Made by a program: the position numbers and the translations under genes
NCBI GenBank assembly: GCA_902775475.1
Contig: CACYME010000012.1
Coordinates: 1 to 64,000, forward strand
DNA length: 64,000 bases
Source: an uncultured Prevotellaceae bacterium
GTDB lineage: Bacteria; Bacteroidota; Bacteroidia; Bacteroidales; Bacteroidaceae
Direction: 5' to 3'
The notes under the pieces: model-generated
What the model saw: only the letters and a program-made list of their open reading frames with translations
Database searches by the model: none
Told to the model about the DNA's origin: nothing
Part shown: piece by piece, positions 1-64,000 of the stretch
Position numbering within the stretch: the stretch's first letter is position 1
Layout: each line of letters starts with the position of its first letter

Positions 1-346
1 TGGCGTCATCTTCAGCTCCTCCGTCATCGAGAACGCCAAGACCCGTGTAGGCCAGGGCGCGATGATTCAGGCCGGCACCACCTTCTCCAAGGACGTGCCC
101 CCCTACATCATCTGCACCAAGCGCTCCGAGTATGGAGGCGTGAACTTCACCATGGGCAAGTACTACGGCGTCGACGACAAGACGCTCAAGCACATCGCCA
201 ACGCCTACCGACTCGTCTTCCACGGCCAGACCAGCGTCTTCGATGCCGTGATGCAGATTGAGCAGCAGGTGCCCGACGGCCCCGAAATCCGCCACATCAT
301 CGAGTTCATCCGCGCCACCAAGCTCGGCATCATCTCGAAGATGTAG
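1..346 (+). CDS. lpxA: UDP-N-acetylglucosamine acyltransferase, C-terminal part (5' end outside window)
   Basis: The frame is open from base 2 to the TAG at 344-346. The visible 114 residues begin in left-handed beta-helix coils (GVIFSSSVIENAKTRVGQG) and continue into the helical C-terminal domain, with VPPYI and the conserved AYRLVF, SVFDA and IRHIIEFIRATKLGII segments of LpxA. LpxA transfers a 3-hydroxyacyl chain from ACP to UDP-GlcNAc, the first step of lipid A synthesis, in the cytoplasm. Catalytic residues lie upstream of the window. Bacteroidota often carry more than one LpxA-like protein, so a paralogue is possible. Confidence 0.85.
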   Translation, partial: GVIFSSSVIENAKTRVGQGAMIQAGTTFSKDVPPYIICTKRSEYGGVNFTMGKYYGVDDKTLKHIANAYRLVFHGQTSVFDAVMQIEQQVPDGPEIRHIIEFIRATKLGIISKM

Positions 347-407
347 ACCCCCGCTGCCGCCATCCACTACCCCCCTCGCCCACCCGCCTTTCCCCTCCCA
401 TATAGGG

Positions 408-740
408 GATGGGCTACGAACAAATAGGTCAGCAGCTTTATTATTGCGCACAAAGAAAAGCCCCGCAGCTCGAAAGACCTCTCGCTTCCCCACACAGGCA
501 GAGATGAGCGGAAAAAGGCGGCGAGAAATTGGGACCAGGCCACACCGGAGCGGGAAAAAGGCCTCGCCTTTTTCGTTGGCAGCGGACGCCGCCGATATTG
601 GCAGCGGCCGCTGCCAATAATGGCAGCGGGCGCTGCCAATAATGGCAGCGGGCGGGAAAAACATTGACAGCGGCCGCTGCCTTCCACGCAGAGAACAGGG
701 GGAGCTACGCACAAATAGGTCGCTATATCATTGCCAAAGA
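408..740. repeat. Interspersed repeat element, copy 1
   Basis: This stretch of about 330 bp is matched in reverse orientation at about 27150-27412. Shared blocks include the end motif around CAAATAGGTC, GCGCACAAAGAAAAGCC, GAAAGACCTCTCGCTTCCCC, GGACCAGGCC, GAGCGGGAAAAAGGC and GAGAACAGGGGGAGCTACG. This copy carries extra units of GGCAGCGGCCGCTGCC type separated by AATAAT or ATATT (about 585-680). Both ends carry a related motif in the same direction (ACAAATAGGTC followed by a TAT-ATTG block). The minus frame 714-367 stays open and encodes a peptide similar to the open frame of the other copy. Confidence 0.75.
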
Positions 741-1648
741 AAATACCTCGACCTCATTGAGCTGGTTCGCTTAGGGTCTCACTCTGAGCTTTTTAGCTAA
801 TCCGTAGTCGTCGCTGCAGGATGGAACGGTGAACAGGAACACAGAGAAACTAATTATCTACAATTCTCAGCCTTTTTTGCAGTTTTATTGGAAGAAAAGG
901 CTTGTATTTCTAAATAATTTTGTAATTTTGCAAACGGTTCGGGGAGAAATCCGGGCCGATAACGAAGCATTTGCTATTATTTCGCGTTGAACCAAAATGC
1001 CTAGGAAACAATTTGGAATAAAACACGCTCAGAAGTAATAGAGATTGCGGGGTGCTGGAACTGTGGCATCCCCATTCCCTTCCTTTATAGCAATGTATTC
1101 TCGCCATCAGGCATGATACATTCTTATTGGAAGGGTGGGGTTCCAATTCCTAGGCATGCCCCAAAGTTCAACGCATAAGGATGGCATCATGCCTTTTTGT
1201 GTGTCGGCGATTAATAGTCAGGTGCTGATACTAATAACATAAATACAATCAATCGCTTATGGACAATTCTTACAAAACACCTTCAAAAGACTTCGTCGTT
1301 ATAGATGTTGAGTATGCATCATTTCCAGAACAGAGTATCAGCAATCATTAAATGGCCAAAAGCTCATGATAATTTCGGGCCGTGGTGGCTAACTATAACA
1401 ATGTCTTTTTTTCTTGCTAATGGACGCAAAAGGCTATTTTGAGTAACTTGCAGGCCGTTCTATAGAAATCATTCGCAACCACTAAGAATCCGCTTATGCC
1501 ACAGAACAGAACACAATGGCGGTACAGTCTTCTGAGGCAAAGAGCGCTTGTAACTTTCTGAAAGGCAAAAGATTACACTAAGCAAAAAAAAAACGTTGCG
1601 AAAAATTTGCAACGAAATGGCGAATTGGCGAAAGCATCGTAGCCGTTG
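741..1648. other. Gene-poor region, mostly unassigned
   Basis: No convincing full-length gene is seen. A Bacteroidota-like -7 box (TAATTTTG, 923-930, plus strand) lies at its start with no clear gene after it. A short exonuclease-like remnant sits at 1259-1351. The AT content and lack of long frames differ from the flanking genes and suggest decayed or insertion-derived DNA. Confidence 0.5.
1259..1351 (+). pseudogene. Possible remnant of a DEDD-type 3'-5' exonuclease N-terminus
   Basis: A 30-codon frame encodes a short leader then DFVVIDVEYASF, which resembles the first exonuclease motif (D-x-E) at the start of DnaQ-like 3'-5' exonucleases of Bacteroidota. It stops at TAA (1349-1351), long before the other catalytic motifs. 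The following bases give no continuation that I recognise in any frame. The match rests on about a dozen residues, so this is tentative. Confidence 0.3.
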
Positions 1649-1909
1649 CTACTGCCGCATCATTCTGACGCGGAAACTCTCATTGAGGCTGTTCAGGTAG
1701 ATGGTGGCTGTCATCTGACCGTTGTTGGTGCGGACGACTTCGATGCGGATGCTCTCCTTGTCTTCGTTGTCGTTGAAGCTGTAGGCCTTCCATGCGGTGC
1801 CTCGTAGCTGCATGTCGCTGTTGCCGTCGTAGAACGTTTCGTTGTCGTCGCTGCTGATGGTGCAAGTGTCCGCCGAGCAGAGAATCATGATAGCCATGAG
1901 TGCTATCAT
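1649..1909 (-). CDS. Small putative secreted protein, possibly truncated
   Basis: From the ATG at 1909 the frame gives 86 residues with a hydrophobic N-terminus (MIALMAIMILCSADT), then a polar, Asp/Asn-rich chain ending NESFRVRMMRQ. The frame can be extended to 1966, but those extra codons lie in the left arm of the perfect palindrome 1916-2020, so the internal start is preferred; the palindrome may have displaced the original 5' end and promoter. No family is recognised. It could be a spurious or decayed frame. Confidence 0.4.
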   Translation of the reverse strand: MIALMAIMILCSADTCTISSDDNETFYDGNSDMQLRGTAWKAYSFNDNEDKESIRIEVVRTNNGQMTATIYLNSLNESFRVRMMRQ

Positions 1910-1915
1910 TCCTAT

Positions 1916-2020
1916 GTAACCATCCCACTTCTGACGTGCCCTCACAAAATTAGCGGCATCACCCATTTTTGGTGTGATGCCGCTAATTTTGTGAGGGCAC
2001 GTCAGAAGTGGGATGGTTAC
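1916..2020. repeat. Perfect inverted repeat, 47-bp arms, 11-bp spacer
   Basis: Bases 1916-1962 are the exact reverse complement of 1974-2020, with an 11-base spacer (1963-1973). The arms contain CCCTCACAAAATTAGCGGC and its complement. No mismatch was found in 47 bp, far beyond a normal terminator stem. It lies directly upstream of the small minus-strand frame and next to an end motif of the interspersed repeat at 2028-2056. Confidence 0.9.
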
Positions 2021-2027
2021 TTTTTAC

Positions 2028-2058
2028 ATGGCAATGATATAGCAGTTGACCTATCCTG
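2028..2058. repeat. Isolated end motif of the interspersed repeat
   Basis: The bases GGCAATGATATAGCAG and GTTGACCTAT match the ends of the elements at about 704-738 (reverse complement) and 27150-27175. Only the end is present here, next to the 3' end of the GH3 gene. Confidence 0.6.
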
Positions 2059-2087
2059 CCCCGCAGGGGGCTACCCCCCGGCTCGCG

Positions 2088-4463
2088 CTATTTCAGGGTG
2101 AAGGGGAGGCGTGCGGCTATCTGGCTGGCGGAAGTTCCCACGAGGGCCTCGAAGGCACCGGGCTCGCAGGTCCACTGGTGGGCCTGCTCATCGTAGAAGC
2201 TCAGTGCCTGACGGTCGATGACGAGACTGACGGTCTGCGTCTCGCCGGGCTGGAGCATCACCTTGCGGAAGGCTTTCAGTTCCTTCACGGGGCGGGGCAC
2301 GCTGCACTTCAGGTCGCTGACATAGAGCTGCACCACCTCGGCTCCGGCACGGTTGCCCGTATTGGTCACGTCGACGCTCACGGTGAGCCGTCCGTCGGCG
2401 GTCATCTCACGCTTGTCGGCCTTGGCGTTCGAGAGCTTGAACGTGGTATAGCTGAGTCCATAGCCGAAGGGGAAAAGGGCTGAAAGTTGAGGGTTGAGGG
2501 TTGAGGGTTTAGATACTTTTGTCTTGCTGGCAGAAGTAACGTCTTTCAGCCCTAAACTCTTATCTCTCAACAACCTGGCTTTTTCCTTGGCAGGCAGGTC
2601 GGTCCAGCGGTAGCCCACGAAGACGCCTTCGGCATACTCCTCGTCGATGATGTCGTTGTTGTGATGGGCAACTTCGGGATGACGCCACGTGCCGGGATAG
2701 GTGCCCAGAGCGTGGGCAGCGCACTGGTCGAGCGAGGCATACCACGTGAAGGGCAGCTTGCCCGAGGGGTTCACGTCGCCACAGAGCACGCTGGCCAGCG
2801 CCTCGCCGGCCTCGGAGCCGATGAACCACCCCTGCACCACGGCAGGCACGCGGCTAAGCCACGGCATGGCCACGGGGTTGCCCGAGATGCAGACGAAGAC
2901 GATGCGCGGATTGACATCGGCCAGGGCCTCGATGAGCTCGTCCTGGCCGTAGGGCAGCGCATACTCCTTGCGGTCGTGGCCCTCGCAGTCCTGGTAGTCG
3001 CTCTTGTTCAGCCCGCCGAAGACGATGACCACGTCGGCCTCGCGGGCTTTCTCCACAGCCTCGCGGCGCAGCTCCTCAGGCGAGCGGGTGTCGCGGAGCG
3101 AGCGGCCCACGGTGACGCCGTTGTAGCTCTGCACGGTGTCGCCCACGTAGCCACGGGCAAAGACGACGGTGGAGCTGGAAGAGAGGCGCGAGACAAGCCC
3201 GTCGAGGGGGAGCACCTCCTTCTGCACCTTGAGCGACGAGGAGCCGCCGCCCACGGTCATCATCTTGATGGCGTTCTCGCCCACCACGAGCACCTTCCTA
3301 TACTTCTGCAAATCGAGGGGCAGCAGCGGGGCGGCCTGGGGGAGGTTGGAGGGGGCGGCATTCTTCAGCAACACGATGCCCTCCTGGGCTATCTGCAGGG
3401 CAGCAGCATAGTGGGCGTCGGAACAGAGGGCACCATAGGGGCGCTGGCGGTTCATGGTGGTGCGGAAGTGGAGGCGCAGCACGCGGCGCACCTTCTCGTC
3501 GAGCTCGCGGGTGGTGTACTTTCCGCTGAGGATGGCCTGCTTGTAGGGCTGCGCCAGGAAATAGCTCTCGTAGGCGTTCGAGGCACCCATCGTCAGGCCG
3601 TTGGTCCACGAGCCCATCTCCAGGTCGAGACCGTTGCGGACAGCCTCGTCGGTGTCGTGGCAGCCGCCCCAGTCGCTGATGACCACGCCGTCGAAGCCCC
3701 AGTCGCGTTTCAGCACCTGGTTCAGCAGCGTGACGTTATGACAGTTGTGTTGGTTCTGATAGAGGTTGTAGGCACCCATGAGACTCCATGCCCCACCCTC
3801 CTGCACGGCAGCGCGGAAGGCAGGCAGATAGATTTCGTGGAGGGCGCGCTCGCTGACGATGACGTTCACCTGGTGGCGGTACTCCTCGTCGTTGTTCAGC
3901 GCATAGTGCTTCACGCAGGCGGCCACGCCCTTCGACTGCAGGCCCTTGACGTAAGGAGCCACCATGCACGAGGCGAGACAGGGGTCTTCGCCCATGTACT
4001 CGAAGTTGCGACCGTTCAGGGGTGTGCGCAAAATGTTGACGCCGGGGCCCAGGATGACGTTCTTGCCGCGATAGAGGGCTTCCTCGCCCAGGCTCTCGCC
4101 GTAGAGGCGGGCCATCGCGGGGTTCCACGTTGCTGCCAGACAGGTGAGGGCAGGGAAGGCCACGCACGAGTCGTTGGTCTGTCCGGCCTGCTCCCACTCG
4201 TCCCAGAGCACGTCGGGACGCACGCCGTGGGGGCCGTCGTCGGTCCACAGGTCGGGGATGCCCAGACGGGGCACGCCGGCTGCCGAGAACTTCGACTGGG
4301 CATGGACGACGCGCAGTTTCTCGTCGAGCGTCATGCGGCTGAGGGCATCGCTGACGCGCTGCTCCAGCGGCTTCGACTCATCGAGATAGACAGGCAGACG
4401 CTCCTGCCCCCTGACGACGGTGGTCGCCAGGACGGACAGGAGCGCGATGATGGTTCTTTTCAT
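2088..4463 (-). CDS. GH3 family beta-glucosidase (periplasmic), last gene of PUL1
   Basis: This 791-residue exo-beta-glucosidase has a signal peptide (1-20), the GH3 (alpha/beta)8 domain (about 25-345), the alpha/beta sandwich (about 365-640) and a fibronectin III-like tail (about 665-790). The nucleophile is D264 in VISDWG; the acid/base is probably E494 in the CEGHDR motif. KHYALNNDE and GRNFEYMGEDP are typical GH3 blocks. It probably releases glucose from oligosaccharides made by the neighbouring GH30. Two oddities are short peptides encoded by repeats: APSNLPQ at about 370-377 and KPSTLNPQLSAL at about 652-663, both in loops. The gene starts 22 bp after the stop of the SusE/F-like gene, as an operon. 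Confidence 0.93.
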   Translation of the reverse strand: MKRTIIALLSVLATTVVRGQERLPVYLDESKPLEQRVSDALSRMTLDEKLRVVHAQSKFSAAGVPRLGIPDLWTDDGPHGVRPDVLWDEWEQAGQTNDSCVAFPALTCLAATWNPAMARLYGESLGEEALYRGKNVILGPGVNILRTPLNGRNFEYMGEDPCLASCMVAPYVKGLQSKGVAACVKHYALNNDEEYRHQVNVIVSERALHEIYLPAFRAAVQEGGAWSLMGAYNLYQNQHNCHNVTLLNQVLKRDWGFDGVVISDWGGCHDTDEAVRNGLDLEMGSWTNGLTMGASNAYESYFLAQPYKQAILSGKYTTRELDEKVRRVLRLHFRTTMNRQRPYGALCSDAHYAAALQIAQEGIVLLKNAAPSNLPQAAPLLPLDLQKYRKVLVVGENAIKMMTVGGGSSSLKVQKEVLPLDGLVSRLSSSSTVVFARGYVGDTVQSYNGVTVGRSLRDTRSPEELRREAVEKAREADVVIVFGGLNKSDYQDCEGHDRKEYALPYGQDELIEALADVNPRIVFVCISGNPVAMPWLSRVPAVVQGWFIGSEAGEALASVLCGDVNPSGKLPFTWYASLDQCAAHALGTYPGTWRHPEVAHHNNDIIDEEYAEGVFVGYRWTDLPAKEKARLLRDKSLGLKDVTSASKTKVSKPSTLNPQLSALFPFGYGLSYTTFKLSNAKADKREMTADGRLTVSVDVTNTGNRAGAEVVQLYVSDLKCSVPRPVKELKAFRKVMLQPGETQTVSLVIDRQALSFYDEQAHQWTCEPGAFEALVGTSASQIAARLPFTLK

Positions 4464-4485
4464 AAGCAGTCTTGAGGTTGAGCGG

Positions 4486-6849
4486 TTACTTCACGACCTT
4501 TTTGCCGTTCTGGATGTAGATGCCGTGCTGTGCAGGACTGTCCATGCGGACGCCGGTGAGCGTATAGACGGCGTTGTCGGCCTGTCCGTTCACCAGGATG
4601 CTGCTAACCGACGTGGGCAGCTGTACGCCAGCACCGGTCTCGTCGGTGGCCTTCTGGACGGTCATCACGGGCATGTCGCCGGTGCGGTCGAGGATGACCA
4701 CGTAGGTGTCGCCATCGGCCAGGGCCTCCACCTGGAAGATGTTGCCCGTGTCGCTGTCGCCGTCGTTGATGCGGAAATACTGGTCGCCCTCGCCAGCCTT
4801 GATCTCATAGGCACCAAGGCTCAGCTCGCCGTCCCAGCCCTGACCGGCACCGTAGAACTTGAAGCTCTCGCCACCGCCGACGCCACTGCGCAGCTGCTTG
4901 CCGATGGTCAGCGTCAGGGTGTAGACCTTGTCGGCAATCTGAGCGAGGCTGACCGACTGGTCGAGCGAGGGATTCCAGCCGTTGGACTCGCCCCAGCCGT
5001 TGGGATTGACGGCGAAGGAAGGCTTGCCGAAGCCGTTGCCGCCGTTGGCATACATGGCACCGCCCTCGTTGAACGTGGCTGCGCTATTGTCGTCCTTGAG
5101 CGGATAGATGTGGAAGCACTTCTGGCCGAGCTTGGCGGCTACGCGGTAGTTGCCGCTGAGGGCCTTGAAGGTGAACGAGCCGTCGGCGTTCTTCTTGAAG
5201 TAGTCGGGATTGTAGTAGAAGTCAGCGGCAGCCACGACGTCGGCACCCGTGCCGGCCATCACGTAGGAAGCGCCCTTCACGAGCTGGCCCGTGTAGACAT
5301 AGTCGTCGCCCACGGCCTGCATCTCAACACCGTTGAAGGTGGGCTTGGCCACGCCAGAGGGAACGAACTCGACGGTCACCTTGCCGGGAATGGCCTTCAC
5401 GTCGTTCTCCATGTCCCAGGGCTGATAGCCGTTGAGGTCGATGGTGAGCACGAGCTTGTCGCCCTTGCCCATCGAGGCGCCGTTGTCGAAGATGTTGCCA
5501 TCGTCGCCGCCACGCTGGTAGGTCTCGTTGCCGTTCTCGTCGTAGGTCCACTGCCCTTCGGGGGCGTTGATGTGCAGGTAGGCATTGTCGGCCATGGCGA
5601 GGTCTTCGCCGTGGAACTCATAGCCCCAGCCATACTGGCCGAAGAACTTGAAGTTGATGCCCGTGCTGATTTCCTGTCCGACGGTCAGACCAATCTTGTA
5701 GACGTTGGGGCTCACCTGAGCCAGGGGGATGCTGTTGGCCAGGCTGGCGCTCCAGTTGGAGTTGTTGGCAGCGTAGGAGGGCTGGCCCACGTTGGAGCCG
5801 ATGAGCCACACGGCCTTGCCTTCGGTGAAGGTGGCAGGAGCGTCGTAGGTGCCGGGGATGATCTTGATGTAGTTCAGCGCCGGCATGAGGACAACGGCGT
5901 AGTTGCCGCTGACGGCATTGAACCGGAACTTGCCGCCGCCCAGCCTGGTGGCAGCGAACTCGTCGACGTAGGCATCGGCCAGGGTCATCTCGGCAGCCTC
6001 TTCGTTGCCGATGGTGAACTCAGCACCCTGCTCCAGGGCGCCTTCATAGATGAAGTAGTTGCCGCGCTTCGTCATGTCAGCGCCATTGAAGGTGGGGAAG
6101 CTGCTCACCACCCGCTCCCTGTAGTCGACGGTGATGATGCCGGGCGTCGGGCCCATGTCGAAGTTGATGACGAGCGTGTCGCCATCGGCAAACTCGGCAC
6201 CGCTGACGGCGCGGATGTTACCCTTGTCGCCCGTGTCCTCGGGGTTCTGGCCGTTGATGCGCAGCCAGGGGTTGTCGGCCATGTGGACCATGCCGCCGTC
6301 GGTGTCGCTGAGCACGTCGCCGCCCCAGTTCGGGCCCTTGAAGAACTTGAAGTTGACGGCGTTGCCATCGAGCTGTTGACCGATGACGAGCACCATGCGG
6401 TACTTGTCGTAACCCACCTGCGGCACGGGCACGTCCTTGCCACCGCCCCAGTGGATGCCGTTGGTCTCCCACGTGGGGAAGCCAATGTTCTCGCCGTTCA
6501 CGTAGAGGGCGTGGTTGATGTCCCAGTTGGCGGCGACGCTCTCGGGGTCGTCCGACATCTTCAGGTCAACCTTCACATACTTCAGGTTCTCGTCGAGTGT
6601 CAGGAAGTAGGCAAACTCTGGGGTTCCGAAGCCGCGGAATGTCCAAACGTTGCCCTCCTTGTGGGTGAAGAAGCCGGGCTGGGCATACCAGCTGGCATCG
6701 GTGCCGGGCAGGATGTAGTCCTGACCCTGCACGAGCGTACCGTCATAACCTTTCGTACCGTCGACCACCAGCTCGGTCTGGGCCTGAGCGGTGGCGGTGC
6801 CTGCCAGCAATGCGATGGCGAGGCCCATTTGTGTAAACCATTTTTTCAT
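4486..6849 (-). CDS. SusE/SusF-like surface or secreted glycan-binding protein with three repeated modules
   Basis: The protein is 787 residues from the ATG at 6849, which begins the signal peptide MKKWFTQMGLAIALLAGTAT; the frame stays open upstream but that part overlaps GH30. Three repeats of roughly 230 residues follow, each with a FNG...Y-F/Y-G-L start, a SGNYAV/SGNYRVAAKL beta segment, a GxPSxAxNxxxW segment and a GKVTVEF-type strand. This is the layout of SusE/SusF outer-surface starch-binding proteins and their DUF5115/DUF5121-type relatives. The last 40 residues (VYTLTGVRM...GIYIQNGKKVVK) look like a type IX secretion sorting tail rather than a lipoprotein anchor. Its place between GH30 and GH3 suggests glucan capture. 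Binding specificity is inferred. Confidence 0.75.
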   Translation of the reverse strand: MKKWFTQMGLAIALLAGTATAQAQTELVVDGTKGYDGTLVQGQDYILPGTDASWYAQPGFFTHKEGNVWTFRGFGTPEFAYFLTLDENLKYVKVDLKMSDDPESVAANWDINHALYVNGENIGFPTWETNGIHWGGGKDVPVPQVGYDKYRMVLVIGQQLDGNAVNFKFFKGPNWGGDVLSDTDGGMVHMADNPWLRINGQNPEDTGDKGNIRAVSGAEFADGDTLVINFDMGPTPGIITVDYRERVVSSFPTFNGADMTKRGNYFIYEGALEQGAEFTIGNEEAAEMTLADAYVDEFAATRLGGGKFRFNAVSGNYAVVLMPALNYIKIIPGTYDAPATFTEGKAVWLIGSNVGQPSYAANNSNWSASLANSIPLAQVSPNVYKIGLTVGQEISTGINFKFFGQYGWGYEFHGEDLAMADNAYLHINAPEGQWTYDENGNETYQRGGDDGNIFDNGASMGKGDKLVLTIDLNGYQPWDMENDVKAIPGKVTVEFVPSGVAKPTFNGVEMQAVGDDYVYTGQLVKGASYVMAGTGADVVAAADFYYNPDYFKKNADGSFTFKALSGNYRVAAKLGQKCFHIYPLKDDNSAATFNEGGAMYANGGNGFGKPSFAVNPNGWGESNGWNPSLDQSVSLAQIADKVYTLTLTIGKQLRSGVGGGESFKFYGAGQGWDGELSLGAYEIKAGEGDQYFRINDGDSDTGNIFQVEALADGDTYVVILDRTGDMPVMTVQKATDETGAGVQLPTSVSSILVNGQADNAVYTLTGVRMDSPAQHGIYIQNGKKVVK

Positions 6850-6884
6850 AATCAGTTGTTGTTTGTTGTTAGTATTTTTGGTTG

Positions 6885-8498
6885 TTACTGTATGATTTCC
6901 TTGCGACCCTGACGCACGTAGATGCCGGGCTGTGAGGGGTAGTCCACCCTGCAGCCGTTCAGGGTGTAGTAGGTGGCATCGGTGTTGCCGGCCGAGGGGC
7001 TGAGCACGCGGCTCACCAGGTCGGTGTCCATCAGCAGCGACACCACGGCACGGCGGGGCACATAGAGCGGATAGCGGTGGTTGCCATCGGCCACGTGGAT
7101 GTTCAGCTCCTTGTCGGTGGCGTTGTAGAGCACCAGGGCCAGCGTGCCGTCGGGATTGCGGAAGGCGGCATAGGTGACGCCGTCGTACCACCAGCCCTGC
7201 GTGCCGATGCGGACGGCACCGGGGCGCACCACGGCCGAGAGGTGGCAGATGGTGTAGTAGTGGGAATTGAGCGTGTACGACTGGTAGTCGTTGCTGATGT
7301 CGATGGCGCCGAAGCAGGTCTGGCATCCCCCGTCGAGGTTGGGACCGCGGTTCATGTCGAGCATGAAGTTCCACACGATGGCTGCACGGCAGTGCTTCAG
7401 CATGGTGTTCAGGCCCACGTTCACCATATTGTCGGCCAGCGAGGTGTCCAGGTTGCGCCCGTTGTTCCACGTGCCTATGCTGGCCTCGGTGAAGATGAGT
7501 TCCTTCTCGGGATAGAGGTCGTGGATGGTGTTCAGCTCGTCGCTATTGCCGCCATAGTTGTGGTAGGCGGCACCCACGATGAGCTCCTTGCCCTCGAAGT
7601 CCTTGCCCTCGTACACCTTATAAATCTTGGCGGGATACTGCTGCTCGCTCTCCTTGCCGTCGTAGTTGTAGTTGTGGTCGAAGAGGTAGATTTTCGTGGT
7701 CAGCCCGGCCTGCTTGAAGGCGGGGGCCAGCTGCTGCACGAAGCCCGCCTGCTCGTTCCACGGCATGTAGAGCGAGGCGCAGTTGCCGGGGTTCAGCGGC
7801 TCGTTTTGCGGGCTGACGGCATAGATGTTGATGCCCTCCTGGCGGAAGGCCTCGACGAACTTCACGAAGTAGGCGGCGTAGGCCTTGTAGTAGGAGGGGT
7901 TCAGGTGGCCGTCGGTCCACGAGTTGTGCAGTGTGCGCTCGTTCATGCTCCTCACCTTCATCCAGCGCGGACAGGTCCAGGGAGCAGCGATAATCTTCAG
8001 GTTGGGGTTGATGGCGAGAATCTCCTTCAGCACGGGAATGACGTACTGCGTCTCATCGGTGTAGAGACGGAAATGGCGCAGCAGGTCGTCGTCGGGTCCC
8101 TTTTCGTCGCACAGCGAGTACTCGGTGCTGGAGAAGTCGTTGCAGCCCAGCGAGATGCGGGCATAGCTCACGCCGTAGCCCTCGGTGGTGGAGAAGGTCT
8201 TCTTCAGCAGGGCGGTGCGGGCCTCGGGCGTCATCTTCAGCAGGTTGTAGCACGAGGAGTAGGTGATGGCGAAGCCGAAGCCGTCGATGCTCTGGAAGCG
8301 TTCCTCGGGTTTCAGCACGATGGCGCTGCGCACGTTGGTGCTCTGCTCGCCCTCTATGGCCTCCTGCTCCAGCGAGTAGGTGCGCGTGCCGTCGGTGGTG
8401 TAGCGCACGGCCTTCTGAGCACTGGCGCATGCCGTCGTCAGCAGCAGGACGGCGAGCAGGAAACGGGCTGGTCTATGACTTGTAAAACTTGTTTTCAT
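6885..8498 (-). CDS. GH30 family glycoside hydrolase, probable endo-beta-1,6-glucanase
   Basis: This 537-residue secreted enzyme has a signal peptide (to about residue 27), a GH30 (beta/alpha)8 barrel with its side beta domain, and a C-terminal sorting-like tail (YYTLNGCRV...GIYVRQGRK). The catalytic acid/base is E233 in SPQNEPLN and the nucleophile E338 in LIFTEASIG. The QSIDGFGFAIT and AAPWTCPRWMK blocks are typical of GH30. In Bacteroides, a GH30/GH3 pair next to a SusCD pair degrades beta-1,6-glucan (pustulan, yeast wall), so that substrate is inferred; a glucosylceramidase-like activity cannot be excluded. Separated from the SusE/F-like gene by 35 bp. Confidence 0.9.
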   Translation of the reverse strand: MKTSFTSHRPARFLLAVLLLTTACASAQKAVRYTTDGTRTYSLEQEAIEGEQSTNVRSAIVLKPEERFQSIDGFGFAITYSSCYNLLKMTPEARTALLKKTFSTTEGYGVSYARISLGCNDFSSTEYSLCDEKGPDDDLLRHFRLYTDETQYVIPVLKEILAINPNLKIIAAPWTCPRWMKVRSMNERTLHNSWTDGHLNPSYYKAYAAYFVKFVEAFRQEGINIYAVSPQNEPLNPGNCASLYMPWNEQAGFVQQLAPAFKQAGLTTKIYLFDHNYNYDGKESEQQYPAKIYKVYEGKDFEGKELIVGAAYHNYGGNSDELNTIHDLYPEKELIFTEASIGTWNNGRNLDTSLADNMVNVGLNTMLKHCRAAIVWNFMLDMNRGPNLDGGCQTCFGAIDISNDYQSYTLNSHYYTICHLSAVVRPGAVRIGTQGWWYDGVTYAAFRNPDGTLALVLYNATDKELNIHVADGNHRYPLYVPRRAVVSLLMDTDLVSRVLSPSAGNTDATYYTLNGCRVDYPSQPGIYVRQGRKEIIQ

Positions 8499-8555
8499 TC
8501 GTGCAATTTCGTCTTAATTCGTTGTCTTGATGGAAGTTCAAGAATAGGATGGCTT

Positions 8556-8619
8556 GTGAAAATCCGCTGTTGTCGTATTCTTATCCGCTGACCGCGGATT
8601 TTTGTCCGCTCACGTTGGA
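8556..8619. repeat. Spacer repeat of TCCGCTCACGT-GGATT type, copy 1
   Basis: The spacer upstream of GH30 contains AAATCCGCTGTTGTCGTATT followed by TTGTCCGCTCACGTTGGATT. Nearly the same units occur at 62014-62092 between murD and mraY. It is a simple spacer repeat rather than a regulatory site specific to this PUL. Confidence 0.55.
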
Positions 8620-9258
8620 TTATTCGTCATCGACCTGCCACCAGCGACTGTTCATCTCGCTTTCGCTGATGAAGGCGCGCTCCTTCCGGTCGGGAAGCGA
8701 CACGTGGATGAGATGGTTGCGCCGCAAGGTCAAGGCGCGCCCCATCCAGGCTTTCGTCTGGTCGTCGTTCAGACAGATGACGACCAGCACGGTGCTGCCT
8801 TTCTTTACCTGACCATAGGCAGTGTCAAGCTGAGGAATAGTGAAATGCACCTGACTATAGCGCACAGACGAGTGGTTGTCGAGCTTTCCCCCGGCAGCAG
8901 TTCCATAGGCGCTCACAGGATGAAGCGTCTTCAGCTGTCCGTCTGTTCCCTTGTATCTCACGATGGGATGGTAGGGAGTGCCCACATCCATCAGGGGCCA
9001 CTGGCTGCCGTCGCCCTCGGCTGTGGCATAGCTCAGGTCGGCCTCTTCGCTGTAGAACAGATAGACATTGCCATTGGGCGACCACGACGCCTGGTAGTTG
9101 GGGCGGTCGGGGTCGGTGGTGACGCTGGCCACCGTCAGGTCGAGCGTCGTGACGACGCTGGCATCGGCGGCTTCTTCCGTGTCATCGCCTCCACATCCTG
9201 CCAGCAACAAGGTCGGCAGCAGCAGGAGGAGCAGCAGGTATTGGCATTTCGTTCTCAT
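8620..9258 (-). CDS. PUL1 lipoprotein of unknown function
   Basis: The 212-residue product has a lipoprotein signal with lipobox LAGC (Cys at about 21) followed by GGDD, an Asp-rich start often seen on surface-exposed Bacteroidota lipoproteins. The remainder is a beta-rich domain (NYQASWSPNGNVYLFYSEEA..., SVRYSQVHFTIPQLD...) with no family that I recognise. It lies between the DUF4998-like gene and GH30 in the PUL1 operon. A role in glycan binding at the outer surface is an inference from position. Confidence 0.75.
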   Translation of the reverse strand: MRTKCQYLLLLLLLPTLLLAGCGGDDTEEAADASVVTTLDLTVASVTTDPDRPNYQASWSPNGNVYLFYSEEADLSYATAEGDGSQWPLMDVGTPYHPIVRYKGTDGQLKTLHPVSAYGTAAGGKLDNHSSVRYSQVHFTIPQLDTAYGQVKKGSTVLVVICLNDDQTKAWMGRALTLRRNHLIHVSLPDRKERAFISESEMNSRWWQVDDE

Positions 9259-9305
9259 TAGCTATACACGTCTTCAGGAAGCTACGGGAGTTAAAAGACG
9301 GACAA

Positions 9306-9704
9306 TCACTCACGTCCTGGAATCGGGGTGAACGTTCTGGAAATGGGAATCGAGAGGTTGCCGAAGCTGTCGATGGTATAGACATCAAAGTCGTAGGCCT
9401 GCAGGTCCAGTCCGCTGATGGTGTACTCCATCACCAGGTCGGGGATGTCGAAGGTCTGCACGTCGGTGGAGGTCTTCTTCACCAGGATGCGGATGGACTT
9501 GGCTCGCTGCGACTTATCGTCGATGCTCCAGCTCAGGGTGAGCGTTCCCGCTTCGGGCGACACGGCTGTCAGGTTGCGCACAGGAGGCGAGTAGGTAGGG
9601 ATGTCCTCCAAGTACTCCTTGTAGTTGTCGTCCATGTCCTTGCACGACGTGGTGACGACGGTGGCAATGACGGCGATGGCCAGGAAATATAAAATCTTCT
9701 TCAT
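9306..9704 (-). CDS. DUF4998-like fibronectin III lipoprotein of PUL1
   Basis: The ATG at 9704 is chosen because it opens a lipoprotein signal (MKKILYFLAIAVIATVVTTSCKDMDD) with Cys in TTSC; an upstream ATG at 9728 is open but adds nothing signal-like. The 132-residue protein has the DMDDNYKEYLE start and a single fibronectin III-like fold (PPVRNLTAVSPEAGTLTLSW...). This matches the DUF4998 family, which occurs with DUF4959/DUF5000 proteins in PULs. Likely an outer-surface partner of the adjacent larger lipoprotein. 29 bp separate the genes. Confidence 0.75.
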   Translation of the reverse strand: MKKILYFLAIAVIATVVTTSCKDMDDNYKEYLEDIPTYSPPVRNLTAVSPEAGTLTLSWSIDDKSQRAKSIRILVKKTSTDVQTFDIPDLVMEYTISGLDLQAYDFDVYTIDSFGNLSIPISRTFTPIPGRE

Positions 9705-9733
9705 GATGGTCGGGTTTTCTGTTATCATTATTC

Positions 9734-11188
9734 TTATTCCTTCCTGCTACTTGCAGCAGCTTCCTTGGCAGCCAGCTCCTCGGGGGTGACGAGGACGGCT
9801 CCGTAGAGATTGATTTCCGACAGGCCAGCGACGACGCGCTTGGAGAGGTCCCAGTTCTCCACGAAGCGCACGCGGATGTAGCGCACAGAGTCGGTCATCT
9901 CGTTGAGCTCCCACTCATGGCCTTCCTCGGCGATGGCATAGCTCTCGTTGGTGGGCATGTAGACGTTGGTGTTGCCATACCATTCGGGATTGGTCCAGTA
10001 CTGGGGCAGCGTTCCCTGCCAGTTTGTGGTGTTAGTGGCGATGTCGCAGTCCTGGATGAGGAACCAGTCTTCCTCGTTGAGCGACATCGAGCCGAACACC
10101 TTGAAGCGCTTCAGGTTGTCGGGCTGGTAGTAGTCGTAGTCCTTCGAGACACCCGAGGTCATATCGTCACCACCGGCATAGGGCTGTGCGCCATACTTGT
10201 AGGCGCGCTGCCAGCCCTTCATGCGCGAGATGCTGACCACCTGGTTCAAGTCGACCACGATGTCCACCTGCTCGGTATCCCAGGGGATGGCAGCACCGTA
10301 GGAGACGCTCGAGTTGTCGCAGTCGGTGCCGGCATAGCTCTGGGTGTTGGCATCGGTGCTGATGTTGACAATGCCGTCGAAGATGGCCGCATTCTTATAC
10401 TCCCAGGCCTCCTGCAGGGTGGTGAGCTTCGGCACGAGTTTCCAGATGAAATCCTTCACCAGACCGTTGACGGGGTCATCGCGCTCAATGAACTTCTTGA
10501 ACTCCTCTTCGGCAGGCACGTTGCAGGCCACGGCGCTGCTCTGCTCAGTCTTGTTGCCCGAGGTGTCCTCCACATGGTAGGTCACCTTGTATTGGCCAGC
10601 GAAGAGTCCACGCACCTTGGCCATGGCGTTCTTCTGCTTGCTGGAGAGGTAGCGTGTACGGGTGACGCCGTCGGCATCGGTGTAGTCGATGACCACGTAG
10701 ACCTGCTTGCCGGGGTTGTTCACGGCATCGCTGGCGGTCTGCACGCCTGCAGGGTTCTCCCATTCGAGCAACAGTCCACCGCAGAGGGGATGGATGGTCA
10801 GGTTGTCCTTGACGATGTTGATGTAGGAGCGTCCCGGCTGCACGTTGATGGTCACGGCGCTGGTCTCGCCACCCCACTTGTCGACCGCGGTGACAGCCAC
10901 GGGATAGGTCTTGGTCTCATCGGCCAGTCCCTCAATCTCAATGCTGTTGTCGTAGATGCTCGACGAGCGGAACACCCTGTCGCCCTGCGAGTTGGTGTAG
11001 GAAGCCTTCACGTAGAGCAGGTCGTTGCTGGCCGGGGCGGTGTAGGTGATGATGGCACCGCCCATGGTGGGCTCGTAGCTCACGTTGGTCACCGGCGTCA
11101 GGCTGGTGTCGTCGTCGCTGCACGACGATACATAAAGTCCACCCATCAGGCAAAGGACATAAATACTTTTATGGATGATATTCTTCAT
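9734..11188 (-). CDS. DUF4959/DUF5126/DUF5000-type surface lipoprotein, probable glycan-binding protein
   Basis: From MKNIIHKSIYVLCLMGG (ATG at 11188) the product is 484 residues. The signal ends at SSCSDDD, a lipobox. An N-terminal Ig-like domain (about 25-110) and a second one (about 110-220) precede a discoidin/F5-F8-like C-terminal domain (about 300-475), containing WDTEQVDIVVDLNQVVSISRM and RYIRVRFVENW. This domain order is the known DUF4959-DUF5126-DUF5000 set of PUL proteins. It lies directly downstream of susD, the usual place of a surface glycan-binding protein. Confidence 0.8.
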   Translation of the reverse strand: MKNIIHKSIYVLCLMGGLYVSSCSDDDTSLTPVTNVSYEPTMGGAIITYTAPASNDLLYVKASYTNSQGDRVFRSSSIYDNSIEIEGLADETKTYPVAVTAVDKWGGETSAVTINVQPGRSYINIVKDNLTIHPLCGGLLLEWENPAGVQTASDAVNNPGKQVYVVIDYTDADGVTRTRYLSSKQKNAMAKVRGLFAGQYKVTYHVEDTSGNKTEQSSAVACNVPAEEEFKKFIERDDPVNGLVKDFIWKLVPKLTTLQEAWEYKNAAIFDGIVNISTDANTQSYAGTDCDNSSVSYGAAIPWDTEQVDIVVDLNQVVSISRMKGWQRAYKYGAQPYAGGDDMTSGVSKDYDYYQPDNLKRFKVFGSMSLNEEDWFLIQDCDIATNTTNWQGTLPQYWTNPEWYGNTNVYMPTNESYAIAEEGHEWELNEMTDSVRYIRVRFVENWDLSKRVVAGLSEINLYGAVLVTPEELAAKEAAASSRKE

Positions 11189-11189
11189 T

Positions 11190-11245
11190 TCTGTATTGAT
11201 GATAAAAATTCTAAAGTCTCTCAACTCTTAACTCTCAACCCTCAA
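11190..11245. repeat. Simple CTCAACTCT-type spacer repeat
   Basis: The short spacer between susD and the next gene contains CTCTCAACTCTTAACTCTCA and ACCCTCAACT. The same low-complexity unit recurs at 13225-13277, 48089-48112 and 43582-43616, and as its complement at 2480-2512. Confidence 0.7.
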
Positions 11246-13216
11246 CTAATACCCCGGATTCTGCACGAGCAGCGGGTTCTTCACCAGTTCGTCGGTGGGG
11301 ATGGGCCACAGGTAGTTGCGAGTAGTGAACACATGGAGCAGCTGCGGGTCCTGAATGCGCTGGTAGTAGCCCTGGGCGGTCGACTCGTCGGCGTTCCACT
11401 GGTAGATGGCGGTGTTGAAGCGCTTCGGGCCGTCGAGCCAGCGGCGCACGTCGTCGTTGCGGTAGCCCTCAAAGGCCAGCTCTGCCGTGCGCTCCTGCTT
11501 GATAATCTCGCGCATGCCCTCCTGCGTCTGGTAATAGTTGGGGTGCTTGGCATTGGCCCAGGCATCCTCCACGGTGGGCACGCCGGAGCGGGCGCGGATG
11601 GTGTCGAGCACGTTCAGGATTTCCTGCTGGCGGGCGGTTCCGTAGACCTCGTTCATGCACTCGGCATAGCTGAGCAGCATCTCGTTGTAGCGGATGATGG
11701 GCCAGGCGTAGCGGGTGATGGTGCCGTTGCCCTTGGTGTCGGGGTGCATGAGCTTACGGAGGAAGACGCCCGACGTGGGCACGTCGATGTCGTTGTGGCT
11801 CTGCCGGCCGTTGGCCTCCATGTAGCGCATCTTCAGGTTGTAGAGCGTTCCGTAGCCACGCACACGGGAACGGTCGAAGCCGATGGAGGCATAGAAGCGG
11901 GGCTCGCGGTTCATGAACATGTAGGCCGTCTGCTCGCCCACCTGCGCCACGGTGTTATACTCCGCTGGGATGGTCACCACGGAGTCGCGGTTCTCGTAGT
12001 CGAAGGTGGGGTCCTCGTCCATGGGCAGTCCGTTCTGGGTGTAGAAGAACTCGGTGGCGTTCAGCGTGGGGCCGAACCACTGCCAGGCATCGCCCGTTGA
12101 GGTCTCTGCCGAACTCTTGTAGTTGATGGAGCGCTGAATCTCGTGCCAGCTGAGGACGAGATGGGCAGGACGTGAGCAGCCCCAGATGACCTCCTCGTTC
12201 CAGTTGGTGACCATGGCGTACTGGTAGTTGTACATGTAGGGCAGGCGGATGGAGTCGTTGCGGAAGTTGCGCACGTCGATGGTCTTCGAGTAGTCGGCGG
12301 CGGGGTAGCGGAACAGGCGGACGTTGGCCACCTTGCAGGCTTCCAGCGCATCCTCGTAGGCCGTCAGGGCGCGCTCCCACTTCTGGTGCTCCAGCTGGTC
12401 GTCGCTCTGCGGGAAGAGCTTGGTGCCGTCGTGGTTCTCCAGGGTGTAGTAGAGCGGGTTGTTGTTGAACAGGGGGCTGGCGGCATAGAGCAGCACCTTG
12501 GCCTTGAAGCACTTACAGATGGTCTGGTCGATGCGTCCCAGCTCGGCGGTGTTGATGATGCGCATGGGGAGGGCGTCGCAGGCCTCGTCGAGCAGACCGA
12601 CGATGTAGTCGATGACCTGGTCTACGGGTCGGCGCTCATACTGGTTCTCGGGGGCGGAGATGTCGAGCGGCGTCTCGTCCTCGATGATGGGGATGGCACC
12701 ATACTGGGTGAAGAGCAGGAAGTGGTAGTAGGCCTTGAGGAACTTCACCTCGGCGCTCCATCGGCTAATCTCGCTCTGCGTCATGTCGGGCACGCGGCCT
12801 ATGTTGTTCAGGAAGGTGTTGCAGATGCGCAGCGGCACGAAGAGCGAAGCCTCGCAGGGGGCATGCTCGGCCCAGGAGCCGCCCCAGTCGCCATACCAGA
12901 AGCTCATGATGGGCCTGTCGGCGCTGACCTTTCCGAGCACGGCGTTCTTGCCGTCGGTGACGCGGTCGATGCTCATGATCATCTCGTCGCTCATGCCGAG
13001 GAACGAGTAGGTGTTGTCATATTCGGGGATGTAGTGGTAGCAGGTGGCCAGGGCGTTATAGGCCGTTTCCTTGCGGTTGAAGAGGGCGCGGATGTCCTGC
13101 GTGTTGTCGGGCACCACGTCTAAATAGTCGGAGCACGACACCAGCACGTCACCCGTCAGGCACAGTCCGCAAAGCACTGCCGCCGTATAAATCTGATTAA
13201 ATATCTTCATCTTCAT
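11246..13216 (-). CDS. SusD/RagB-family outer-membrane lipoprotein of PUL1
   Basis: The ATG at 13216 opens MKMKIFNQIYTAAVLCGLCL; the lipobox is in VSCSDYLDVVPD, the classic SusD start. The 656-residue protein keeps SusD hallmarks: YNALATCYHYIP, RWSAEVKFLKAYYHFLLFTQYG and the C-terminal LAFEGYRNDDVRRWL and LWPIPTDELVKNPLLVQNPGY. SusD forms the lid on the SusC channel and binds glycan at the cell surface. It starts 60 bp after susC. Confidence 0.95.
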   Translation of the reverse strand: MKMKIFNQIYTAAVLCGLCLTGDVLVSCSDYLDVVPDNTQDIRALFNRKETAYNALATCYHYIPEYDNTYSFLGMSDEMIMSIDRVTDGKNAVLGKVSADRPIMSFWYGDWGGSWAEHAPCEASLFVPLRICNTFLNNIGRVPDMTQSEISRWSAEVKFLKAYYHFLLFTQYGAIPIIEDETPLDISAPENQYERRPVDQVIDYIVGLLDEACDALPMRIINTAELGRIDQTICKCFKAKVLLYAASPLFNNNPLYYTLENHDGTKLFPQSDDQLEHQKWERALTAYEDALEACKVANVRLFRYPAADYSKTIDVRNFRNDSIRLPYMYNYQYAMVTNWNEEVIWGCSRPAHLVLSWHEIQRSINYKSSAETSTGDAWQWFGPTLNATEFFYTQNGLPMDEDPTFDYENRDSVVTIPAEYNTVAQVGEQTAYMFMNREPRFYASIGFDRSRVRGYGTLYNLKMRYMEANGRQSHNDIDVPTSGVFLRKLMHPDTKGNGTITRYAWPIIRYNEMLLSYAECMNEVYGTARQQEILNVLDTIRARSGVPTVEDAWANAKHPNYYQTQEGMREIIKQERTAELAFEGYRNDDVRRWLDGPKRFNTAIYQWNADESTAQGYYQRIQDPQLLHVFTTRNYLWPIPTDELVKNPLLVQNPGY

Positions 13217-13224
13217 AATTATTT

Positions 13225-13277
13225 CAATTCTAAAGTCTCTCAACTCTCAAAACTAAAGTCTCTCAACACTCAACTCT
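13225..13277. repeat. Simple CTCAACTCTCAAAACT spacer repeat between susC and susD
   Basis: The spacer is composed of AAAGTCTCTCAACTCTCAAAA, AAAGTCTCTCAACACTCAACT and similar units running into the last codons of susC. It belongs to the same simple repeat family as 11190-11245. Confidence 0.7.
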
Positions 13278-16200
13278 CAAAACTCCACATTGATACCTAA
13301 GTTAAAGACGCGCTGCGTGGGGTAGCCGATGCCGTAGCCTCCCATTTCGGGATCCCAGAGCTTGAAGTCGCTGAAGCAGAGCAGGTTGTTGCCCGAGGCA
13401 AAGATGCGGATGACGTCGAAGCCCCACTCCTTGGTGAGCTTCGAGGGCAGCGAGTAGCCCACCTCGACGGTCTTCAGGCGCAGGAAGGCGCCGTTGCGCA
13501 GCCACCAGGTGGAGTTCTGCGTGTTGTTCGAGTTGATGCTGGTGGAGAGGCGGGGCCAGAAGGCATGCGGGTCGGGGTTCTCCTCGCTCCAGTAGTTGCC
13601 CACCACGAGCTTCAGGGCGTTGCGGTGCGACGAGAAGGGCTCGATAGACGAGGGGTTGATGAAGAACGACGAGTGGGCCGAGCCCTGGAAGAAGAACGAG
13701 CAGTCGAAGCCCTTGTAGCCCGTGGAGGCGCCAAAGCCGTAGATAATCTCCGGGTCGCTGGGGTAGCCGATGGCCACCTGGTCCTTCACGTCGATGCGTC
13801 CGTCCTTGTTGATGTCCACATACTTGATGTCGCCGGCCATGTAGCCCACGCCGGGCGTCTGGTCGAACTGCACGGGGCTGTTCATCACGTCCTCGTCGTC
13901 GATGAAGAGTCGCTCGGCCACGTAGCCCCACTGCTGCGAGAGGCTGTAGCCCATGCGGTTGCGCCACTCCTCGGGGTAGACGAGGTCGCCGCCGCGCAGG
14001 TACTCGCTCGTGGCGTAGGTATAGTTGAAGCGGGTCTGCAGCCACCAGTCCTTGTTGATGCTCCAGTTGATGTCGAACGAGGCGTCGATGCCGTGGCTGC
14101 GGGCCTTGCCCAGGTTGGCATAGATGGCGGCGGTGGCGCCCATCGTCTGCGGCACGGCCTGCATCTGCTGGTAGATGTCGTCGCGGTTCTCGCGGAAGTA
14201 CTCCACCTGTACGTTCGCCTTGCCCAGCAGGTCGATCTCCACGCCGTAGTTCTGCTTCTTCGCCGCCTCCCAGCCTATCTGGGCGTTGGCATAGCGGTTG
14301 ATGGAGAAGCCGTTGTAGCTGACGTTGAAGTTCTGTCCCCAGGCATAGCCGCGGTCGCCGTTGCTGGTGTTCACGTCGGCCAGATAGTAGAAGCGGGCGC
14401 CCGAGGCCATGATGTTGTCGTTACCCACCAGACCGTAGCTGGCCTTCAGCTTCAGCATGGGCAGGAGGTCGCTCAGGCCCCAGTCCTGCCAGAATTTCTC
14501 GTTAGAGATGATGTAGCCCACGCCGATGGAGGGGAAGAATCCCCAGCGGTGATGGCGGTCGAACTTCTCCGAGCCGTTGTAGCCGAAGTTGCCCTCCACG
14601 AAGTAGCGGTCGCCGAAGGCGTAGGTCAGACGGCCCGAGAGGCCCAGCGTGCGGATGGGCAGCGAGCCGAAGGTGCCGCCGGCATTGCCCAGCAGCTGCT
14701 CCTTGGCCTGGCCCACGAGCAGGGCGCCCACGCTGTGCTGGCCGAAGGCGCGGTTATACTGCACGGCGGCCTCGAAGTAGTAGGAGCTGCTGGTCGACAG
14801 TTCCTGCTGGGGGTTGCTCAGACGGTCGGAGCCCTCGGTCACCTGGTTCAGGCTGTAGCGTGTGCCCAGCTCGCTCACGTCGGTGGCCAGGGCGTAGTAG
14901 AAGGGTGCTATGGTGCGGGTGTTGGTGTTCGAGCCGGTCGACGAGAACGAGGCCAGACCGCGTGCCGAGAGGCCCTCGGTGAGCATGCTCAGGTCCTGCT
15001 CAATGGTAAAGATGCTGTTGCCCGTGTAGGAAAAGCCATCCTTGTAGCCCACCATCATCTGGGCGTAGGGGTTGGGATATTCGCCAAAGCGGCCGGCGTT
15101 GCCGTAGAGCACGTGGTCGGCATAGTACCACGTGTTGTCGATGGACTTGTCGTAGTAGGCGGGGAAGTCCACGGGGTTGGCGCGCATGATTTGGTCGAAG
15201 AGTGCCGTCGTCGATGCCGCCGGGGTGTTCGAGCGGTCGAGCAGCGAGTAGACCTTCACCGCCACCTTCGTCGTCTTCGTCAGGTTCACGTCGATGTTGG
15301 CGCGAATGTTGTAGCGGTTGATGCTGATGTTATTATTATAGTTGTTCACCTTCGGCACCTTCAGCAGGCCGTTCTCGTGGGTGTAGGCCGCCGAGAGGTA
15401 GTACTGCGCCACCTCGCCGCCGCCGCTTGCCGTCACCGTGGCCTTGGTGTTGATGGTCTGGTTCTTGAACATCATGCCATACCAGTCCACGTTCGGGTAG
15501 AGCTGTGCGTCGGTGCCTGCCAGCGTGTTCTCAATCTTCTCCTTCAGGTAGGCATCGCCCACGGTGCCCGAGAGGTCGCGCGTGCGCTGCGCGTAATTAT
15601 AGAGGTTCATGTAGTCCACGCCGTCCACGAACTCCAGAATCTTCGTCGGCGTCGACACCTGCGTCTCCACGCGCGTGGTAATCTTCACCTTGCCCTTGCG
15701 GCCGCTCTTCGTGGTGACGAGGACGACGCCGTTGGCACCCTTCGAGCCGTAGAGGGCCGTGGCCGTGGCGTCCTTCATGATGCTGAACGAGGCGATGTTC
15801 TCAGGCTCCAGGCGTGCCAGGTCCTCGGTTGACATTTCCACGCCGTCGATGAGGATGAGCGGCCCGGCCAGCGCGCTGTTGATGGTCGACACGCCGCGCA
15901 CGAAGAAGTTGGCGTTGTCCTTGCCCGGCTCGCCCGATCGCTGGTAGGAGATGATGCCGGCGATGCGGCCAGCCAGCGTGTTCGTCAGGTTCGTCGTCGG
16001 CGTCTTCAGCTCGGCGGGGTTGATGGTCTCGATGGAGCCGATGACCGAGTTCTTCTTCTGCCGGGCGAAGGCCACCACCACCGTCTCGTCGAGCGTCGTG
16101 GCGTCCTCGCGCATCACCACGTCGATGACGTCGCGCCCGCCCACGGCCTCGCGTCGCGGCGCAAAGCCGATGTAGGTGAAGGTCAGCGTGTCACGCGGGG

Positions 16201-16408
16201 CAGCGCTCACGGCGTAGCGTCCGTCGATGCTCGTCGTCGTGCCCTGCGCCTCGCTGCCCTTCACGTAGACGCTCACGCCGGGCAGCGCCGTGCCCTCGCC
16301 GTCCACCACCAGGCCCTTCACAATGTGCTGCTGCCCCAGCGCATCCAGCACCCCGAGGGTCAGCAGCGCCAGGAGCGCCGAAAGCAGTCTCACAGGTTTT
16401 CTTGTCAT
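13277..16408 (-). CDS. SusC/RagA-family TonB-dependent glycan transporter of PUL1
   Basis: The product is 1043 residues from the ATG at 16408 (MTRKPVRLLSALLALL; an ATG at 16417 adds three residues). After the signal comes a carboxypeptidase D-like beta domain (VKGLVVDGEGTALPGVSVYVKG), the plug (LDETVVVAFARQKKNSVIGS; LIDGVEM; ATALYGSKGANGVVLVTTKSG) and a 22-strand barrel ending FNLGINVEF. It imports oligosaccharides through the outer membrane using TonB energy with the adjacent SusD. It is the first gene of PUL1. The CPD domain without an STN domain fits control by a regulator other than an ECF/anti-sigma pair, in line with the TPR-HTH regulator upstream. Confidence 0.96.
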   Translation of the reverse strand: MTRKPVRLLSALLALLTLGVLDALGQQHIVKGLVVDGEGTALPGVSVYVKGSEAQGTTTSIDGRYAVSAAPRDTLTFTYIGFAPRREAVGGRDVIDVVMREDATTLDETVVVAFARQKKNSVIGSIETINPAELKTPTTNLTNTLAGRIAGIISYQRSGEPGKDNANFFVRGVSTINSALAGPLILIDGVEMSTEDLARLEPENIASFSIMKDATATALYGSKGANGVVLVTTKSGRKGKVKITTRVETQVSTPTKILEFVDGVDYMNLYNYAQRTRDLSGTVGDAYLKEKIENTLAGTDAQLYPNVDWYGMMFKNQTINTKATVTASGGGEVAQYYLSAAYTHENGLLKVPKVNNYNNNISINRYNIRANIDVNLTKTTKVAVKVYSLLDRSNTPAASTTALFDQIMRANPVDFPAYYDKSIDNTWYYADHVLYGNAGRFGEYPNPYAQMMVGYKDGFSYTGNSIFTIEQDLSMLTEGLSARGLASFSSTGSNTNTRTIAPFYYALATDVSELGTRYSLNQVTEGSDRLSNPQQELSTSSSYYFEAAVQYNRAFGQHSVGALLVGQAKEQLLGNAGGTFGSLPIRTLGLSGRLTYAFGDRYFVEGNFGYNGSEKFDRHHRWGFFPSIGVGYIISNEKFWQDWGLSDLLPMLKLKASYGLVGNDNIMASGARFYYLADVNTSNGDRGYAWGQNFNVSYNGFSINRYANAQIGWEAAKKQNYGVEIDLLGKANVQVEYFRENRDDIYQQMQAVPQTMGATAAIYANLGKARSHGIDASFDINWSINKDWWLQTRFNYTYATSEYLRGGDLVYPEEWRNRMGYSLSQQWGYVAERLFIDDEDVMNSPVQFDQTPGVGYMAGDIKYVDINKDGRIDVKDQVAIGYPSDPEIIYGFGASTGYKGFDCSFFFQGSAHSSFFINPSSIEPFSSHRNALKLVVGNYWSEENPDPHAFWPRLSTSINSNNTQNSTWWLRNGAFLRLKTVEVGYSLPSKLTKEWGFDVIRIFASGNNLLCFSDFKLWDPEMGGYGIGYPTQRVFNLGINVEF

Positions 16409-16457
16409 TAATACCATTACTGTTGTTGTTTTTTTAGAGTTTTAGTTTTTTCGTTGG

Positions 16458-16465
16458 CAAAGTTA
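16458..16465 (-). promoter_or_regulatory. Promoter -7 element of PUL1 susC
   Basis: TAACTTTG on the minus strand matches the Bacteroidota -7 consensus TAnnTTTG. It lies about 50 bp upstream of the susC start. A T-rich segment lies at the -33 position, without a clear TTTG. Confidence 0.6.
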
Positions 16466-16616
16466 AGGCTTTTCTGCCGAATAAAAAAGCAATGTGGAGG
16501 CCGAAGTGGACGATTCGCAGGCCGAAAGTCATGGCAACACATTGCCGCACAGCCACTTACAGCCCCGCCGTCTGGTAGCTGAAAGTGGAACGCAGCGCTC
16601 ATCATTATGGACGGAA

Positions 16617-16772
16617 CGGCCCCCCTCAATCCCCCCAACTGGGGGGGGAAGAAGCCCCCTCCAACCTCCCCCAACTGGGGGAGGCTTTAGAAGTTACTCC
16701 TGCCGGGGAGTCCGGCGCATCCAATTCCCCCCTGTTGGGGGGACTGAGGGGGCTGCTTACCGCAAAGCGGTT
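16617..16772. repeat. GC-rich interspersed inverted-repeat element (CCCCCAACTGGGGG type)
   Basis: The sequence holds stacked dyads such as CCTCCCCCAACTGGGGGAGG and CCCCCCTGTTGGGGGG, then ACCGCAAAGCGGT. A close copy lies inside the coding region of the regulator at 47385-47500, and a piece (CCTCCAACCTCCCCCA) is inside the GH3 gene at about 3333-3362. Here it is intergenic, upstream of susC. Confidence 0.8.
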
Positions 16773-16849
16773 CTTTCAAAAACAGAGAAAAACAATAAAA
16801 ACAGAGAAAAACCAGCTTTTATGTAGCGCTGCAGGCGAAAATTTGTCGT

Positions 16850-17260
16850 TCCCGGCCTCAAATTTTGTCAAGATGTTTGACAATTAATTTTTTCTTGTTT
16901 CTTTACAAAAAATTTTTTCATTCTACGCAAAAAAGTTGCTCATTTCCGCCCGTTTGTGCAGCTTTTCGCCGTGAATGCCCGTCATTTTTAGCCAAAAATT
17001 CTGCACAAACCATCCGTTTTGTGCAAAATCAGCCCAAATTTTTGCCTCGAACCGCGTTTCTGCAAGCACGCCAAATTTGAAAAAGTCAACGCCGCAGAAA
17101 AATTTGGCGTTGACTTTTTTTCGCCGTCAGGCAGGTTTTTCGTCCATATTGGCCGTAACAATCTGAATGACAGTGCTTTGCTTAAAACGCTCAAAACTCG
17201 CTCATTTTCGCCCAAAAGTTTTCTCGTGCAGAATTCTTGAGTTTTGAGGGCCTTTAATCC
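16850..17260. repeat. AT-rich interspersed repeat, copy 1, with central AAAAGTCAACGCC hairpin
   Basis: The core is AAAAGTCAACGCC (17081-17093), a 12-base loop, then GGCGTTGACTTTT (17106-17118) and more T. Flanks match copy 2 (22680-23045): TTGCCTCGAA, TTCTG-AA-CACGCCAAATTT before the hairpin and AAAAGTTTCTCG-GCA-AATT after it. Between the PUL1 promoter and the fusion gene, the hairpin with its T-run could also terminate transcription. No gene was seen in 16773-17431. Confidence 0.75.
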
Positions 17261-17376
17261 CTCTCTCTTACACGATTTTGTCAACATTTTTCACAAAAAT
17301 TGCTACAAGATTGCAAAACCTTTTTTTATGGAAATTTCGAGCTGTATAGTTGTCGTACTGTTCGAAAACACTGAAG

Positions 17377-17391
17377 TACCGCAAAGCGGTA
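17377..17391. repeat. Short TACCGCAAAGCGGTA palindrome
   Basis: TACCGC-AAA-GCGGTA is a perfect 6-3-6 dyad followed by AGTCCATAAAAAACTTGG. The same dyad ends the GC-rich element at 16758-16772, and its complement with the same flank type (GGTAAGTCTGTAAAAGACTT) is at 40316-40345. A small repeat family of the spacers. Confidence 0.6.
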
Positions 17392-17431
17392 AGTCCATAA
17401 AAAACTTGGGGCAACCGTACAAACGCCTCGC

Positions 17432-20400
17432 TCAGAACGTATAGGAGCAGCCGACGATGAGGCAGCGGGTATTAGGGCTGGTGAGGGTGAGGGTGTTCTG
17501 GCTGGTGTTGGTGAGCATCTGCTTGTGGTCGGGCTGGAGGATGTCCTGCACAAAGGCGTAGAGGGCCCAGGGGCCGAGCTCCTTGACGGCGCGGAGCGAC
17601 CAGTAGAAGGTGGGCTGCTGGTAGTAGTAGCGGTGGGTCTCGCGCCCGGTATAGAGCAGGGTGGTGGCGAGAGTCCACTGGCGTGGCAGTTGCACCTGCG
17701 GGCGCAGCTTGAAGCTGTAGGACCAGGCGTGGTCGGAGTCGCGGCTCTCGCCTTTGTAGTGAAGATACTGCATGTGGAAGCCCATGGTGGCCGTGAGGGG
17801 TCCGCTGCGCAGCTCGCCCTCGGCGGCATAGCGCAGGGTGGCGTAGCGTGCATCGTTCACCCAAGTCTTCACCGAGCGCTGCGATGCCTCGTCGAACGAT
17901 GACACCTGCGAGATGTCGTCGCCGATGCGGCGGTAGGCCAGGCTGTGGGTGTGGGTGAAATGGGTGGCGGAGTGGGTGTAGGCAGCCTTCAGCTGGGTGG
18001 TCTTCGAGGGACTGAGGGCAGTATTGCCTACGACCATGACGCCGATGCTGCTGCCGATGTGGACGAAGGGATAGAGCTGCGTGTAGGTGGGGCGCTGCAC
18101 GGTGCGGTCGAAGCTGAGCACGAGCTTATGTGCCGCGCTGGGCCTGAGGGTGGCGCGTGCCGAGAGCATCCAGTCGTTGTAGGTGCGGCGGTCGGTGGCT
18201 ACCTGGTGGTCGTCGATATCGTTGACAAAATGCTCGTAGCGCAGGGTGGCGTCGAGGGCGAGGGGGCCGTGGGCGTAGGCTGCGGAGAGCGAGGTGAGCG
18301 AGGAACGGGTGTCGAAGTTGAAGGCCGTCTCGGTGTCGTCGATGTGCATGTCCTCGATGGTGAACTTCTCCTCGATGCCGAACTTGAGGCCGCGCCACTC
18401 GGGGGTCTGGAAGCGGAGCATGGCGTAGGGATCGAAGTTGTGGAGCGTCTGGCGCTGCTGGCGCAGCGATGCCTCGGTGTGGGTGGCCCAGGTGTCGGAG
18501 CTGACGGTGGTGGGCTTGTAGTTGTACTTCAGGTTCAGGCGGGCGGTGAGGCGTCCGGCGCGCTCAAGGTCGCAGATGTACTGCAGGAGTCCGCCCAGCT
18601 TCAGGTCGCGGTTGGAGCGGCGCTGCTCCTCGTAGAGCGATGACTGCTGGGTGCCGTCGGCCTCGTGTCCGTTGGTGATGGTGTTCTCGCTGATGCGGCT
18701 GTGGTCGAAGCTCTCGAGGATGCCGAGGCTGAAGATGTGGCCCTGGCGCGGCTGGTAGTCGAGGCGGGTAGAGAAGTCGTGCTTCTCGTGGCGGGTGAGG
18801 ATGTCGGTGCTCGTGAGGCGGTCGGCACCGGTGGTGAAAGTGGTGCTGACGTCCTTCCCGGTGGTGAGCTCGCTGAAGTCGGCAGAGAGCTGGCTGGTGA
18901 TGAGGAGCTTATCCTTCAGGTAGGTGATATAGCCCGACGGCATGGCTCGGCCGTTGCTGCTGGCACCGAGGTAGGCTCCGCCGTAGAGGTTGGCGGAGTC
19001 GGGGGCGTGCTGCAGCTCCTCGCCGACGTCGTAGGCGTCCATGATACGCTTGGCGATGCGCTGGAACTCGTTGGTATCCTGAGCGTGGAGGGGGAAGGGG
19101 AGGAAGAGGAGAAGGAGGAAGAGGAAGAGGAAAACACCAGAGGCCCCTAAAGCCCCCCCTTCTGCCCCCCCTTCTGCCCCCGAGGGGGCTACATTAGTTT
19201 TGTCTGCGGAGAAGTTTATAGTAGTCCCCTCGGGGGCAGAAGGGGAGGCCTGGGGGGCGTCGGGGGCCTCAGGGCTCCCAATCTTCCTGACCTGCTCCTC
19301 GAACTCGTCGCGGGGACCGCAGGCAGCGTTCTTCACGGTGGAGCGGTAGTTGTAGATGGTGTGTACGGAGTAGTGGAGGAACTCGGCGATGCGCGAGCTG
19401 TCGGCGATGCCGAGGCGTATGAGGGCGAAGATGCGTAGCTCGGTGGTGAGGCGGTGGTCGGCAGGCGGGGTGATGCGGCCCTCGGGGGTGAGCAGGGCGT
19501 TGAAGTCGCTGACGAAGGTGGGGAAGATGTCGAGGAAGGCGTTGTCGAAGTCGTCCATGAGCTCGTCGACCTCCTTGTCCTTCATCTGGCGCATGCGCTG
19601 CGCCGACAGATAGTCGGCCAGCTGTCCGCTCTTCTCCTTGCGGAGCACGGTGGAGCGGAAGGCATCCATCTTCTTCATGTAGGCCGAGCAGAGGGCGAGG
19701 AAGCGGCCGATGTAGACCTCCTTGATGCGGTTGCTGTCGGTGAGGAGGCCGTTGCTCTCGTTCAGTTCGGTGACGGCCTGTCTCAGCTGCTGGTTCAGCG
19801 CGGTGAGCTGCTGGTTCAGCTCCGTCAGGTGCTGGTTGGCCTGGTGGAGGCTCTGGCGGGCTGCGGCCAGGCGCTTCATCTGCAGGAACACATAGACCAC
19901 GGCCACGGCCAGCAGCAGGGCGAGGATGCCCACAAGGATGAGCGACCAGCGCAGCTGGCGGTTCTGCTTGTCGGTCATGAGCTGGTAGTTGTGGTCGATC
20001 ATGGAGAGGATGCTCACGCTCTGCAGGTTGCGCAGCGGGGTGTTGTAGAGGCGGAGGCCATCCTGCGAGGTGCGTATGAGGCGGTAGGACCACTCCACGT
20101 CGCCCTCGCGGGCCAGCAGGTCGGCCAGCGTCCAGAGCGATGCCTGGTCCTTGATGGAGTTGCGCACGTCGCCAATGGCGGAGCGCAGCAGCCAGTATTT
20201 CTCCTGCTCGTGGTCGCCCATGTTGCGATAGATCCAGGAGCGGAAGAAGGCCACCTCGGAGAACTGCGGCGAGGCGGGGTCTACACGGCTCATCTGCTCG
20301 TTGTTCCAGCTGAGGGCCTCGTCGTAGCGTCCCTGGTTGCGGGCGTTGGTCTCCTGCAGGAAGAAATAGGCCAGGCTGGCGGTGTCGAGGAGCTGCTCGC

Positions 20401-20998
20401 GCTGCAGCTGCTGGCGGTAGTGGCTGGCGCGCTGGCTGTAGTCGGCATTGATGGCAGAGTCCTGCGAGTAGTGGCCTGCCTCGCCATAGACATCGCGGCA
20501 GACTTCGTAGTAGAGACGGCGCAGGCTGTCACCGAGGGTCTCCTCGCTGACAGCCTCCACGAGCTTCACGGCCTCGAGGTAGGCACCGGCCTTGGCATAG
20601 AGGCGGGCTTTGCGCAGCTGCATGGCGGTCATCTGGCTCTGGGTGCCGGCGGCACGGGCCAGCTGCAGGCCACGGTCGAGGTAGCGGCAGGCAGAGTCGT
20701 AGCTGTACTTATAGTAGGCCTCTATCAGCTGGTCGTTCAGGCGCATCGCCTCGGCAGCGTTGCCATGTGCACGGCCAGCCTCGGCCTTCAGGGCATCGAT
20801 GCGGCGCTGGTGGGCAGCGTCGTATTCGGGTATGCGGCTGATGGCTGAGTCGAGCTGTGCGAAAAGAGAAGAAACTGAAGAAGAGGACACTCCCTCAAAG
20901 TCCCTCACTTCTGCCCCTCCCTTGAGAGGGGAGTTGATAGATTTGCCACTGGCACCTCCACTAATAAATATAAGCAGGAGCAGTATAATCGTTTTCAT
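17432..20998 (-). CDS. Fused gene: TPR-HTH (DUF6377-like) regulator joined in frame to an outer-membrane beta-barrel
   Basis: The 1188-residue frame runs from MKTIILLLLIFIS (ATG 20998). Residues 1-574 are a complete regulator: signal peptide, TPR-like helices (about 45-340), one membrane span (351-373), a Gln/Leu coiled coil (about 375-425) and a C-terminal HTH region (LRIFALIRLGIADSSRIAEFLHYS). It aligns over its length with the 565-residue regulator at 40618-42315, which ends just after the equivalent of KIG574. Here no stop occurs: a repeat-encoded Ala/Gly/Pro linker (575-621) leads into a second hydrophobic signal-like segment (622-640, ending PLHAQ) and an approximately 550-residue beta-barrel ending in GCSYTF. 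The barrel part has no start codon of its own. A second repeat sits after the N-terminal signal. It lies upstream of PUL1, so PUL1 control is likely. Confidence 0.85.
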   Translation of the reverse strand: MKTIILLLLIFISGGASGKSINSPLKGGAEVRDFEGVSSSSVSSLFAQLDSAISRIPEYDAAHQRRIDALKAEAGRAHGNAAEAMRLNDQLIEAYYKYSYDSACRYLDRGLQLARAAGTQSQMTAMQLRKARLYAKAGAYLEAVKLVEAVSEETLGDSLRRLYYEVCRDVYGEAGHYSQDSAINADYSQRASHYRQQLQREQLLDTASLAYFFLQETNARNQGRYDEALSWNNEQMSRVDPASPQFSEVAFFRSWIYRNMGDHEQEKYWLLRSAIGDVRNSIKDQASLWTLADLLAREGDVEWSYRLIRTSQDGLRLYNTPLRNLQSVSILSMIDHNYQLMTDKQNRQLRWSLILVGILALLLAVAVVYVFLQMKRLAAARQSLHQANQHLTELNQQLTALNQQLRQAVTELNESNGLLTDSNRIKEVYIGRFLALCSAYMKKMDAFRSTVLRKEKSGQLADYLSAQRMRQMKDKEVDELMDDFDNAFLDIFPTFVSDFNALLTPEGRITPPADHRLTTELRIFALIRLGIADSSRIAEFLHYSVHTIYNYRSTVKNAACGPRDEFEEQVRKIGSPEAPDAPQASPSAPEGTTINFSADKTNVAPSGAEGGAEGGALGASGVFLFLFLLLLFLPFPLHAQDTNEFQRIAKRIMDAYDVGEELQHAPDSANLYGGAYLGASSNGRAMPSGYITYLKDKLLITSQLSADFSELTTGKDVSTTFTTGADRLTSTDILTRHEKHDFSTRLDYQPRQGHIFSLGILESFDHSRISENTITNGHEADGTQQSSLYEEQRRSNRDLKLGGLLQYICDLERAGRLTARLNLKYNYKPTTVSSDTWATHTEASLRQQRQTLHNFDPYAMLRFQTPEWRGLKFGIEEKFTIEDMHIDDTETAFNFDTRSSLTSLSAAYAHGPLALDATLRYEHFVNDIDDHQVATDRRTYNDWMLSARATLRPSAAHKLVLSFDRTVQRPTYTQLYPFVHIGSSIGVMVVGNTALSPSKTTQLKAAYTHSATHFTHTHSLAYRRIGDDISQVSSFDEASQRSVKTWVNDARYATLRYAAEGELRSGPLTATMGFHMQYLHYKGESRDSDHAWSYSFKLRPQVQLPRQWTLATTLLYTGRETHRYYYQQPTFYWSLRAVKELGPWALYAFVQDILQPDHKQMLTNTSQNTLTLTSPNTRCLIVGCSYTF
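19136..19276. repeat. GC-rich inverted repeat at the regulator/barrel junction
   Basis: Within the fused gene, CTTCTGCCCCCGAGGGGG and its complement CCCCTCGGGGGCAGAAG flank a short AT-rich centre, and a second CCTTCTGCCCCCC unit adjoins. The DNA encodes the low-complexity linker residues 575-621 (SPEAPDAPQASPSAPEG..., NVAPSGAEGGAEGG...). The same CTTCTGCCCCTC unit recurs at 20895-20935. It occupies exactly the place where a stop codon and a start codon would be expected. Confidence 0.8.
20880..20945. repeat. Repeat insertion in the signal region of the fused gene
   Basis: The bases CCTCAAAGTCCCTCACTTCT and GCCCCTCCCTTGAGAGGGGA encode residues about 18-40 (SINSPLKGGAEVRDFEGVSS), between the signal peptide and the TPR region. 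The homologous regulator at 40618 has no such segment. It shares the CTTCTGCCCCTC unit with the junction repeat. Confidence 0.7.
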
Positions 20999-21031
20999 GC
21001 TATTGTCGTTTTCCGTTCGTTCTTCGAGTGG

Positions 21032-21063
21032 CAAAGATACAAAAAACAAATTATCCGAACAAA
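21032..21063 (-). promoter_or_regulatory. Promoter of the fused regulator/barrel gene
   Basis: On the minus strand TTTG (21060-21063) and TATCTTTG (21032-21039) are separated by 20 bp, matching the Bacteroidota -33/-7 pattern. The start codon is 33 bp downstream of the -7 box. Confidence 0.65.
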
Positions 21064-21267
21064 TATTCCGCTGGAAATCTTTCCCCTATGAAGAAAGATG
21101 CCACTTTTTCAGAAAGAGCATTTACACTTTTTAGGGGTGCTATAGAATGCAATTTCCATTCGAGAACCAACTGGAAACCAACAACTTGCCGCACGCTGTC
21201 AAACCTCAAGGGGCATGCTAAGCCCCACTTTGGGCAGGGGCAGCCATCCACTTTTTCATTAAAGCCC

Positions 21268-21299
21268 CTTGTGGGAGCACCTTTTTTTGCCTAACTTTG
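21268..21299 (+). promoter_or_regulatory. Promoter of the GH18 chitinase gene
   Basis: CTTG (21268-21271) and TAACTTTG (21292-21299) are 20 bp apart, close to the Bacteroidota promoter consensus. The chitinase ATG is 27 bp after the -7 box. The 328-bp interval to the divergent fused gene therefore holds both promoters; a small GGGGCATGCTAAGCCCC dyad lies at about 21209-21226. Confidence 0.6.
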
Positions 21300-21326
21300 T
21301 CGCATCTTTCAAAAACAAAAGAAGAC

Positions 21327-22517
21327 ATGAAACAGCTATTGACGATGCTGGTGGCCCTGCTGACGGCGGTGGCCCTGCAAGCGCAAACGGCCGACAGGCT
21401 GGTAACTCAGAATGATGAGGAGGAGGGAAAGAAGGTGGTGGCCTACGTCACCTCGTGGACAACCATCATGCCCGACCCGATGGTGATGACCCACATCAAC
21501 TACGCCTTTGGCGGCGTGGGCGACGACCACCGCTCGGTGTATGCCGACAACCTCGGCCGCCTGCAGCAGATAGTGAAGCTGAAGGAGAAGAACCCTCGGC
21601 TGAAGGTGCTGCTCAGCGTGGGCGGATGGGGCCGTGGCGGCTTCAGCCCCATGGCTGCCGACGCCGACTGCCGACGGGCCTTCGCCCAGGCTTGCCGCAC
21701 GTTCTGCGAGCAGCAGGGCCTCGACGGCATCGACATCGACTGGGAGTTCCCCGGCGACAACTCCTCGGGCGAGACATCGCCACGCGGCGAGAAGCAGAAC
21801 TACACCCTGCTGATGCGTGACCTGCGCGAGGCCCTGGGCGAGGACCTGCTGCTGACGATGGCCTCGTCGTCGGACCCCAGCCGCTACGACTTCCGCAGCT
21901 GCATGCAGTATCTCGACTTCGTCAACGTGATGACCTACGACATGGCCGGACCGCCCAACCATCACTCTGCCCTCTACCGCGGCGGCACCGTGGGCAACGG
22001 CTACCTGGTGGCCGACGAGAGCATCAGCCGCCACCTGCAGGCTGGCATCCCCGCCAAACAGCTGGTGATGGGCCTGGCCTTCTATGGCAACAGCGGGCGC
22101 GGTGAGCAGATTTCGCTGCAAGAGATTAAATGGAAGCTGGGCTCGGGCGACTACGTGGACCACTGGGACGACGTGGCGAAGGTGCCCTACCTGACGACGA
22201 AGGACGGCAGCTTCGCCTACGGCTACGACAACCAGCAGTCGCTCACCATCAAGTGCCAGTACATCCTCGACCGCGGACTGGCTGGCGGCATGTACTGGGA
22301 GTATGGCAACGACGACCGCCTGGGCACCGAGCGAAAGACGGTCTACAACTGTCTGCTGGCTCCCGACGACGCAAAGCTCAGCATCGAGGAGGCCGCCCTG
22401 AAACAGAAACCAACCGCCGGGCGCCACCTCTTCGACCTGTCGGGGCGCCTGGTAGCGAATCCACTGCCAAGACGGGTGTACATTTCCGCAGGGGGCAAAG
22501 CCGTGAAAGGTATTTAA
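21327..22517 (+). CDS. GH18 family chitinase, secreted
   Basis: The ATG at 21327 opens MKQLLTMLVALLTAVALQAQ, a signal peptide; the upstream ATG at 21297 overlaps the promoter box. The 396-residue protein is a GH18 barrel: SxGG motif in VLLSVGGWG (about 96-102), catalytic DGIDIDWE (E140), and the MTYDMAGP and late MYWEYGND blocks. It hydrolyses chitin or GlcNAc oligomers with retention through the substrate N-acetyl group. The C-terminus (HLFDLSGRLV...VYISAGGKAVKGI) resembles a type IX sorting tail. It is divergent from the fused regulator and next to a probable beta-1,6-glucan PUL, fitting a fungal cell-wall diet. Confidence 0.93.
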   Translation: MKQLLTMLVALLTAVALQAQTADRLVTQNDEEEGKKVVAYVTSWTTIMPDPMVMTHINYAFGGVGDDHRSVYADNLGRLQQIVKLKEKNPRLKVLLSVGGWGRGGFSPMAADADCRRAFAQACRTFCEQQGLDGIDIDWEFPGDNSSGETSPRGEKQNYTLLMRDLREALGEDLLLTMASSSDPSRYDFRSCMQYLDFVNVMTYDMAGPPNHHSALYRGGTVGNGYLVADESISRHLQAGIPAKQLVMGLAFYGNSGRGEQISLQEIKWKLGSGDYVDHWDDVAKVPYLTTKDGSFAYGYDNQQSLTIKCQYILDRGLAGGMYWEYGNDDRLGTERKTVYNCLLAPDDAKLSIEEAALKQKPTAGRHLFDLSGRLVANPLPRRVYISAGGKAVKGI

Positions 22518-22679
22518 GAAGATGATGACACTGTGTGTGGCAGAGCACCAAAACCGAATGAATGATAGTCCGCAATTGTACCACCAAAGTTCCAGGTTTG
22601 GGGGGGAACTCTTGGGGCTGAACGTAAAAATAGTGTTCAAAATCACCACAAAAAAAAGTTCGTCCTGAGGTGTCATTCT

Positions 22680-23045
22680 GGCTCGAAAATCGCCCTTTTT
22701 TTGCCCTCAAGAAGCGGTTTCGCCTCGCTGACGAGGATTAAAAAAGGTTAATTTTTGCACAACAACACCCATTCTGCGCAAAAATCAGGCCATTTTTTTT
22801 GCCATTTTTTGCCTCGAATCCCTCTTCTGTAAACACGCCAAATTTTCAAAAGTCAACGCCTTTTGAAAATTTGGCGTTGACTTTTTTCAGCCGTCCGACG
22901 CTCTATTTCCGCCAAAACAAGCGTAAACACCTATATTCCAACCACTTAGCAAACCCTCTAAAAATTCGCGTTTTTTTCAGCCAAAAAGTTTCTCGCGCAA
23001 AATTTTCAAAATTTGAAGGGGGTCGAGTGTTCATTTTCGGAACAG
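22680..23045. repeat. AT-rich interspersed repeat, copy 2, with AAAAGTCAACGCC hairpin
   Basis: Core AAAAGTCAACGCC (22848-22860) and GGCGTTGACTTTT (22873-22885) with a 12-base loop. Flanks match copy 1 at 16850-17260. It lies about 330 bp after the chitinase stop and may serve as its terminator. No gene is seen in 22518-23400; around 23150-23215 there is a unit with TTTTTGCCTGCGGCGC and AATGAAACACGAA that recurs reversed at about 49320-49385. Confidence 0.75.
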
Positions 23046-23367
23046 AATTAACAAAAATTTAGAAATGACATTGGTGGCACTCTTGGGGAGAAAAACATAA
23101 AAAAGTTGTACAAGTTGTTCCGGTTGTATTCTCTTTTTTGCGCGAATGGGCAGTAATTGTTTTTTGCCTGCGGCGCTACACGAATGCGCATGAATGAAAC
23201 ACGAATGGACACTTTTTTATTGCCAACAGGTAATCTTTGATGCAAATTGATTCAAAAAGATAGGGAAAAGAAAGTTACAAGTGACGTTTTGATGCCAAAA
23301 TGCGATATAAACGCCTTCTTCACCTTAATTTAATATGGCAAGTTATCTGTAATTGGTGGAAAAGTTG

Positions 23368-23375
23368 TAACTTTG
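23368..23375 (+). promoter_or_regulatory. Promoter -7 element of the first KilA-N gene
   Basis: TAACTTTG matches TAnnTTTG and lies 30 bp upstream of the preferred ATG at 23406. It overlaps a possible earlier start at 23373, which argues against that start. Confidence 0.6.
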
Positions 23376-23405
23376 CCACCGAAAGTTTGTAAAACAGCAG
23401 ACAAT

Positions 23406-24206
23406 ATGGCAAAGATAACAGTACAGAACACACTGATAACGGTCATAAAGCAGAATGAAGATGACTACATCAGCCTGACAGACATGTTGAAGGCGAAAGA
23501 TGGTGAGTTCTTCTTCTCTAACTGGCTGCGCAACCGCAATACCATAGAGTTCCTTGGAATATGGGAGCAGCTGATGAATCCGAATTTTAATTGTGCCGAA
23601 TTCGACATAATTAAATCTCAGGCAGGGCTGAACCGTTTCCGTCTCAGTGCCAAAGAGTGGACAGAGAAGACTAATGCCATCGGTATTATCTCAAAGGCAG
23701 GGCGTTATGGTGGCACTTACGCCCACAAGGACATTGCCTTTGAGTTCGCTATGTGGATAAGTCCAGAGTTCAAAGTCTATCTGATACGAGAGTTCCAACG
23801 TCTGAAAGATGAAGAGCAGAAACAGCTAGGTTGGACGGCTAAACGTGAACTCTCAAAAATTAACTATCGCATTCACACGGACGCTATCAAGCAAAACCTA
23901 ATCCCTGATGAGGTGACGGCAGCACAGGCCAGCATCATCTATGCAGAGGAAGCAGACGTGCTCAATGTTGCCATGTTCGGACAGACGGCCAAACAATGGC
24001 GTGAAGCCCATCCTGAGTTGAAAGGGAATATTCGTGACTATGCTTCCATCAACGAACTCATTTGCCTGGCAAATATGGAGAACATCAATGCAGTTCTCAT
24101 TGATGAGGGAGTGCCACAGGGCGACCGACTTGTGCGCCTCAATCAGATTGCCATCAATCAGATGCGTGTATTGGAGAACGACGATAATAGAAACTTGTTA
24201 AAATGA
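23406..24206 (+). CDS. KilA-N domain protein
   Basis: The 266-residue protein starts MAKITVQNTLITVIKQNEDD and contains a KilA-N DNA-binding fold (about 20-110: DYISLTDMLKAKDG, FSNWLRNRNTIEFLGIWE, GLNRFRLSAKEW, GRYGGTYAHKDIAFEFAMWI, SPEFKVYLIREFQRL). The C-terminal half is the helical region found in bacterial copies (NYRIHTDAIK, YAEEADVLNVAMFGQTA, NIRDYAS). KilA-N proteins come from phages and large DNA viruses and are common as orphan genes in Bacteroidota; the cellular role is unclear. Base composition is more AT-rich than the PUL genes. A broken paralogue lies at 26258-27040. Confidence 0.88.
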   Translation: MAKITVQNTLITVIKQNEDDYISLTDMLKAKDGEFFFSNWLRNRNTIEFLGIWEQLMNPNFNCAEFDIIKSQAGLNRFRLSAKEWTEKTNAIGIISKAGRYGGTYAHKDIAFEFAMWISPEFKVYLIREFQRLKDEEQKQLGWTAKRELSKINYRIHTDAIKQNLIPDEVTAAQASIIYAEEADVLNVAMFGQTAKQWREAHPELKGNIRDYASINELICLANMENINAVLIDEGVPQGDRLVRLNQIAINQMRVLENDDNRNLLK

Positions 24207-24245
24207 CATGAGTGGATAGAACATAACATAGAACGAGATCGAAAT

Positions 24246-24284
24246 CGGGGCATTGGCCAGCAAACAAAACAGGCTAATGCCCCG
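24246..24284 (+). terminator. Stem-loop after the first KilA-N gene
   Basis: CGGGGCATTGGCC (24246-24258) pairs with GGCTAATGCCCCG (24272-24284) with one mismatch and a 13-base loop. The T-tract after it is weak, so it is a probable but not classical terminator. Confidence 0.6.
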
Positions 24285-24380
24285 CTTCTAAGATAATTTG
24301 AAAAAAGTTTCAATATTTTGTAGTTATTTGCCACCTTCGTGCGATTTCTTATCAGAACGAGTCAATTAAACAAGGAATCA

Positions 24381-24866
24381 ATGAAAGACTTAGAAAGTGA
24401 ATTTGAACGAATGGTCAGGGAGAACCGCAGCACAATTTACACCGTCTGCTACATGTTCTCCAACGACCAAGACGAGGTGGCCGACCTGTTCCAAGAGGTG
24501 CTCATCAACCTGTGGAAGAGCTTGCCCTCGTTTGAGGAGCGCGGCGATGTGCGCTCTTGGATTTACCGCGTCAGCCTGAACGTCTGCATCTCGCTCGACC
24601 GTAAGAAACGACGAAACAAGACGGTGCCGCTGACAATGGACATCGACCCCTACGAGGAGGCGGAAACCAATCAGAACTCGCACCAAATGGAAATGCTGCG
24701 CCAGCGCATCGCACGACTTGGGCAGTTCGACCGCGCCATCATCCTGCTCTGGCTGGAGAACATGACCTACGAGGAGATTGCCGCCGTCATGGGCATCACG
24801 GTGAAGAACGTTAGCGTGCGCCTCTACCGCATCAAGGAAGAACTAAAGAATATGTCTAACCAATAA
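24381..24866 (+). CDS. ECF-type RNA polymerase sigma factor
   Basis: The 161-residue protein from the ATG at 24381 has sigma region 2 (about 15-75: TVCYMFSNDQDEVADLFQEVLINLWKSLPSF, then RSWIYRVSLNVCISLDRKKRR) and region 4 (about 105-155: LGQFDRAIILLWLENMTYEEIAAVMGITVKNVSVRLYRIKEEL). It directs RNA polymerase to a set of stress or surface genes. No FecR-type anti-sigma follows; instead a small membrane protein starts 14 bp downstream and is presumably its partner. The pair sits between KilA-N copies in the AT-richer island. Confidence 0.92.
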   Translation: MKDLESEFERMVRENRSTIYTVCYMFSNDQDEVADLFQEVLINLWKSLPSFEERGDVRSWIYRVSLNVCISLDRKKRRNKTVPLTMDIDPYEEAETNQNSHQMEMLRQRIARLGQFDRAIILLWLENMTYEEIAAVMGITVKNVSVRLYRIKEELKNMSNQ

Positions 24867-24880
24867 AACTACAAAACATT

Positions 24881-25474
24881 ATGGAAAATCAGAATAATAA
24901 CCTACAAGAATTGGAGCAACTGCGCAGTCAGGTCGCAGAGTTTAAGAACCGTTTGGAGCAGCAGGAGATAGTCAGCCGTCAGATGCTGGAAGAAGCGATG
25001 AAGGCCCATGTGGCGTGGATTAAGCAAATGAGTGTCTGGGGCGGCGTCGTTGACTTGGCATTGGTGCCATTAATTGTTTATATATTAAAAGGCATAGTCG
25101 GTGTTTCGTGGCTGCCAATCATTGCCGTATGTATAGTAATGGTTTTCGAGGCATTCTTCAATTTCTGGAATGTCAGTACAATCCGTGACAAGTATCTGGC
25201 AGCTAACAATGTAATCAACACACAGCACAGACTGAGGACTTACAAACGTAGAGAGAAGCTTTACACTTTCTTCGCGATTCCTTTTCTTCTTCTCTGGTTT
25301 ATCTGGTTTTTGCTTGAAGTTCACTACGGCACAAACATTCCATCCAGTAGGCTTGTGATTTCAATTGTGATGTTCATCATAATTGCACCTATACTTTTCT
25401 TTGTCTATAATCGCGAAATGCGCTCGCTGAACAAAGCCATCAAGGACATCGACGAGTTCGTCAACGGCAAGTAG
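24881..25474 (+). CDS. Membrane protein co-transcribed with the ECF sigma factor, possible anti-sigma partner
   Basis: The 197-residue protein has an N-terminal coiled coil (about 5-40: LEQLRSQVAEFKNRLEQQEIV), then four probable membrane spans in two pairs (about 53-70, 76-95, 128-147, 155-175) and a polar C-terminus. It lies 14 bp after the sigma gene in the same direction. The soluble N-terminus could bind the sigma factor at the membrane, but no anti-sigma motif is recognised; this is inferred only from position. Confidence 0.75.
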   Translation: MENQNNNLQELEQLRSQVAEFKNRLEQQEIVSRQMLEEAMKAHVAWIKQMSVWGGVVDLALVPLIVYILKGIVGVSWLPIIAVCIVMVFEAFFNFWNVSTIRDKYLAANNVINTQHRLRTYKRREKLYTFFAIPFLLLWFIWFLLEVHYGTNIPSSRLVISIVMFIIIAPILFFVYNREMRSLNKAIKDIDEFVNGK

Positions 25475-25678
25475 AGCAAAATACCTCAATGTCTTGCGGG
25501 CTACGACTTGTTCCACGCCAAGCAACCGATAAACAGAGCGAAACCTTGCACAACAACCTCATCCTCGCCAATGTTTATAGGCGCGGAATACAAGAAGTGG
25601 AGTTCACAATCAAGATGAAATAAACGGCTGGCAATCGGCTTGTCCGAGCGAATCAAGAACAGATCAATCGAAATTTGT
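25475..25678. other. Spacer with a 44-codon frame
   Basis: A short frame 25489-25623 begins MSCGLRLVP and ends VEFTIKMK. It has no recognised family and may be a remnant of a larger gene. Confidence 0.3.
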
Positions 25679-26014
25679 ATGATTGTACCAAAGAAATCTA
25701 TTGGATTAATCGTCCTTTTGTTAATGCCTTGTTTTGCCGTTGGTCAAAACTTCGTTGACAGCACAGCATTCAGACAAGATAGCATAGACATTAGAACAGA
25801 CACGTTACGTCAGCGGAATGCTATGTACAACTGTGATACAGTAAGAAAAGACAGTATTCCAAAGCAGCACAGACTATTTTTTGTCCGCAAAGAGCAAGGA
25901 CTAACACGAGGCATAAGTCCTAATGCTGTAAAAATGCAGAAGTTCGATCCATATAAGAAGAAGTTTACCGATATGCGAATAATAGAAACTATCGGTTCGC
26001 ACATAAGCAGATAA
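25679..26014 (+). CDS. Small putative secreted protein
   Basis: The ATG at 25679 opens a 111-residue frame with a signal peptide (MIVPKKSIGLIVLLLMPCFAVG, cleavage near AVGQN). The mature part is polar and rich in Asp, Arg and Lys (SIDIRTDTLRQRN...VRKDSIPKQHRLFFVRKEQG). No family was recognised. It lies in the AT-richer island. An earlier ATG at 25640 is open but places residues before the signal. Confidence 0.5.
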   Translation: MIVPKKSIGLIVLLLMPCFAVGQNFVDSTAFRQDSIDIRTDTLRQRNAMYNCDTVRKDSIPKQHRLFFVRKEQGLTRGISPNAVKMQKFDPYKKKFTDMRIIETIGSHISR

Positions 26015-26257
26015 GGAAATTCCAATTTATCGGACTGCTATCATATAGCAGCTGCCTATCTCGACATCCCTTGCTGGAACTTCTGTATGCCGCCCATAAG
26101 ACTTTCTGCCAGTCAAAAGAGAGAAGACAAAGCATCAAAATGGGGTCAGCCGTACCGTCATTAACTATGTTTTCTTCCGTCACGACTCGACAAAGACGAT
26201 GCGAGCATCTCTTTGTACGCGCTGCTCCGTCAGTTGTATCTCGGAGGCTCTAAGTAA

Positions 26258-27040
26258 CGATACATATCGTTGACGGACATTGCTCGTTTTCGCAACAACG
26301 ATGACCCACGCTTTACCATACAGAACTGGATGCGCAACCGCAATACCATTGAGTTCCTCGGTCTTTAGGAGAGTCTTCATAATCCAAATTTTAACCGTGT
26401 GCAATTCGACACGTTTAGAACCGAGGCCGGACTAAACCGCTTCGTCATGACCCCATCGAAGTGGGTAGAGCATACTGCCGCCATCGGTAACGTCAGCAAG
26501 GCCGGACGCTATGGTGGCACATACGCTCACAGCGACATTGCAATGGAGTTCGCCTCATGGATTTCCGCTGAGTTCAAACTCTACTTGATGAAGGACTACC
26601 GTCGTCTGAAGTTTGATGAGAACTCGCGGCTATCGCTGTCATGGAATCTCAATCGCGAGATTTCCAAGCTCAACTATCGTGTACACACAGATGCCATACA
26701 GCAGAACCTGTTGCCACCAGACCTGACACGCGAGCAGCAGTCCTTTGTGTATGCTGACGAGGCCGATATGCTCAACGTGGCACTTTTTGGCATGACGGCA
26801 GCGCAGTGGCGGGCGCAGAATCAAGGACGCAAGGGTAATATACGTGACTATGCCTCATTACAGCAACTGCTTGTCCTGTCGAATATGGAGTCATACAATG
26901 CACTACTCATTGAGCAGAAGCACCCGCAGGCTGAGCGTCTGCAAATGTTGCGGCAGATGGCAATCAGACAGCTACAGGTGCTGTCTTCACTTGATGTAAC
27001 AAATCTACCAAGTATTCCACCCAGCATAGGCAATGATTAA
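26258..27040 (+). pseudogene. KilA-N domain gene, second copy, disrupted
   Basis: The frame reads RYISLTDIARFRNNDD... FTIQNWMRNRNTIEFLGL, then TAG (26366-26368), then ESLHNPNFN and the rest of a KilA-N protein to 27040. The first copy has W where this one has TAG, so a TGG to TAG change is likely. The 5' part is also missing: an in-frame TAA lies at 26255, and the first 20 or so codons are absent. The remaining frame from 26399 is open for 213 codons and similar to copy 1 throughout (GRYGGTYAHSDIAMEFASWI, NIRDYASLQQL), so decay is recent or the C-terminal part is still made. Confidence 0.75.
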
Positions 27041-27149
27041 CCATTGATACAGAATATTTTAACAAGAAGAGAGCAGCAAACATACAGCAAAATGTTAAAA
27101 CCGCCGAAATGTTTGGTGGTTCCGATATTTTTGCTACTCTCTCTCCTTT

Positions 27150-27412
27150 GGTAATGATATGGCAGTTGACCTATTCGTAGCTCCCCCTGTTCTCAGGAGG
27201 AAAGTCAGCGGCCGCTGCCATTGTTTTTCCCGCCCGCTGCCAACCGAAAAGGCGTGGCCTTTTTCCCGCTCCGGCGGGGCCTGGTCCCCATTTGTCGCCG
27301 TCTTTTCCCTCTCATCCCTGCTGCTGTGGGGAAGCGAGAGGTCTTTCGGGCTGCCTGGCTTTTCTTTGTGCGCACAAACAGGTCAACTGCTATATCATTA
27401 CCCATCTTTTAT
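27150..27412. repeat. Interspersed repeat element, copy 2 (inverted relative to copy 1)
   Basis: The reverse complement aligns with 408-740 over its length, lacking the extra GGCAGCGGCCGC units of copy 1. The plus frame 27159-27473 remains open and encodes a peptide sharing FSRPLPT, PFSRSG, WGSERSF and GFSLCA with the minus-strand frame of copy 1. Both ends carry the AATGATAT-GCAGTTGACCT motif. It separates the KilA-N island from PUL2. Confidence 0.75.
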
Positions 27413-27515
27413 ATCCTTAGACAAATTTACATCCTTAGCCAATGCAGTCCTTGGAACTAAGCACCCATTCTAATTCATGCAGAACCCTTTTTTCTCCTTT
27501 GTGTAGTTCCCAGCG

Positions 27516-30143
27516 TCATTTCCTGAACGGGTCGCCCTGCGGGTCGCGGCTGACGACCCAGCGGAAGGCATTGACGAAGAGGAGGTTCTGCGTGGCGTCG
27601 ATGAACGACTCGTCGCCGTGGCCCATGTTCAGGTAGACCATTCGGAAGCGCTTGTTGGTCCACACCACGGGGAAGTCGCCATAGCGCACCACGTCCTTCA
27701 GGCCAAAGGGATAGTTCTTGGGCGACAGACTGAGCAGCACCTCCACATCAGCGTTGTCGCGGGGACTGGGGCTCCACTGATAGAACTCGCTGGCGGGGCA
27801 GACATACTGCTGGGGCAGACTGCACGTGACGGGGTGGTCGGCACTGTCGCAGCACACCAGAGCGGGCTGCGGCGGCCAGTTGTTGCAAAGGAACGGCCCA
27901 CAGCCCAGAAACTCGTTCAGCCAGGGCCAGTGGGTGTTGCGGTCGTTATAGGCAGAGGCATGGAAGCCCATCCAGCCACCGCCCTGCTCCATGTACTGCT
28001 GGAACACCTGCCGGGCCTCGCCGCCGGGCTGGAAGTTCAGCCAGATGACGATGCTGTACTGCCGCAGGCTGTCGAGCGTCAGCCCGTCCATCGTGGTGAC
28101 GGTCTTGTAGCGGAAGCCCTCGCCGTAGGAGAGCTTGTGGAAGAACTGTAGGAACTGTCGGTCGAACTGCACGTGGGCCTCCTCGGCATGGGGGTCGTAG
28201 CACACCAGGGCATTGAAGCGCGGTTTACTGGCGTAGTTGGCGGGATAGTCGTCGTGCAAGGCCCAGCGGATGGCGTTGGTGAGCAGGCGGGTGAAGGCCG
28301 GCGTCTGCAGCAGCTGGGCATGATGGCCAAACTGGAAGTAGACGTTGCGGGCCTTCTTCGATGGGTTCGTCCAGACCACGGGGTGGTCGCCCATGGTGGG
28401 CATGGGGCGGAAGGCCGCTGGTCCGCCCTCGGGGGCCTCGTCGCGGTCGATGTAGCTGTCTTCATTCACACGGGCCAGCACCTCTACGTTGGGGCGCGGA
28501 CTGCGGTCGTAGGTGTACCACTCGTCGCGGGGAATGACGAACGTGGGGGGCAAGCCAGCCATGACGGGATGGTCGCGGCGCTCCACCTCGACGGTGCCGT
28601 CGGCCAGCTGGGGGATATAGGTCTGGAAGCGGATGCCGCCCATGAACCGGCTGAACCACTGCCACAGGGGCCAGCCGTCGAACTCGCCCAGCAGCGTGGC
28701 ATGGTGGAAGCCCACGAAGCCGCCACGGCCCTCGTCGATGTAGCGCTCGAAGTCGGCCATGGCCTCGCGGCTCCACTCATAGGGCGGATAGTTCAGCTGC
28801 AGCACCAGCTGGTAGCCGAAGATGTCGCCCCGACGCAGCGTCTGGGCATCGCTCACCACGGTGAGGCTGATGCCGAGCTCGCGGCTGTGCTCCCGAAGCC
28901 AGCGCAGCGCGGCAGCGGTGAAGCCCTCGTGCTGTCCGCCGCGCTCGGCCAGCACCAGCACATGTCGCCCTTCGCCAGCACCCGACGGACGCTGATAGAG
29001 CAGGCGGAAGCGGTCGGAAGGCAACAGGCCAGGCTCGTCAGCAGAGGGAGAGTCGTTCAGCAGGGCCAGCCGATAGAGGTCCTTGCGCAGCTCGGTCTGC
29101 TTCTCCTCCCACTGGCTGATTTGCTGGTAGGGCCAGGCGCTGACGTCGCGGCCCAGATACTGCGCCAGGAAGTCGGCAGCCCGCTGCACCAGGGGCATGC
29201 CCTGCAGCTGGAAGCCGGCATGGCGGGCCAGCTGGAAGACATCGATGATGTGGGAGAGATTATACTCCGAATAGCCGAAGGCCAGCGTGCGGCTGAGCTC
29301 ATGGGGCTGGCGTCCGTCGGCCTCAATCTGCTTCTGGAGACGACGCTCGGCAAACTGCGACAGCACGTCGCTGGCCACCTGCTCATTGCCCACGAAGCGG
29401 GCGTAGGCCAGCAGCTGCACGTCGTAGGCAATGGCGTGGTTGTTAGCCTGGCGGCTCTCCTCCTGCCCCTGCGGACTGGTGAGCATCCACTGCAGGAACT
29501 GGCTGAACCACTGGCGCAGCTGGCGCCCATCGGCAGAGGTAAAAGCCTTCGACGACTCTAATAGCAACACGCCGTCGAGCATCTCCACGAAGGAATAGGC
29601 ATCGATGAGACCATAGCAGCGACCGCGGCCACCATTCTGGCCGGGCACCATCTGGGCATACTCCAGATGGGGGTTCATGCGCGTGGCCTTGTCGAGGAAC
29701 CACGTGCGCAGCAGCTGCGTGGCCTTGCGGGCGTAGCGCTCGTCGCCGCTGAAGAACCAGGCCAGCGAGAGCGTGGTGACGCCGTCGGCCATCTCCGAGA
29801 GGCGGTTGCGGTCGAGGCGTCCCAGCTCGGGGTTCGACTGTCCGTCGCGGTTGATGTAGGGCAGGCCGTCGGGCTTCGACGGGTCGGGCCAGAAGTAGCG
29901 CGACAGGCTGAGGTAGTCGTGCCTGTCGCCGCTGGCAGCCACCTTGTCCTTCATCATCACCGAGGGCGGCGTCATGCCGAGCAGTGCATCGGCCTGGTCC
30001 ACCAGCGTCTGATAGGCCGTGGCATAGGCAGGCTGCTGCAGCTGGCCCTTCACCTCGTTGAGATGGCTGCGATCCCAAACGCTCTGGGCACTCGTCAAGA
30101 GTGCCCAGACAAGCATACAAGCAATAGCGATATATCTTCTCAT
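27516..30143 (-). CDS. Alginate-lyase-fold polysaccharide lyase fused to two ThuA-like domains
   Basis: The 875-residue protein starts MRRYIAIACMLVWALLTSAQ (ATG 30143; signal peptide); the longer frame upstream overlaps GH5. Residues about 25-370 form an alpha/alpha barrel of the PF05426 alginate-lyase type, with MVPGQNGGRGRCYGLIDAY and RQANNHAIAYD (N234, N235 and H236 as likely catalytic residues). The family includes PL5 and PL38 enzymes. Residues about 394-629 (HVLVLAERGGQHEGF..., GGFVGFHHATL..., DHPVVWTN) and 644-865 (FNALVCYD..., GGWMGFHAS..., DFPVVWTN) are two ThuA-like class I amidotransferase-fold domains, of unknown role in glycan breakdown. It is the last gene of PUL2, 11 bp after GH5. 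Uronan cleavage is inferred. Confidence 0.78.
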   Translation of the reverse strand: MRRYIAIACMLVWALLTSAQSVWDRSHLNEVKGQLQQPAYATAYQTLVDQADALLGMTPPSVMMKDKVAASGDRHDYLSLSRYFWPDPSKPDGLPYINRDGQSNPELGRLDRNRLSEMADGVTTLSLAWFFSGDERYARKATQLLRTWFLDKATRMNPHLEYAQMVPGQNGGRGRCYGLIDAYSFVEMLDGVLLLESSKAFTSADGRQLRQWFSQFLQWMLTSPQGQEESRQANNHAIAYDVQLLAYARFVGNEQVASDVLSQFAERRLQKQIEADGRQPHELSRTLAFGYSEYNLSHIIDVFQLARHAGFQLQGMPLVQRAADFLAQYLGRDVSAWPYQQISQWEEKQTELRKDLYRLALLNDSPSADEPGLLPSDRFRLLYQRPSGAGEGRHVLVLAERGGQHEGFTAAALRWLREHSRELGISLTVVSDAQTLRRGDIFGYQLVLQLNYPPYEWSREAMADFERYIDEGRGGFVGFHHATLLGEFDGWPLWQWFSRFMGGIRFQTYIPQLADGTVEVERRDHPVMAGLPPTFVIPRDEWYTYDRSPRPNVEVLARVNEDSYIDRDEAPEGGPAAFRPMPTMGDHPVVWTNPSKKARNVYFQFGHHAQLLQTPAFTRLLTNAIRWALHDDYPANYASKPRFNALVCYDPHAEEAHVQFDRQFLQFFHKLSYGEGFRYKTVTTMDGLTLDSLRQYSIVIWLNFQPGGEARQVFQQYMEQGGGWMGFHASAYNDRNTHWPWLNEFLGCGPFLCNNWPPQPALVCCDSADHPVTCSLPQQYVCPASEFYQWSPSPRDNADVEVLLSLSPKNYPFGLKDVVRYGDFPVVWTNKRFRMVYLNMGHGDESFIDATQNLLFVNAFRWVVSRDPQGDPFRK

Positions 30144-30154
30144 CGTTGTTTTTA

Positions 30155-31390
30155 TCAGTCTGACAGCCCCATGCTCTGGATGTAGTCGTTCTGCGGCTCG
30201 CAGCGGTCGAAGCGGCAGTTCTCGGCAAATTCGTGCAGCAGGCGGCGGAAGGTGGCCTGGTCGGGGCGGGCGTCGCGCCACTCCTGATAGGTGCCCCGGG
30301 GCGTCTCGGAATAGCGCACGACGATGCTGTCCCAACCGTCGGGGCGACGGATGCCCAACATACACGAACCGTCCACCTTCTTGTAGGGCCAGAAGGTATA
30401 GCCGATGTTGGCCTGCTTCAGCACCTGCACGAAGTCGTGCTGCCACTCCATCGTGTTGTGCCCGAACTCACCCATATACATAGGCCGCTGGGTGGAGTCG
30501 CGGAACTGGATGTAGTGGCCGATGGCCTCGGCGGTGGCAGGGCCTCCGTAGCGGTGGCAGGTGAACATCAGCTTCGGGTCGTAGCTCGTGTCGTTGAGCA
30601 TCCAGAAGAAGCTGTTCCAGTGGGCGCCGCCCAACAGGATGATGTGGTTCGGGTCCACCTCGCGGATGGCCTTCACGCAGCGCTGGTAGAGCGGCTGCAA
30701 GAGCTGGTAGAGCGAGTCGCGGTTCTCGAAGTAGTGGGCGATGGGCTCGTTCATCAGCTCATAGCCCAGGATGACAGGTTCCTGCTTGTAGCGGTCGGCA
30801 ATCTCGCGCCAGATGCTGCAGAAGAGCTGCTGGCTCTGCTCGCTCTCGAAGAGCCAGGGGTAGCCGTGGCCGTCGTCGATGTTGTCGCCGGTCTGTCCGC
30901 CGGGGCAGTCGTGCATGTCGAGGATGAGGTAGAGGTTGTTGGCGCGGCACCAGCTGACGACGGAGTCGATGCACTCGTAGCCGTCCTTCGGTCCCGTCTG
31001 GCCCATATAGTCCTCGTCGGTGAAGAGCTTGTAGTTGAAGGGCAGGCGGATGGTGTTGGCACCCTGCCGGGCGATGAAGTCGATGTCCTGGCGGGTGACG
31101 TAGTTGTCCTTGAACTGCTGCCAGAAGCGGGCCGTCTCGTCGGGGCCCACGGCCTCCTTGAAGAGCAGGTCGATCATCCAGGCGGAGTTGGTGCGGCTGA
31201 AGCCGAACATATAGCCCTCGGGGTTGAGCCAGTTGCCCAGGTTGGTGCCCTGAATGAAGAGCTTCTGGCCGTCAGGGCGGATGAGGTCGGTGCCCTGGAT
31301 GGTGACGAAGCCCGCCCCACCCTTCTGCCCGCCACCTGCGGTGCAGGCAGCGAGCAGAAGCACGAAGAGGTATAGGAATGATTTCTTCAT
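30155..31390 (-). CDS. GH5 family glucanase lipoprotein of PUL2
   Basis: The ATG at 31390 opens MKKSFLYLFVLLLAACTAGGG with lipobox LAAC (Cys16); an ATG at 31402 is also possible. The 411-residue protein is a GH5 barrel with IQGTNLGNWLNPEGYMF, acid/base E215 in ELMNEP and nucleophile E308 in MYMGEFG. The GTNLGNWL start resembles exo-beta-1,3-glucanase-type GH5 proteins, fitting the GH16 neighbour. The GGGQKGG stretch after Cys suggests a flexible surface tether. Confidence 0.88.
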   Translation of the reverse strand: MKKSFLYLFVLLLAACTAGGGQKGGAGFVTIQGTDLIRPDGQKLFIQGTNLGNWLNPEGYMFGFSRTNSAWMIDLLFKEAVGPDETARFWQQFKDNYVTRQDIDFIARQGANTIRLPFNYKLFTDEDYMGQTGPKDGYECIDSVVSWCRANNLYLILDMHDCPGGQTGDNIDDGHGYPWLFESEQSQQLFCSIWREIADRYKQEPVILGYELMNEPIAHYFENRDSLYQLLQPLYQRCVKAIREVDPNHIILLGGAHWNSFFWMLNDTSYDPKLMFTCHRYGGPATAEAIGHYIQFRDSTQRPMYMGEFGHNTMEWQHDFVQVLKQANIGYTFWPYKKVDGSCMLGIRRPDGWDSIVVRYSETPRGTYQEWRDARPDQATFRRLLHEFAENCRFDRCEPQNDYIQSMGLSD

Positions 31391-31422
31391 CTTCTCAGTC
31401 ATCAGTTTTCACTTGTTACGGT

Positions 31423-32523
31423 TTACTTCTGGAAAACGCGCACGTAGTCCACCTCCATCGTGGTGGGCAGGGCGCTGTCGTCGACGCCCTTGTAGCCGCC
31501 CCAGTCGCCACCCCAGGCCAGGTTGAGGATGACGTAGAAGGGGTCGTCGTAGGGCCAGTCGTCGCGGCCCAGGCCACGGTTGTCGTAGCTCAGCTGCACC
31601 TTGCCGTCAACGTAGGTGGTGATGTTCTCGTGGGTCCACTTGATGGCGTAGGTGTGGAAGTCGTCCTCGGCACCGGCACAGTTCATGGCATGTGTCACCT
31701 GGGTGTTGTTCGAGTGCACGTGGGCATTGGCGTGGAGGCTGCTCGACACTTGGTTGGGGTCGGCGCCCACCTCCTCCATGATGTCAATCTCGCCGTCGGC
31801 GGGCCAGGAGCGGAAGTTCACGGGCATCATCCAGAAGGCGGGCCAGGTGCCCTTGCCCTTCGGCAGTTTGATGCTGGCCTCGATGTAGCCATAGGTCCAG
31901 CCTTCCTTCACCTTGGCGTAGACACGGCCGGAGTAGACCTTGCCGTTCTCTTTCAGCGCGGTGATGCGCAGCTTGCCGCCGCGAACCTCGGTGACGAGCG
32001 AGCCGCCAGGAGTCTTGTGGTTCACATAGTTCTGCAACTCGTTGTTCACCCAGCCAGAGTTCTTCACCTCATGGGTCCAGTCAGCGGCATTCAGCTCCGA
32101 GCCGCTGTCGAACTCGTCGTGCCACACCAGGCGGTAGCCCTCGGGGGCGTTGTAGGCAGCCTTCTCGGCAGCAGCCTGGCTCACCGCGATACTCTTGCGG
32201 GCAGCACCCGACATGAGGGTGACGGTGGCCGTGCGGCCATTGGTGTAGGGGTTCTCGGCGATGGTGACGCTGAGCGTGCCCTGCTTCTGAGTGGCACCCT
32301 GCGTCTGCACGGTCACAAAGTCCTGGTCGGCATAGGCTCCCCATTCCTGTCCTGTGGTGGTGACATTGACGGTGTAGGTGCCACCCTGGGCGGGAGCCTC
32401 GATGTTTTCCACGGAAGCCGTGAGTGCCACGGTGGCTTCGGCAGGGTCATCGTCATCCCCGCCACAGCCCGTGAAAGCTGTGGCGAGGGCGAGAATAGAA
32501 CTAAGAACAATCATTTGCTTCAT
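31423..32523 (-). CDS. GH16 beta-glucanase (laminarinase-like) lipoprotein with BACON domain
   Basis: The 366-residue protein has lipobox FTGC (Cys20) followed by GGDDDDP, a surface-export type start, then a BACON domain (about 30-118: NIEAPAQGGTYTVNV...) and a GH16 jelly roll (about 127-365). The catalytic site is DGEIDIMEEVG with nucleophile E245 and acid/base E250. GH16 enzymes with this motif cut beta-1,3- or mixed-linkage glucans internally. It lies between the glycan-binding lipoprotein and GH5 in PUL2, so surface cleavage of beta-1,3-glucan is the likely job. Confidence 0.93.
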   Translation of the reverse strand: MKQMIVLSSILALATAFTGCGGDDDDPAEATVALTASVENIEAPAQGGTYTVNVTTTGQEWGAYADQDFVTVQTQGATQKQGTLSVTIAENPYTNGRTATVTLMSGAARKSIAVSQAAAEKAAYNAPEGYRLVWHDEFDSGSELNAADWTHEVKNSGWVNNELQNYVNHKTPGGSLVTEVRGGKLRITALKENGKVYSGRVYAKVKEGWTYGYIEASIKLPKGKGTWPAFWMMPVNFRSWPADGEIDIMEEVGADPNQVSSSLHANAHVHSNNTQVTHAMNCAGAEDDFHTYAIKWTHENITTYVDGKVQLSYDNRGLGRDDWPYDDPFYVILNLAWGGDWGGYKGVDDSALPTTMEVDYVRVFQK

Positions 32524-32525
32524 GA

Positions 32526-33495
32526 TTATGCTTCCTTAAAGACAATCTTGCTAATCTTGACGTGGGTGCCGGCAGGCGAACCACCAAAGTCGAAGAACAG
32601 ACGGATGGCAGTGGCGTCGTTACCTTCTTTCAGGGTAGCACCCTTCAGCGTGTAGACATAGGGCTCGTCGGCAGTGATGTCGTGGCGACCTTCGCAGAAG
32701 AAGTTGGTGTCGCCAGCATCAGTCAGCTTGATGGTCACACCGGGGCAGTCGTTGTCGGCCTCGAGCACCAGCTGGAAGTTATAAGCCTTCGAAGCGCTGG
32801 CCGTCAGCTTGGTGTCGATGTGGAACTGGCCCTGCCACTGCGAGCCACCCATGCCCTCAGGCAGGGTAATCTCGTAGGTGTCGCCGTTGTGGACGCAGTC
32901 AGAGTTGGGAATCTGCGACCAACTATTATCGGCAAACCAATAGCCGAAGGCATCGAACATCGAACCATCGTCAACAGCCTTCCACAGGTTGTCGGCATCG
33001 TCGTAGTTCATCGAAACAGCCTCCTCAAAGTAAATCTTGCTAATCTTGACGTGGGTGCCGGCAGGCGAACCGCCGAAGTCGAAGAACAGGCGGATGGCTG
33101 TGGCGTCGACCCCTTCCTTCAGGGTTGCTCCCGTCAGTTTAAAGATGAAGGGCTCGTCGGCCTTCACATCATGACGGCCTTCGCAGAAGAAGTTGGTGTC
33201 GCCAGAGTCAGTCAGCTTGATGGTCACGCCGGGGCAGTCGTTGTCGGCCTCCATCACCATGTAGAAGTTGTAGGCCTTCGCTGCACTTGCCGTCAGCTTG
33301 GTATCGATATGGAACTGGCCTTGCCACTGCGAGCCGCCCATGCCCTCGGGCAGGGTAATCTCGTAGGTGTCGCCACTGTGGACGCACTCGTCGTTGGGTA
33401 TCTGTGACCAACCGTTATCGGCAAACCAATAGCCAAAGGCATCAAACAGCGTGCCGTCGTCGACAGCCTTCCACAGGTTGGCAGGGCTGTTGTAG
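32526..33495. repeat. Tandem duplication of a binding module
   Basis: Bases 32526-33000 and about 33010-33495 are highly similar at DNA and protein level, including long identical stretches around the GGSQWQGQFHIDT and FFDFGGSPAGTH codons. The similarity of the DNA points to a recent duplication or gene conversion. Confidence 0.85.
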
Positions 33496-34946
33496 TCCCA
33501 GTCAACGGTAGCCACGGGCCCATCGCCACCACCAGGATTCACTTCGGGCAGCACGGTGCCGTCGTCGTTGGCATGGTCCTTCAGCACAATGTTGCGTACC
33601 TCAACGTCGGTACCAGCCTGGTTGCCGCCAAAGTCGAGCACGAGCTTCATCTGCGGGGCGTCGATGCCGGGCATGTTGCTCTTCCAGAACACGAAGTCCT
33701 CACCGGCCTTCAGGTCAACCTCGTCAGCGAAGAAGAAGTTGTCGTCGTTGTCGCGCTGCGTGAGCTTCACCATAGCACGCACATCCTTCGAGGAATTGAG
33801 TACGACGGAGAAGTCGTAGTTGGTGGAAGCGCTGACAGCAATGTCGGTGTTGAATGCTATCTGACACTGCCAGCGGTCGGATGTTGCCTCAGGCAGGGCG
33901 AACAGATAGCTGCTGCCATCCTTCGTCATGACGGGGTCTGCAATCTGAGCCCAGCCAGGAGCGTAGTAATAGCCCATCTCAATGGTGGCGTTCTTCCAGA
34001 GGTTGAAGTCGCTGTTGGCGTCGAAGCCCTCGAACGGCTTCTCAGCAGCAGCGCTGGTGAAGACATAGCGCCAGGCTATACTTCCATCGGGAGCATCGTA
34101 GATGAGCACCATCTTTGAAGCCGTCAGCTGCTCCACACGGAAGAGCGGGTCTTCATACTGCATATCAGAGCTGATGTAGGGGAAGGCGGTGTTTGCAGCC
34201 AGATGAACGAACTTCTGTCCACTGATGGCTTCGCCTTCAGCATTGGTCCAGTCCTTGGCCTCAAAGTTCCAGGTAGCATCCTGATTGCCAATGGTGGCAT
34301 CCCAGTCTGCATCCTCGTGACCCCACTTTGTAGTACCTGTGTTCACGTAGGTTTTGCCGTCGGCACCAGCGTTATAGCTGTAGATGCCTCCCTTGTTGGT
34401 CTCGGCGGTGAAGCTGATACGGTCGTCGTACATACCGAAGTCCTTCTTCTCATCTGCACCTGCGCTCCACCATTCTGTTCCAGCAGTTCCGGCAGGGCCA
34501 CAACCCATGTGCTGAGGGCTCTTGTTGTCGAAGCGCCACTCCTTGCCGGTGATGCGGCGGAAGTCGGCACTCCAGTCAACCTTCGTCTCGTTGAAGGTGA
34601 AGGTCTTCGTGACACCGGCCTGGCTGATGCCATTGCGGTTACCGATGCGCAGCTCAATGGTGTGCGTGCCGGCCTCGGTGTTGGTGTAGCCCACCTCTTG
34701 CACGGTGGAATAGCTTGTGCCGTCGATAATCCACACGGGATAGGTGCCGGCAGAGGGCGTATAGGTGGCCACCATCTGGTTGGTCTCCTGGTCAACGGTC
34801 ATCTGGAAGTCAGCGCTTCCAGCAGTGGGCATGCCGCTGGGGTCAGCCCCGTCGAACTCCTCGGGGGAGCAGGCCGTGAAGGTTGCGTTGGCAACGCAAC
34901 ATACCAGACAGCCGGCGAGGAACAGTTTTATATTCTTTGTCATCAT
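32526..34946 (-). CDS. Multi-modular surface glycan-binding lipoprotein of PUL2
   Basis: The 806-residue product begins MTKNIKLFLAGCLVCCVANATF (alternative ATG at 34943) with a lipobox in TACSPEE. A PKD-like domain (about 40-115) and a beta-rich domain (about 120-310) are followed by three carbohydrate-binding-like jelly rolls of about 160 residues. The first (about 315-475) is diverged; the last two (about 483-645 and 648-806) are nearly identical, sharing NLWKAVDDG, FDAFGYWFAD, ITLPEGMGGSQWQGQFHIDT and FFDFGGSPAGTHVKISKI. Placed directly after susD, it probably presents beta-glucan to the SusCD complex and the surface GH16. The repeated modules probably increase avidity. Confidence 0.8.
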   Translation of the reverse strand: MMTKNIKLFLAGCLVCCVANATFTACSPEEFDGADPSGMPTAGSADFQMTVDQETNQMVATYTPSAGTYPVWIIDGTSYSTVQEVGYTNTEAGTHTIELRIGNRNGISQAGVTKTFTFNETKVDWSADFRRITGKEWRFDNKSPQHMGCGPAGTAGTEWWSAGADEKKDFGMYDDRISFTAETNKGGIYSYNAGADGKTYVNTGTTKWGHEDADWDATIGNQDATWNFEAKDWTNAEGEAISGQKFVHLAANTAFPYISSDMQYEDPLFRVEQLTASKMVLIYDAPDGSIAWRYVFTSAAAEKPFEGFDANSDFNLWKNATIEMGYYYAPGWAQIADPVMTKDGSSYLFALPEATSDRWQCQIAFNTDIAVSASTNYDFSVVLNSSKDVRAMVKLTQRDNDDNFFFADEVDLKAGEDFVFWKSNMPGIDAPQMKLVLDFGGNQAGTDVEVRNIVLKDHANDDGTVLPEVNPGGGDGPVATVDWDYNSPANLWKAVDDGTLFDAFGYWFADNGWSQIPNDECVHSGDTYEITLPEGMGGSQWQGQFHIDTKLTASAAKAYNFYMVMEADNDCPGVTIKLTDSGDTNFFCEGRHDVKADEPFIFKLTGATLKEGVDATAIRLFFDFGGSPAGTHVKISKIYFEEAVSMNYDDADNLWKAVDDGSMFDAFGYWFADNSWSQIPNSDCVHNGDTYEITLPEGMGGSQWQGQFHIDTKLTASASKAYNFQLVLEADNDCPGVTIKLTDAGDTNFFCEGRHDITADEPYVYTLKGATLKEGNDATAIRLFFDFGGSPAGTHVKISKIVFKEA

Positions 34947-35042
34947 GATTTTTTCTTTTTTTATGTTAATGGTCTATCTATGCCCCTCCCTGGGGAAAGG
35001 CTGCGGGTAGGCGAGCCTCGCTCAGGAATGGGGTTGGTGGGC

Positions 35043-36593
35043 TTAATACTCGTTCTGCTTCAGGCTGGGGTCGGCGTCGAGCTCGCTCTGAGACAGGGGG
35101 ATGTGCTTCTTGGAAGGTGTCCACGAGTTGGTGCGATAGCCGTAGTTGTCGGGCACGAGCACGGTGCTGGCCTTCTGGGTGGCGCCGCTGATGCCCTCGG
35201 CACGGACGAGGTCGAAGTAGCGCTTGCCTTCACCGCAGAACTCCAGGTGGCGCTCGGTGAGGATGTCGTCGATGGTGACGCTGCTCACGGCACTGAGGCC
35301 TGCACGCTGGCGAACCTGACTGACATAGCCGGCAGCCTCGCTGGCACTGCCACCCGTCTGCAACAGCAGCTCGGCTGCATTGAGCAGGGTCTCGGCGTAG
35401 CGGTAGATGCGCTTATTGTTGTTGTAGTTCAGGTTCTTCGAGGTGGGGCAGTCCACGTTGTTGGCGCTCTGCGGACGATACTTGCCGTGCCAGAGGTGGG
35501 TGTCCTGATAGCGCTCGGTGTAGGTGGTGCCACGGACGTCCCAGATGGTGGCATCGCGACGCACATCGCCCTCAGCATACATGTTGTAGGTCTCCAAGCG
35601 GACGGGCAGGAAGCCCCAGCCGTCGTTACCGGTGTCCCAGCCGTCGCCGCCGGGCCATGCGTTGGGCGAGCAGAGCGTGGGGAACACACTGCCACCAGCG
35701 TTCAGGGCAGCCCAGCCCCAGTCGCGCTGAGCCTGGTCGTCGTTGTAGTTAATCTCGAAGATGCTCTCCTTGCACCACTCGCCGCTCTCCTGCCAGATGT
35801 TGGCAAAGTCGGGGTTCAGCTCGTAGTCGCTGCTGGCGATGAGCTCCTTCATGTAGGCGAGGGCCTGCGGATAGCGGGCCGAGTCGTTCTGGTACATCAC
35901 CATCTCGGCATAGAGCATGTAGGCCATGGCCTGGCTCACGCGACCGGCGTCGGCATCGCCCCAGCGCAGGGGCAGCACCTTGGAGGCAATAATCTCTTCC
36001 AGCTCGGGCAGCAGGCGGGCATAAATCTCGTCAGCCGTAATCTGCTGGGCGGTATAGGGCACGCTCAGGTTCTCCAGATAGAAGGGAACATTGCCGTAGA
36101 AGTGCCACAGGATATTATAATAGTACACACGGAGCAGACGGGCCTGCATCTCCATCGAGCGGCAGAAACTCTCGCTGGCCTTGCCCCACGAGGCGTACTT
36201 GATGGCGTCGTTGCAGCGCTTGATGCCGCTGTAGAAGTCGCCCCAGAGGGTGCCCAGGGTGTTGTTGCCATCGGCCTCGAAGTTGAACAGCCGGTGCCAG
36301 TGCTGGTTGTCGGTATTGCTGGAGCCGCCCACCCAGAAGTCGTCGCCCATGATTTCGGCGTCGACGGTCAGGTCGTTGTAGGCCACGTTGTCCCAGTCGG
36401 GCCAGTGCAGGGGAGCGTAAGCCGAGGTGAGGGCCTCGTTCAGCGTCGTCTCGTTGACATAGTACTCCTCCAGGGGTTCGCCGTCGGGCTTGGTCACCTC
36501 GAGGAAGTCGTCGCTACAGGAGGTGAGGATTGCGGTGACACCGCAACAAACCAAACCGGCAGCGAGGAAATGCTTCATATTCTTGGTATTCAT
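35043..36593 (-). CDS. SusD/RagB-family lipoprotein of PUL2
   Basis: The 516-residue protein has signal MNTKNMKHFLAAGLVCCGVTAIL with lipobox LTSC before SDDFLEV. SusD features include EALTSAYAPLHWPDWDNVAYND, MEMQARLLRVYYYNILWHFYGNVPF and the ending HIPLSQSELDADPSLKQNEY. It pairs with the SusC of PUL2, whose stop is 52 bp upstream. The 96-bp spacer after it contains a GC-rich CCCCTCCCTGGGG unit. Confidence 0.95.
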   Translation of the reverse strand: MNTKNMKHFLAAGLVCCGVTAILTSCSDDFLEVTKPDGEPLEEYYVNETTLNEALTSAYAPLHWPDWDNVAYNDLTVDAEIMGDDFWVGGSSNTDNQHWHRLFNFEADGNNTLGTLWGDFYSGIKRCNDAIKYASWGKASESFCRSMEMQARLLRVYYYNILWHFYGNVPFYLENLSVPYTAQQITADEIYARLLPELEEIIASKVLPLRWGDADAGRVSQAMAYMLYAEMVMYQNDSARYPQALAYMKELIASSDYELNPDFANIWQESGEWCKESIFEINYNDDQAQRDWGWAALNAGGSVFPTLCSPNAWPGGDGWDTGNDGWGFLPVRLETYNMYAEGDVRRDATIWDVRGTTYTERYQDTHLWHGKYRPQSANNVDCPTSKNLNYNNNKRIYRYAETLLNAAELLLQTGGSASEAAGYVSQVRQRAGLSAVSSVTIDDILTERHLEFCGEGKRYFDLVRAEGISGATQKASTVLVPDNYGYRTNSWTPSKKHIPLSQSELDADPSLKQNEY

Positions 36594-36645
36594 ATTTGGT
36601 TCTTCTTTATGATGTTTTTTACTAAATCTTCACGAATAAGGCTTT

Positions 36646-39600
36646 TTACAGTGAAATGTTGCAGCCGATGGTCCAGGTGCGAGCCTGCGGATACACACCG
36701 TAGTCAACGCCCATGGAGGTGACGCCCGAACCGATTTCAGGATCGAATCCCCAGTACTTGGTCCAGGTGACGAGGTTCTCGGCGCGGCCATAGATGCGCA
36801 GGCGGTTGATGCCAATCTTCTGCGTCAGCAAGCGAGGCAGGGTATAGCCCAGGGTGATGTTCTTCAGGCGCAGGTAGCTGCCGTCCTGGATATACATATC
36901 GCTGACCACCCAGTTCTTCGAGTTACCCAGTGTGGGCACGGTGTTCGAGGTGCCCTCGCCGGTCCAGCGCTGCAGCACCCAGGTGGGATAGTTAGCCGAC
37001 TCGATGTCCTGACGGTAGGTAGCGTCGAAGACGTCGGCACCGCTCACGCCCTGGAAGAAGAGGCCCAGGTCGAAGCCCTTCCATTCAGCGTTGAAGGTGA
37101 GGCCGAAGGTCCACGTGGGCACGCCGTTACCGATATTGGTGCGGTCGTCACTGGTAATCTGTCCGTCGCCATTGGTATCAACAAAACGGAAGTCGCCAGG
37201 CTGAGCCTCGGGCTGGATGAGCCCGCCATTGGCATTGGTGTAGGCGTTCACCTCGGCCATGTTCTGGAAGATGCCGTTGGTCTTGTAGCCATAGAAGAAG
37301 GGGAAGGGCTGTCCGTTCTCGGCACGCGTGCTACCATCGCTGAACTGCGAGATGCCGTAGTTCAGGAAGCCCGTGTCGTTACCCAGGTTCTTCAGCTCGT
37401 TCTTCAGGTAGCTGGCGTTGCCCTTCACCGAGAAGTTGGCATCGCTGATGTGCCACTTGTAGCCCAGCTCAAACTCCCAGCCGGAGTTGTTCATGTCGCC
37501 CACGTTGGCGTAGGGTTTCTCCTCACCCACATAGCTGGGGATAGGCATCTGGATGATCATGCCGTTGGTCTTCTTCATGTAATAGTCGACGCTGAAGGTC
37601 AGCGCGTTGTTGAAGAAGCCGAAGTCGAGACCGAGGTCGGTCTGCTCGCTTTCCTCCCAGCGCAGGTCTTCGTTGGCCAGGTGGTCCGACTTCGAGCCGT
37701 AGATCATGCCGGCCTGCTTGCCGAAGTAGTAGTTGTTGTTGCCACCGGTAGTGGTCTGGGTGCTGAAGCGGAAGTCGGGAATGTTGTCAATACCGTTCTT
37801 ACCCCAGCTGGCGCGCAGCTTCAGGTTCGACAGCCAGTCGCGGGTGGACTCCATGAACTGCTCGTTGATGATGTTCCAGCCAGCCGACACAGAGGGGAAC
37901 GTACCGTATTTCTTGTTCGAGCCGAAGCGCGAGCTACCGTCGCGGCGCACCGTGGCCTGCAGCATGTAGCGCTCGTCGAAGTTGTAGCTGACGCGGCCGA
38001 AGAGCGAGCTCAGGCGATGCTCCACATAGGGGCCGCCCCATGCGCCCACGAGACTCTTCGCACCCGTCACCTTGCCGTCGGCATCGGTGGTCAGCTCCAG
38101 GTCACCGCCCGTGGTGTAGTTGAGCGAGGGCTTGGCGGGGTTCACCAGATACCAGTGCGAGCCACCCAGCTCGTCGCCCTTCGACTTCAGGGCGCTCTGT
38201 CCGAGCACCACGCTGACGGCGTGCTTGCCGAACTGCTTGTCATAGGTCAGCGTGTTCTCCACCTGCCAGCTCGAGTTGTTGCCCTTGTAGGCCGTGGCCG
38301 AGGTGTGGTCGGCGTTGTTGTTGCCCGAAAGATAGTACTTCTGCAGCGTGGCAGCATTGTAGCCCCAGAACGACAGCTCGGCGCTGTAGGTAAAGTGGTA
38401 CTTCAGTGCATCCCACAGCTGCAGGTCGAGCGAGAACTTCGGCATGAACTTGTGGCTCCAGTTCTTCGAGGGGTTGCCCTGCATCATGGCGATGGGGTTG
38501 TTCTGCTCCTGATAGCTGCCGATGAAGTTGGGCACGGTATAGGGGTTGCCGTTGGCATCCAGGTACATGTCGTACTGCGGATACTGGTCGATCATGCGCT
38601 GGCCGATGTTGGCATTGCCGTTCTCATCGTAGCCACCGCGCAGCGTGACGGGCAGCGTGGGAGCCAGATAGAGGGCCGAGCCGAGCGGTGAGCCCCAGGT
38701 GGAGTTGGCGTCGATGCCAGTGCTGTGCACGCGCATATAAGAAACGTTTGCGCCCAGGTCGAGCTTGTTCAGGAACGAGCGCTCCTTCGAGGCATCGAAG
38801 AGCGTGTAGTTGTTGTTCGAGCGGATGGTCAGGCGGTCGTAGTTCGACTGTCCGAAGTTACCGCCGACGATACCCTCCTGGTCGAAGTAGCCCAGCGACA
38901 GGTAGTAGTTGCCCTGCTCCGAGGCGCCGCTGATGCTGACGTCGTGCTGCGTGATGGGGGCATTGTCATTGAAGAGCAGGTCCTGCCAGTCGGTGCCGAA
39001 GCCCACGACCTTGTCGCCGTTGGCATCGATGATGTTGTAGGGGTCCATGTAGAGGGGAGCCATGCCGTTCTGCACCTTGCGCTCGTTCTGCAGGATGGCA
39101 TAGTCGGTGGCACCAGTGACGTCGCGCTTCTTCCAGGCCGACTGCCAGCCCGTGGAGAAGTTGTAGTTGATCTGGGCCTTGCCTATCTTACCCTTCTTCG
39201 TGGTGACCAGAATAACGCCATTGGCAGCGCGGGCACCGTAGATGGCACCCGATGCAGCGTCCTTCAGCACTTCGATGCTCTCGATGTCCTCGGGGTTGAC
39301 GCTCTCCATACCGTCCTGGTTGGTGGGCATGCCGTCTATAATATAAAGAGGTTCGGAGTCGTTGATGGTGCCGATACCGCGGATGCGGATGAGCGACTTC
39401 GAGCCGGGCTGACCCGAGGCCGAGGTCACCTGTACGCCAGCGGCCATACCCTTCAGGGCATCCTCGGCACGCAGGCGCGTCTTGCCTTCCAGGTCGTCGG
39501 CCGAGACCTTGGCAATAGAGGCCGTGACCACGCTCTTCTTCTGCACGCCGTAGCCGATGACGACCACGTCGGCCAGCGTCTGCTGGTCTTCCTTCAGCGT

Positions 39601-39894
39601 GACGGTCATGCCGCTGCGGGCAGGCACCTCCTGCGACAGGAAGCCGATGTAGCTCACCACCAGCGTGGCACCGCTGTTGACCCGCAGCGAGAACTGGCCA
39701 TCGTAGTTGGTGATGGTGCCGTTCTTCGGGTTGGCTTTCTCCACAACAGAGGCTCCGATGACGGTTTCTCCGTTCTCATCGACCACGGTTCCCGTGATGG
39801 TGCCACCTTGGGCCAGGGCCGTCGTCGAAAGAAGCATGGCGAAGAGGGCGAAGACAATTCGCCTCAACGCAGAAATTTTCATTTTCTCTCTCAT
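36646..39894 (-). CDS. SusC/RagA-family TonB-dependent transporter of PUL2
   Basis: The 1082-residue protein (ATG 39894, or MKIS at 39882) has a signal ending ALAQ, a carboxypeptidase D-like domain (ITGTVVDENGETVIGASVV), the TonB-dependent plug (IRIRGIGTINDSEPLYIIDG; SGAIYGARAANGVILVTTKKG) and a large barrel. It imports the oligosaccharides released by GH16 and GH5. It leads the minus-strand operon susC-susD-SGBP-GH16-GH5-lyase, and its promoter lies at 39964-39971. Confidence 0.96.
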   Translation of the reverse strand: MREKMKISALRRIVFALFAMLLSTTALAQGGTITGTVVDENGETVIGASVVEKANPKNGTITNYDGQFSLRVNSGATLVVSYIGFLSQEVPARSGMTVTLKEDQQTLADVVVIGYGVQKKSVVTASIAKVSADDLEGKTRLRAEDALKGMAAGVQVTSASGQPGSKSLIRIRGIGTINDSEPLYIIDGMPTNQDGMESVNPEDIESIEVLKDAASGAIYGARAANGVILVTTKKGKIGKAQINYNFSTGWQSAWKKRDVTGATDYAILQNERKVQNGMAPLYMDPYNIIDANGDKVVGFGTDWQDLLFNDNAPITQHDVSISGASEQGNYYLSLGYFDQEGIVGGNFGQSNYDRLTIRSNNNYTLFDASKERSFLNKLDLGANVSYMRVHSTGIDANSTWGSPLGSALYLAPTLPVTLRGGYDENGNANIGQRMIDQYPQYDMYLDANGNPYTVPNFIGSYQEQNNPIAMMQGNPSKNWSHKFMPKFSLDLQLWDALKYHFTYSAELSFWGYNAATLQKYYLSGNNNADHTSATAYKGNNSSWQVENTLTYDKQFGKHAVSVVLGQSALKSKGDELGGSHWYLVNPAKPSLNYTTGGDLELTTDADGKVTGAKSLVGAWGGPYVEHRLSSLFGRVSYNFDERYMLQATVRRDGSSRFGSNKKYGTFPSVSAGWNIINEQFMESTRDWLSNLKLRASWGKNGIDNIPDFRFSTQTTTGGNNNYYFGKQAGMIYGSKSDHLANEDLRWEESEQTDLGLDFGFFNNALTFSVDYYMKKTNGMIIQMPIPSYVGEEKPYANVGDMNNSGWEFELGYKWHISDANFSVKGNASYLKNELKNLGNDTGFLNYGISQFSDGSTRAENGQPFPFFYGYKTNGIFQNMAEVNAYTNANGGLIQPEAQPGDFRFVDTNGDGQITSDDRTNIGNGVPTWTFGLTFNAEWKGFDLGLFFQGVSGADVFDATYRQDIESANYPTWVLQRWTGEGTSNTVPTLGNSKNWVVSDMYIQDGSYLRLKNITLGYTLPRLLTQKIGINRLRIYGRAENLVTWTKYWGFDPEIGSGVTSMGVDYGVYPQARTWTIGCNISL

Positions 39895-39963
39895 AAGTTG
39901 TAAATTATTAATTAAGTTAAGATATGATTCGCTTTTTAGCTATTAAATCGTTCATCTCGGATG

Positions 39964-39971
39964 CAAAGTTA
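39964..39971 (-). promoter_or_regulatory. Promoter -7 element of PUL2 susC
   Basis: TAACTTTG on the minus strand fits the Bacteroidota -7 consensus, about 70 bp upstream of the susC start. No clear TTTG -33 box is seen. Confidence 0.55.
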
Positions 39972-40500
39972 GGCATAAATCGCGCACATTGTTCGGGCAT
40001 CAAGGTCAAAATATAGATAAATATGGGCAAGCAAAAAATCGCAAGCAGCTGAATGACAAGCAAATAATTTCTTTTTCACCGACAATCTAATATAGATGCA
40101 AAAGCTAAAAATATATGGACATTTTTTGCTGCCAAGCCCGAAAAAAGCGGCTTTGAGCCGGGAAATAACAAAATGTGTTGAAGAGAAATCCCAGCCGATC
40201 TTAACCTGGAGAACCTCGATGAGCTCATGCCAACCTTTGACGATGATGGACGACCATACAGGTCGAAAATATTCCCAGCGTGGGAATTTTTTCAAGCCGT
40301 AGGTTTTTTGAAAGTCCGCTTTGCGGTAAGTCTGTAAAAGACTTTGGACGCACGCAAAGACGCAGAGAGCGCAGAGTCTCGCAGAGGAGAGGGAAGCAGG
40401 GAAAGAGAAAGAGAGCGCCCTTGGTGCTGAGGCTCGCGGATTTTTTGCGGATGACGGCTTTTTTGTGCCAAATATGTGCGGCTGTTTGAAGAAAAAGACG
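39972..40500. other. Spacer between PUL2 and its regulator, with a terminator-like stem
   Basis: At 40271-40287 ATTCCCA-GCG-TGGGAAT is a perfect 7-3-7 dyad followed by six T, a plausible plus-strand intrinsic terminator, although no gene precedes it. The 40096-40302 plus frame and a long minus frame are open but show no protein features. A CCGCTTTGCGG repeat lies at 40316-40326. The segment could hold a small RNA or decayed DNA. Confidence 0.4.
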
Positions 40501-40508
40501 TAACTTTG
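40501..40508 (+). promoter_or_regulatory. Promoter -7 element of the PUL2 regulator gene
   Basis: TAACTTTG matches TAnnTTTG, 110 bp upstream of the regulator ATG. The leader contains the stem-loop at 40518-40546. Confidence 0.55.
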
Positions 40509-40517
40509 CAGCCACAT

Positions 40518-40546
40518 GTAGAGACGCCACAATGTGACGTCTCTAC
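40518..40546 (+). repeat. GTAGAGACG hairpin in the regulator leader
   Basis: GTAGAGACGCCACA and TGTGACGTCTCTAC form an inverted repeat with one mismatch, directly after the predicted transcription start. GTAGAGACG hairpins are known as dispersed repeats in several bacterial groups; a regulatory role here is not shown. Confidence 0.6.
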
Positions 40547-40617
40547 GCAAACGCATAATAACATAGAAGCAGACAATTCGAGTAACCGAAAACAAGCAGA
40601 TTCCAATACAAAGAAAA

Positions 40618-42315
40618 ATGAGACGACTATTAACCACCATTGTCCTACTGGCATGCTATTGCGGTCTGTGGGCCGACCATCAGCCAGCTCTCGACTCGCT
40701 CTACCGCGCACTCGACGCCGCCATCGACTCGTCGTACATCTACGTTCAACAGAAGACCGACCGCCTGCAGCAGCTGAAGGCCGACCTGCGGCAGGCCACC
40801 AGCGACAGCCTGCGCTTCAGCTGCGCCCGCCGGCTTTACGAGGAATACGTCCCCTTCGACAACGACTCAGCCATCGCCTACCAGTATCAGTGCCTCGACA
40901 TCGCGCAGCTGATGGGCCGCGACGACCTGCACGCCGAGACGCTGCTGATGCTGGCCGACCAGCTCACCGAGTCGGGCTTCTACAACGAGGCACGCCTGCA
41001 CTTCATGGCCGTGGCACCCAAGTGCCAGACGGGCGACCTGCACCAGGGCTACCTCTCCGGCCTGGGCCATCTCTACGGCGAGATGGGCTACTACTCCCAC
41101 GACCCACGCCTGCGGCAGGACTTCTTCGCCCAGGCGGGCCTGCTGCGCGACTCGCTGCTGCACAGCCTCGACAGCACCTCGGCCGACTGGCTGAAGCTGC
41201 GCACGATGATGCTCGTGAGCGAGACCCGCCCCAGCGAGGCCATGCCCTACAGCGACCGCTGGCTGGAGAGCTGTCAGCCCGGTGGGCGCGACTTCGCCAT
41301 CATGGCCTACTATCGCTCCGTCATCTATAGTCAGCAGAACAATGTGGAGATGCAGCGCTACTGGCTGGCACAGTCGGCACTGACCGACATCCGCAACGCC
41401 ATCATGGACCAGGGAGCGCTGTGGAGCCTGGCCGAGACGCTCATCAGCGAGAACGAGAACCTGGACCGCGCCCACCGCTACATCGACTTCTCGTGGCAGT
41501 GTCTGTCGCGCTTCAGCACCCACATGCGTGCCTGGCTCGTGGCACCCGTCGTGACCAGCATCAACGACGAGTACAAGCAACAGCTGCGCACGGCCAACAA
41601 CCAGCTCGTATGGGCCATCGCACTGGTCAGCCTGCTGGCCGTGGGACTGCTGGCCTCGCTCTTCTACGTGCAGCGCAAGCGCAAGCAGCTCGCCCTGGCG
41701 CGCAACGAGCTGAAGGCCGCCAACGACGAGCTGGCATCGGTGAACGCGCTGCTGGCCGGCAAGAACGACGAGCTGCAGCAGGCTAACGGGCTGTTGCAGC
41801 AGGCCAACGAGCAGCTGCGGCTGGCGGTGATGCACTTAGACGACTCGAACCGCGTGAAGGACGAATACCTGGGCAAGTTCTTCAACATCTGCTCGGACTA
41901 TATCGACAAGCTCGACAGCTATCGCCTGAAGGTGAACCGCAAGCTGAAGGCCAACCTTTATAACGACCTGATGCGCATGACGAACTCGGAACAGCTGAAG
42001 GAGGACGAGGTGAAGGAGCTCTTCGACAACTTCGACAGCGTCTTCCTGCACCTGTTCCCCACCTTCATCGACGACTTCAACGCACTGCTGCGGCCCGAGG
42101 AGCGCATCAACCTGCCCAGCCGCAACCATCTGAACACCGACCTGCGCATCTTCGCACTTATCCGCCTGGGCATCGACGAGAGCTCGAAGATTGCCGAGTT
42201 CCTGCGCTACTCGCCCAACAGCATCTACGCCTATCGTGCCCGCATCAAGAACAAGGCCGCAGGCAACCGCAACGACTTTGAGAAGCAGGTGAAGGAAATA
42301 GGTATCAAGGGATAG
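40618..42315 (+). CDS. TPR-membrane-HTH (DUF6377-like) regulator, probable PUL2 regulator
   Basis: The 565-residue protein has a signal peptide (1-19), periplasmic helical TPR-like repeats (about 20-320), one membrane span (about 330-350: WAIALVSLLAVGLLASLFYV), a coiled coil (about 350-415) and a C-terminal DNA-binding-like region (DLRIFALIRLGIDESSKIAEFLRYSPNSIYAYRARIKNKA). It aligns with residues 1-574 of the fused protein at 17432-20998. The layout suggests that the periplasmic TPR part senses a ligand and the cytoplasmic HTH controls transcription. It is divergent from PUL2 susC, the usual place for a PUL regulator. Confidence 0.85.
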   Translation: MRRLLTTIVLLACYCGLWADHQPALDSLYRALDAAIDSSYIYVQQKTDRLQQLKADLRQATSDSLRFSCARRLYEEYVPFDNDSAIAYQYQCLDIAQLMGRDDLHAETLLMLADQLTESGFYNEARLHFMAVAPKCQTGDLHQGYLSGLGHLYGEMGYYSHDPRLRQDFFAQAGLLRDSLLHSLDSTSADWLKLRTMMLVSETRPSEAMPYSDRWLESCQPGGRDFAIMAYYRSVIYSQQNNVEMQRYWLAQSALTDIRNAIMDQGALWSLAETLISENENLDRAHRYIDFSWQCLSRFSTHMRAWLVAPVVTSINDEYKQQLRTANNQLVWAIALVSLLAVGLLASLFYVQRKRKQLALARNELKAANDELASVNALLAGKNDELQQANGLLQQANEQLRLAVMHLDDSNRVKDEYLGKFFNICSDYIDKLDSYRLKVNRKLKANLYNDLMRMTNSEQLKEDEVKELFDNFDSVFLHLFPTFIDDFNALLRPEERINLPSRNHLNTDLRIFALIRLGIDESSKIAEFLRYSPNSIYAYRARIKNKAAGNRNDFEKQVKEIGIKG

Positions 42316-42350
42316 GGAATTGTTCCGACGCAGGATGCGCCGGTTCCTAC

Positions 42351-42387
42351 TTTGCAACCGAGTTGCAAAACCATTGCCGTAACTTTG
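42351..42387 (+). promoter_or_regulatory. Perfect dyad operator and promoter of the P1B ATPase gene
   Basis: TTTGCAACCGAGTTGCAAA (42351-42369) is a perfect 8-3-8 inverted repeat. The -7 box TAACTTTG follows at 42380-42387, so the dyad covers the -33 zone. A repressor bound here would block transcription; a metal-responsive regulator is likely from the target gene, but its family cannot be told. Confidence 0.65.
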
Positions 42388-42417
42388 CACCCAGAAAACA
42401 ACAAACAAGCAAAGATT

Positions 42418-44436
42418 ATGGCACATCAACACGAACATCACCATCACTGCGACTGCTGCGAGCACGAGCATCATCACGAGCATGAACATGCCCACGAACA
42501 CGAACACGAGCACCACCATCACCATGAGCACGAGGAGGGCAGCCTGCGCCGCCAACTGCTGCTCATAGCTGCCACAGCCGTGCTGCTGGTGGGCGCGGTG
42601 CTCATTGAGAAGCACTGCCAGCTCAGCACGTGGCAACTGTTGCTGGTCTATCTCGTACCTTATTTATTAATAGGCCACGAAACGCTGCATGAGGCATGGG
42701 AGGGCATCGCCGAGGGCGACATGTTCAACGAGCACTTCCTCATGTCGGTGGCCACTATCGGCGCCCTTGCCATCGGCTTCCTGCCCGGTGCCGAGACGCA
42801 GTTCCCCGAGGCCGTCTTCGTCATGCTCTTCTTCCAGGTGGGCGAGCTCTTCGAGGGCTATGCCGAGGGGAAGAGTCGCCAGAGCATCAGCCACCTGATG
42901 GACATACGGCCCGACGTGGCCCATGTAGCCTCTGGGGCCGACATGTCGCCCGACCAGGTGGCCGTGGGCAGCATCATCGTCATCCGCCCAGGCGAGAAAG
43001 TGCCGCTCGACGGCATCGTCATCGAGGGCGAATCGGCCCTGAACACCGTGGCGCTGACGGGCGAGAGCCTGCCACGCAGCGTGGCCGTGGACGACGAGGT
43101 GGTGTCGGGCTGCATCAACCTCTCCGGCGTGCTGCGTGTACGCACGACGAAGGTATTCGGCGAGAGCACCGTGTCGAAGATCATCGAACTGGTGGAGCAT
43201 GCCGGCGAGCACAAGTCGAAGAGCGAGGCCTTCATCACCCGTTTCGCCCGCATCTACACCCCCGTCGTGGTCTTCGCTGCTCTGGGGCTGGCCATCATTC
43301 CCCCGCTAATATCATTCGTCATCTATCATTCGTCATTTAGCGAAGCCTTCGTCACCTGGCTCTATCGCGCCCTGCTGTTCCTCGTGGTCAGCTGCCCCTG
43401 CGCCCTGGTCATCAGCGTACCGCTCACGTTCTTCGGAGGCATCGGCGGAGCATCGCGCCGTGGCATCCTCATCAAGGGCGCCAACTACATCGACGTGCTG
43501 TCGAAGGTCGACACCGTGGTCTTCGACAAGACGGGCACGCTCACCCGTGGCGAGTTCGCCGTCGCTGCCGTGCATCCATCATCACTCAACACTCAACACT
43601 CATCACTCAACAGTCACCTCCTCCATCTGGCCGCCCATGTTGAGCACTACAGCACTCACCCCATCGGTGCCGCCCTGCGCGATGCCTTCCCGCAGGCGGC
43701 CTGTGACGGCTGCCACGTGAGCGACGTGGAGGAAATAGCCGGACAGGGCATCCGCGCCAAGGTGGACGGTCAGACGGTCTGCGTAGGCAACACGAAGATG
43801 ATGGACGCCATCGGTGCCCACTGGCACAACTGCGACGACGGCGACGACGGCACCGTCATCCACGTGGCCATCGACGGCCAGTATGCCGGCCATATCGTCA
43901 TCAGCGACCAGGTGAAGGCCGACAGCGCCGAGGCTATCGACAAGCTGAAGAAACTGGGCATCAGCCGGACGGTGATGCTCACCGGCGACCGCCGCGAGGT
44001 GGCAGAGCGCGTGGCCAAGGAGCTGGGCCTCGACGAATATCATGCCGAGCTGCTGCCTGCCGACAAAGTGAAGAGAATTGACGACTTGCTATTGACGGCT
44101 TTTGTGGGCGACGGCATCAACGATGCACCCGTGCTGGCCCGCGCCGACGTGGGCATCGCCATGGGCGGACTGGGCAGCGACGCCGCCATCGAGGCCGCCG
44201 ACGTGGTGCTGATGGACGACAAGCCGACAAAGGTAGCCACCGCCATCGCCATCGCCCGCCGCACGCTCCGCATCGCCCGCCAGAACGTATGGTTCGCCAT
44301 CGGCGTGAAGGTGGCCGTACTGCTGCTCGCCACCGTGGGCCTCGCCACCATGTGGATGGCCGTCTTCGCCGACGTGGGCGTCACCGTGCTCGCCGTGCTC
44401 AACGCCATGCGTGCCCTGCGGGTTTACCACTTGTGA
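42418..44436 (+). CDS. P1B-type heavy-metal-exporting ATPase with His-rich N-terminus
   Basis: The ATG at 42418 opens a 672-residue protein; an earlier ATG at 42352 lies before the promoter box. The first 40 residues are mostly His and Glu with one CDCC motif, a metal-binding tail replacing a CxxC domain. Then come membrane spans, the actuator TGES (214-217), the CPC membrane motif (326-328), phosphorylation site D370 in DKTGTLT, HP (414-415) and GDGINDAP (about 564-571). The CPC motif plus His-rich tail fits Zn/Cd/Pb export of the ZntA type, and Cu is less likely. A simple-repeat peptide (HPSSLNTQHSSLNSH, about 386-400) is inserted after the phosphorylation site, and another (VIYHSSF, about 301-307) in a loop before the CPC helix. 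Confidence 0.93.
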   Translation: MAHQHEHHHHCDCCEHEHHHEHEHAHEHEHEHHHHHEHEEGSLRRQLLLIAATAVLLVGAVLIEKHCQLSTWQLLLVYLVPYLLIGHETLHEAWEGIAEGDMFNEHFLMSVATIGALAIGFLPGAETQFPEAVFVMLFFQVGELFEGYAEGKSRQSISHLMDIRPDVAHVASGADMSPDQVAVGSIIVIRPGEKVPLDGIVIEGESALNTVALTGESLPRSVAVDDEVVSGCINLSGVLRVRTTKVFGESTVSKIIELVEHAGEHKSKSEAFITRFARIYTPVVVFAALGLAIIPPLISFVIYHSSFSEAFVTWLYRALLFLVVSCPCALVISVPLTFFGGIGGASRRGILIKGANYIDVLSKVDTVVFDKTGTLTRGEFAVAAVHPSSLNTQHSSLNSHLLHLAAHVEHYSTHPIGAALRDAFPQAACDGCHVSDVEEIAGQGIRAKVDGQTVCVGNTKMMDAIGAHWHNCDDGDDGTVIHVAIDGQYAGHIVISDQVKADSAEAIDKLKKLGISRTVMLTGDRREVAERVAKELGLDEYHAELLPADKVKRIDDLLLTAFVGDGINDAPVLARADVGIAMGGLGSDAAIEAADVVLMDDKPTKVATAIAIARRTLRIARQNVWFAIGVKVAVLLLATVGLATMWMAVFADVGVTVLAVLNAMRALRVYHL

Positions 44437-44500
44437 ACTGTGCTGTGTACTACTTGTGTACAATATTATTTGGTGCTGAAGCAGATTGCCGCTAACTTTG
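44432..44500 (+). promoter_or_regulatory. Direct-repeat operator and promoter, unit 1
   Basis: TGTGTAC occurs at 44444-44450 and 44455-44461, with a partial third copy TGTGAAC at 44432-44438. TTTG (44469-44472) and TAACTTTG (44493-44500) form the promoter with a 20-bp spacer. The operator ends 31 bp before the -7 box. The same arrangement occurs upstream of the next gene (45683-45739). Confidence 0.75.
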
Positions 44501-44542
44501 CAGCCAGAAAACGTCATGTATAACCAAAAAGAATTCTGTCTT

Positions 44543-45667
44543 ATGAAAACAGCAACAATTCTTCTCGCAGCTGCCACGCTCTGCTGCATGAGCGTCAGCG
44601 CACAAGTGTCCACCATGGAGTTCGACGTGCCCATCCACCAGATGCGCATCTACGACGATGTGCTCTACGTGTCGTCCGACCACGCCATCAGCCGCTATCA
44701 GCTCAGCGAGAACGGCGGTTTCACGCCCTATCTGGATGCCGACGTCGTGGTCTACGACTTCGTGATGTACGACGGGCGCCTCCTCGAGGCTGGCACGCCC
44801 GAAGAGCACTTCGTCCAGCATCCCGCCAGGCCCTGGCAGCTCTTTCAGAGTGCTCCCCTACCCCAGCAGGCCATGGGCTACCAGCTGCGCAAGTCGGCTA
44901 ACTTCGGAGGCATCTGGTGGAGCACGGACCAGGAGCTGCAGATTCCCGGTTGCCCGCAGTTCGCCTTCAATCCCCGCAACGACGACGAGATGCTCGTCTA
45001 CGGCATGAATGAATACGTCGACTGCATCTGCCCCTTCCTGCTGCACAGCACCGACGGGCTGGCCACCTTCGAGAGCGTCGACATGGCCTTCGACCGCGAG
45101 ATGACCGCCATCTACCAGATAGCCTTCAGCCCCACGGAAGACAACGTGCTGGTAGCTGCCACGACCAACGGCATGGCCCGCTCGGAAGACGGCGGCGCCA
45201 CCTGGACGTTCACCACGCCGGAGCTTCAGCCGCCTTTCACGCAGCTGTGCTTCGACGACATGCATCCGAATGTCGTCTTCGCCACTCAGGTCGGCGAGCT
45301 TCCTACATGCATCTGCGACGAAGTGGAGCAAGTGTACATCGTGCACTGCTCGGCCGACGGGGGCAAGACGTGGAGAGCGATTGCCGCCTTCGGGACACCG
45401 CTGACCTACTACCAGTCGTCGAAGCCCTGGCGCCACACGGGCTGTCTGCAGGGGCTGACCTGCCACTATGGCAATCTCTACGGCTGGGCCGACGAATACA
45501 TCTTCATGGTACAGAGCCCGCTGAACCTCTCGCCCATCATCAACGTCATTAAACCTGTCGTCAGCGGCAGTGACAGCACCGTCTACTCGCTGCAGGGCTA
45601 CAAGGCCGCGCAGCCGCAGACCCACGGCATCTACATCCGCAACAACAAGAAATATGCGGCGAAATAG
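44543..45667 (+). CDS. Secreted protein with Asp-box (BNR-like) motifs and a sorting-type tail
   Basis: The ATG at 44543 opens a signal peptide (MKTATILLAAATLCCMSVSAQ). The 374-residue protein is a probable beta-propeller: RSEDGGATWTF and SADGGKTWRAI are Asp-box motifs as in sortilin/BNR-repeat proteins. The end (VYSLQGYKAAQPQTHGIYIRNNKKYAAK) resembles a type IX secretion tail. Several Cys pairs (CICPF, CICDEVEQ) are unusual for this group. Function is unknown. It shares its promoter architecture with the next gene. Confidence 0.75.
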   Translation: MKTATILLAAATLCCMSVSAQVSTMEFDVPIHQMRIYDDVLYVSSDHAISRYQLSENGGFTPYLDADVVVYDFVMYDGRLLEAGTPEEHFVQHPARPWQLFQSAPLPQQAMGYQLRKSANFGGIWWSTDQELQIPGCPQFAFNPRNDDEMLVYGMNEYVDCICPFLLHSTDGLATFESVDMAFDREMTAIYQIAFSPTEDNVLVAATTNGMARSEDGGATWTFTTPELQPPFTQLCFDDMHPNVVFATQVGELPTCICDEVEQVYIVHCSADGGKTWRAIAAFGTPLTYYQSSKPWRHTGCLQGLTCHYGNLYGWADEYIFMVQSPLNLSPIINVIKPVVSGSDSTVYSLQGYKAAQPQTHGIYIRNNKKYAAK

Positions 45668-45682
45668 CGGGAAATAGGCCGC

Positions 45683-45739
45683 TGTGTACTATTTGTGTAC
45701 TCTTTTTTTTGGCTGTTTCGAGGTTTTTTGCTTACTTTG
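45683..45739 (+). promoter_or_regulatory. Direct-repeat operator and promoter, unit 2
   Basis: TGTGTAC at 45683-45689 and 45694-45700 (11-bp period), TTTG at 45708-45711 and TTACTTTG at 45732-45739. Distances from operator to -33 (7 bp), -33 to -7 (20 bp) and operator to -7 (31 bp) equal those of unit 1. Confidence 0.72.
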
Positions 45740-45748
45740 CATCCTGTT

Positions 45749-46429
45749 ATGACAAAGAAAAGAAACCTCGCAACAGCCGCTTTGCTGTTGACGGCCTTGG
45801 CAGTCCACGCGCAACAGCCAATGTACGTCTGCACCACGTCGGGATGCGACGCCTTCGACATGGCGCTAATGCCGTCGGCGGTCTTTGCCGGCGACAGCAT
45901 CCGCATTGGCCACCAGCCTGCCTACCATGTGCAACAGATTGACAGCATCGTGTTCCGCCGACCGCAAGGCGAGGTGCGCGAGCTGGGCTGGTGGGGCAGC
46001 ATGACCGACGGCACGGCCTGCTACCGCGCACGGCTGGAGCAGCCCGACTACCAGTACGATGCCTGTTACACCTTTCACGTGGAAGCGGGCATCTGCACTT
46101 CGGCAGAGTGCGAGCTGTACTTTGCCGAGCAATGGATGATGCTGCAATTTGGAGAGATGCCCACCGACACCGACACCAACGATGCCTACATCTACGTGAA
46201 GGCCACGCAGACGGGGCCGCGCCGCTTCGAGGTGTGGGTGATGGGAAATCCGGTGCTGCCTTTCGGTGGCGAATGGCTCATCGAGGGCAACACGCTCACG
46301 ATGAACTGCAACGAATGGCTGGCAGGCAGGACGATGTCGGAAGTGCGGCAAATCGTGGAGGCATGGGTGCACCAGCAGGCCACACTGATAGAACTGCCAA
46401 AAGACCCTTACGACGATGAACAGAATTAG
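45749..46429 (+). CDS. Secreted protein of unknown function, first gene of the regulator operon
   Basis: The ATG at 45749 opens a signal peptide (MTKKRNLATAALLLTALAVHAQ). The 226-residue protein has GDSIRIGHQPAYHVQQIDSIVF, a phrase typical of Bacteroidota secreted proteins with a predicted beta-sandwich, but no named family. It ends YDDEQN and overlaps the next gene by 14 bp, which implies translational coupling with the regulator. It could be the sensor or cargo linked to that regulator. Confidence 0.7.
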   Translation: MTKKRNLATAALLLTALAVHAQQPMYVCTTSGCDAFDMALMPSAVFAGDSIRIGHQPAYHVQQIDSIVFRRPQGEVRELGWWGSMTDGTACYRARLEQPDYQYDACYTFHVEAGICTSAECELYFAEQWMMLQFGEMPTDTDTNDAYIYVKATQTGPRRFEVWVMGNPVLPFGGEWLIEGNTLTMNCNEWLAGRTMSEVRQIVEAWVHQQATLIELPKDPYDDEQN

Positions 46430-47819
46430 CCGACTCCTGGGCGTTGCCATGCTGCTGACGCTTGCCGCAGGCTGCGAAGACCGCCAGGCTGGCCTCGACG
46501 AATACCACGAGGCCCTGGCACTGATGGATCAGGGCGATGCCCCGTCGGCCTTAGAGCGGCTGGAGCAGGCGGCAGAGCGGGCCACCACCGACAGTCTGCT
46601 GGCCCTGGTGTACAGCCAGATGGGCACGCTCTACTTCTCGCAGCGGATGCTCGACCGCGCCATGCAGAGCTATCGTCAGGCCTACGCCATCGACGAGCGC
46701 GCTGCCGACACCCTGGGCCTCATCTACGACCTGCGCGACATGGGCAACGTGCTGCGCGCCACCGACGATCGCACCGACAGCTGCGTCGTCTGCTTCGAGC
46801 AGGCCCGTCAGCTGGCCGCTGCCTCGGGCCATCTGGCCATGCAGCACGACGTGGAGAGCCAGCTGGCAGCCTATCACCTCTTCCGTAATCACCTCAGCGA
46901 AGCCCGCCAGCTGCTGATGCCCGCCGTGGAACAGGCCGACAGCGGTAGTCTCGATGCCTACCGCTTCATGCTGGCCGACTACTATCACCGCGCCGGGCAG
47001 CGCGACTCGGCTATACACTATTACAATATACTGCTGCAAGGTGAAGCCAACATCTACGCCCGCCAGATGGCCCACCGTGTGCTGGCCGAGCAGGCCATTG
47101 CCCAGGGCAACAGCGAGCAGGCCTTGCAGCATCTGCAACGATATGAAGAGCTGACGGATTCCATCTACAAGCTAAGCAACGCCGAATCCGTGCGTCGCAC
47201 GGCAGCCCTCTACGACTACACCCGTCATCAGCAAAAGGCGGCACGACTGCAGCGCACGGCCATCATCGCCGTGGCCGTGGGGCTGCTTGTGGTGCTGATA
47301 GCGTGCGCACTGCTGCTCTATTTCCGCCAGCGTCGCCGCTACTATCGATTACAGGTGCAGCGATTGGAAGAACTGCTGAAGGCTTCGGCCCCCTCCAACC
47401 TCCCCCAACTGGGGGAGGCTTCCAAAGTTACTTCTACCGCGGAGGACGGCGTAGCCACCTCCCCCCAGTTGGGGGGAATGAGGGGAGCCGAGGGAACGAG
47501 GGGGGCCGCCAGGCTGCAGCAGCTATTGGCCGACCCGCGCCACCCCTCACTGCCCGACGAGGAATGGGCCGACGTGGAACAGGCGGTGGAACAGGCATCC
47601 CCCTCGTTCCTTCATCGTCTCGAGACGTTCTGCCAACTGGCGCCACAGGAGCGTAGGGTGTGCCTGCTGCTGCGCTTAGGCATCCCTCCGGCAGGCATCG
47701 CCCAGCTGACGGCACACACACGACAGGCCGTCACGAACACGCGTTCCCGACTTTACAGGAAGGCGTTCGGACGGCCTGGCACTCCCGCGGAATGGGATGA
47801 GTTTATCTGTTCGCTATAG
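46416..47819 (+). CDS. Lipoprotein TPR-membrane-HTH regulator with a repeat-encoded insertion
   Basis: The 467-residue protein has a lipobox LAAGC (Cys20), TPR-like repeats (about 25-255), one membrane span (about 281-302), a short coiled coil and a LuxR-like HTH region (about 408-450: LAPQERRVCLLLRLGIPPAGIAQLTAHTRQAVTNTRSRLYRKAF). The periplasmic TPR plus cytoplasmic HTH suggests one-component sensing. It overlaps the upstream secreted-protein gene and is a candidate for binding the two TGTGTAC operators. Residues about 324-366 (SAPSNLPQLGEAS... SPQLGGMRGAEG) are encoded by a GC-rich repeat between membrane and HTH domains. Confidence 0.82.
   Translation: MNRISRLLGVAMLLTLAAGCEDRQAGLDEYHEALALMDQGDAPSALERLEQAAERATTDSLLALVYSQMGTLYFSQRMLDRAMQSYRQAYAIDERAADTLGLIYDLRDMGNVLRATDDRTDSCVVCFEQARQLAAASGHLAMQHDVESQLAAYHLFRNHLSEARQLLMPAVEQADSGSLDAYRFMLADYYHRAGQRDSAIHYYNILLQGEANIYARQMAHRVLAEQAIAQGNSEQALQHLQRYEELTDSIYKLSNAESVRRTAALYDYTRHQQKAARLQRTAIIAVAVGLLVVLIACALLLYFRQRRRYYRLQVQRLEELLKASAPSNLPQLGEASKVTSTAEDGVATSPQLGGMRGAEGTRGAARLQQLLADPRHPSLPDEEWADVEQAVEQASPSFLHRLETFCQLAPQERRVCLLLRLGIPPAGIAQLTAHTRQAVTNTRSRLYRKAFGRPGTPAEWDEFICSL
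47385..47500. repeat. GC-rich inverted-repeat element inside the regulator gene
   Basis: CCTCCCCCAACTGGGGGAGG, AAGTTACTTCTACCGCGGA and CCCCCCAGTTGGGGGG match the intergenic element at 16617-16767. The insert is in frame and the HTH downstream is intact. Confidence 0.85.
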
Positions 47820-49193
47820 CAGCTCGGGCAGCTGATAGAGCCGCATGCTGTTGGAAGCCTTGATGAGAATGAGCCGTCCTTCGGGACGGCTTTTTTGTAG
47901 CTCGGCCTTCACCGCCTCCACGTCGGGGAACTTGCGGAAGGCGCAGTCGGTCTTCCCAAACTCCTCGCCCACGAGCCACACGTCGCCGATGCCCGTCTCG
48001 GCGATGACATCCACCAGCTGCTGGTGCTCCTTCGCGCTGTCGGCTCCCAGCTCGCGCATGTCGCCCAGGATGAGCATCTTTTTGGTTTGAGAGTTGAGAG
48101 TTGAGGGTTGAGAATCGGAATCAGAGACATCGCACGCCATCTTGGAGAAGTTCTCCAGCGCCGCCATCATGCTCGAGGGGTTGGCATTGTAGGCATCGAC
48201 CACCAGCTGGTTATGGGCCGTCTGCACAAACTGCGAACGGTTGTTGGTGGGCACGTAGTTCTCAAGGGCATGGCAGATTTGCTTGCGCTCCACGCCGAAG
48301 TTGATGCCCACGGCGATGGCTGCCAAGAGGTTGTAGATGTTATAGTCGCCCACCAGATGGGTCTGCACCTTGTGCCACTTCTGCGAGGCGCCCGTCTCCT
48401 CCAGCTCCATCAGCGGCTTGCGCCAGCGGAAACGGAGGAAGGCCCCTCCCTCTATCACCTCGCCCGAGATACACATGTACTGCTTCTCCGGGTCGGTGCT
48501 GTAGGGGGTCAGGTAGATGTCCTCGTCGTCGCCAATGAGGTCGAGCAGGTACTCGTTGTCGGCGTTCACGAAGATGGGGCCGTCGGAGTGCGCCTTCAGG
48601 TAGTCGAAGAGCTCGCCCTTGGTCTTGATGACGCCCTCGAAGGAGCCGAAGCCCTGCAGGTGGGCACGCCCCACGTTGGTGATGAGTCCACACGTGGGCT
48701 CTGCCGTCTCCACCAGCGTCTTGATGTCGCCGGGGTGGCTGGCTCCCATCTCGATGATGGCTATCTCGTGCTCCGGTCGCAGGCGGAAGAGCGTCTTCGG
48801 CACGCCCACGTCGTTGTTGAAGTTACCCTCGGTGGCCAGCACGTTGTACTTCTCGCTCAGCACGGCCTTGATGAGCTCCTTCGTGGTGGTCTTGCCGTTG
48901 GTGCCGGTGATGGCGATGACGGGAATGTCGAACTGGCGGCGGTGCTCGCGGGCCAGGTCCTTATAGGTCTGCAGCGTGTCGTCGACCACGATGCAACGCT
49001 CGTCAGCCCCCAGCTGCGGGTCGCTGACGATGGCGTAGGCACAGCCCTTCTCCAGCGCCTGAAGGGCAAACTGGTTGCCGTCGAACGTCTCGCCCTTCAG
49101 GGCAAGGAAGATGCTCCCCTCGGGACAGTCGCGGCTGTCGGTGGTGATGCAGGGGTGCTGCTGATAGAGTCGGTAGAGTTCTTTAATATCCAT
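47814..49193 (-). CDS. murF: UDP-N-acetylmuramoyl-tripeptide--D-alanyl-D-alanine ligase
   Basis: The 459-residue cytoplasmic ligase adds D-Ala-D-Ala to the UDP-MurNAc tripeptide in ATP-dependent peptidoglycan synthesis. It has the N-terminal substrate domain, the Mur P-loop ITGTNGKTTTKE (K101), IIEMGASHPGDI, LVVDAYNANPSSM and LGDMRELG. A low-complexity peptide DSQPSTLNSQ (about 360-369), encoded by a GAGTTGAGGGTTGAG-type repeat (48089-48112), sits just before LGDM in the C-terminal domain. It lies outside the dcw cluster, convergent with the upstream regulator and overlapping it by 6 bp. Confidence 0.96.
   Translation of the reverse strand: MDIKELYRLYQQHPCITTDSRDCPEGSIFLALKGETFDGNQFALQALEKGCAYAIVSDPQLGADERCIVVDDTLQTYKDLAREHRRQFDIPVIAITGTNGKTTTKELIKAVLSEKYNVLATEGNFNNDVGVPKTLFRLRPEHEIAIIEMGASHPGDIKTLVETAEPTCGLITNVGRAHLQGFGSFEGVIKTKGELFDYLKAHSDGPIFVNADNEYLLDLIGDDEDIYLTPYSTDPEKQYMCISGEVIEGGAFLRFRWRKPLMELEETGASQKWHKVQTHLVGDYNIYNLLAAIAVGINFGVERKQICHALENYVPTNNRSQFVQTAHNQLVVDAYNANPSSMMAALENFSKMACDVSDSDSQPSTLNSQTKKMLILGDMRELGADSAKEHQQLVDVIAETGIGDVWLVGEEFGKTDCAFRKFPDVEAVKAELQKSRPEGRLILIKASNSMRLYQLPELL
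47873..47896 (+). terminator. Intrinsic terminator embedded in murF
   Basis: GCCGTCC-TTCG-GGACGGC followed by six T is a classical rho-independent terminator on the plus strand, about 55 bp after the regulator stop. The same bases are codons of murF (KSRPEGRL). Confidence 0.85.
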
Positions 49194-49222
49194 GTTGTGC
49201 TGTTTTTTCTCCTTAACGAGTG

Positions 49223-49230
49223 CAAAGTTA
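49223..49230 (-). promoter_or_regulatory. Promoter -7 element of murF
   Basis: TAACTTTG on the minus strand, 29 bp upstream of the murF ATG. Confidence 0.6.
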
Positions 49231-49319
49231 CATCTTTTCCGCCAATTTCCCGCTCATTCGCCGCAAAAAATCATCCGACTGGTGCAGTTGAATCATGATG
49301 CAGCTCCGTTTCATGAAAA

Positions 49320-49900
49320 AACACGATTCTTTCTTGCGTTTCATTCACGGACATTATCCGTTGCGCCGCAGGCAAAAAGTAATCGAGCTTGAAATTATTT
49401 CGTCGAGAATGATTATCCGATAGCAAATTCGCTGACAGGAGATACAGCCCCCTACTCCATTCGGAAGAGTCTCTGATTTTTTGAACAAAATTGACAAAAT
49501 GGCCATTTTTGGCCTTCCTATTTCGAAAATTCTCCACGAAAAAACTTTTAGACGAAAAAAAAAACGTTTTTTGATGTTTTACTAAATGGCTGATTGTCAG
49601 CGAGTTGATTTGATTTTTGTAAAAATAGGGCTTCGTTCAGAAAAAAAAGTCAACGACTTTTGAAAATTTGGCGTTGACTTTTGAAAATTTGGCGTGCTTA
49701 CAAAAACGCGAAAAGTCGCAAAATTTGAGCGAAAAACCTGCACAATAGTTGGGCATGTGTGCAAATCTTCGTCGTTTGCGGCCCAATTTTTCATCGGGCA
49801 ACTCCTCCCCAAGGCTCGAAAACGGCCATTTTTCGCGCTAAATTGCTTCCTCTCCGTGAACAAAATTTTCTGTGAAAGATTTTGACATTTTGGATGAGAA
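49320..49900. repeat. Spacer with AT-rich repeat copy 3 (reversed) and a second dispersed unit
   Basis: At 49646-49682 AAAAGTCAACG and CGTTGACTTTT form the hairpin of the AT-rich family; TTTGGCGTGCTTACAAAAACGCG matches, reversed, the left flank of copies 1 and 2. At 49320-49385 a reversed copy of the unit at about 23150-23215 occurs. No gene is supported between 49194 and 50086. Confidence 0.65.
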
Positions 49901-50047
49901 CACATAGTTCCTGCCCCTTTCCCAAGCGAAACTCTCCCACCCGCCTTTCCTCTACATTGGAAGGCGGGCAGATGAGAACAAATGCGCATTTCTATTTTCT
50001 TGAAGCATTTTTTCAGCAAAAGAGGGATTTTATTGCGGAAAAAGTTG

Positions 50048-50055
50048 TATATTTG
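50048..50055 (+). promoter_or_regulatory. Promoter -7 element of the MNT/HEPN operon
   Basis: TATATTTG matches TAnnTTTG, 31 bp upstream of the MNT ATG at 50087. No equally good promoter was found directly before folP, so this one may also drive folP and dacA. Confidence 0.55.
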
Positions 50056-50086
50056 CAACCGTTAAAACACTTTCATGCACACCATC

Positions 50087-50449
50087 ATGGCAAAACCTAT
50101 CAAAGAGACTCCTACCGTCTACGAGGGGGCAGCAACCAATAGGCAGGTTGTTGCCGACGGAATAGAGAAAATCTTGCGAGAGGCTGCTCCACGCAAGGGG
50201 CGCGCCATCTTGTTTGGCTCACGTGCCCGTGGCGATGCCCGACAGGATAGCGATTGGGACGTGCTTATCCTGCTTGACAAAGACCGCATAACTGCCGCCG
50301 ACATGGACGAGATTTCATATCCTATCCGTGCCTTTGGATGGCAGATTGACGAGATGATAAACCCCATTATGTACACCACGAAAGAATGGGATGCCAAAAG
50401 TTTCACACCGTTCTATAAGAATGTAATGAGAGAAGGAGTAGCCTTATGA
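50087..50449 (+). CDS. MNT-type nucleotidyltransferase (antitoxin-like)
   Basis: The 120-residue protein (ATG 50087, MAKPIKETP) has the minimal nucleotidyltransferase motif GSRARGDARQDSDWDVLIL with G44, S45, D56 and D58. In HEPN/MNT pairs such proteins neutralise the HEPN toxin, in known cases by transferring AMP to it. The stop overlaps the HEPN start by 4 bp. Confidence 0.9.
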   Translation: MAKPIKETPTVYEGAATNRQVVADGIEKILREAAPRKGRAILFGSRARGDARQDSDWDVLILLDKDRITAADMDEISYPIRAFGWQIDEMINPIMYTTKEWDAKSFTPFYKNVMREGVAL

Positions 50450-50859
50450 GTTTATCAGCAGAAGAGCGCGCTGCCGCCGTGGAGTTCCGCATAGAGAAAG
50501 CCCTACGTGCCTATGAGCAGGCTAAGGGTGTAATAGGTCTGAAATACTGGGAGATCATTGCCAACCGCCTTTATTATGCAGCTTACAATGCGGTCTCTGC
50601 ACTGCTGATAGCCCATGGCGACGTGGCGCAAAGCCACAGTGGGGTTATCCACCTTTTCGGCCAGCACTTCATCAAGACGGGTATATTCCCCACTGATACG
50701 GGACGACTCTACCACAAGTTATTCACGATGCGACAAACAGGCGATTACGATGACACATACGGACTCGCAGAAGAAGATGTCATGCCTTACGTTGAGCCTA
50801 CAAGAGAGTTGATTACACAAACGACGACACTGGCCAAGCAACTTTTGGCGCAAAGCTGA
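50446..50859 (+). CDS. HEPN domain protein (toxin-like)
   Basis: The 137-residue all-helical protein matches the PF05168-type HEPN family: EFRIEKALRAYEQAKG, YWEIIANRLYYAAYNAVSALL, SHSGVIHLFGQHFI and MRQTGDYDD with R96. The strict RX4-6H RNase motif of the best-known HEPN toxins is not obvious, so it may lack RNase activity. It is translationally coupled to the MNT gene and ends 11 bp before folP. Confidence 0.85.
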   Translation: MSLSAEERAAAVEFRIEKALRAYEQAKGVIGLKYWEIIANRLYYAAYNAVSALLIAHGDVAQSHSGVIHLFGQHFIKTGIFPTDTGRLYHKLFTMRQTGDYDDTYGLAEEDVMPYVEPTRELITQTTTLAKQLLAQS

Positions 50860-50870
50860 CCTCTTGTTGC

Positions 50871-51680
50871 ATGGCCACAAATCTGAACGATATGGATTAT
50901 ACGCTGAATATCAAGGGACAACTGCTGAGCCTGGCAGAGCCACGGGTGATGGGCATCATCAACGTGACGCCCGACTCGTTCTACGCCTGGAGCCGCGTGC
51001 AGACGGAGCAGGACATTGCCCGCCGGGCCAACCAGATAGTGGCCGAGGGCGGCAGCTTCATCGACGTGGGAGCATGCAGCACGCGGCCCGGCTCCACCCC
51101 CGTGAGCGAGGGCGAGGAGATGGAACGGCTGCGCATGGCCCTCGACGTCGTCAGGCGCGAGCTGCCCTACGCCGTGCTGTCTGTCGACACGTTCCGGCCC
51201 GACGTGGCACGCATGGCCGTCGAGGAGTTCGGCGCCGACATCATCAACGACGTGGGAGCCGACCCGTCCATGCTGCGCATGGTGGCCCGGCTGGGCGTGC
51301 CCTACGTGCTCATGTCCTCCGCCCCCACCGTGGAGGCCGTCCTGACAGAACTGGCCTCGAAGGTGCAGCAGCTGCGCGAACTGGGGCAGAAGGACATCAT
51401 CATCGACCCCGGCTTCGGCTTCGGCAAGACGCTGGAGCAGAACTACCAGCTGATGAACCGCCTGGAGCAGCTGCTGGTGCTTGGGCTGCCACTGCTGGTG
51501 GGCATCAGCCGCAAGTCGATGGTCTTCCGCCTGCTGGGCCAGGAGCCGCAGGAAGCCCTCAACGGCACCACCGCCCTGCACATGGTGGCGCTCACGAAGG
51601 GGGCCTCCATCCTGCGTGTGCACGACGTGAAAGAAGCAGCCGACTGCGTGAAGCTGGCCGCAGCGCTAAATAGTAAATAG
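50871..51680 (+). CDS. folP: Dihydropteroate synthase
   Basis: The 269-residue enzyme condenses pABA with a pterin diphosphate in folate synthesis. It has PRVMGIINVTPDSFY, FIDVGACSTRPGS, DIINDVGAD, DIIIDPGFGFGKT and GISRKSMVFRL. The strand usually reading MHMQGTP reads VLMSSAPT here, and the following segment is shorter. An alternative start is the ATG at 50892. It follows the HEPN gene closely and may be co-transcribed with it. Confidence 0.94.
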   Translation: MATNLNDMDYTLNIKGQLLSLAEPRVMGIINVTPDSFYAWSRVQTEQDIARRANQIVAEGGSFIDVGACSTRPGSTPVSEGEEMERLRMALDVVRRELPYAVLSVDTFRPDVARMAVEEFGADIINDVGADPSMLRMVARLGVPYVLMSSAPTVEAVLTELASKVQQLRELGQKDIIIDPGFGFGKTLEQNYQLMNRLEQLLVLGLPLLVGISRKSMVFRLLGQEPQEALNGTTALHMVALTKGASILRVHDVKEAADCVKLAAALNSK

Positions 51681-51710
51681 AAAAAAAAACGCTAAATCGT
51701 CAATATCACC

Positions 51711-52490
51711 GTGTTTTTCAATTTTGGCATCAAAGACGCGATAGACATCCTGCTGGTTGGCATGATGCTCTACTACGTTTACCGACTGATGCGCGAGTCG
51801 CGCTCGCTCAACGTCTTCGTGGGCATCACCATCTTCGTCGTCGTGTGGCTCTTCGTGTCGCAGGTGCTCGAGATGAAGCTGCTCGGCACCATCCTCGACA
51901 AGCTGGTCTCAGTGGGTGTCATCGCCCTCATCGTCATCTTCCAGGAAGACATCCGCAAGTTTCTCTATAATCTGGGCGCCCATCAGCGCATACGCCGCCT
52001 GACGCGCATCTTCATGCCCAAGCACTCGAAAGACAAGGACAAAGAGCAGCTGAAGCGCGACATCATGCCCATCGTGATGGCTTGCATGCAGATGGCGAAG
52101 GGCAAGGTGGGCGCACTCATCGTCATCGAGCGCGGCACGGCACTGACCGACATCGTCAGCACGGGCGAGGTGGTCAATGCCGACATCAACCAGCGGCTCA
52201 TCGAGAACATCTTCTTCAAGAACTCACCGCTGCACGACGGTGCCATGATCATCAGCCAGCACCGCATCCGCGCCGCCGGCTGCATCCTGCCCGTGAGCCA
52301 CAACCTCGACATTCCCAAGGAGCTGGGCCTGCGCCACCGTGCCGCGCTGGGCATGAGCCAGGAGAGCGACGCCCTGGCCATCATCGTCTCGGAAGAGACC
52401 GGCGCCATCTCCATCGCCTCTGCCGGCACCTTCCGCCTGCGCCTCTCGGCCGAAGAGCTGGAGGCCGTGCTCACCGAAGAGCTGATGTGA
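51711..52490 (+). CDS. dacA: Diadenylate cyclase (c-di-AMP synthase, CdaA type)
   Basis: The 259-residue protein starts with GTG at 51711. Three membrane spans (about 8-26, 33-52 and 60-78) precede the DAC domain with D176-G177-A178 and R208-H209-R210, the two signature motifs that bind ATP. It makes c-di-AMP, a messenger linked to osmotic and wall homeostasis. Placement next to folP is common in Bacteroidota. Confidence 0.94.
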   Translation: MFFNFGIKDAIDILLVGMMLYYVYRLMRESRSLNVFVGITIFVVVWLFVSQVLEMKLLGTILDKLVSVGVIALIVIFQEDIRKFLYNLGAHQRIRRLTRIFMPKHSKDKDKEQLKRDIMPIVMACMQMAKGKVGALIVIERGTALTDIVSTGEVVNADINQRLIENIFFKNSPLHDGAMIISQHRIRAAGCILPVSHNLDIPKELGLRHRAALGMSQESDALAIIVSEETGAISIASAGTFRLRLSAEELEAVLTEELM

Positions 52491-52530
52491 GCAGGCTTTT
52501 GGGGCATGCCAAACGGGGGGCGAAAAAAAA

Positions 52531-52566
52531 GGCGTTGACTTTTTTGCAAAAGTCAACGCCAAATTT
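52531..52566. terminator. Bidirectional terminator of AAAAGTCAACGCC type (repeat copy 4)
   Basis: GGCGTTGACTTTT (52531-52543) and AAAAGTCAACGCC (52548-52560) form a 13-bp perfect stem with a 4-base loop; A-rich and T-rich tracts flank both sides. It lies between the ends of the convergent dacA and the 52572-53033 gene, so it can serve both. Confidence 0.8.
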
Positions 52567-52571
52567 TTGTC

Positions 52572-53033
52572 TTACATATCGCCGGACCAACCATGACCAA
52601 GATCCCAGTGCTCATCATAAATAAACTCGAAACAAGGAAGAGAGAACTCTTCCTCAATGAGCGTTGTGAGTTCATCGAGGATAGGCTCAGCCCAGTGACC
52701 GACAAGGACGATGAACTTGTCGATATTCCAAGCTACCCGGCCTCTCGGAATCTGAGTGTAGTCACCCTTAAACTTCGTGTCCTCATGCCTTGCCTGCGCC
52801 TTGAAATACTCTTTAGCCCACACGTGCCTGTGCAGATGCGGATAATTGATGAAGGGGAGACCATTCTCAGCGGCTTCCTCGACCATCTTTGGCGTTATTT
52901 CCTTCTTGCGGACTCCGAAGAAGGAATTGTCCTTTGGGTCATACCAGAAAATGCCGATGCAAGGCATTTGTTCGTCGAAGGCCTTCATGTCGGCCATCTG
53001 CCTCTTATGGTCTTCACTTGTCAGTTGAGTCAT
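52572..53033 (-). CDS. Hypothetical protein downstream of ftsZ
   Basis: The 153-residue soluble protein (MTQLTSEDHKRQMADMK) has no signal peptide or membrane span. It contains IGIFWYDPKDNSFFGVRK, INYPHLHRHVW and the ending EHWDLGHGWSGDM, with many His and Trp residues in the second half. No family was recognised. It lies 50 bp after ftsZ on the same strand and may be the last gene of the dcw transcript. Confidence 0.75.
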   Translation of the reverse strand: MTQLTSEDHKRQMADMKAFDEQMPCIGIFWYDPKDNSFFGVRKKEITPKMVEEAAENGLPFINYPHLHRHVWAKEYFKAQARHEDTKFKGDYTQIPRGRVAWNIDKFIVLVGHWAEPILDELTTLIEEEFSLPCFEFIYDEHWDLGHGWSGDM

Positions 53034-53083
53034 GCAAGATACGGGCTGGATAGTTTTTACGATTGCTTTCCTGCAAGTGCCGG

Positions 53084-54415
53084 TCAGACGAAGCTGATGA
53101 CGCCCTGCACGGCATCCTGCGTGTCGGCAGGCCGCTGGGGCTCGGCAGGAGCCATGTTGTTGCTGCCCTGGCTACCGATGCTGTTCAGGATTTCCTTGGT
53201 GCGCTTGTAGGTGGGCGTCGACTCCACGGCAGAGATGACGTTGTCGTTGTCGAGGTCCTCGGCGGTGAAGATGTAGATGTTCGGACGACGCTTGTAGCGA
53301 TGGTTCTTGTCGGACTCGTTGTAGAAGTGCGAGCGGCGCTCGTCGCGCTTGGCAGCCTTCTCCTGCTCCTCGGCCAGCCGGTTGGCCTCCTCGCGGGTCT
53401 GCTGCTTCATCAGTCGCTCCTCCATGCCGTCCACGTTCTGCATGCCGAAGCCGGTGGCGAGGATGGTGACCTTCACGCGCTTGCCCAGCTCGGGGTCGAC
53501 GGCCACGCCCCACTTGTAGACGAAGTCGGAGCCGAACTTGGCCATGAACTCGTGGACGTAGTTCATCTCCTCCATCATGAAGTTGTCCTTCGAGTCCTTC
53601 TCGTGGCTGAAGGAGATATTGAGCAGAATCTTCTTCGAGTTGAAGATGTCGTTGTCGTTGAGCAGGGGCGAGTTGAGGGCATCGTCGATGGCCTTCTTCA
53701 CGCGCTCCTCGCCCTCACCGTAGCCGGTTGACATGATGGCCACGCCACCGTCCTGCAGCACGGTCTTCACATCGTTGAAGTCGAGGTTCATCACGCCGTG
53801 AACGGTGATGATCTCTGCAATCGACTTGGCCGCCACGGAGAGCGTGTCGTCGGCCTTGCCGAAGGCATCGAGGAAGGAGAGGTCGGGGTAGATTTCGCGC
53901 AGACGCTCGTTGTTGATGACGAGCAGGGCATCGACGTGCTTCGACATCTCCTCCACGCCATCGAGGGCCTGGTCAATCTTGCGGTTGCCCTCGAAGCGGA
54001 AGGGGATGGTGACGATGCCCACGGTGAGGATGCCCATCTTCTTCGATACCTCGGCAATGACGGGTGCCGCACCGGTGCCAGTGCCACCACCCATGCCGGC
54101 GGTGATGAAGGCCATGCGGGTGCCGTCGTCGAGCATGTGCTTGATGTCCTCCAGACTCTCCTCAGCGGCGGCCTTGGCCTTCTCCGGACGGTTGCCAGCG
54201 CCGAGACCCTCGCTGCCCAGCTGCAGTTTCACAGGCACGGGAGAGTCGTTGAGTGCCTGGTTGTCGGTGTTGCACACTACGAAGGTCACGTCGTGGATGC
54301 CTTCCTTGTACATGTGGTTCACAGCGTTGCCGCCACCGCCGCCTACGCCGATGACCTTGATGATGCTGTGCTTCTCTTCGGGTACGCCGAAGTCGAGTAT
54401 TTCGTTGTTGTTCAT
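53084..54415 (-). CDS. ftsZ: Cell division protein FtsZ
   Basis: The 443-residue tubulin-like GTPase has IKVIGVGGGGGNAVNHM, the GGGTGTGAAPV signature and the T7-loop NLDFNDVKTVL. After the GTPase core comes a Lys/Arg/Glu-rich linker (about 335-375) and a tail with TPTYKRTKEILNSI, probably the conserved FtsA-binding peptide, followed by about 30 more residues. It forms the Z ring. 19 bp after ftsA. Confidence 0.97.
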   Translation of the reverse strand: MNNNEILDFGVPEEKHSIIKVIGVGGGGGNAVNHMYKEGIHDVTFVVCNTDNQALNDSPVPVKLQLGSEGLGAGNRPEKAKAAAEESLEDIKHMLDDGTRMAFITAGMGGGTGTGAAPVIAEVSKKMGILTVGIVTIPFRFEGNRKIDQALDGVEEMSKHVDALLVINNERLREIYPDLSFLDAFGKADDTLSVAAKSIAEIITVHGVMNLDFNDVKTVLQDGGVAIMSTGYGEGEERVKKAIDDALNSPLLNDNDIFNSKKILLNISFSHEKDSKDNFMMEEMNYVHEFMAKFGSDFVYKWGVAVDPELGKRVKVTILATGFGMQNVDGMEERLMKQQTREEANRLAEEQEKAAKRDERRSHFYNESDKNHRYKRRPNIYIFTAEDLDNDNVISAVESTPTYKRTKEILNSIGSQGSNNMAPAEPQRPADTQDAVQGVISFV

Positions 54416-54434
54416 CTTTCTACCTGTTTAGTTT

Positions 54435-55910
54435 TTATTCTTCCTTTGTAATGTCTTCGCCCAGCTTGATGATGCCCCGCTTCAGCTTGTTGTACCAGCG
54501 GTTTTCCTTCTTGCGGCGGCGCTCCTCTTCGCGTTTCCGCTCTTCCTCCTGGCGCAGGCGCTCCTCTTCCTCACGGCGCAGGCGCTCCTCTTCCTCCTTC
54601 TTGCGGCGGGCCTCCTCGGCAGCCAGGTCTTCCTCCTGCTGGGTGCGAATGGTGCCGGTCTCCTTCTCGTAGGCCTGGCGGGGCTTGCGGTCGGGAACGG
54701 TGGGGCCGCTTTCGCCACGGTCGTCGGCGAAGAGGTTGCCCTGCGAGTCGATGCCGTTGCCGGCGCAGTTGATGTCGCCCTTGGCCAGCAGTCCGAGCAG
54801 CGTGTTGAACATGCCGTTGCGGGCCTTCAGCTGGTCGTTGCTGGTGTTGATGGTGGTGGTGACGAACTTGGCCACGCGCACCTTGTCGATGCGGGTGCAG
54901 TTGATGAGGGCACGCTCGATGTTTTTCATGTTCGAGCCGCCGCCAGTGACGATGATGCCGCCGAGCAGCTTATCGTAATACTCATCGGGAATCTGGTAGC
55001 GCACGTTCTCGATGATTTCCATCACGCGGCCTTCGACAATCTCGATGAACTTCTGGCTCTCCACCTGGCGCTCGGGGTCGATGCTGTATTTCAGCGTGGG
55101 GTCAATCTCGCTGTTGTCGGTGTAGGCCGAGGCATACTTCAGCTTCATCTGCTCGGCATCGCTCTCCTCCATCTGCAGCGAAGCAATGTCCTTGGTGATG
55201 TTGTTCGAGCCAAGGGGAATGACGGCAAGATGGCGCAGCACGTTCTTCCAGAAGACGCTGACGGTGGTAGTGTCGGCACCGATGTCGACGAGGGCGCAGC
55301 CAGAGCGCTTCTCGGCCTCGGTGAGCACGGCGTTGGCCAGTGCCAGCGGTGCCAGGTACATCTCGGCCACCTTGATGTCGGCCATCTCGAAGCAGCGGTT
55401 CAGATTCTGGAAGAAGGTCTTGCGCACCAGGATGTTCAGGAAGTTTCCCTCTAAGCGGTTGGCACGGATGCCCACGGGGTCCATCTGCAGGTGGCTGTCG
55501 ACGCCATACTCCTGCTCGGCCACGTCGAGAATCTTCTGTTCAGGGTAGTCCAGATTCCAGTTGGCATCCATCAGCTCGACCACCATCTCCTGCGTGACGA
55601 TGGTGTCAGCAGGCAGGTCGCGCGCTATAGAGTTGCGGACGGAGCGGAGCGACTGACCGCCCACGCCGACGAAGACCTGTACGACACGGGTCTTCAGCTG
55701 GGCCTCGAGCTTCTTCACGATGTTCTGCAGGCACTGCGCCGTCTTGTCGATATTAAACACCACACCCTTTCGGATGAACGAGGACGAGTCTTCCCGCACC
55801 ATGGCGAGCACGGAGATGCTGCCATCGGGTTTCTTCTGTCCGGCAATGCCCGTCACCTTCGAGGAGCCGAGCTCGATTGCCACAATGAAATCTTTCTGTT
55901 CTACTGCCAT
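54435..55910 (-). CDS. ftsA: Cell division protein FtsA, with long charged C-terminus
   Basis: The 491-residue actin-like protein has FIVAIELGSSKVTGIAG, LVDIGADTTTVSVF and IIVTGGGSNMKNIE. It tethers FtsZ to the membrane. The C-terminal approximately 70 residues are a long run of Glu, Arg and Lys (about 420-470) followed by RWYNKLKRGIIKLGEDITKEE, a likely amphipathic membrane-targeting helix. The charged helix is much longer than in E. coli FtsA. Confidence 0.96.
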   Translation of the reverse strand: MAVEQKDFIVAIELGSSKVTGIAGQKKPDGSISVLAMVREDSSSFIRKGVVFNIDKTAQCLQNIVKKLEAQLKTRVVQVFVGVGGQSLRSVRNSIARDLPADTIVTQEMVVELMDANWNLDYPEQKILDVAEQEYGVDSHLQMDPVGIRANRLEGNFLNILVRKTFFQNLNRCFEMADIKVAEMYLAPLALANAVLTEAEKRSGCALVDIGADTTTVSVFWKNVLRHLAVIPLGSNNITKDIASLQMEESDAEQMKLKYASAYTDNSEIDPTLKYSIDPERQVESQKFIEIVEGRVMEIIENVRYQIPDEYYDKLLGGIIVTGGGSNMKNIERALINCTRIDKVRVAKFVTTTINTSNDQLKARNGMFNTLLGLLAKGDINCAGNGIDSQGNLFADDRGESGPTVPDRKPRQAYEKETGTIRTQQEEDLAAEEARRKKEEEERLRREEEERLRQEEERKREEERRRKKENRWYNKLKRGIIKLGEDITKEE

Positions 55911-55959
55911 ATCTTGTATTAATTTGAGTTTTGAGAGTTGGGATTGCCTGTAGAGGCGG

Positions 55960-56700
55960 TTATTTCTTCTTACATACTATCTGGTTGCTGAACTCCACGC
56001 TGATGCGCGAGTACTTGTTCCAACCCGCCTGACTTAGGCCGTACTTGTAGAACTTGCGAACGCGCTCCAGCTTCTTCTTCACACCCACTGGGCGACCCAG
56101 ATAGATGATGTGGTTGCCCACACGGGGCACCAGCTCCACGGTACTGTCGGCCAGCACGTTCACCTGCTCTATCTGGTTGCGCCAGAAGTCATCGGCCAAG
56201 ATGAGGCGGCCCAGCGGTGCCAGCACACGACGGGCGTAGGGACGGTTGATGCTGCCCGTGGCCACCATCAGGTTGCAGGCATAGCCCGTGTTCTGCATGG
56301 CCTTGCCATCTTTGTCCACATAGTAGTCATCGCCACCCTGGGACATCACACGCACCACGGGCACGCGCTCCGTGACCCTCACGCAGACGTTGCCGCCCTG
56401 TGTGCGGTAGCACTCGGCAGCGTCAATCAGCTCCTTCGCCTCCAGCTTCTCCTCCATGGTGCGCAGGTTGACATCGGCCATAGAGTGCCCCACAGGGTTA
56501 ATGCCATCCTCAACAAGCATGCGACGCACGTCGGCAGGAGTAAGAAAGCCCTCAATGACGCCCTTCTCGATTTCCACCTGCACGGCGTGGCACGCCACGT
56601 CCTTCTCGGCAGGACGGTTGAACGCCGTGACGGCCAGCAGCAGATAGGCAGCAATGACGATGCTGAAGGTTATGACCAGTACTTTCTTCCAGTTCACCAT
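55960..56700 (-). CDS. ftsQ: Cell division protein FtsQ/DivIB
   Basis: The 246-residue protein has one membrane span near the N-terminus (about 8-27) and a POTRA-like domain then a beta domain (VRVTERVPVVRVMSQGGDDYYVDKDGKAM, typical of FtsQ). It helps recruit FtsW and the later divisome. Position between murC and ftsA supports the call. Confidence 0.92.
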   Translation of the reverse strand: MVNWKKVLVITFSIVIAAYLLLAVTAFNRPAEKDVACHAVQVEIEKGVIEGFLTPADVRRMLVEDGINPVGHSMADVNLRTMEEKLEAKELIDAAECYRTQGGNVCVRVTERVPVVRVMSQGGDDYYVDKDGKAMQNTGYACNLMVATGSINRPYARRVLAPLGRLILADDFWRNQIEQVNVLADSTVELVPRVGNHIIYLGRPVGVKKKLERVRKFYKYGLSQAGWNKYSRISVEFSNQIVCKKK

Positions 56701-56738
56701 GGGATTGACGATTTACTGATTGACAGATTAACTATTGG
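56701..56738. repeat. GATTGACGATTTACTGATTG-type spacer repeat
   Basis: The murC-ftsQ spacer consists of GATTGACGATTTACTGATTG followed by ACAGATTAAC. A related string (GATTGACTATTTACGGGATT, then GTTCGATTTACGATTT) is in the ftsW-murD spacer at about 60583-60622. Confidence 0.6.
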
Positions 56739-58118
56739 TTACTTTAGCTTACGCTTGAGAATATTGGCAATCTGAGGCACCTGGGCGTCGAGGTCGCCCG
56801 CACCCAGCACGATGAGCACATCGAACGAGCGGCTCTTCACCAAAGGGATGACGTCGTCGGTGGTGATGAGCTGTTTCTCCACACCAGGGGCCAGCAGGTC
56901 GTAGATGAGCTTCGACGTGACTCCCTCGATAGGCTCCTCACGGGCCGGATAGATATTGGTCAGAATCACCTCGTCGAGCTGGCTCAGCGCCTCGGCAAAC
57001 TCGCGGTAAAAGTCGCGGGTGCGGGTGTAGAGATGGGGCTGGAAGATGGCGGTGATGCGACGGTCGCGGTAGAGCTGGCGAATGCTGCTCGCACTCTGGA
57101 AGATTTCCTTCGGGTGATGGGCGTAGTCGCTGAGGAAGACCAGTTGCGGCGTCTTTATCTTGAAGTCGAAGCGACGGTCAACACCGCTGAACGAGAGCAT
57201 GCCTATGCGCAGCTCCTCGGCGGTGCAGCCAGCCAGCTGGGCCATGGCCATGGCGGCGATGCCGTTCTCGATGTTGATGGGCACGGGCTGCCCCAGCTCG
57301 ATGTTCTTCACGCACTCGATGGGCGAGATGAAGTCGAAGGTGATTTCACCGTTCTCAATGCGGATGTTCTCGGCATGGAAGTCGCCCTCGTCGCGGCTGT
57401 AGTCATAGCGGCGGACGCCGGGCTGCAGGTTCTCCTTCATCTCCAGTCCACGATGGATGATGAGTACCCCGTCGGGCTGAATCAGTTCCGTGTAGTGGCG
57501 GAAGCTTTCCAGATAGGCCTCCTTCGTGCCGTAGATGTCGAGATGGTCGGGATCGGTGGCGGTGATGACGCTCATGTAGGGGTGGAGCCAGTGGAAGGAA
57601 CGGTCGTACTCATCGGCCTCGACAACCACATACTCCGACTTGCTCAGGATGTAGTTCGTGCCGTAGTTCTTGGTGATACCGCCGAGGAAGGCGTTGCAGT
57701 CGAGATGGCTTTGGTGCATGATGTGGGCGCACATCGAGCTGGTGGTGGTTTTGCCATGCGTGCCAGCGACGCAGAGGCCACGCATCTGGCGCGTCAGCGT
57801 TCCAAGCACCTGGGCTCGCTTCTGTATCTCGAAGCCGTTCTGGCGGAAGTACTGCAGCTCCTTGTGCGTCTCAGGCACGGCGGGGGTGTAGACCACCAGC
57901 GTGTGGCGGGGGTTCTTGCACGTGTGGGGGATTTCGTCTACGTTCTCTTCGTAGTGCAGCAGCACGCCTTCCTTCTCCAGACGACGGGTCAGCTCAGAAG
58001 GTGTCTTGTCGTAGCCGCCCACCACCAGCCCACGACTGATGAAGTAGCGGGCGATGGCACTCATGCCAATGCCTCCGGCACCGATGAAGTAGACGGCTTT
58101 GATATCTTTTGCTTCCAT
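56739..58118 (-). CDS. murC: UDP-N-acetylmuramate--L-alanine ligase
   Basis: The start at 58118 (MEAKDIKAVYFIGAGGIGM) is chosen because the GxGxxG fold begins there and murG ends 2 bp upstream. The 459-residue protein has VAGTHGKTTTSSM (Mur P-loop) and ADEYDRSF. It adds L-Ala to UDP-MurNAc, the first peptide step. Confidence 0.97.
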   Translation of the reverse strand: MEAKDIKAVYFIGAGGIGMSAIARYFISRGLVVGGYDKTPSELTRRLEKEGVLLHYEENVDEIPHTCKNPRHTLVVYTPAVPETHKELQYFRQNGFEIQKRAQVLGTLTRQMRGLCVAGTHGKTTTSSMCAHIMHQSHLDCNAFLGGITKNYGTNYILSKSEYVVVEADEYDRSFHWLHPYMSVITATDPDHLDIYGTKEAYLESFRHYTELIQPDGVLIIHRGLEMKENLQPGVRRYDYSRDEGDFHAENIRIENGEITFDFISPIECVKNIELGQPVPINIENGIAAMAMAQLAGCTAEELRIGMLSFSGVDRRFDFKIKTPQLVFLSDYAHHPKEIFQSASSIRQLYRDRRITAIFQPHLYTRTRDFYREFAEALSQLDEVILTNIYPAREEPIEGVTSKLIYDLLAPGVEKQLITTDDVIPLVKSRSFDVLIVLGAGDLDAQVPQIANILKRKLK

Positions 58119-58120
58119 TT

Positions 58121-59263
58121 TTATGATTTGCGGTTTGCTAATTTGATGACTTCCTTGGCGATGATGGCAGCACTGTCGGGGAGTGCCATCTTCAGCACGT
58201 TCTCGCCCAGGCTGCGCAGCTTGGCATCGTCGCGCACGGTGTCGATGGCCAGCTGGATGAGCTTCACGGGAGCCTCGGCGTCGCTGACGTAGAGGGCAGC
58301 CTGGCGGTTGACCAGCGCCATGGCGTTCTTCGTCTGGTGGTCTTCGGCCACGTTGGGGCTGGGTACCAGGATGACAGGCTTTCCGATGAGGCAGAACTCT
58401 GAGATGCTGCTGGCCCCAGCACGGCTGATGACCAGGTCGGCAGCACGATAGGCGGCGGCCATGTCGCTGATGAAGTCGGTGACCACCAGATTGGCGGGAC
58501 GGCCCTTCTGCTGCAACGCCTCGGCGATGGCCTCGCTGTAGTACTTGCCCGTCTGCCAGATGAACTGCAGGCCCGAAGCCTCGATTTCCTTCAGATGGCC
58601 GAGCACACTCTCGTTGATGGTGCGGGCGCCGAGGCTGCCGCCCACCAGCAGGATGGTCTTCTTGCCAGCTTCGAGGCCGAAGCTCTGCAGCGCCTGTTCT
58701 CGCGTCACCTTCGAGTCGAGCAAGGCCTGTCTGACGGGATTGCCCGTGAGGATGATTTTCTCTGCGGGGAAGAAGCGCTCCATGCCCTCGTAGGCCACGC
58801 AAATCTTCTCTGCCTTCGCAGCCAGCTGCTTGTTAGCCAAGCCGGCATAGCTGTTCTGCTCCTGCAGCAAGGTCGGGATGCCCAGGCTGTTGGCGGCTCC
58901 AAGGGCCGCACTGCTGGCATAGCCTCCCACGCCGACGGCCACCTGCGGACGGAACTCGCACAACAGTTTCTTGGCCATGCGCTTGCTCTTCAGGTAGTCG
59001 AGTGCCACGCCAATGTTGGCAGGTTTCCACAGCGGACGCAGGAAACCACGGATGGGCAGGCCCTTGATTTCGTAGCCAGCCTGCGGCACGCGCTGCATCT
59101 CCATGCGCCCTAAGGCTCCCACGAAGAGGATGTCGGCCCCGGGTTCTATCTCGCGGATGGCATTGGCAATGCTTACGGCGGGGAAGATGTGTCCGCCCGT
59201 GCCACCGCCACTGATGACGACCCGCAACTGCGACTCTTTATGATTAACTTTGGAATCTGACAT
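58121..59263 (-). CDS. murG: UDP-GlcNAc:lipid I transferase
   Basis: The 380-residue GT28 enzyme has SGGGTGGHIFPAVSIA at its start, VGVGGYASSAALGAA and LLVGGSLGARTINE. It converts lipid I to lipid II at the inner face of the membrane. It lies between ftsW and murC, 30 bp after ftsW. Confidence 0.97.
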   Translation of the reverse strand: MSDSKVNHKESQLRVVISGGGTGGHIFPAVSIANAIREIEPGADILFVGALGRMEMQRVPQAGYEIKGLPIRGFLRPLWKPANIGVALDYLKSKRMAKKLLCEFRPQVAVGVGGYASSAALGAANSLGIPTLLQEQNSYAGLANKQLAAKAEKICVAYEGMERFFPAEKIILTGNPVRQALLDSKVTREQALQSFGLEAGKKTILLVGGSLGARTINESVLGHLKEIEASGLQFIWQTGKYYSEAIAEALQQKGRPANLVVTDFISDMAAAYRAADLVISRAGASSISEFCLIGKPVILVPSPNVAEDHQTKNAMALVNRQAALYVSDAEAPVKLIQLAIDTVRDDAKLRSLGENVLKMALPDSAAIIAKEVIKLANRKS

Positions 59264-59293
59264 ATAGTATATTACTTTATTCTAACATTAGAC

Positions 59294-60577
59294 TTAGTCG
59301 GTCTCCACTCCTACAGGCTGCGTATGGGCATCGTTGCGCCGGGCACTACGGCTGACACTGAGGATGGCCCCGATGTAGGCACAGCTGACAAGCGTGGACG
59401 TGCCGCCCTTCGACACCAGCGGCAGTGGCTGGCCGGTGACGATGCCAAAGTCGGTGGCCACCATCATGTTGATGGCTGCCTGCGACACCAGCAGCAATGC
59501 CAGTCCCATGACCAGGAACGCCGGGAAATTGTTCTCGCACCGGCTGGAGATGCGTGCCGCCCGGAAGAGCAGGATTATGTAGAGGAACACCACCACGATG
59601 GCACCGATGAGTCCCATCTCCTCGATGATAATGGAGAAGATGAAGTCGGAGAAAGCCTGCGGCAGATAGTCGCGCTCGACGGAGTTGCCCGGCCCTTTGC
59701 CAATGACGCCCGACGAGGCAATGGCGAAGTTGGCATGTGCTACCTGGAAATTGTCGTGGACGCTATACTCCTTCGGGTCTTCCGGGCGTGTCGAACGGTT
59801 CACCAGACGGTTGCGCCAGGTGCCGAAGCGATGGAACACCTTGCTGACGAAGCCTTCGCCCTCCTTGCCATTGTCGTCTGCCGAGGCCTGCGCCGTCGTC
59901 ATCTCCACGGCCGCCTGGTTTTGGTCCTCATCCTTGTCCATGCTGCCCAGCGTGAGGATGAGCGTCAGGAAGATGCCCACCAGGAGCACCAATCCTCCCG
60001 TGAGCTTGCCCATCTGCACCATGGGCACCCGGCCAATGAACATCATAATGAAGATGACGGCAAAGAGCAGCACGGCTGTGGAGAGGTTCTCAAGACCGAT
60101 AAGCAGTACGGCAGGCACCACAAGCCAGAGAATATAGCTCATGGCTTTCGGGTCGGCGCCACTGCCGTCCTCGCGCTGCATGGCACTCAGTATCTGCGCC
60201 GTGGCCAGCACCATCGTGCCCTTGGCCAGCTCCGAGGGCTGGAAGGTGAATCCCGGCAGCTGAATGACGCGGTTAGCACCGTTGATGCTCTCGCCGAAGA
60301 CCAGCACCCACAGCAGCGTGGCATAGGAAATGAAGAGGAAAATAGGCGTGATGAGCTTAAAATAGCGGCAGGGAATGTTCAGCGTGACGATGGTGATGAA
60401 TACACCCGCAAGAATGGTGCCTGCATGATAGATGATGGGCCCCATGAAGTTGTGGCTCTTGTAGGAGAGTGTGCTCGAAGCTGAGAACACCTCGATGAGG
60501 CTGATGAGCGTGAGGAAGAAGAACACCGTCCAGATGCCCTTGTCGCCCTTGAAGAGATTGCCTATTTTCTTGTTCAC
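59294..60577 (-). CDS. ftsW: Septal peptidoglycan polymerase FtsW
   Basis: The 427-residue SEDS-family membrane protein has about ten spans, with FQPSELAKG, QVAHANFAIASSGVIGKGPGNS and GLPLVSKGGTS-like QPLPLVSKGGTSTLV. A hydrophilic insertion of about 70 residues (about 215-285, rich in Asp, Glu, Gln and basic residues) precedes the large extracellular loop. FtsW polymerises lipid II during septation. Confidence 0.95.
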   Translation of the reverse strand: MNKKIGNLFKGDKGIWTVFFFLTLISLIEVFSASSTLSYKSHNFMGPIIYHAGTILAGVFITIVTLNIPCRYFKLITPIFLFISYATLLWVLVFGESINGANRVIQLPGFTFQPSELAKGTMVLATAQILSAMQREDGSGADPKAMSYILWLVVPAVLLIGLENLSTAVLLFAVIFIMMFIGRVPMVQMGKLTGGLVLLVGIFLTLILTLGSMDKDEDQNQAAVEMTTAQASADDNGKEGEGFVSKVFHRFGTWRNRLVNRSTRPEDPKEYSVHDNFQVAHANFAIASSGVIGKGPGNSVERDYLPQAFSDFIFSIIIEEMGLIGAIVVVFLYIILLFRAARISSRCENNFPAFLVMGLALLLVSQAAINMMVATDFGIVTGQPLPLVSKGGTSTLVSCAYIGAILSVSRSARRNDAHTQPVGVETD

Positions 60578-60648
60578 CTTGCTGATTGACTATTTACGGG
60601 ATTGTTCGATTTACGATTTGGCTGCGACGTATCGTCGGCCGACTTTCA

Positions 60649-61980
60649 TCACAGGTTCCTTACCAACTGCTTAAACTGTTCGCCGCGGTCCTCCATGTTC
60701 TTGAACAGGTCGAACGAGGCACAGCAGGGCGACAGCAGCACGGTCTCGCCGGGCTTGGCCAGCTCATAGCAAGCCTCCACGCACTCCTTCATGCTGTGGG
60801 TGTCGCGCACAGGAATGCCGAGGGCGTCGAAGTTGTCGTGCAGCTTCTGGTTGTCGGCTCCCAAGTAGACCAGCGCCGAGCACTTTTCGCGTACGAGGGT
60901 CTTAATGGGCTCGTAGTCGTTGCCCTTGTCCTTGCCGCCGATGATGAGCACCACTTTCGTCTTCATCGAGTCGAGGGCATACCAACAGGCATCGACGTTG
61001 GTGGCCTTCGAGTCGTTCACATACTGCACGCCACGCACCGTGGTCACCTTCTCCAAGCGATGCTCCACGCCAGGGAAGTCGCTCAGCGACTGGCGGATGA
61101 CATCCTTCTTGATGCCGGCAATATTACTGGCGATGCCTGCCGCCAGCGAGTTGTAGATATTGTGACGCCCCGTCAGGCTCAGGCTCTCCTGCTCCATGTT
61201 GAAGGGCTCTGGTTTCTCAATGGTGTACTGTCCCTGCTCAATGTAGCCAATGGAGCCCTTTTCCTTCAGCTCGGAGAAGGGGTACTGAACGGCCTTGATG
61301 TCGTATTTCTCCAGCTCGCGGCGAATGACGGGGTCGTCGTTCCAGTAGATGAAGGCGTCGTCGCCCGTCTGGTTCTGCACGATGCGCATCTTGGCGTCTA
61401 CGTAGTTCTGCATCTTGAAGTCGTAGCGGTCCAGGTGGTCGGGCGTGATGTTGAGCAGCACGGCGATGTTAGCACGGAAGTCATACATATTGTCTAACTG
61501 GAACGACGACAGCTCGATGATGTAGTATTCATGGGGCTCCTCGGCCACCTGCAGGGCCAGCGAGTGGCCGATGTTCCCGGCCAGTCCGGCATCGTAGCCC
61601 GCAGCCTTGAAGATATGGTAGATGAGGCTCGTGGTGGTCGTCTTACCGTTAGAGCCGGTGATGCAAATCATCTTCGACGTGGTGTAGCGACCGGCAAACT
61701 CTATCTCACTGATAATGGGGATGCCCGCAGCGATGGCCTTCGCCACCATCGGGGCCTTGTCGGGGATGCCGGGGCTCTTGATGATTTCGTCGGCATTCAG
61801 GATGAGGCTCTCCGTGTGGTGGCCCTCCTCCCAGCTGATGCCGCGCTCGTTGAGCATCTGCTGATAGCGCGGGGCAATCTTCGACATGTCGCTCACGAAC
61901 ACGTCGAAGCCCTCTTTCTTGGCCAGCACGGCGGCTCCTGCACCACTCTCGCCAGCACCGAGTATAACTATTCTCTTCAT
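60649..61980 (-). CDS. murD: UDP-N-acetylmuramoyl-L-alanine--D-glutamate ligase
   Basis: The 443-residue protein has RIVILGAGESGAGAA, ITGSNGKTTTTSLIYH, LNITPDHLDRYDF and VNDSKATNVDA. It adds D-Glu to UDP-MurNAc-L-Ala. The 71-bp spacer before ftsW contains a simple GATTTACGATTT repeat. Confidence 0.97.
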   Translation of the reverse strand: MKRIVILGAGESGAGAAVLAKKEGFDVFVSDMSKIAPRYQQMLNERGISWEEGHHTESLILNADEIIKSPGIPDKAPMVAKAIAAGIPIISEIEFAGRYTTSKMICITGSNGKTTTTSLIYHIFKAAGYDAGLAGNIGHSLALQVAEEPHEYYIIELSSFQLDNMYDFRANIAVLLNITPDHLDRYDFKMQNYVDAKMRIVQNQTGDDAFIYWNDDPVIRRELEKYDIKAVQYPFSELKEKGSIGYIEQGQYTIEKPEPFNMEQESLSLTGRHNIYNSLAAGIASNIAGIKKDVIRQSLSDFPGVEHRLEKVTTVRGVQYVNDSKATNVDACWYALDSMKTKVVLIIGGKDKGNDYEPIKTLVREKCSALVYLGADNQKLHDNFDALGIPVRDTHSMKECVEACYELAKPGETVLLSPCCASFDLFKNMEDRGEQFKQLVRNL

Positions 61981-62013
61981 ATCGTTCTTCTCTTTTTTCT
62001 ATGTCATTTGACC

Positions 62014-62092
62014 GTTAGAATCCGCCCCTTTCGTATTTTTGTCCGACGGCGGCGGACGAAAATCCGCTCACGTCGGATTTTCGCGAACTCAC
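62014..62092. repeat. Spacer repeat of TCCGCTCACGT-GGATT type, copy 2
   Basis: GAATCCGCCCCTTTCGTATT, TTGTCCGACGGCGGCGGACG and AAATCCGCTCACGTCGGATT match units at 8556-8619. It fills the murD-mraY spacer. Confidence 0.6.
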
Positions 62093-63360
62093 CTTATCTT
62101 CAGCGTGATGATGGTCATCGCTGCCAGGATGATGGTCACAATCCAGAAGCGGATGGTAATCTTCGACTCGTGGAAGGGGCGGTGGGGCCAGCCTTTCAGG
62201 ATGTAGCGCGACGTGGCGTCGAGCTGTGAGTCGAGTTTACGGAAATTGTCGTGGATGGGCGTGGCACGGAAGACGCGCACACGCTGCCCCTTGCGCTTCT
62301 TCAGCTTGAACCACTGCGTCTGGATGATGACGCTCAGGCTCTCAACGAAGAAGATGCCGCAGAGGATAGGCAGCAGCAGCTCCTTGTGGATAATGACGGC
62401 ACAGACGCCGATGATGCCACCGATGGTGAGCGAGCCGGTGTCGCCCATGAAGATCTGTGCGGGATAGGCGTTGTACCACAGGAAGCCAATCATGGCTCCC
62501 ACGAAGGCGCAGAGGAACACCACCAGCTCCTCGCTATGGGGGATATACATGATGTCGAAATAGGAGGCATAGCCGATGTGCGACGAGACGTAGGCAAGGA
62601 TGCCCAGCGCCACGCCGATGACGGCCGAGTTGCCGGCGCACATGCCATCCATGCCGTCGTTCAGGTTGGCACCGTTCGACACGGCTGTCACCACGAAGAT
62701 GGTCACCAGCACGAAGAGAATCCATCCAGCGGCCACCTTGTGCTTGCCCACAAACGACATGATTTCGCTATAGCTCAGGTTGTGGTGCTTGGTGAAGGGG
62801 ATAGTGGTCTGCAGCGACTTGTGCGCCTGCTGTTCGTGCGTCACCACTTCGGTCTTGTTGCCCTGTGTAGCACCGATGTTCTCGCGCATCACCACGTCGG
62901 GACTCAGGTAGAGCACCATGCCCACGATGAAGCCTATCGACACCTGGCCGACAATCTTGTACTTGCCCTTCAGTCCTTCCTTGTTGCGCCGGAAGATTTT
63001 GATGTAGTCGTCGAGGAAACCGAGGAAGCCCAGCCAGATGGTGGTAATCACCATGAGGATGAGGTAGATGTTGCGCATGCGCCCCAGCAGCAGCACGGGC
63101 ACGAGGATAGCCACGATGATGATGATGCCGCCCATGGTGGGCACGCCCTTCTTCTCCACGCCGAACGGGTCGATGGAGGGGTCGCGCTCGGTCTCAAAGA
63201 TTTTGCGCCGCTTCATCCACTTGATGAACTTCTCGCCAAACCAGGCGGAGATGAGCAGCGAGAGGATGAGCGCCAGTAGCGCACGGAACGAGATGTAGCT
63301 CCAGAGGTGCGAGCCGGGGATATTATAGTCTTCTAAGAATCGAAACAGATAGTACAGCAT
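62089..63360 (-). CDS. mraY: Phospho-N-acetylmuramoyl-pentapeptide transferase
   Basis: The 423-residue integral membrane enzyme transfers phospho-MurNAc-pentapeptide to undecaprenyl phosphate to give lipid I. It has GVPTMGGI, FLDDYIKIF, NLNDGMDGM and QIFMGDTGSL with the catalytic Asp residues. A hydrophilic loop after the DDYIK region (REN...NKTEVVTHEQQAHKS) is longer than in E. coli, as in other Bacteroidota. Confidence 0.97.
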   Translation of the reverse strand: MLYYLFRFLEDYNIPGSHLWSYISFRALLALILSLLISAWFGEKFIKWMKRRKIFETERDPSIDPFGVEKKGVPTMGGIIIIVAILVPVLLLGRMRNIYLILMVITTIWLGFLGFLDDYIKIFRRNKEGLKGKYKIVGQVSIGFIVGMVLYLSPDVVMRENIGATQGNKTEVVTHEQQAHKSLQTTIPFTKHHNLSYSEIMSFVGKHKVAAGWILFVLVTIFVVTAVSNGANLNDGMDGMCAGNSAVIGVALGILAYVSSHIGYASYFDIMYIPHSEELVVFLCAFVGAMIGFLWYNAYPAQIFMGDTGSLTIGGIIGVCAVIIHKELLLPILCGIFFVESLSVIIQTQWFKLKKRKGQRVRVFRATPIHDNFRKLDSQLDATSRYILKGWPHRPFHESKITIRFWIVTIILAAMTIITLKIR

Positions 63361-63365
63361 TTTTT

Positions 63366-63445
63366 TCTTTCGGTTTAACGATTTTTCGTTATTTCGTTGT
63401 AACGTTATTTCGTTATAACGTTATATCGTCATAACGCCATAACGG
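63366..63445. repeat. TTTCGTTATAACG simple repeat in the murE-mraY spacer
   Basis: Units such as TTTCGTTATTTCGTTGTAAC, GTTATTTCGTTATAACG and TTATATCGTCATAACG are repeated in tandem. AACGTTAT/ATAACGTT dyads occur within. Confidence 0.7.
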
Positions 63446-63449
63446 CAGC

Positions 63450-64000
63450 TCAGTCGCCCATGACCTTCCTCACCTCTTCGCGGTCGTCGAAGTGGTGCTT
63501 CACGCCCTTCACTTCCTGATAGTCCTCATGGCCCTTGCCGGCAATGAGGATGACGTCGCCCTTCTGGGCCATCATGCAGGCGGCACGGATGGCTTCGCGG
63601 CGGTCCACGATGGTGAGCACCTTCTTCATCTGCTGGGGCGTGAGACCGGCCAGCATGTCGTTGATGATGTCCTGCGGCTCCTCGAAGCGGGGGTTGTCGC
63701 TGGTGATGATGACGCGGTCGCTCTGCTTCACGGCCTCCTGCGCCATCAGCGGGCGCTTGCCCTTGTCGCGGTTACCGCCGGCACCGCAGACGGTAATCAC
63801 CTGGCCCTTGCCCTGCAGCACCTCGTGGATGGCACGCAGCACGTTCTCCAACGCGTCGGGGGTATGGGCATAGTCCACAATGGCGGTATAGCCCTCCGGC
63901 GAACGGATAGGCTCCAGACGCCCGGCCACGCTCTTCAGCGTGCTCAGCACCAGCAGCACCTGCTCCGGCTCCTGCCCCAGCATCAAGGCGGTGCCATAGA
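63450..64000 (-). CDS. murE: UDP-MurNAc-L-Ala-D-Glu ligase MurE, C-terminal part (5' end outside window)
   Basis: The visible 183 residues ([14 protein letters not shown] onward) hold [56 protein letters not shown] and [10 protein letters not shown], all typical of MurE. The DNPR motif region fits a diaminopimelate-adding enzyme (DNPR rather than the Lys-type motif), as expected in Bacteroidota. It is the upstream visible gene of the dcw cluster. Confidence 0.96.

Follow-up and report, generated by a model that had tools for sequence, protein, structure and literature searches.

How did a SusR-family regulator and an outer-membrane beta-barrel come to share one gene, and is their union a working device or an accident? 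The question is raised by positions 17432 to 20998 of the window, by which we mean the whole stretch of 64,000 nucleotides analysed here, from a Prevotellaceae host whose 3.7-Mb genome is assembled in 69 contigs. The initial annotation of this DNA had offered two readings, a polyprotein coupling barrel to regulator in a fixed ratio and an accidental fusion. The features concerned are as follows.

17432..20998, minus strand: fused gene, 1188 codons plus stop (ATG at 20998, stop at 17434-17432)
19277..20998, minus strand: SusR-family regulator part, aa 1-574 (NCBIfam NF058541, SusR_regulator)
19385..20170, minus strand: DUF6377 domain, aa 277-538 (PF19904, 268.8 bits)
19883..19939, minus strand: predicted membrane span of the regulator, aa 354-372 (top hydropathy window, mean 3.12)
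19136..19276, minus strand: linker, aa 575-621, a single extended palindrome spanning the distance between the native end of the regulator and the hydrophobic segment of the barrel
19164..19249, no strand assigned: core of the dispersed palindromic element, aa 584-612 (repeat matches and alignment of copies)
19079..19135, minus strand: signal-like hydrophobic segment ending PLHAQ, aa 622-640 (hydropathy), with neither start codon nor positive n-region
17435..19078, minus strand: outer-membrane beta-barrel part, aa 641-1188 (OMP_b-brl_3; plug domain not found)
13277..16417, minus strand: downstream SusC-like gene (Plug and CarbopepD_reg_2)
11246..13243, minus strand: downstream SusD-like gene (SusD_RagB, 182 bits)
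40618..42315, plus strand: stand-alone regulator paralog (DUF6377, 265.6 bits; 37% identical to the fused copy)

Regulator and barrel in one reading frame

The translated minus-strand frame contains no internal stop over its 1188 codons and runs from the regulator through a 47-residue linker and a signal-like segment into the barrel, so that the two parts do lie in one gene as had been claimed. The regulator matches the SusR profile almost end to end and above the cut-off (509.2 bits against 480; aa 44-573, profile positions 2-515 of 515). Its likeness to the stand-alone gene at 40618-42315 also holds, with 37% identity across paralog residues 24-562 (E 4.1e-94) and DUF6377 in both. The regulator would comprise a signal, a periplasmic part, a membrane span and a cytoplasmic part. 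It differs from the SusR family (NF058541) in its extra C-terminal barrel, attached through a repeat-coded linker, and in about 20 extra residues past the signal; aa 22-41 were considered as a second dispersed element, an idea dropped on finding a single weak 33-nt match elsewhere. The downstream SusC shares 79-83% identity with the SusC encoded close to the orthologous regulator in three relatives (L082/G312, G329 and G009), hence the regulator still resides in its PUL. In relatives the regulator, susC and susD remain together and the contents of the slot differ.

The barrel is recognized by OMP_b-brl_3 (Pfam, 91 bits, residues 890-1179, above cut-off). The second-ranking 19-residue hydropathy window of the protein, 615-633, overlaps the segment ending PLHAQ at residue 640, in agreement with the second signal-like segment described earlier. 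The barrel's lack of a start codon was likewise seen correctly: codons 556 to 652 hold no in-frame ATG, GTG or TTG, codon 555 being inside the regulator and codon 653 past the expected signal-peptidase site. Could the barrel start independently at a non-standard codon within the linker, yielding two proteins? ATT at codon 573 and ATA at codon 594 are candidates, but set against the absence of standard starts and the very stable hairpin formed by the region, we regard this as highly improbable.

The linker is a copy of a dispersed palindromic element

The initial annotation had called the linker repeat-encoded, and its nature can now be stated. Against its own genome the linker DNA gives 64 match rows, counting both strands and itself, a repetitiveness far beyond chance; it represents a single copy of a GC-rich palindromic element scattered over the genome. 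The linker RNA has a folding energy of -109.3 kcal/mol, with z = -9.1 relative to shuffled sequences. Rfam in evalue mode on 16000-22000 returned 21 matches, most of them to miRNA hairpin families at the palindrome, all below the gathering score and judged to be chance. A covariance model built from 18 copies, that of the window among them, matches at 19158-19255 with 91 bits. The 18 aligned copies display a short palindrome with terminal inverted repeats and near-invariant arms, in which GTAG adjoins a CCCCC-TC-GGGGG hairpin and two small palindromes are nested. At E<=0.01 the model recognizes at least 24 separate sites in the window's own genome, a lower bound given that 150 of 998 candidates were scored.

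Conserved genes of this genome that are unrelated to one another, among them ligA, uvrA, dxs and rsgA, contain the element in frame. The spacing of its arms takes eight different values and is a multiple of three in every measurable copy (49/49), four of the six consensus frames are free of stops, and the encoded peptide, approximately APPSAPEGATI..TIEAPSGAVGGA, is nearly alike in either orientation. Of 20 full-length own-genome sites, 14 passed an automatic codon-usage test for in-frame placement, as did 26 of 33 sites in other genomes; the six own-genome failures comprise four with a gene start or stop within the test flank and two at contig ends. Of the own sites found with 150 candidates scored, 18 could be judged, 14 of them by script and 4 by hand, and none holds a clearly intergenic full-length copy. 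A short half-copy at another locus (L189) looks intergenic. At the rsgA site 25 of 25 aligned relatives lack the element, one of them (L200) having a different insert there. The top PDB alignments of LigA and RsgA stop at the element, and those of Dxs and UvrA cross it, leaving about 24 and 27 residues unmatched, respectively. Translational bypass or removal of the element from the RNA was considered; the spacing in multiples of three and the absence of stops favour plain translation.

The element occurs in 73 of 398 genomes of the genus, its own included, and in 19 of the 175 better ones. In an order-wide sample of 295 genomes, only the window's own genome carries it. At one locus two half-elements flank a DUF559 endonuclease-like gene, which hints that this composite is the parental form. 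This idea rests on a single locus, since a search for DUF559 cargo at half-elements in four other stretches (L231-L234) gave one relative (L231, 41%) with no clear element arms. Comparison of DUF559 with plasmids returned 40 records, all below 60% identity, and the listed genera and rows include no Prevotella. A broader picture may be sketched tentatively, and we would not yet lean on it: a Prevotellaceae genus may possess its own mobile protein-coding palindromes, in frame either way with nearly the same peptide, seated in core enzymes of tens of species, derived from or spread by a DUF559 parental form, and able to create new fusions by bridging gene junctions.

Is the junction itself real? 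An assembler might have collapsed two element copies together with the intervening DNA, and so removed a genuine stop and start. The junction consists of a dispersed repeat whose longest exact match to another copy is 37 nt (31 own-genome stretches), and element copies stand at the very ends of some of the 69 contigs (C66, C56, C43). In matches of at least 85 nt, however, no other copy is more than 85% identical to the linker, which allows it to be placed by reads, and both sides of the junction belong by synteny to the same PUL, which makes a long-range chimera unlikely. We therefore rate an assembly artefact as rather improbable. No intermediate in which two copies of the element flank a gap was seen at the junction site. 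The window copy was also considered as a hybrid between copies of opposite orientation, an argument dropped as proof because the copy at L087:3450 shows the same mix of arms.

Separate genes in relatives

If the pairing served a purpose, is it kept? The initial annotation had suggested comparison with related genomes. Among 397 other genomes of the genus, three hold a close relative of the barrel (E < 1e-100; 76%, 71% and 36% identity to the fused barrel), and a further 115 have weak matches only, at E 4e-9 or poorer. All three are free-standing (0/3 fused): one follows susC-susD, one adjoins nuo-type genes (judged by eye) and one is flanked by DegT-type and umuC-type genes. When genus genomes were drawn a second time (centre G329), these three barrel relatives came up again and the genomes listed were those of the first draw, so this draw is not independent evidence. 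The regulator orthologs inspected are likewise all free-standing. They end in KRIGSHL, RQIGNPV or KRIGNNQVPSQTPL, each followed by a stop, exactly where the linker begins in the fused gene, and at the point where the linker stops the separate barrel orthologs carry an ATG and n-region of their own. A 730-codon frame at the regulator match in G002, tried as a second fusion, proved to be only open sequence upstream of the regulator start. The fused state was thus found in the window's own genome only and is not conserved among the genus relatives examined. The comparison bore out separate genes in relatives and gave no sign of a pairing kept across them; with both the barrel's close relatives and the regulator's nearest orthologs as separate genes, a meaningful or selected pairing is not supported.

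What, then, becomes of the barrel? A selected polyprotein would be made as a whole chain and cut by signal peptidase I before Gln, giving barrel and regulator in a fixed ratio. Cytochrome b/c1 of Bradyrhizobium (fbcH) is a bacterial polyprotein cut by signal peptidase and offers a precedent; a literature search on it did not find the term fbcH. In the fused protein an internal hydrophobic segment with a cut site is present on sequence (aa 622-640), as in the orthologs, where its counterparts read MRLLRYLFLLAMWFVWTADASAQDTNEF (G189) and MIERIIILLFAFTTFSTLSSAQDTDEF (G113) and the AQD site is common to all three; the barrel is open and conserved, and signal peptidase I substrates in Bacteroidetes as a rule have Gln following the cut (PMC5837995). 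Release of the barrel by signal peptidase is accordingly possible in terms of sequence. Against the polyprotein stand the pair's failure to be conserved, in barrel relatives and inspected regulator orthologs alike, and the linker's charge: aa 575-621 hold one K/R against six D/E, with no positively charged region ahead of the segment, which looks poor for a signal. We consider a selected polyprotein unlikely.

Alternatively, the regulator may work while the barrel is stranded, the chain staying in the inner membrane or being degraded and decay of the barrel just beginning. The lost start codon and n-region and the confinement of the fusion to a single genome fit this reading, as does the faster evolution of the barrel than of its sister, with 60 against 33 unique amino-acid changes (outgroup G113) and 32 against 21 (outgroup G112); the regulator branch is not faster than its sister (31 vs 47; 34 vs 66). 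On the other side, its 548 codons hold no stop or frameshift, and compared with G189 (dN 0.164, dS 1.11) the frame is open throughout with dN/dS about 0.15, a value that also spans pre-fusion time, with dS above 1 and near saturation; G189 and G113 give a similar ratio. Since GC3 too is like the regulator's (0.90 vs 0.86), the barrel is neither an obvious wreck nor from a foreign contig. A stranded barrel is a serious contender, though we would not bet on it.

A model for the origin of the fusion

Based on these observations, we propose that an element bridging the junction made the regulator-barrel fusion, an explanation in which we have good, though not full, confidence. A free-standing barrel gene would have arrived between the SusR-family regulator and its susC-susD. 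The palindromic element may then have bridged the junction, displacing the regulator stop, the gap, the barrel start codon and its positive n-region, and the two genes would have merged into one reading frame, because the element is stop-free in four of six frames and its length preserves phase. If translated through the junction, the product would be one chain consisting of an N-terminal signal, a periplasmic part, a membrane span, a cytoplasmic DNA-binding part, a soluble linker peptide of Ala, Pro, Gly, Ser and Glu, and a second hydrophobic segment that might re-enter the Sec machinery, with a putative cut before Q at ..LHA-QD freeing the barrel. The fusion is probably a by-product of the element, tolerated rather than evolved as a coupling device. 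The earlier alternative of an accidental fusion thus comes closer, except that the cause is a specific one, an in-frame palindromic element.

What are the implications? The chief finding is the identity of the linker as an in-frame dispersed element, whose family is found inside DNA repair, translation and isoprenoid genes across many species of one Prevotellaceae genus. In-frame palindromes within functional genes have been described mainly in Rickettsia and Wolbachia. The family offers a tractable system for mobile DNA that adds peptide without killing proteins, and for the origin of gene fusions. Linkers, odd inserts and some apparent fusions in proteins of the genus can be element-made, a caution for annotation.

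Comparison with known systems

The fused barrel resembles OMP_b-brl_3 or TonB-dependent-receptor-like barrels in its Pfam match above cut-off, but is unlike them in having about 550 residues, no start codon of its own and no CarboxypepD-like or Plug match in Pfam; Plug is also absent from its three relatives. Among repeats, the GTAG-tagged REP elements, associated with the tyrosine transposases RAYT (PMC3733652), are like our element in being small palindromes that often form pairs of opposite orientation and in some cases lie within genes, and the arms of our element contain GTAG; the mainly intergenic placement of REP sets them apart. By its described features, the element appears to work like the protein-coding palindromes of Rickettsia. 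Passages in PMC2229807 and PMC10969869 describe RPE as palindromes of roughly 100-150 bp with terminal inverted repeats, in many copies and in frame in unrelated conserved genes, and mention protein-coding palindromes from Ogata 2000 and 2002, Wolbachia 2005 and Methanocaldococcus 2005. All these RPE traits recur in our element: size, palindrome, terminal repeats, copy number and in-frame sites. Nearly half of RPE lie inside genes, per the review text (PMC2229807/PMC10969869), whereas all judgeable full-length copies here do, and the many intergenic copies typical of RPE were not found among the 18 own sites. The element further differs from RPE in being GC-rich, with two small palindromes nested in its arms, in residing in a Prevotellaceae host with a 3.7-Mb genome, in encoding nearly the same peptide from either orientation and, at this locus, in joining two genes.

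Regulator and barrel in one reading frame

Comparing sequences, we take the fusion of a SusR-family regulator to an outer-membrane beta-barrel to be the work of a dispersed, GC-rich palindromic element. The fused gene runs on the minus strand from an ATG at 20998 to a stop at 17434-17432, 1188 codons without an internal stop, so the uninterrupted regulator-to-barrel frame described in the initial annotation is borne out. Its observation that the barrel has no start near its signal also stands: codons 556-652 contain no in-frame ATG, GTG or TTG, and the barrel therefore lacks a normal start that would include its signal segment. The features of the gene and of its paralog are as follows.

Residues 44-573, minus strand: SusR regulator (NCBIfam), model positions 2-515 of 515, 509.2 bits against a cut-off of 480
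Residues 277-538, minus strand: DUF6377, profile match
Residues 890-1179, minus strand: OMP_b-brl_3, profile match in the barrel part
40618-42315: stand-alone regulator gene, paralog of the fused regulator (37%)

A profile search found no Plug domain in the fused protein or in three barrel relatives. The three top hydrophobic stretches are the regulator span (354-372), the second segment (residues 622-640, ending PLHAQ; best window 615-633) and the N-terminal signal. Behind the regulator signal lie about 20 added residues (SPLKGGAEVRDFEGVSSSS, window 20876-20935) that are missing in the orthologs inspected; their DNA is repeat-like, with just one weak match elsewhere in its own genome. Further GC-rich palindromic repeats, of the CCCCCCAGTTGGGGGG type, are present in the barrel-susC interval (window 16645-16760).

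The two halves in related genomes

Is the pairing of regulator and barrel needed? Related genomes do not uphold this: for both parts the orthologs inspected are separate genes, and when 40 genomes, the window's own and its relatives, were searched at protein level, regulator matches turned up but no second fused frame. A frame of 730 codons in G002 was considered as another fusion and rejected, its extra length being open sequence upstream of the regulator only.

Barrel matches were obtained in 119 genomes when 398 of the genus, sampled from a larger group and counting the window's own, were searched; besides the window's own, three are close and the other 115 weak (E 4e-9 or poorer). The close relatives, recovered again in a second draw of 397 genomes, belong to G189 (76%, 657 codons), G113 (71%, 576 codons) and G112 (36%, 597 codons). 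The first two barrels each have their own ATG and signal. That of G189 lies behind susC-susD-like genes, that of G113 adjoins nuo-type genes (named by eye), and that of G112 has a DegT-type aminotransferase on one side and a umuC-like gene on the other.

The top regulator orthologs, in G329 (72%), G312 (61%) and G009 (58%), are all separate genes, stopping directly after RQIGNPV, KRIGSHL and KRIGNNQVPSQTPL, respectively; the window chain continues past this exact point (RKIGSPEAPDAPQ). In G312/L082 the regulator is followed, after about 0.5 kb, by susC and susD, and in G009 two other genes occupy the interval. The regulator-susC gap of G329 is filled with other genes, which marks this slot as a variable site of the PUL, the sugar-use locus. 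One of the proteins encoded in the G329 slot (L195:9461-13967) matches both M56-peptidase and TonB_C. The barrel has thus been added to a PUL that is already known, and since the two sides of the junction belong together, a long-range chimera is less likely.

The chain may undergo a cut at LHA-QD. Such a cut agrees with the Bacteroidetes Q-rule as excerpted from PMC5837995, but the charge ahead of the second segment is poor and the fusion is not conserved, and for these reasons we consider the polyprotein idea less likely than not.

Nei-Gojobori estimates, with dS near saturation, gave dN 0.164 and dS 1.11 for the window barrel versus G189, 0.211 and 1.31 versus G113, and 0.173 and 1.2 between G189 and G113. 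GC3 is 0.90 in the barrel and 0.86 in the regulator. In unique amino-acid changes, the window barrel has 60 where G189 has 33 (outgroup G113) and 32 where G113 has 21 (outgroup G112), and its branch is therefore faster; the regulator branch is not (31 changes versus 47 in G329, 34 versus 66 in G312), all these figures averaging the time before and after fusion.

The linker element and its reading frame

The linker DNA gave 64 match rows in its own genome (both strands, self included), and a covariance model from 18 copies placed 24 distinct sites there at E <= 0.01, a lower bound, with 150 of 998 first-look candidates scored. In the stretches examined, around these sites and some weaker matches, long frames contain most copies. 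The hosts are RsgA, an M3-type peptidase, Dxs, an OPT transporter, CobB, a PPDK_N protein, an alpha-glucuronidase-like protein, a TolQ/ExbB-like protein, a DUF5107-TPR protein, LigA, a GH32 enzyme, UvrA, DsbD, an ABC-F-type ATPase, GH97, an LPG_synthase_TM protein, a DUF2264 protein, a DUF4954 protein, a histidine-kinase-like protein and an ADOP-like permease, with short forms in GuaA and LeuRS (several names are NCBIfam matches below cut-off; the names alpha-glucuronidase, ABC-F, GuaA and LeuRS were assigned by eye). The encoded peptide is almost always APPSAPEGATI...TIEAPSGAVGGA or a near variant.

For a codon-usage test the frame was picked from 315-nt flanks, blind to the element peptide; a site passed when this frame was open through the element and scored above zero on both sides. 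In the own genome 14 of 20 full-length sites passed (13 with the usual peptide, one with the alternative SPPFCPRGGY...SPLGGRRGG), as did 5 of 11 short sites. Elsewhere, where the sites come from the top-scoring locus in each of 29 genomes rather than from a random draw, the counts were 26 of 33 (23 usual, 3 alternative) and 1 of 2. The six own full-length failures have a gene start or stop inside the flank (L088, L091, L096, L099) or lie at contig ends (L090, L101). The seven in other genomes are two contig ends, three open loci with one side just below zero (L163, L167, L168), a short gene (L171) and L148 of G395, where the frame changes near the element. The six own short failures include the two halves in L098, L105 near a gene end, L192 near a gene start, L189, which looks intergenic, and L186 at a contig end. 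At L148:1501-1590, in an ADOP-like permease, the element and one of its flanks are in different frames, a possible broken gene or assembly slip.

Four of the six frames of the element consensus are open, so openness alone would permit more peptide variety than is seen. Among copies with two recognisable arms, the arm-to-arm spacing is a multiple of three in 49 of 49 measured (20 own, 29 other; 39, 42, 45, 48, 51, 54, 75 or 78), as putative translation through the element predicts. Owing to the palindrome and this phase, the two orientations encode almost identical peptides (APPSAPEGATI.. and APPTAPEGASI..). In a TolC-like gene (by eye) from each of two species, the element occupies about the same site in opposite orientations (L151:1501-1591 and L161:1501-1593), encoding nearly identical peptides.

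Empty sites and spread

Of rsgA loci from 29 other genomes, 25 aligned over the site (L220, L222, L224 and L227 were dropped by a motif/length filter), and all 25 are without the element. Their HTTTFSEM-to-DTPG interval is mostly a few-residue turn, slightly longer in L202 and L208; in L200 (rsgA of G006) a different long in-frame insert, rich in Ser/Pro/Leu/Thr, sits at the turn that carries the element in the window genome, as if this turn were a permissive site. Taking the top solved-structure alignment per protein, the alignment ends at the element in LigA and RsgA and crosses it in Dxs and UvrA, leaving about 24 and 27 residues unmatched, respectively. The longer spacer of the UvrA copy (L103:2931-3043) partly aligns with native residues of the solved homolog and thus may hold host sequence between two arms.

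Consensus matches at E <= 1e-5 occur in 73 of 398 genomes from the genus, with the window's own counted, and in 19 of the 175 better ones (>=90% complete, <=5% contaminated); in an order-wide sample of 295 genomes from 184 genera, the window's own is the only one with a match. Best loci of other genomes, named by eye, place the element in CTP synthase, LeuRS, a PolA-like protein, LpxB and KdtA, among others. Some sites are common to several species, namely that in the M3-type peptidase (G000, the window's genome, and G075) and that in the ADOP-like permease (G000, G261, G113, G329, G395), so insertions can persist beyond speciation. At about equal sites in LeuRS (L191:3038-3067 versus L169:1501-1591) and KdtA (L165:1273-1302 versus L163:1501-1587), both named by eye, one species has roughly the last 10 residues and the other the full element, as if elements shrink in frame.

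Origin of the fusion and comparison with known elements

How would a palindromic element have fused the two genes? The bridge, 19136-19276, folds as a single palindrome. It would provide a stop-free passage from the last native residues of the regulator to the hydrophobic segment of the barrel, and could have arisen by insertion with a small deletion or by recombination between two copies. At the korA/korB junction of the same genome (L098:2594-3065, contig C27; korA by eye, korB by a TPP_enzyme_C match), the following stand in succession.

L098 2601-2639: left half-element
Between the halves: complete DUF559 frame of 124 codons (PF04480, 125 bits; REase_MTES_1575 match below cut-off), continuing the reading frame of the element peptide
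Start of korB: right half-element

This single case looks like an element with an endonuclease-like gene in its spacer, a possible parental form.

Among the matches listed for open-licence PMC, none describes a comparable element from Prevotella or from any other member of the Bacteroidota. In the excerpted sources, RPE are palindromes of 105-146 bp (PMC2229807), nearly half of them within genes and in frame (PMC10969869), and REP elements within genes are on record (PMC3733652). The present element resembles GTAG-tagged REP elements in its arms (for example window 19164-19249), where GTAG stands next to a CCCCC-TC-GGGGG hairpin.
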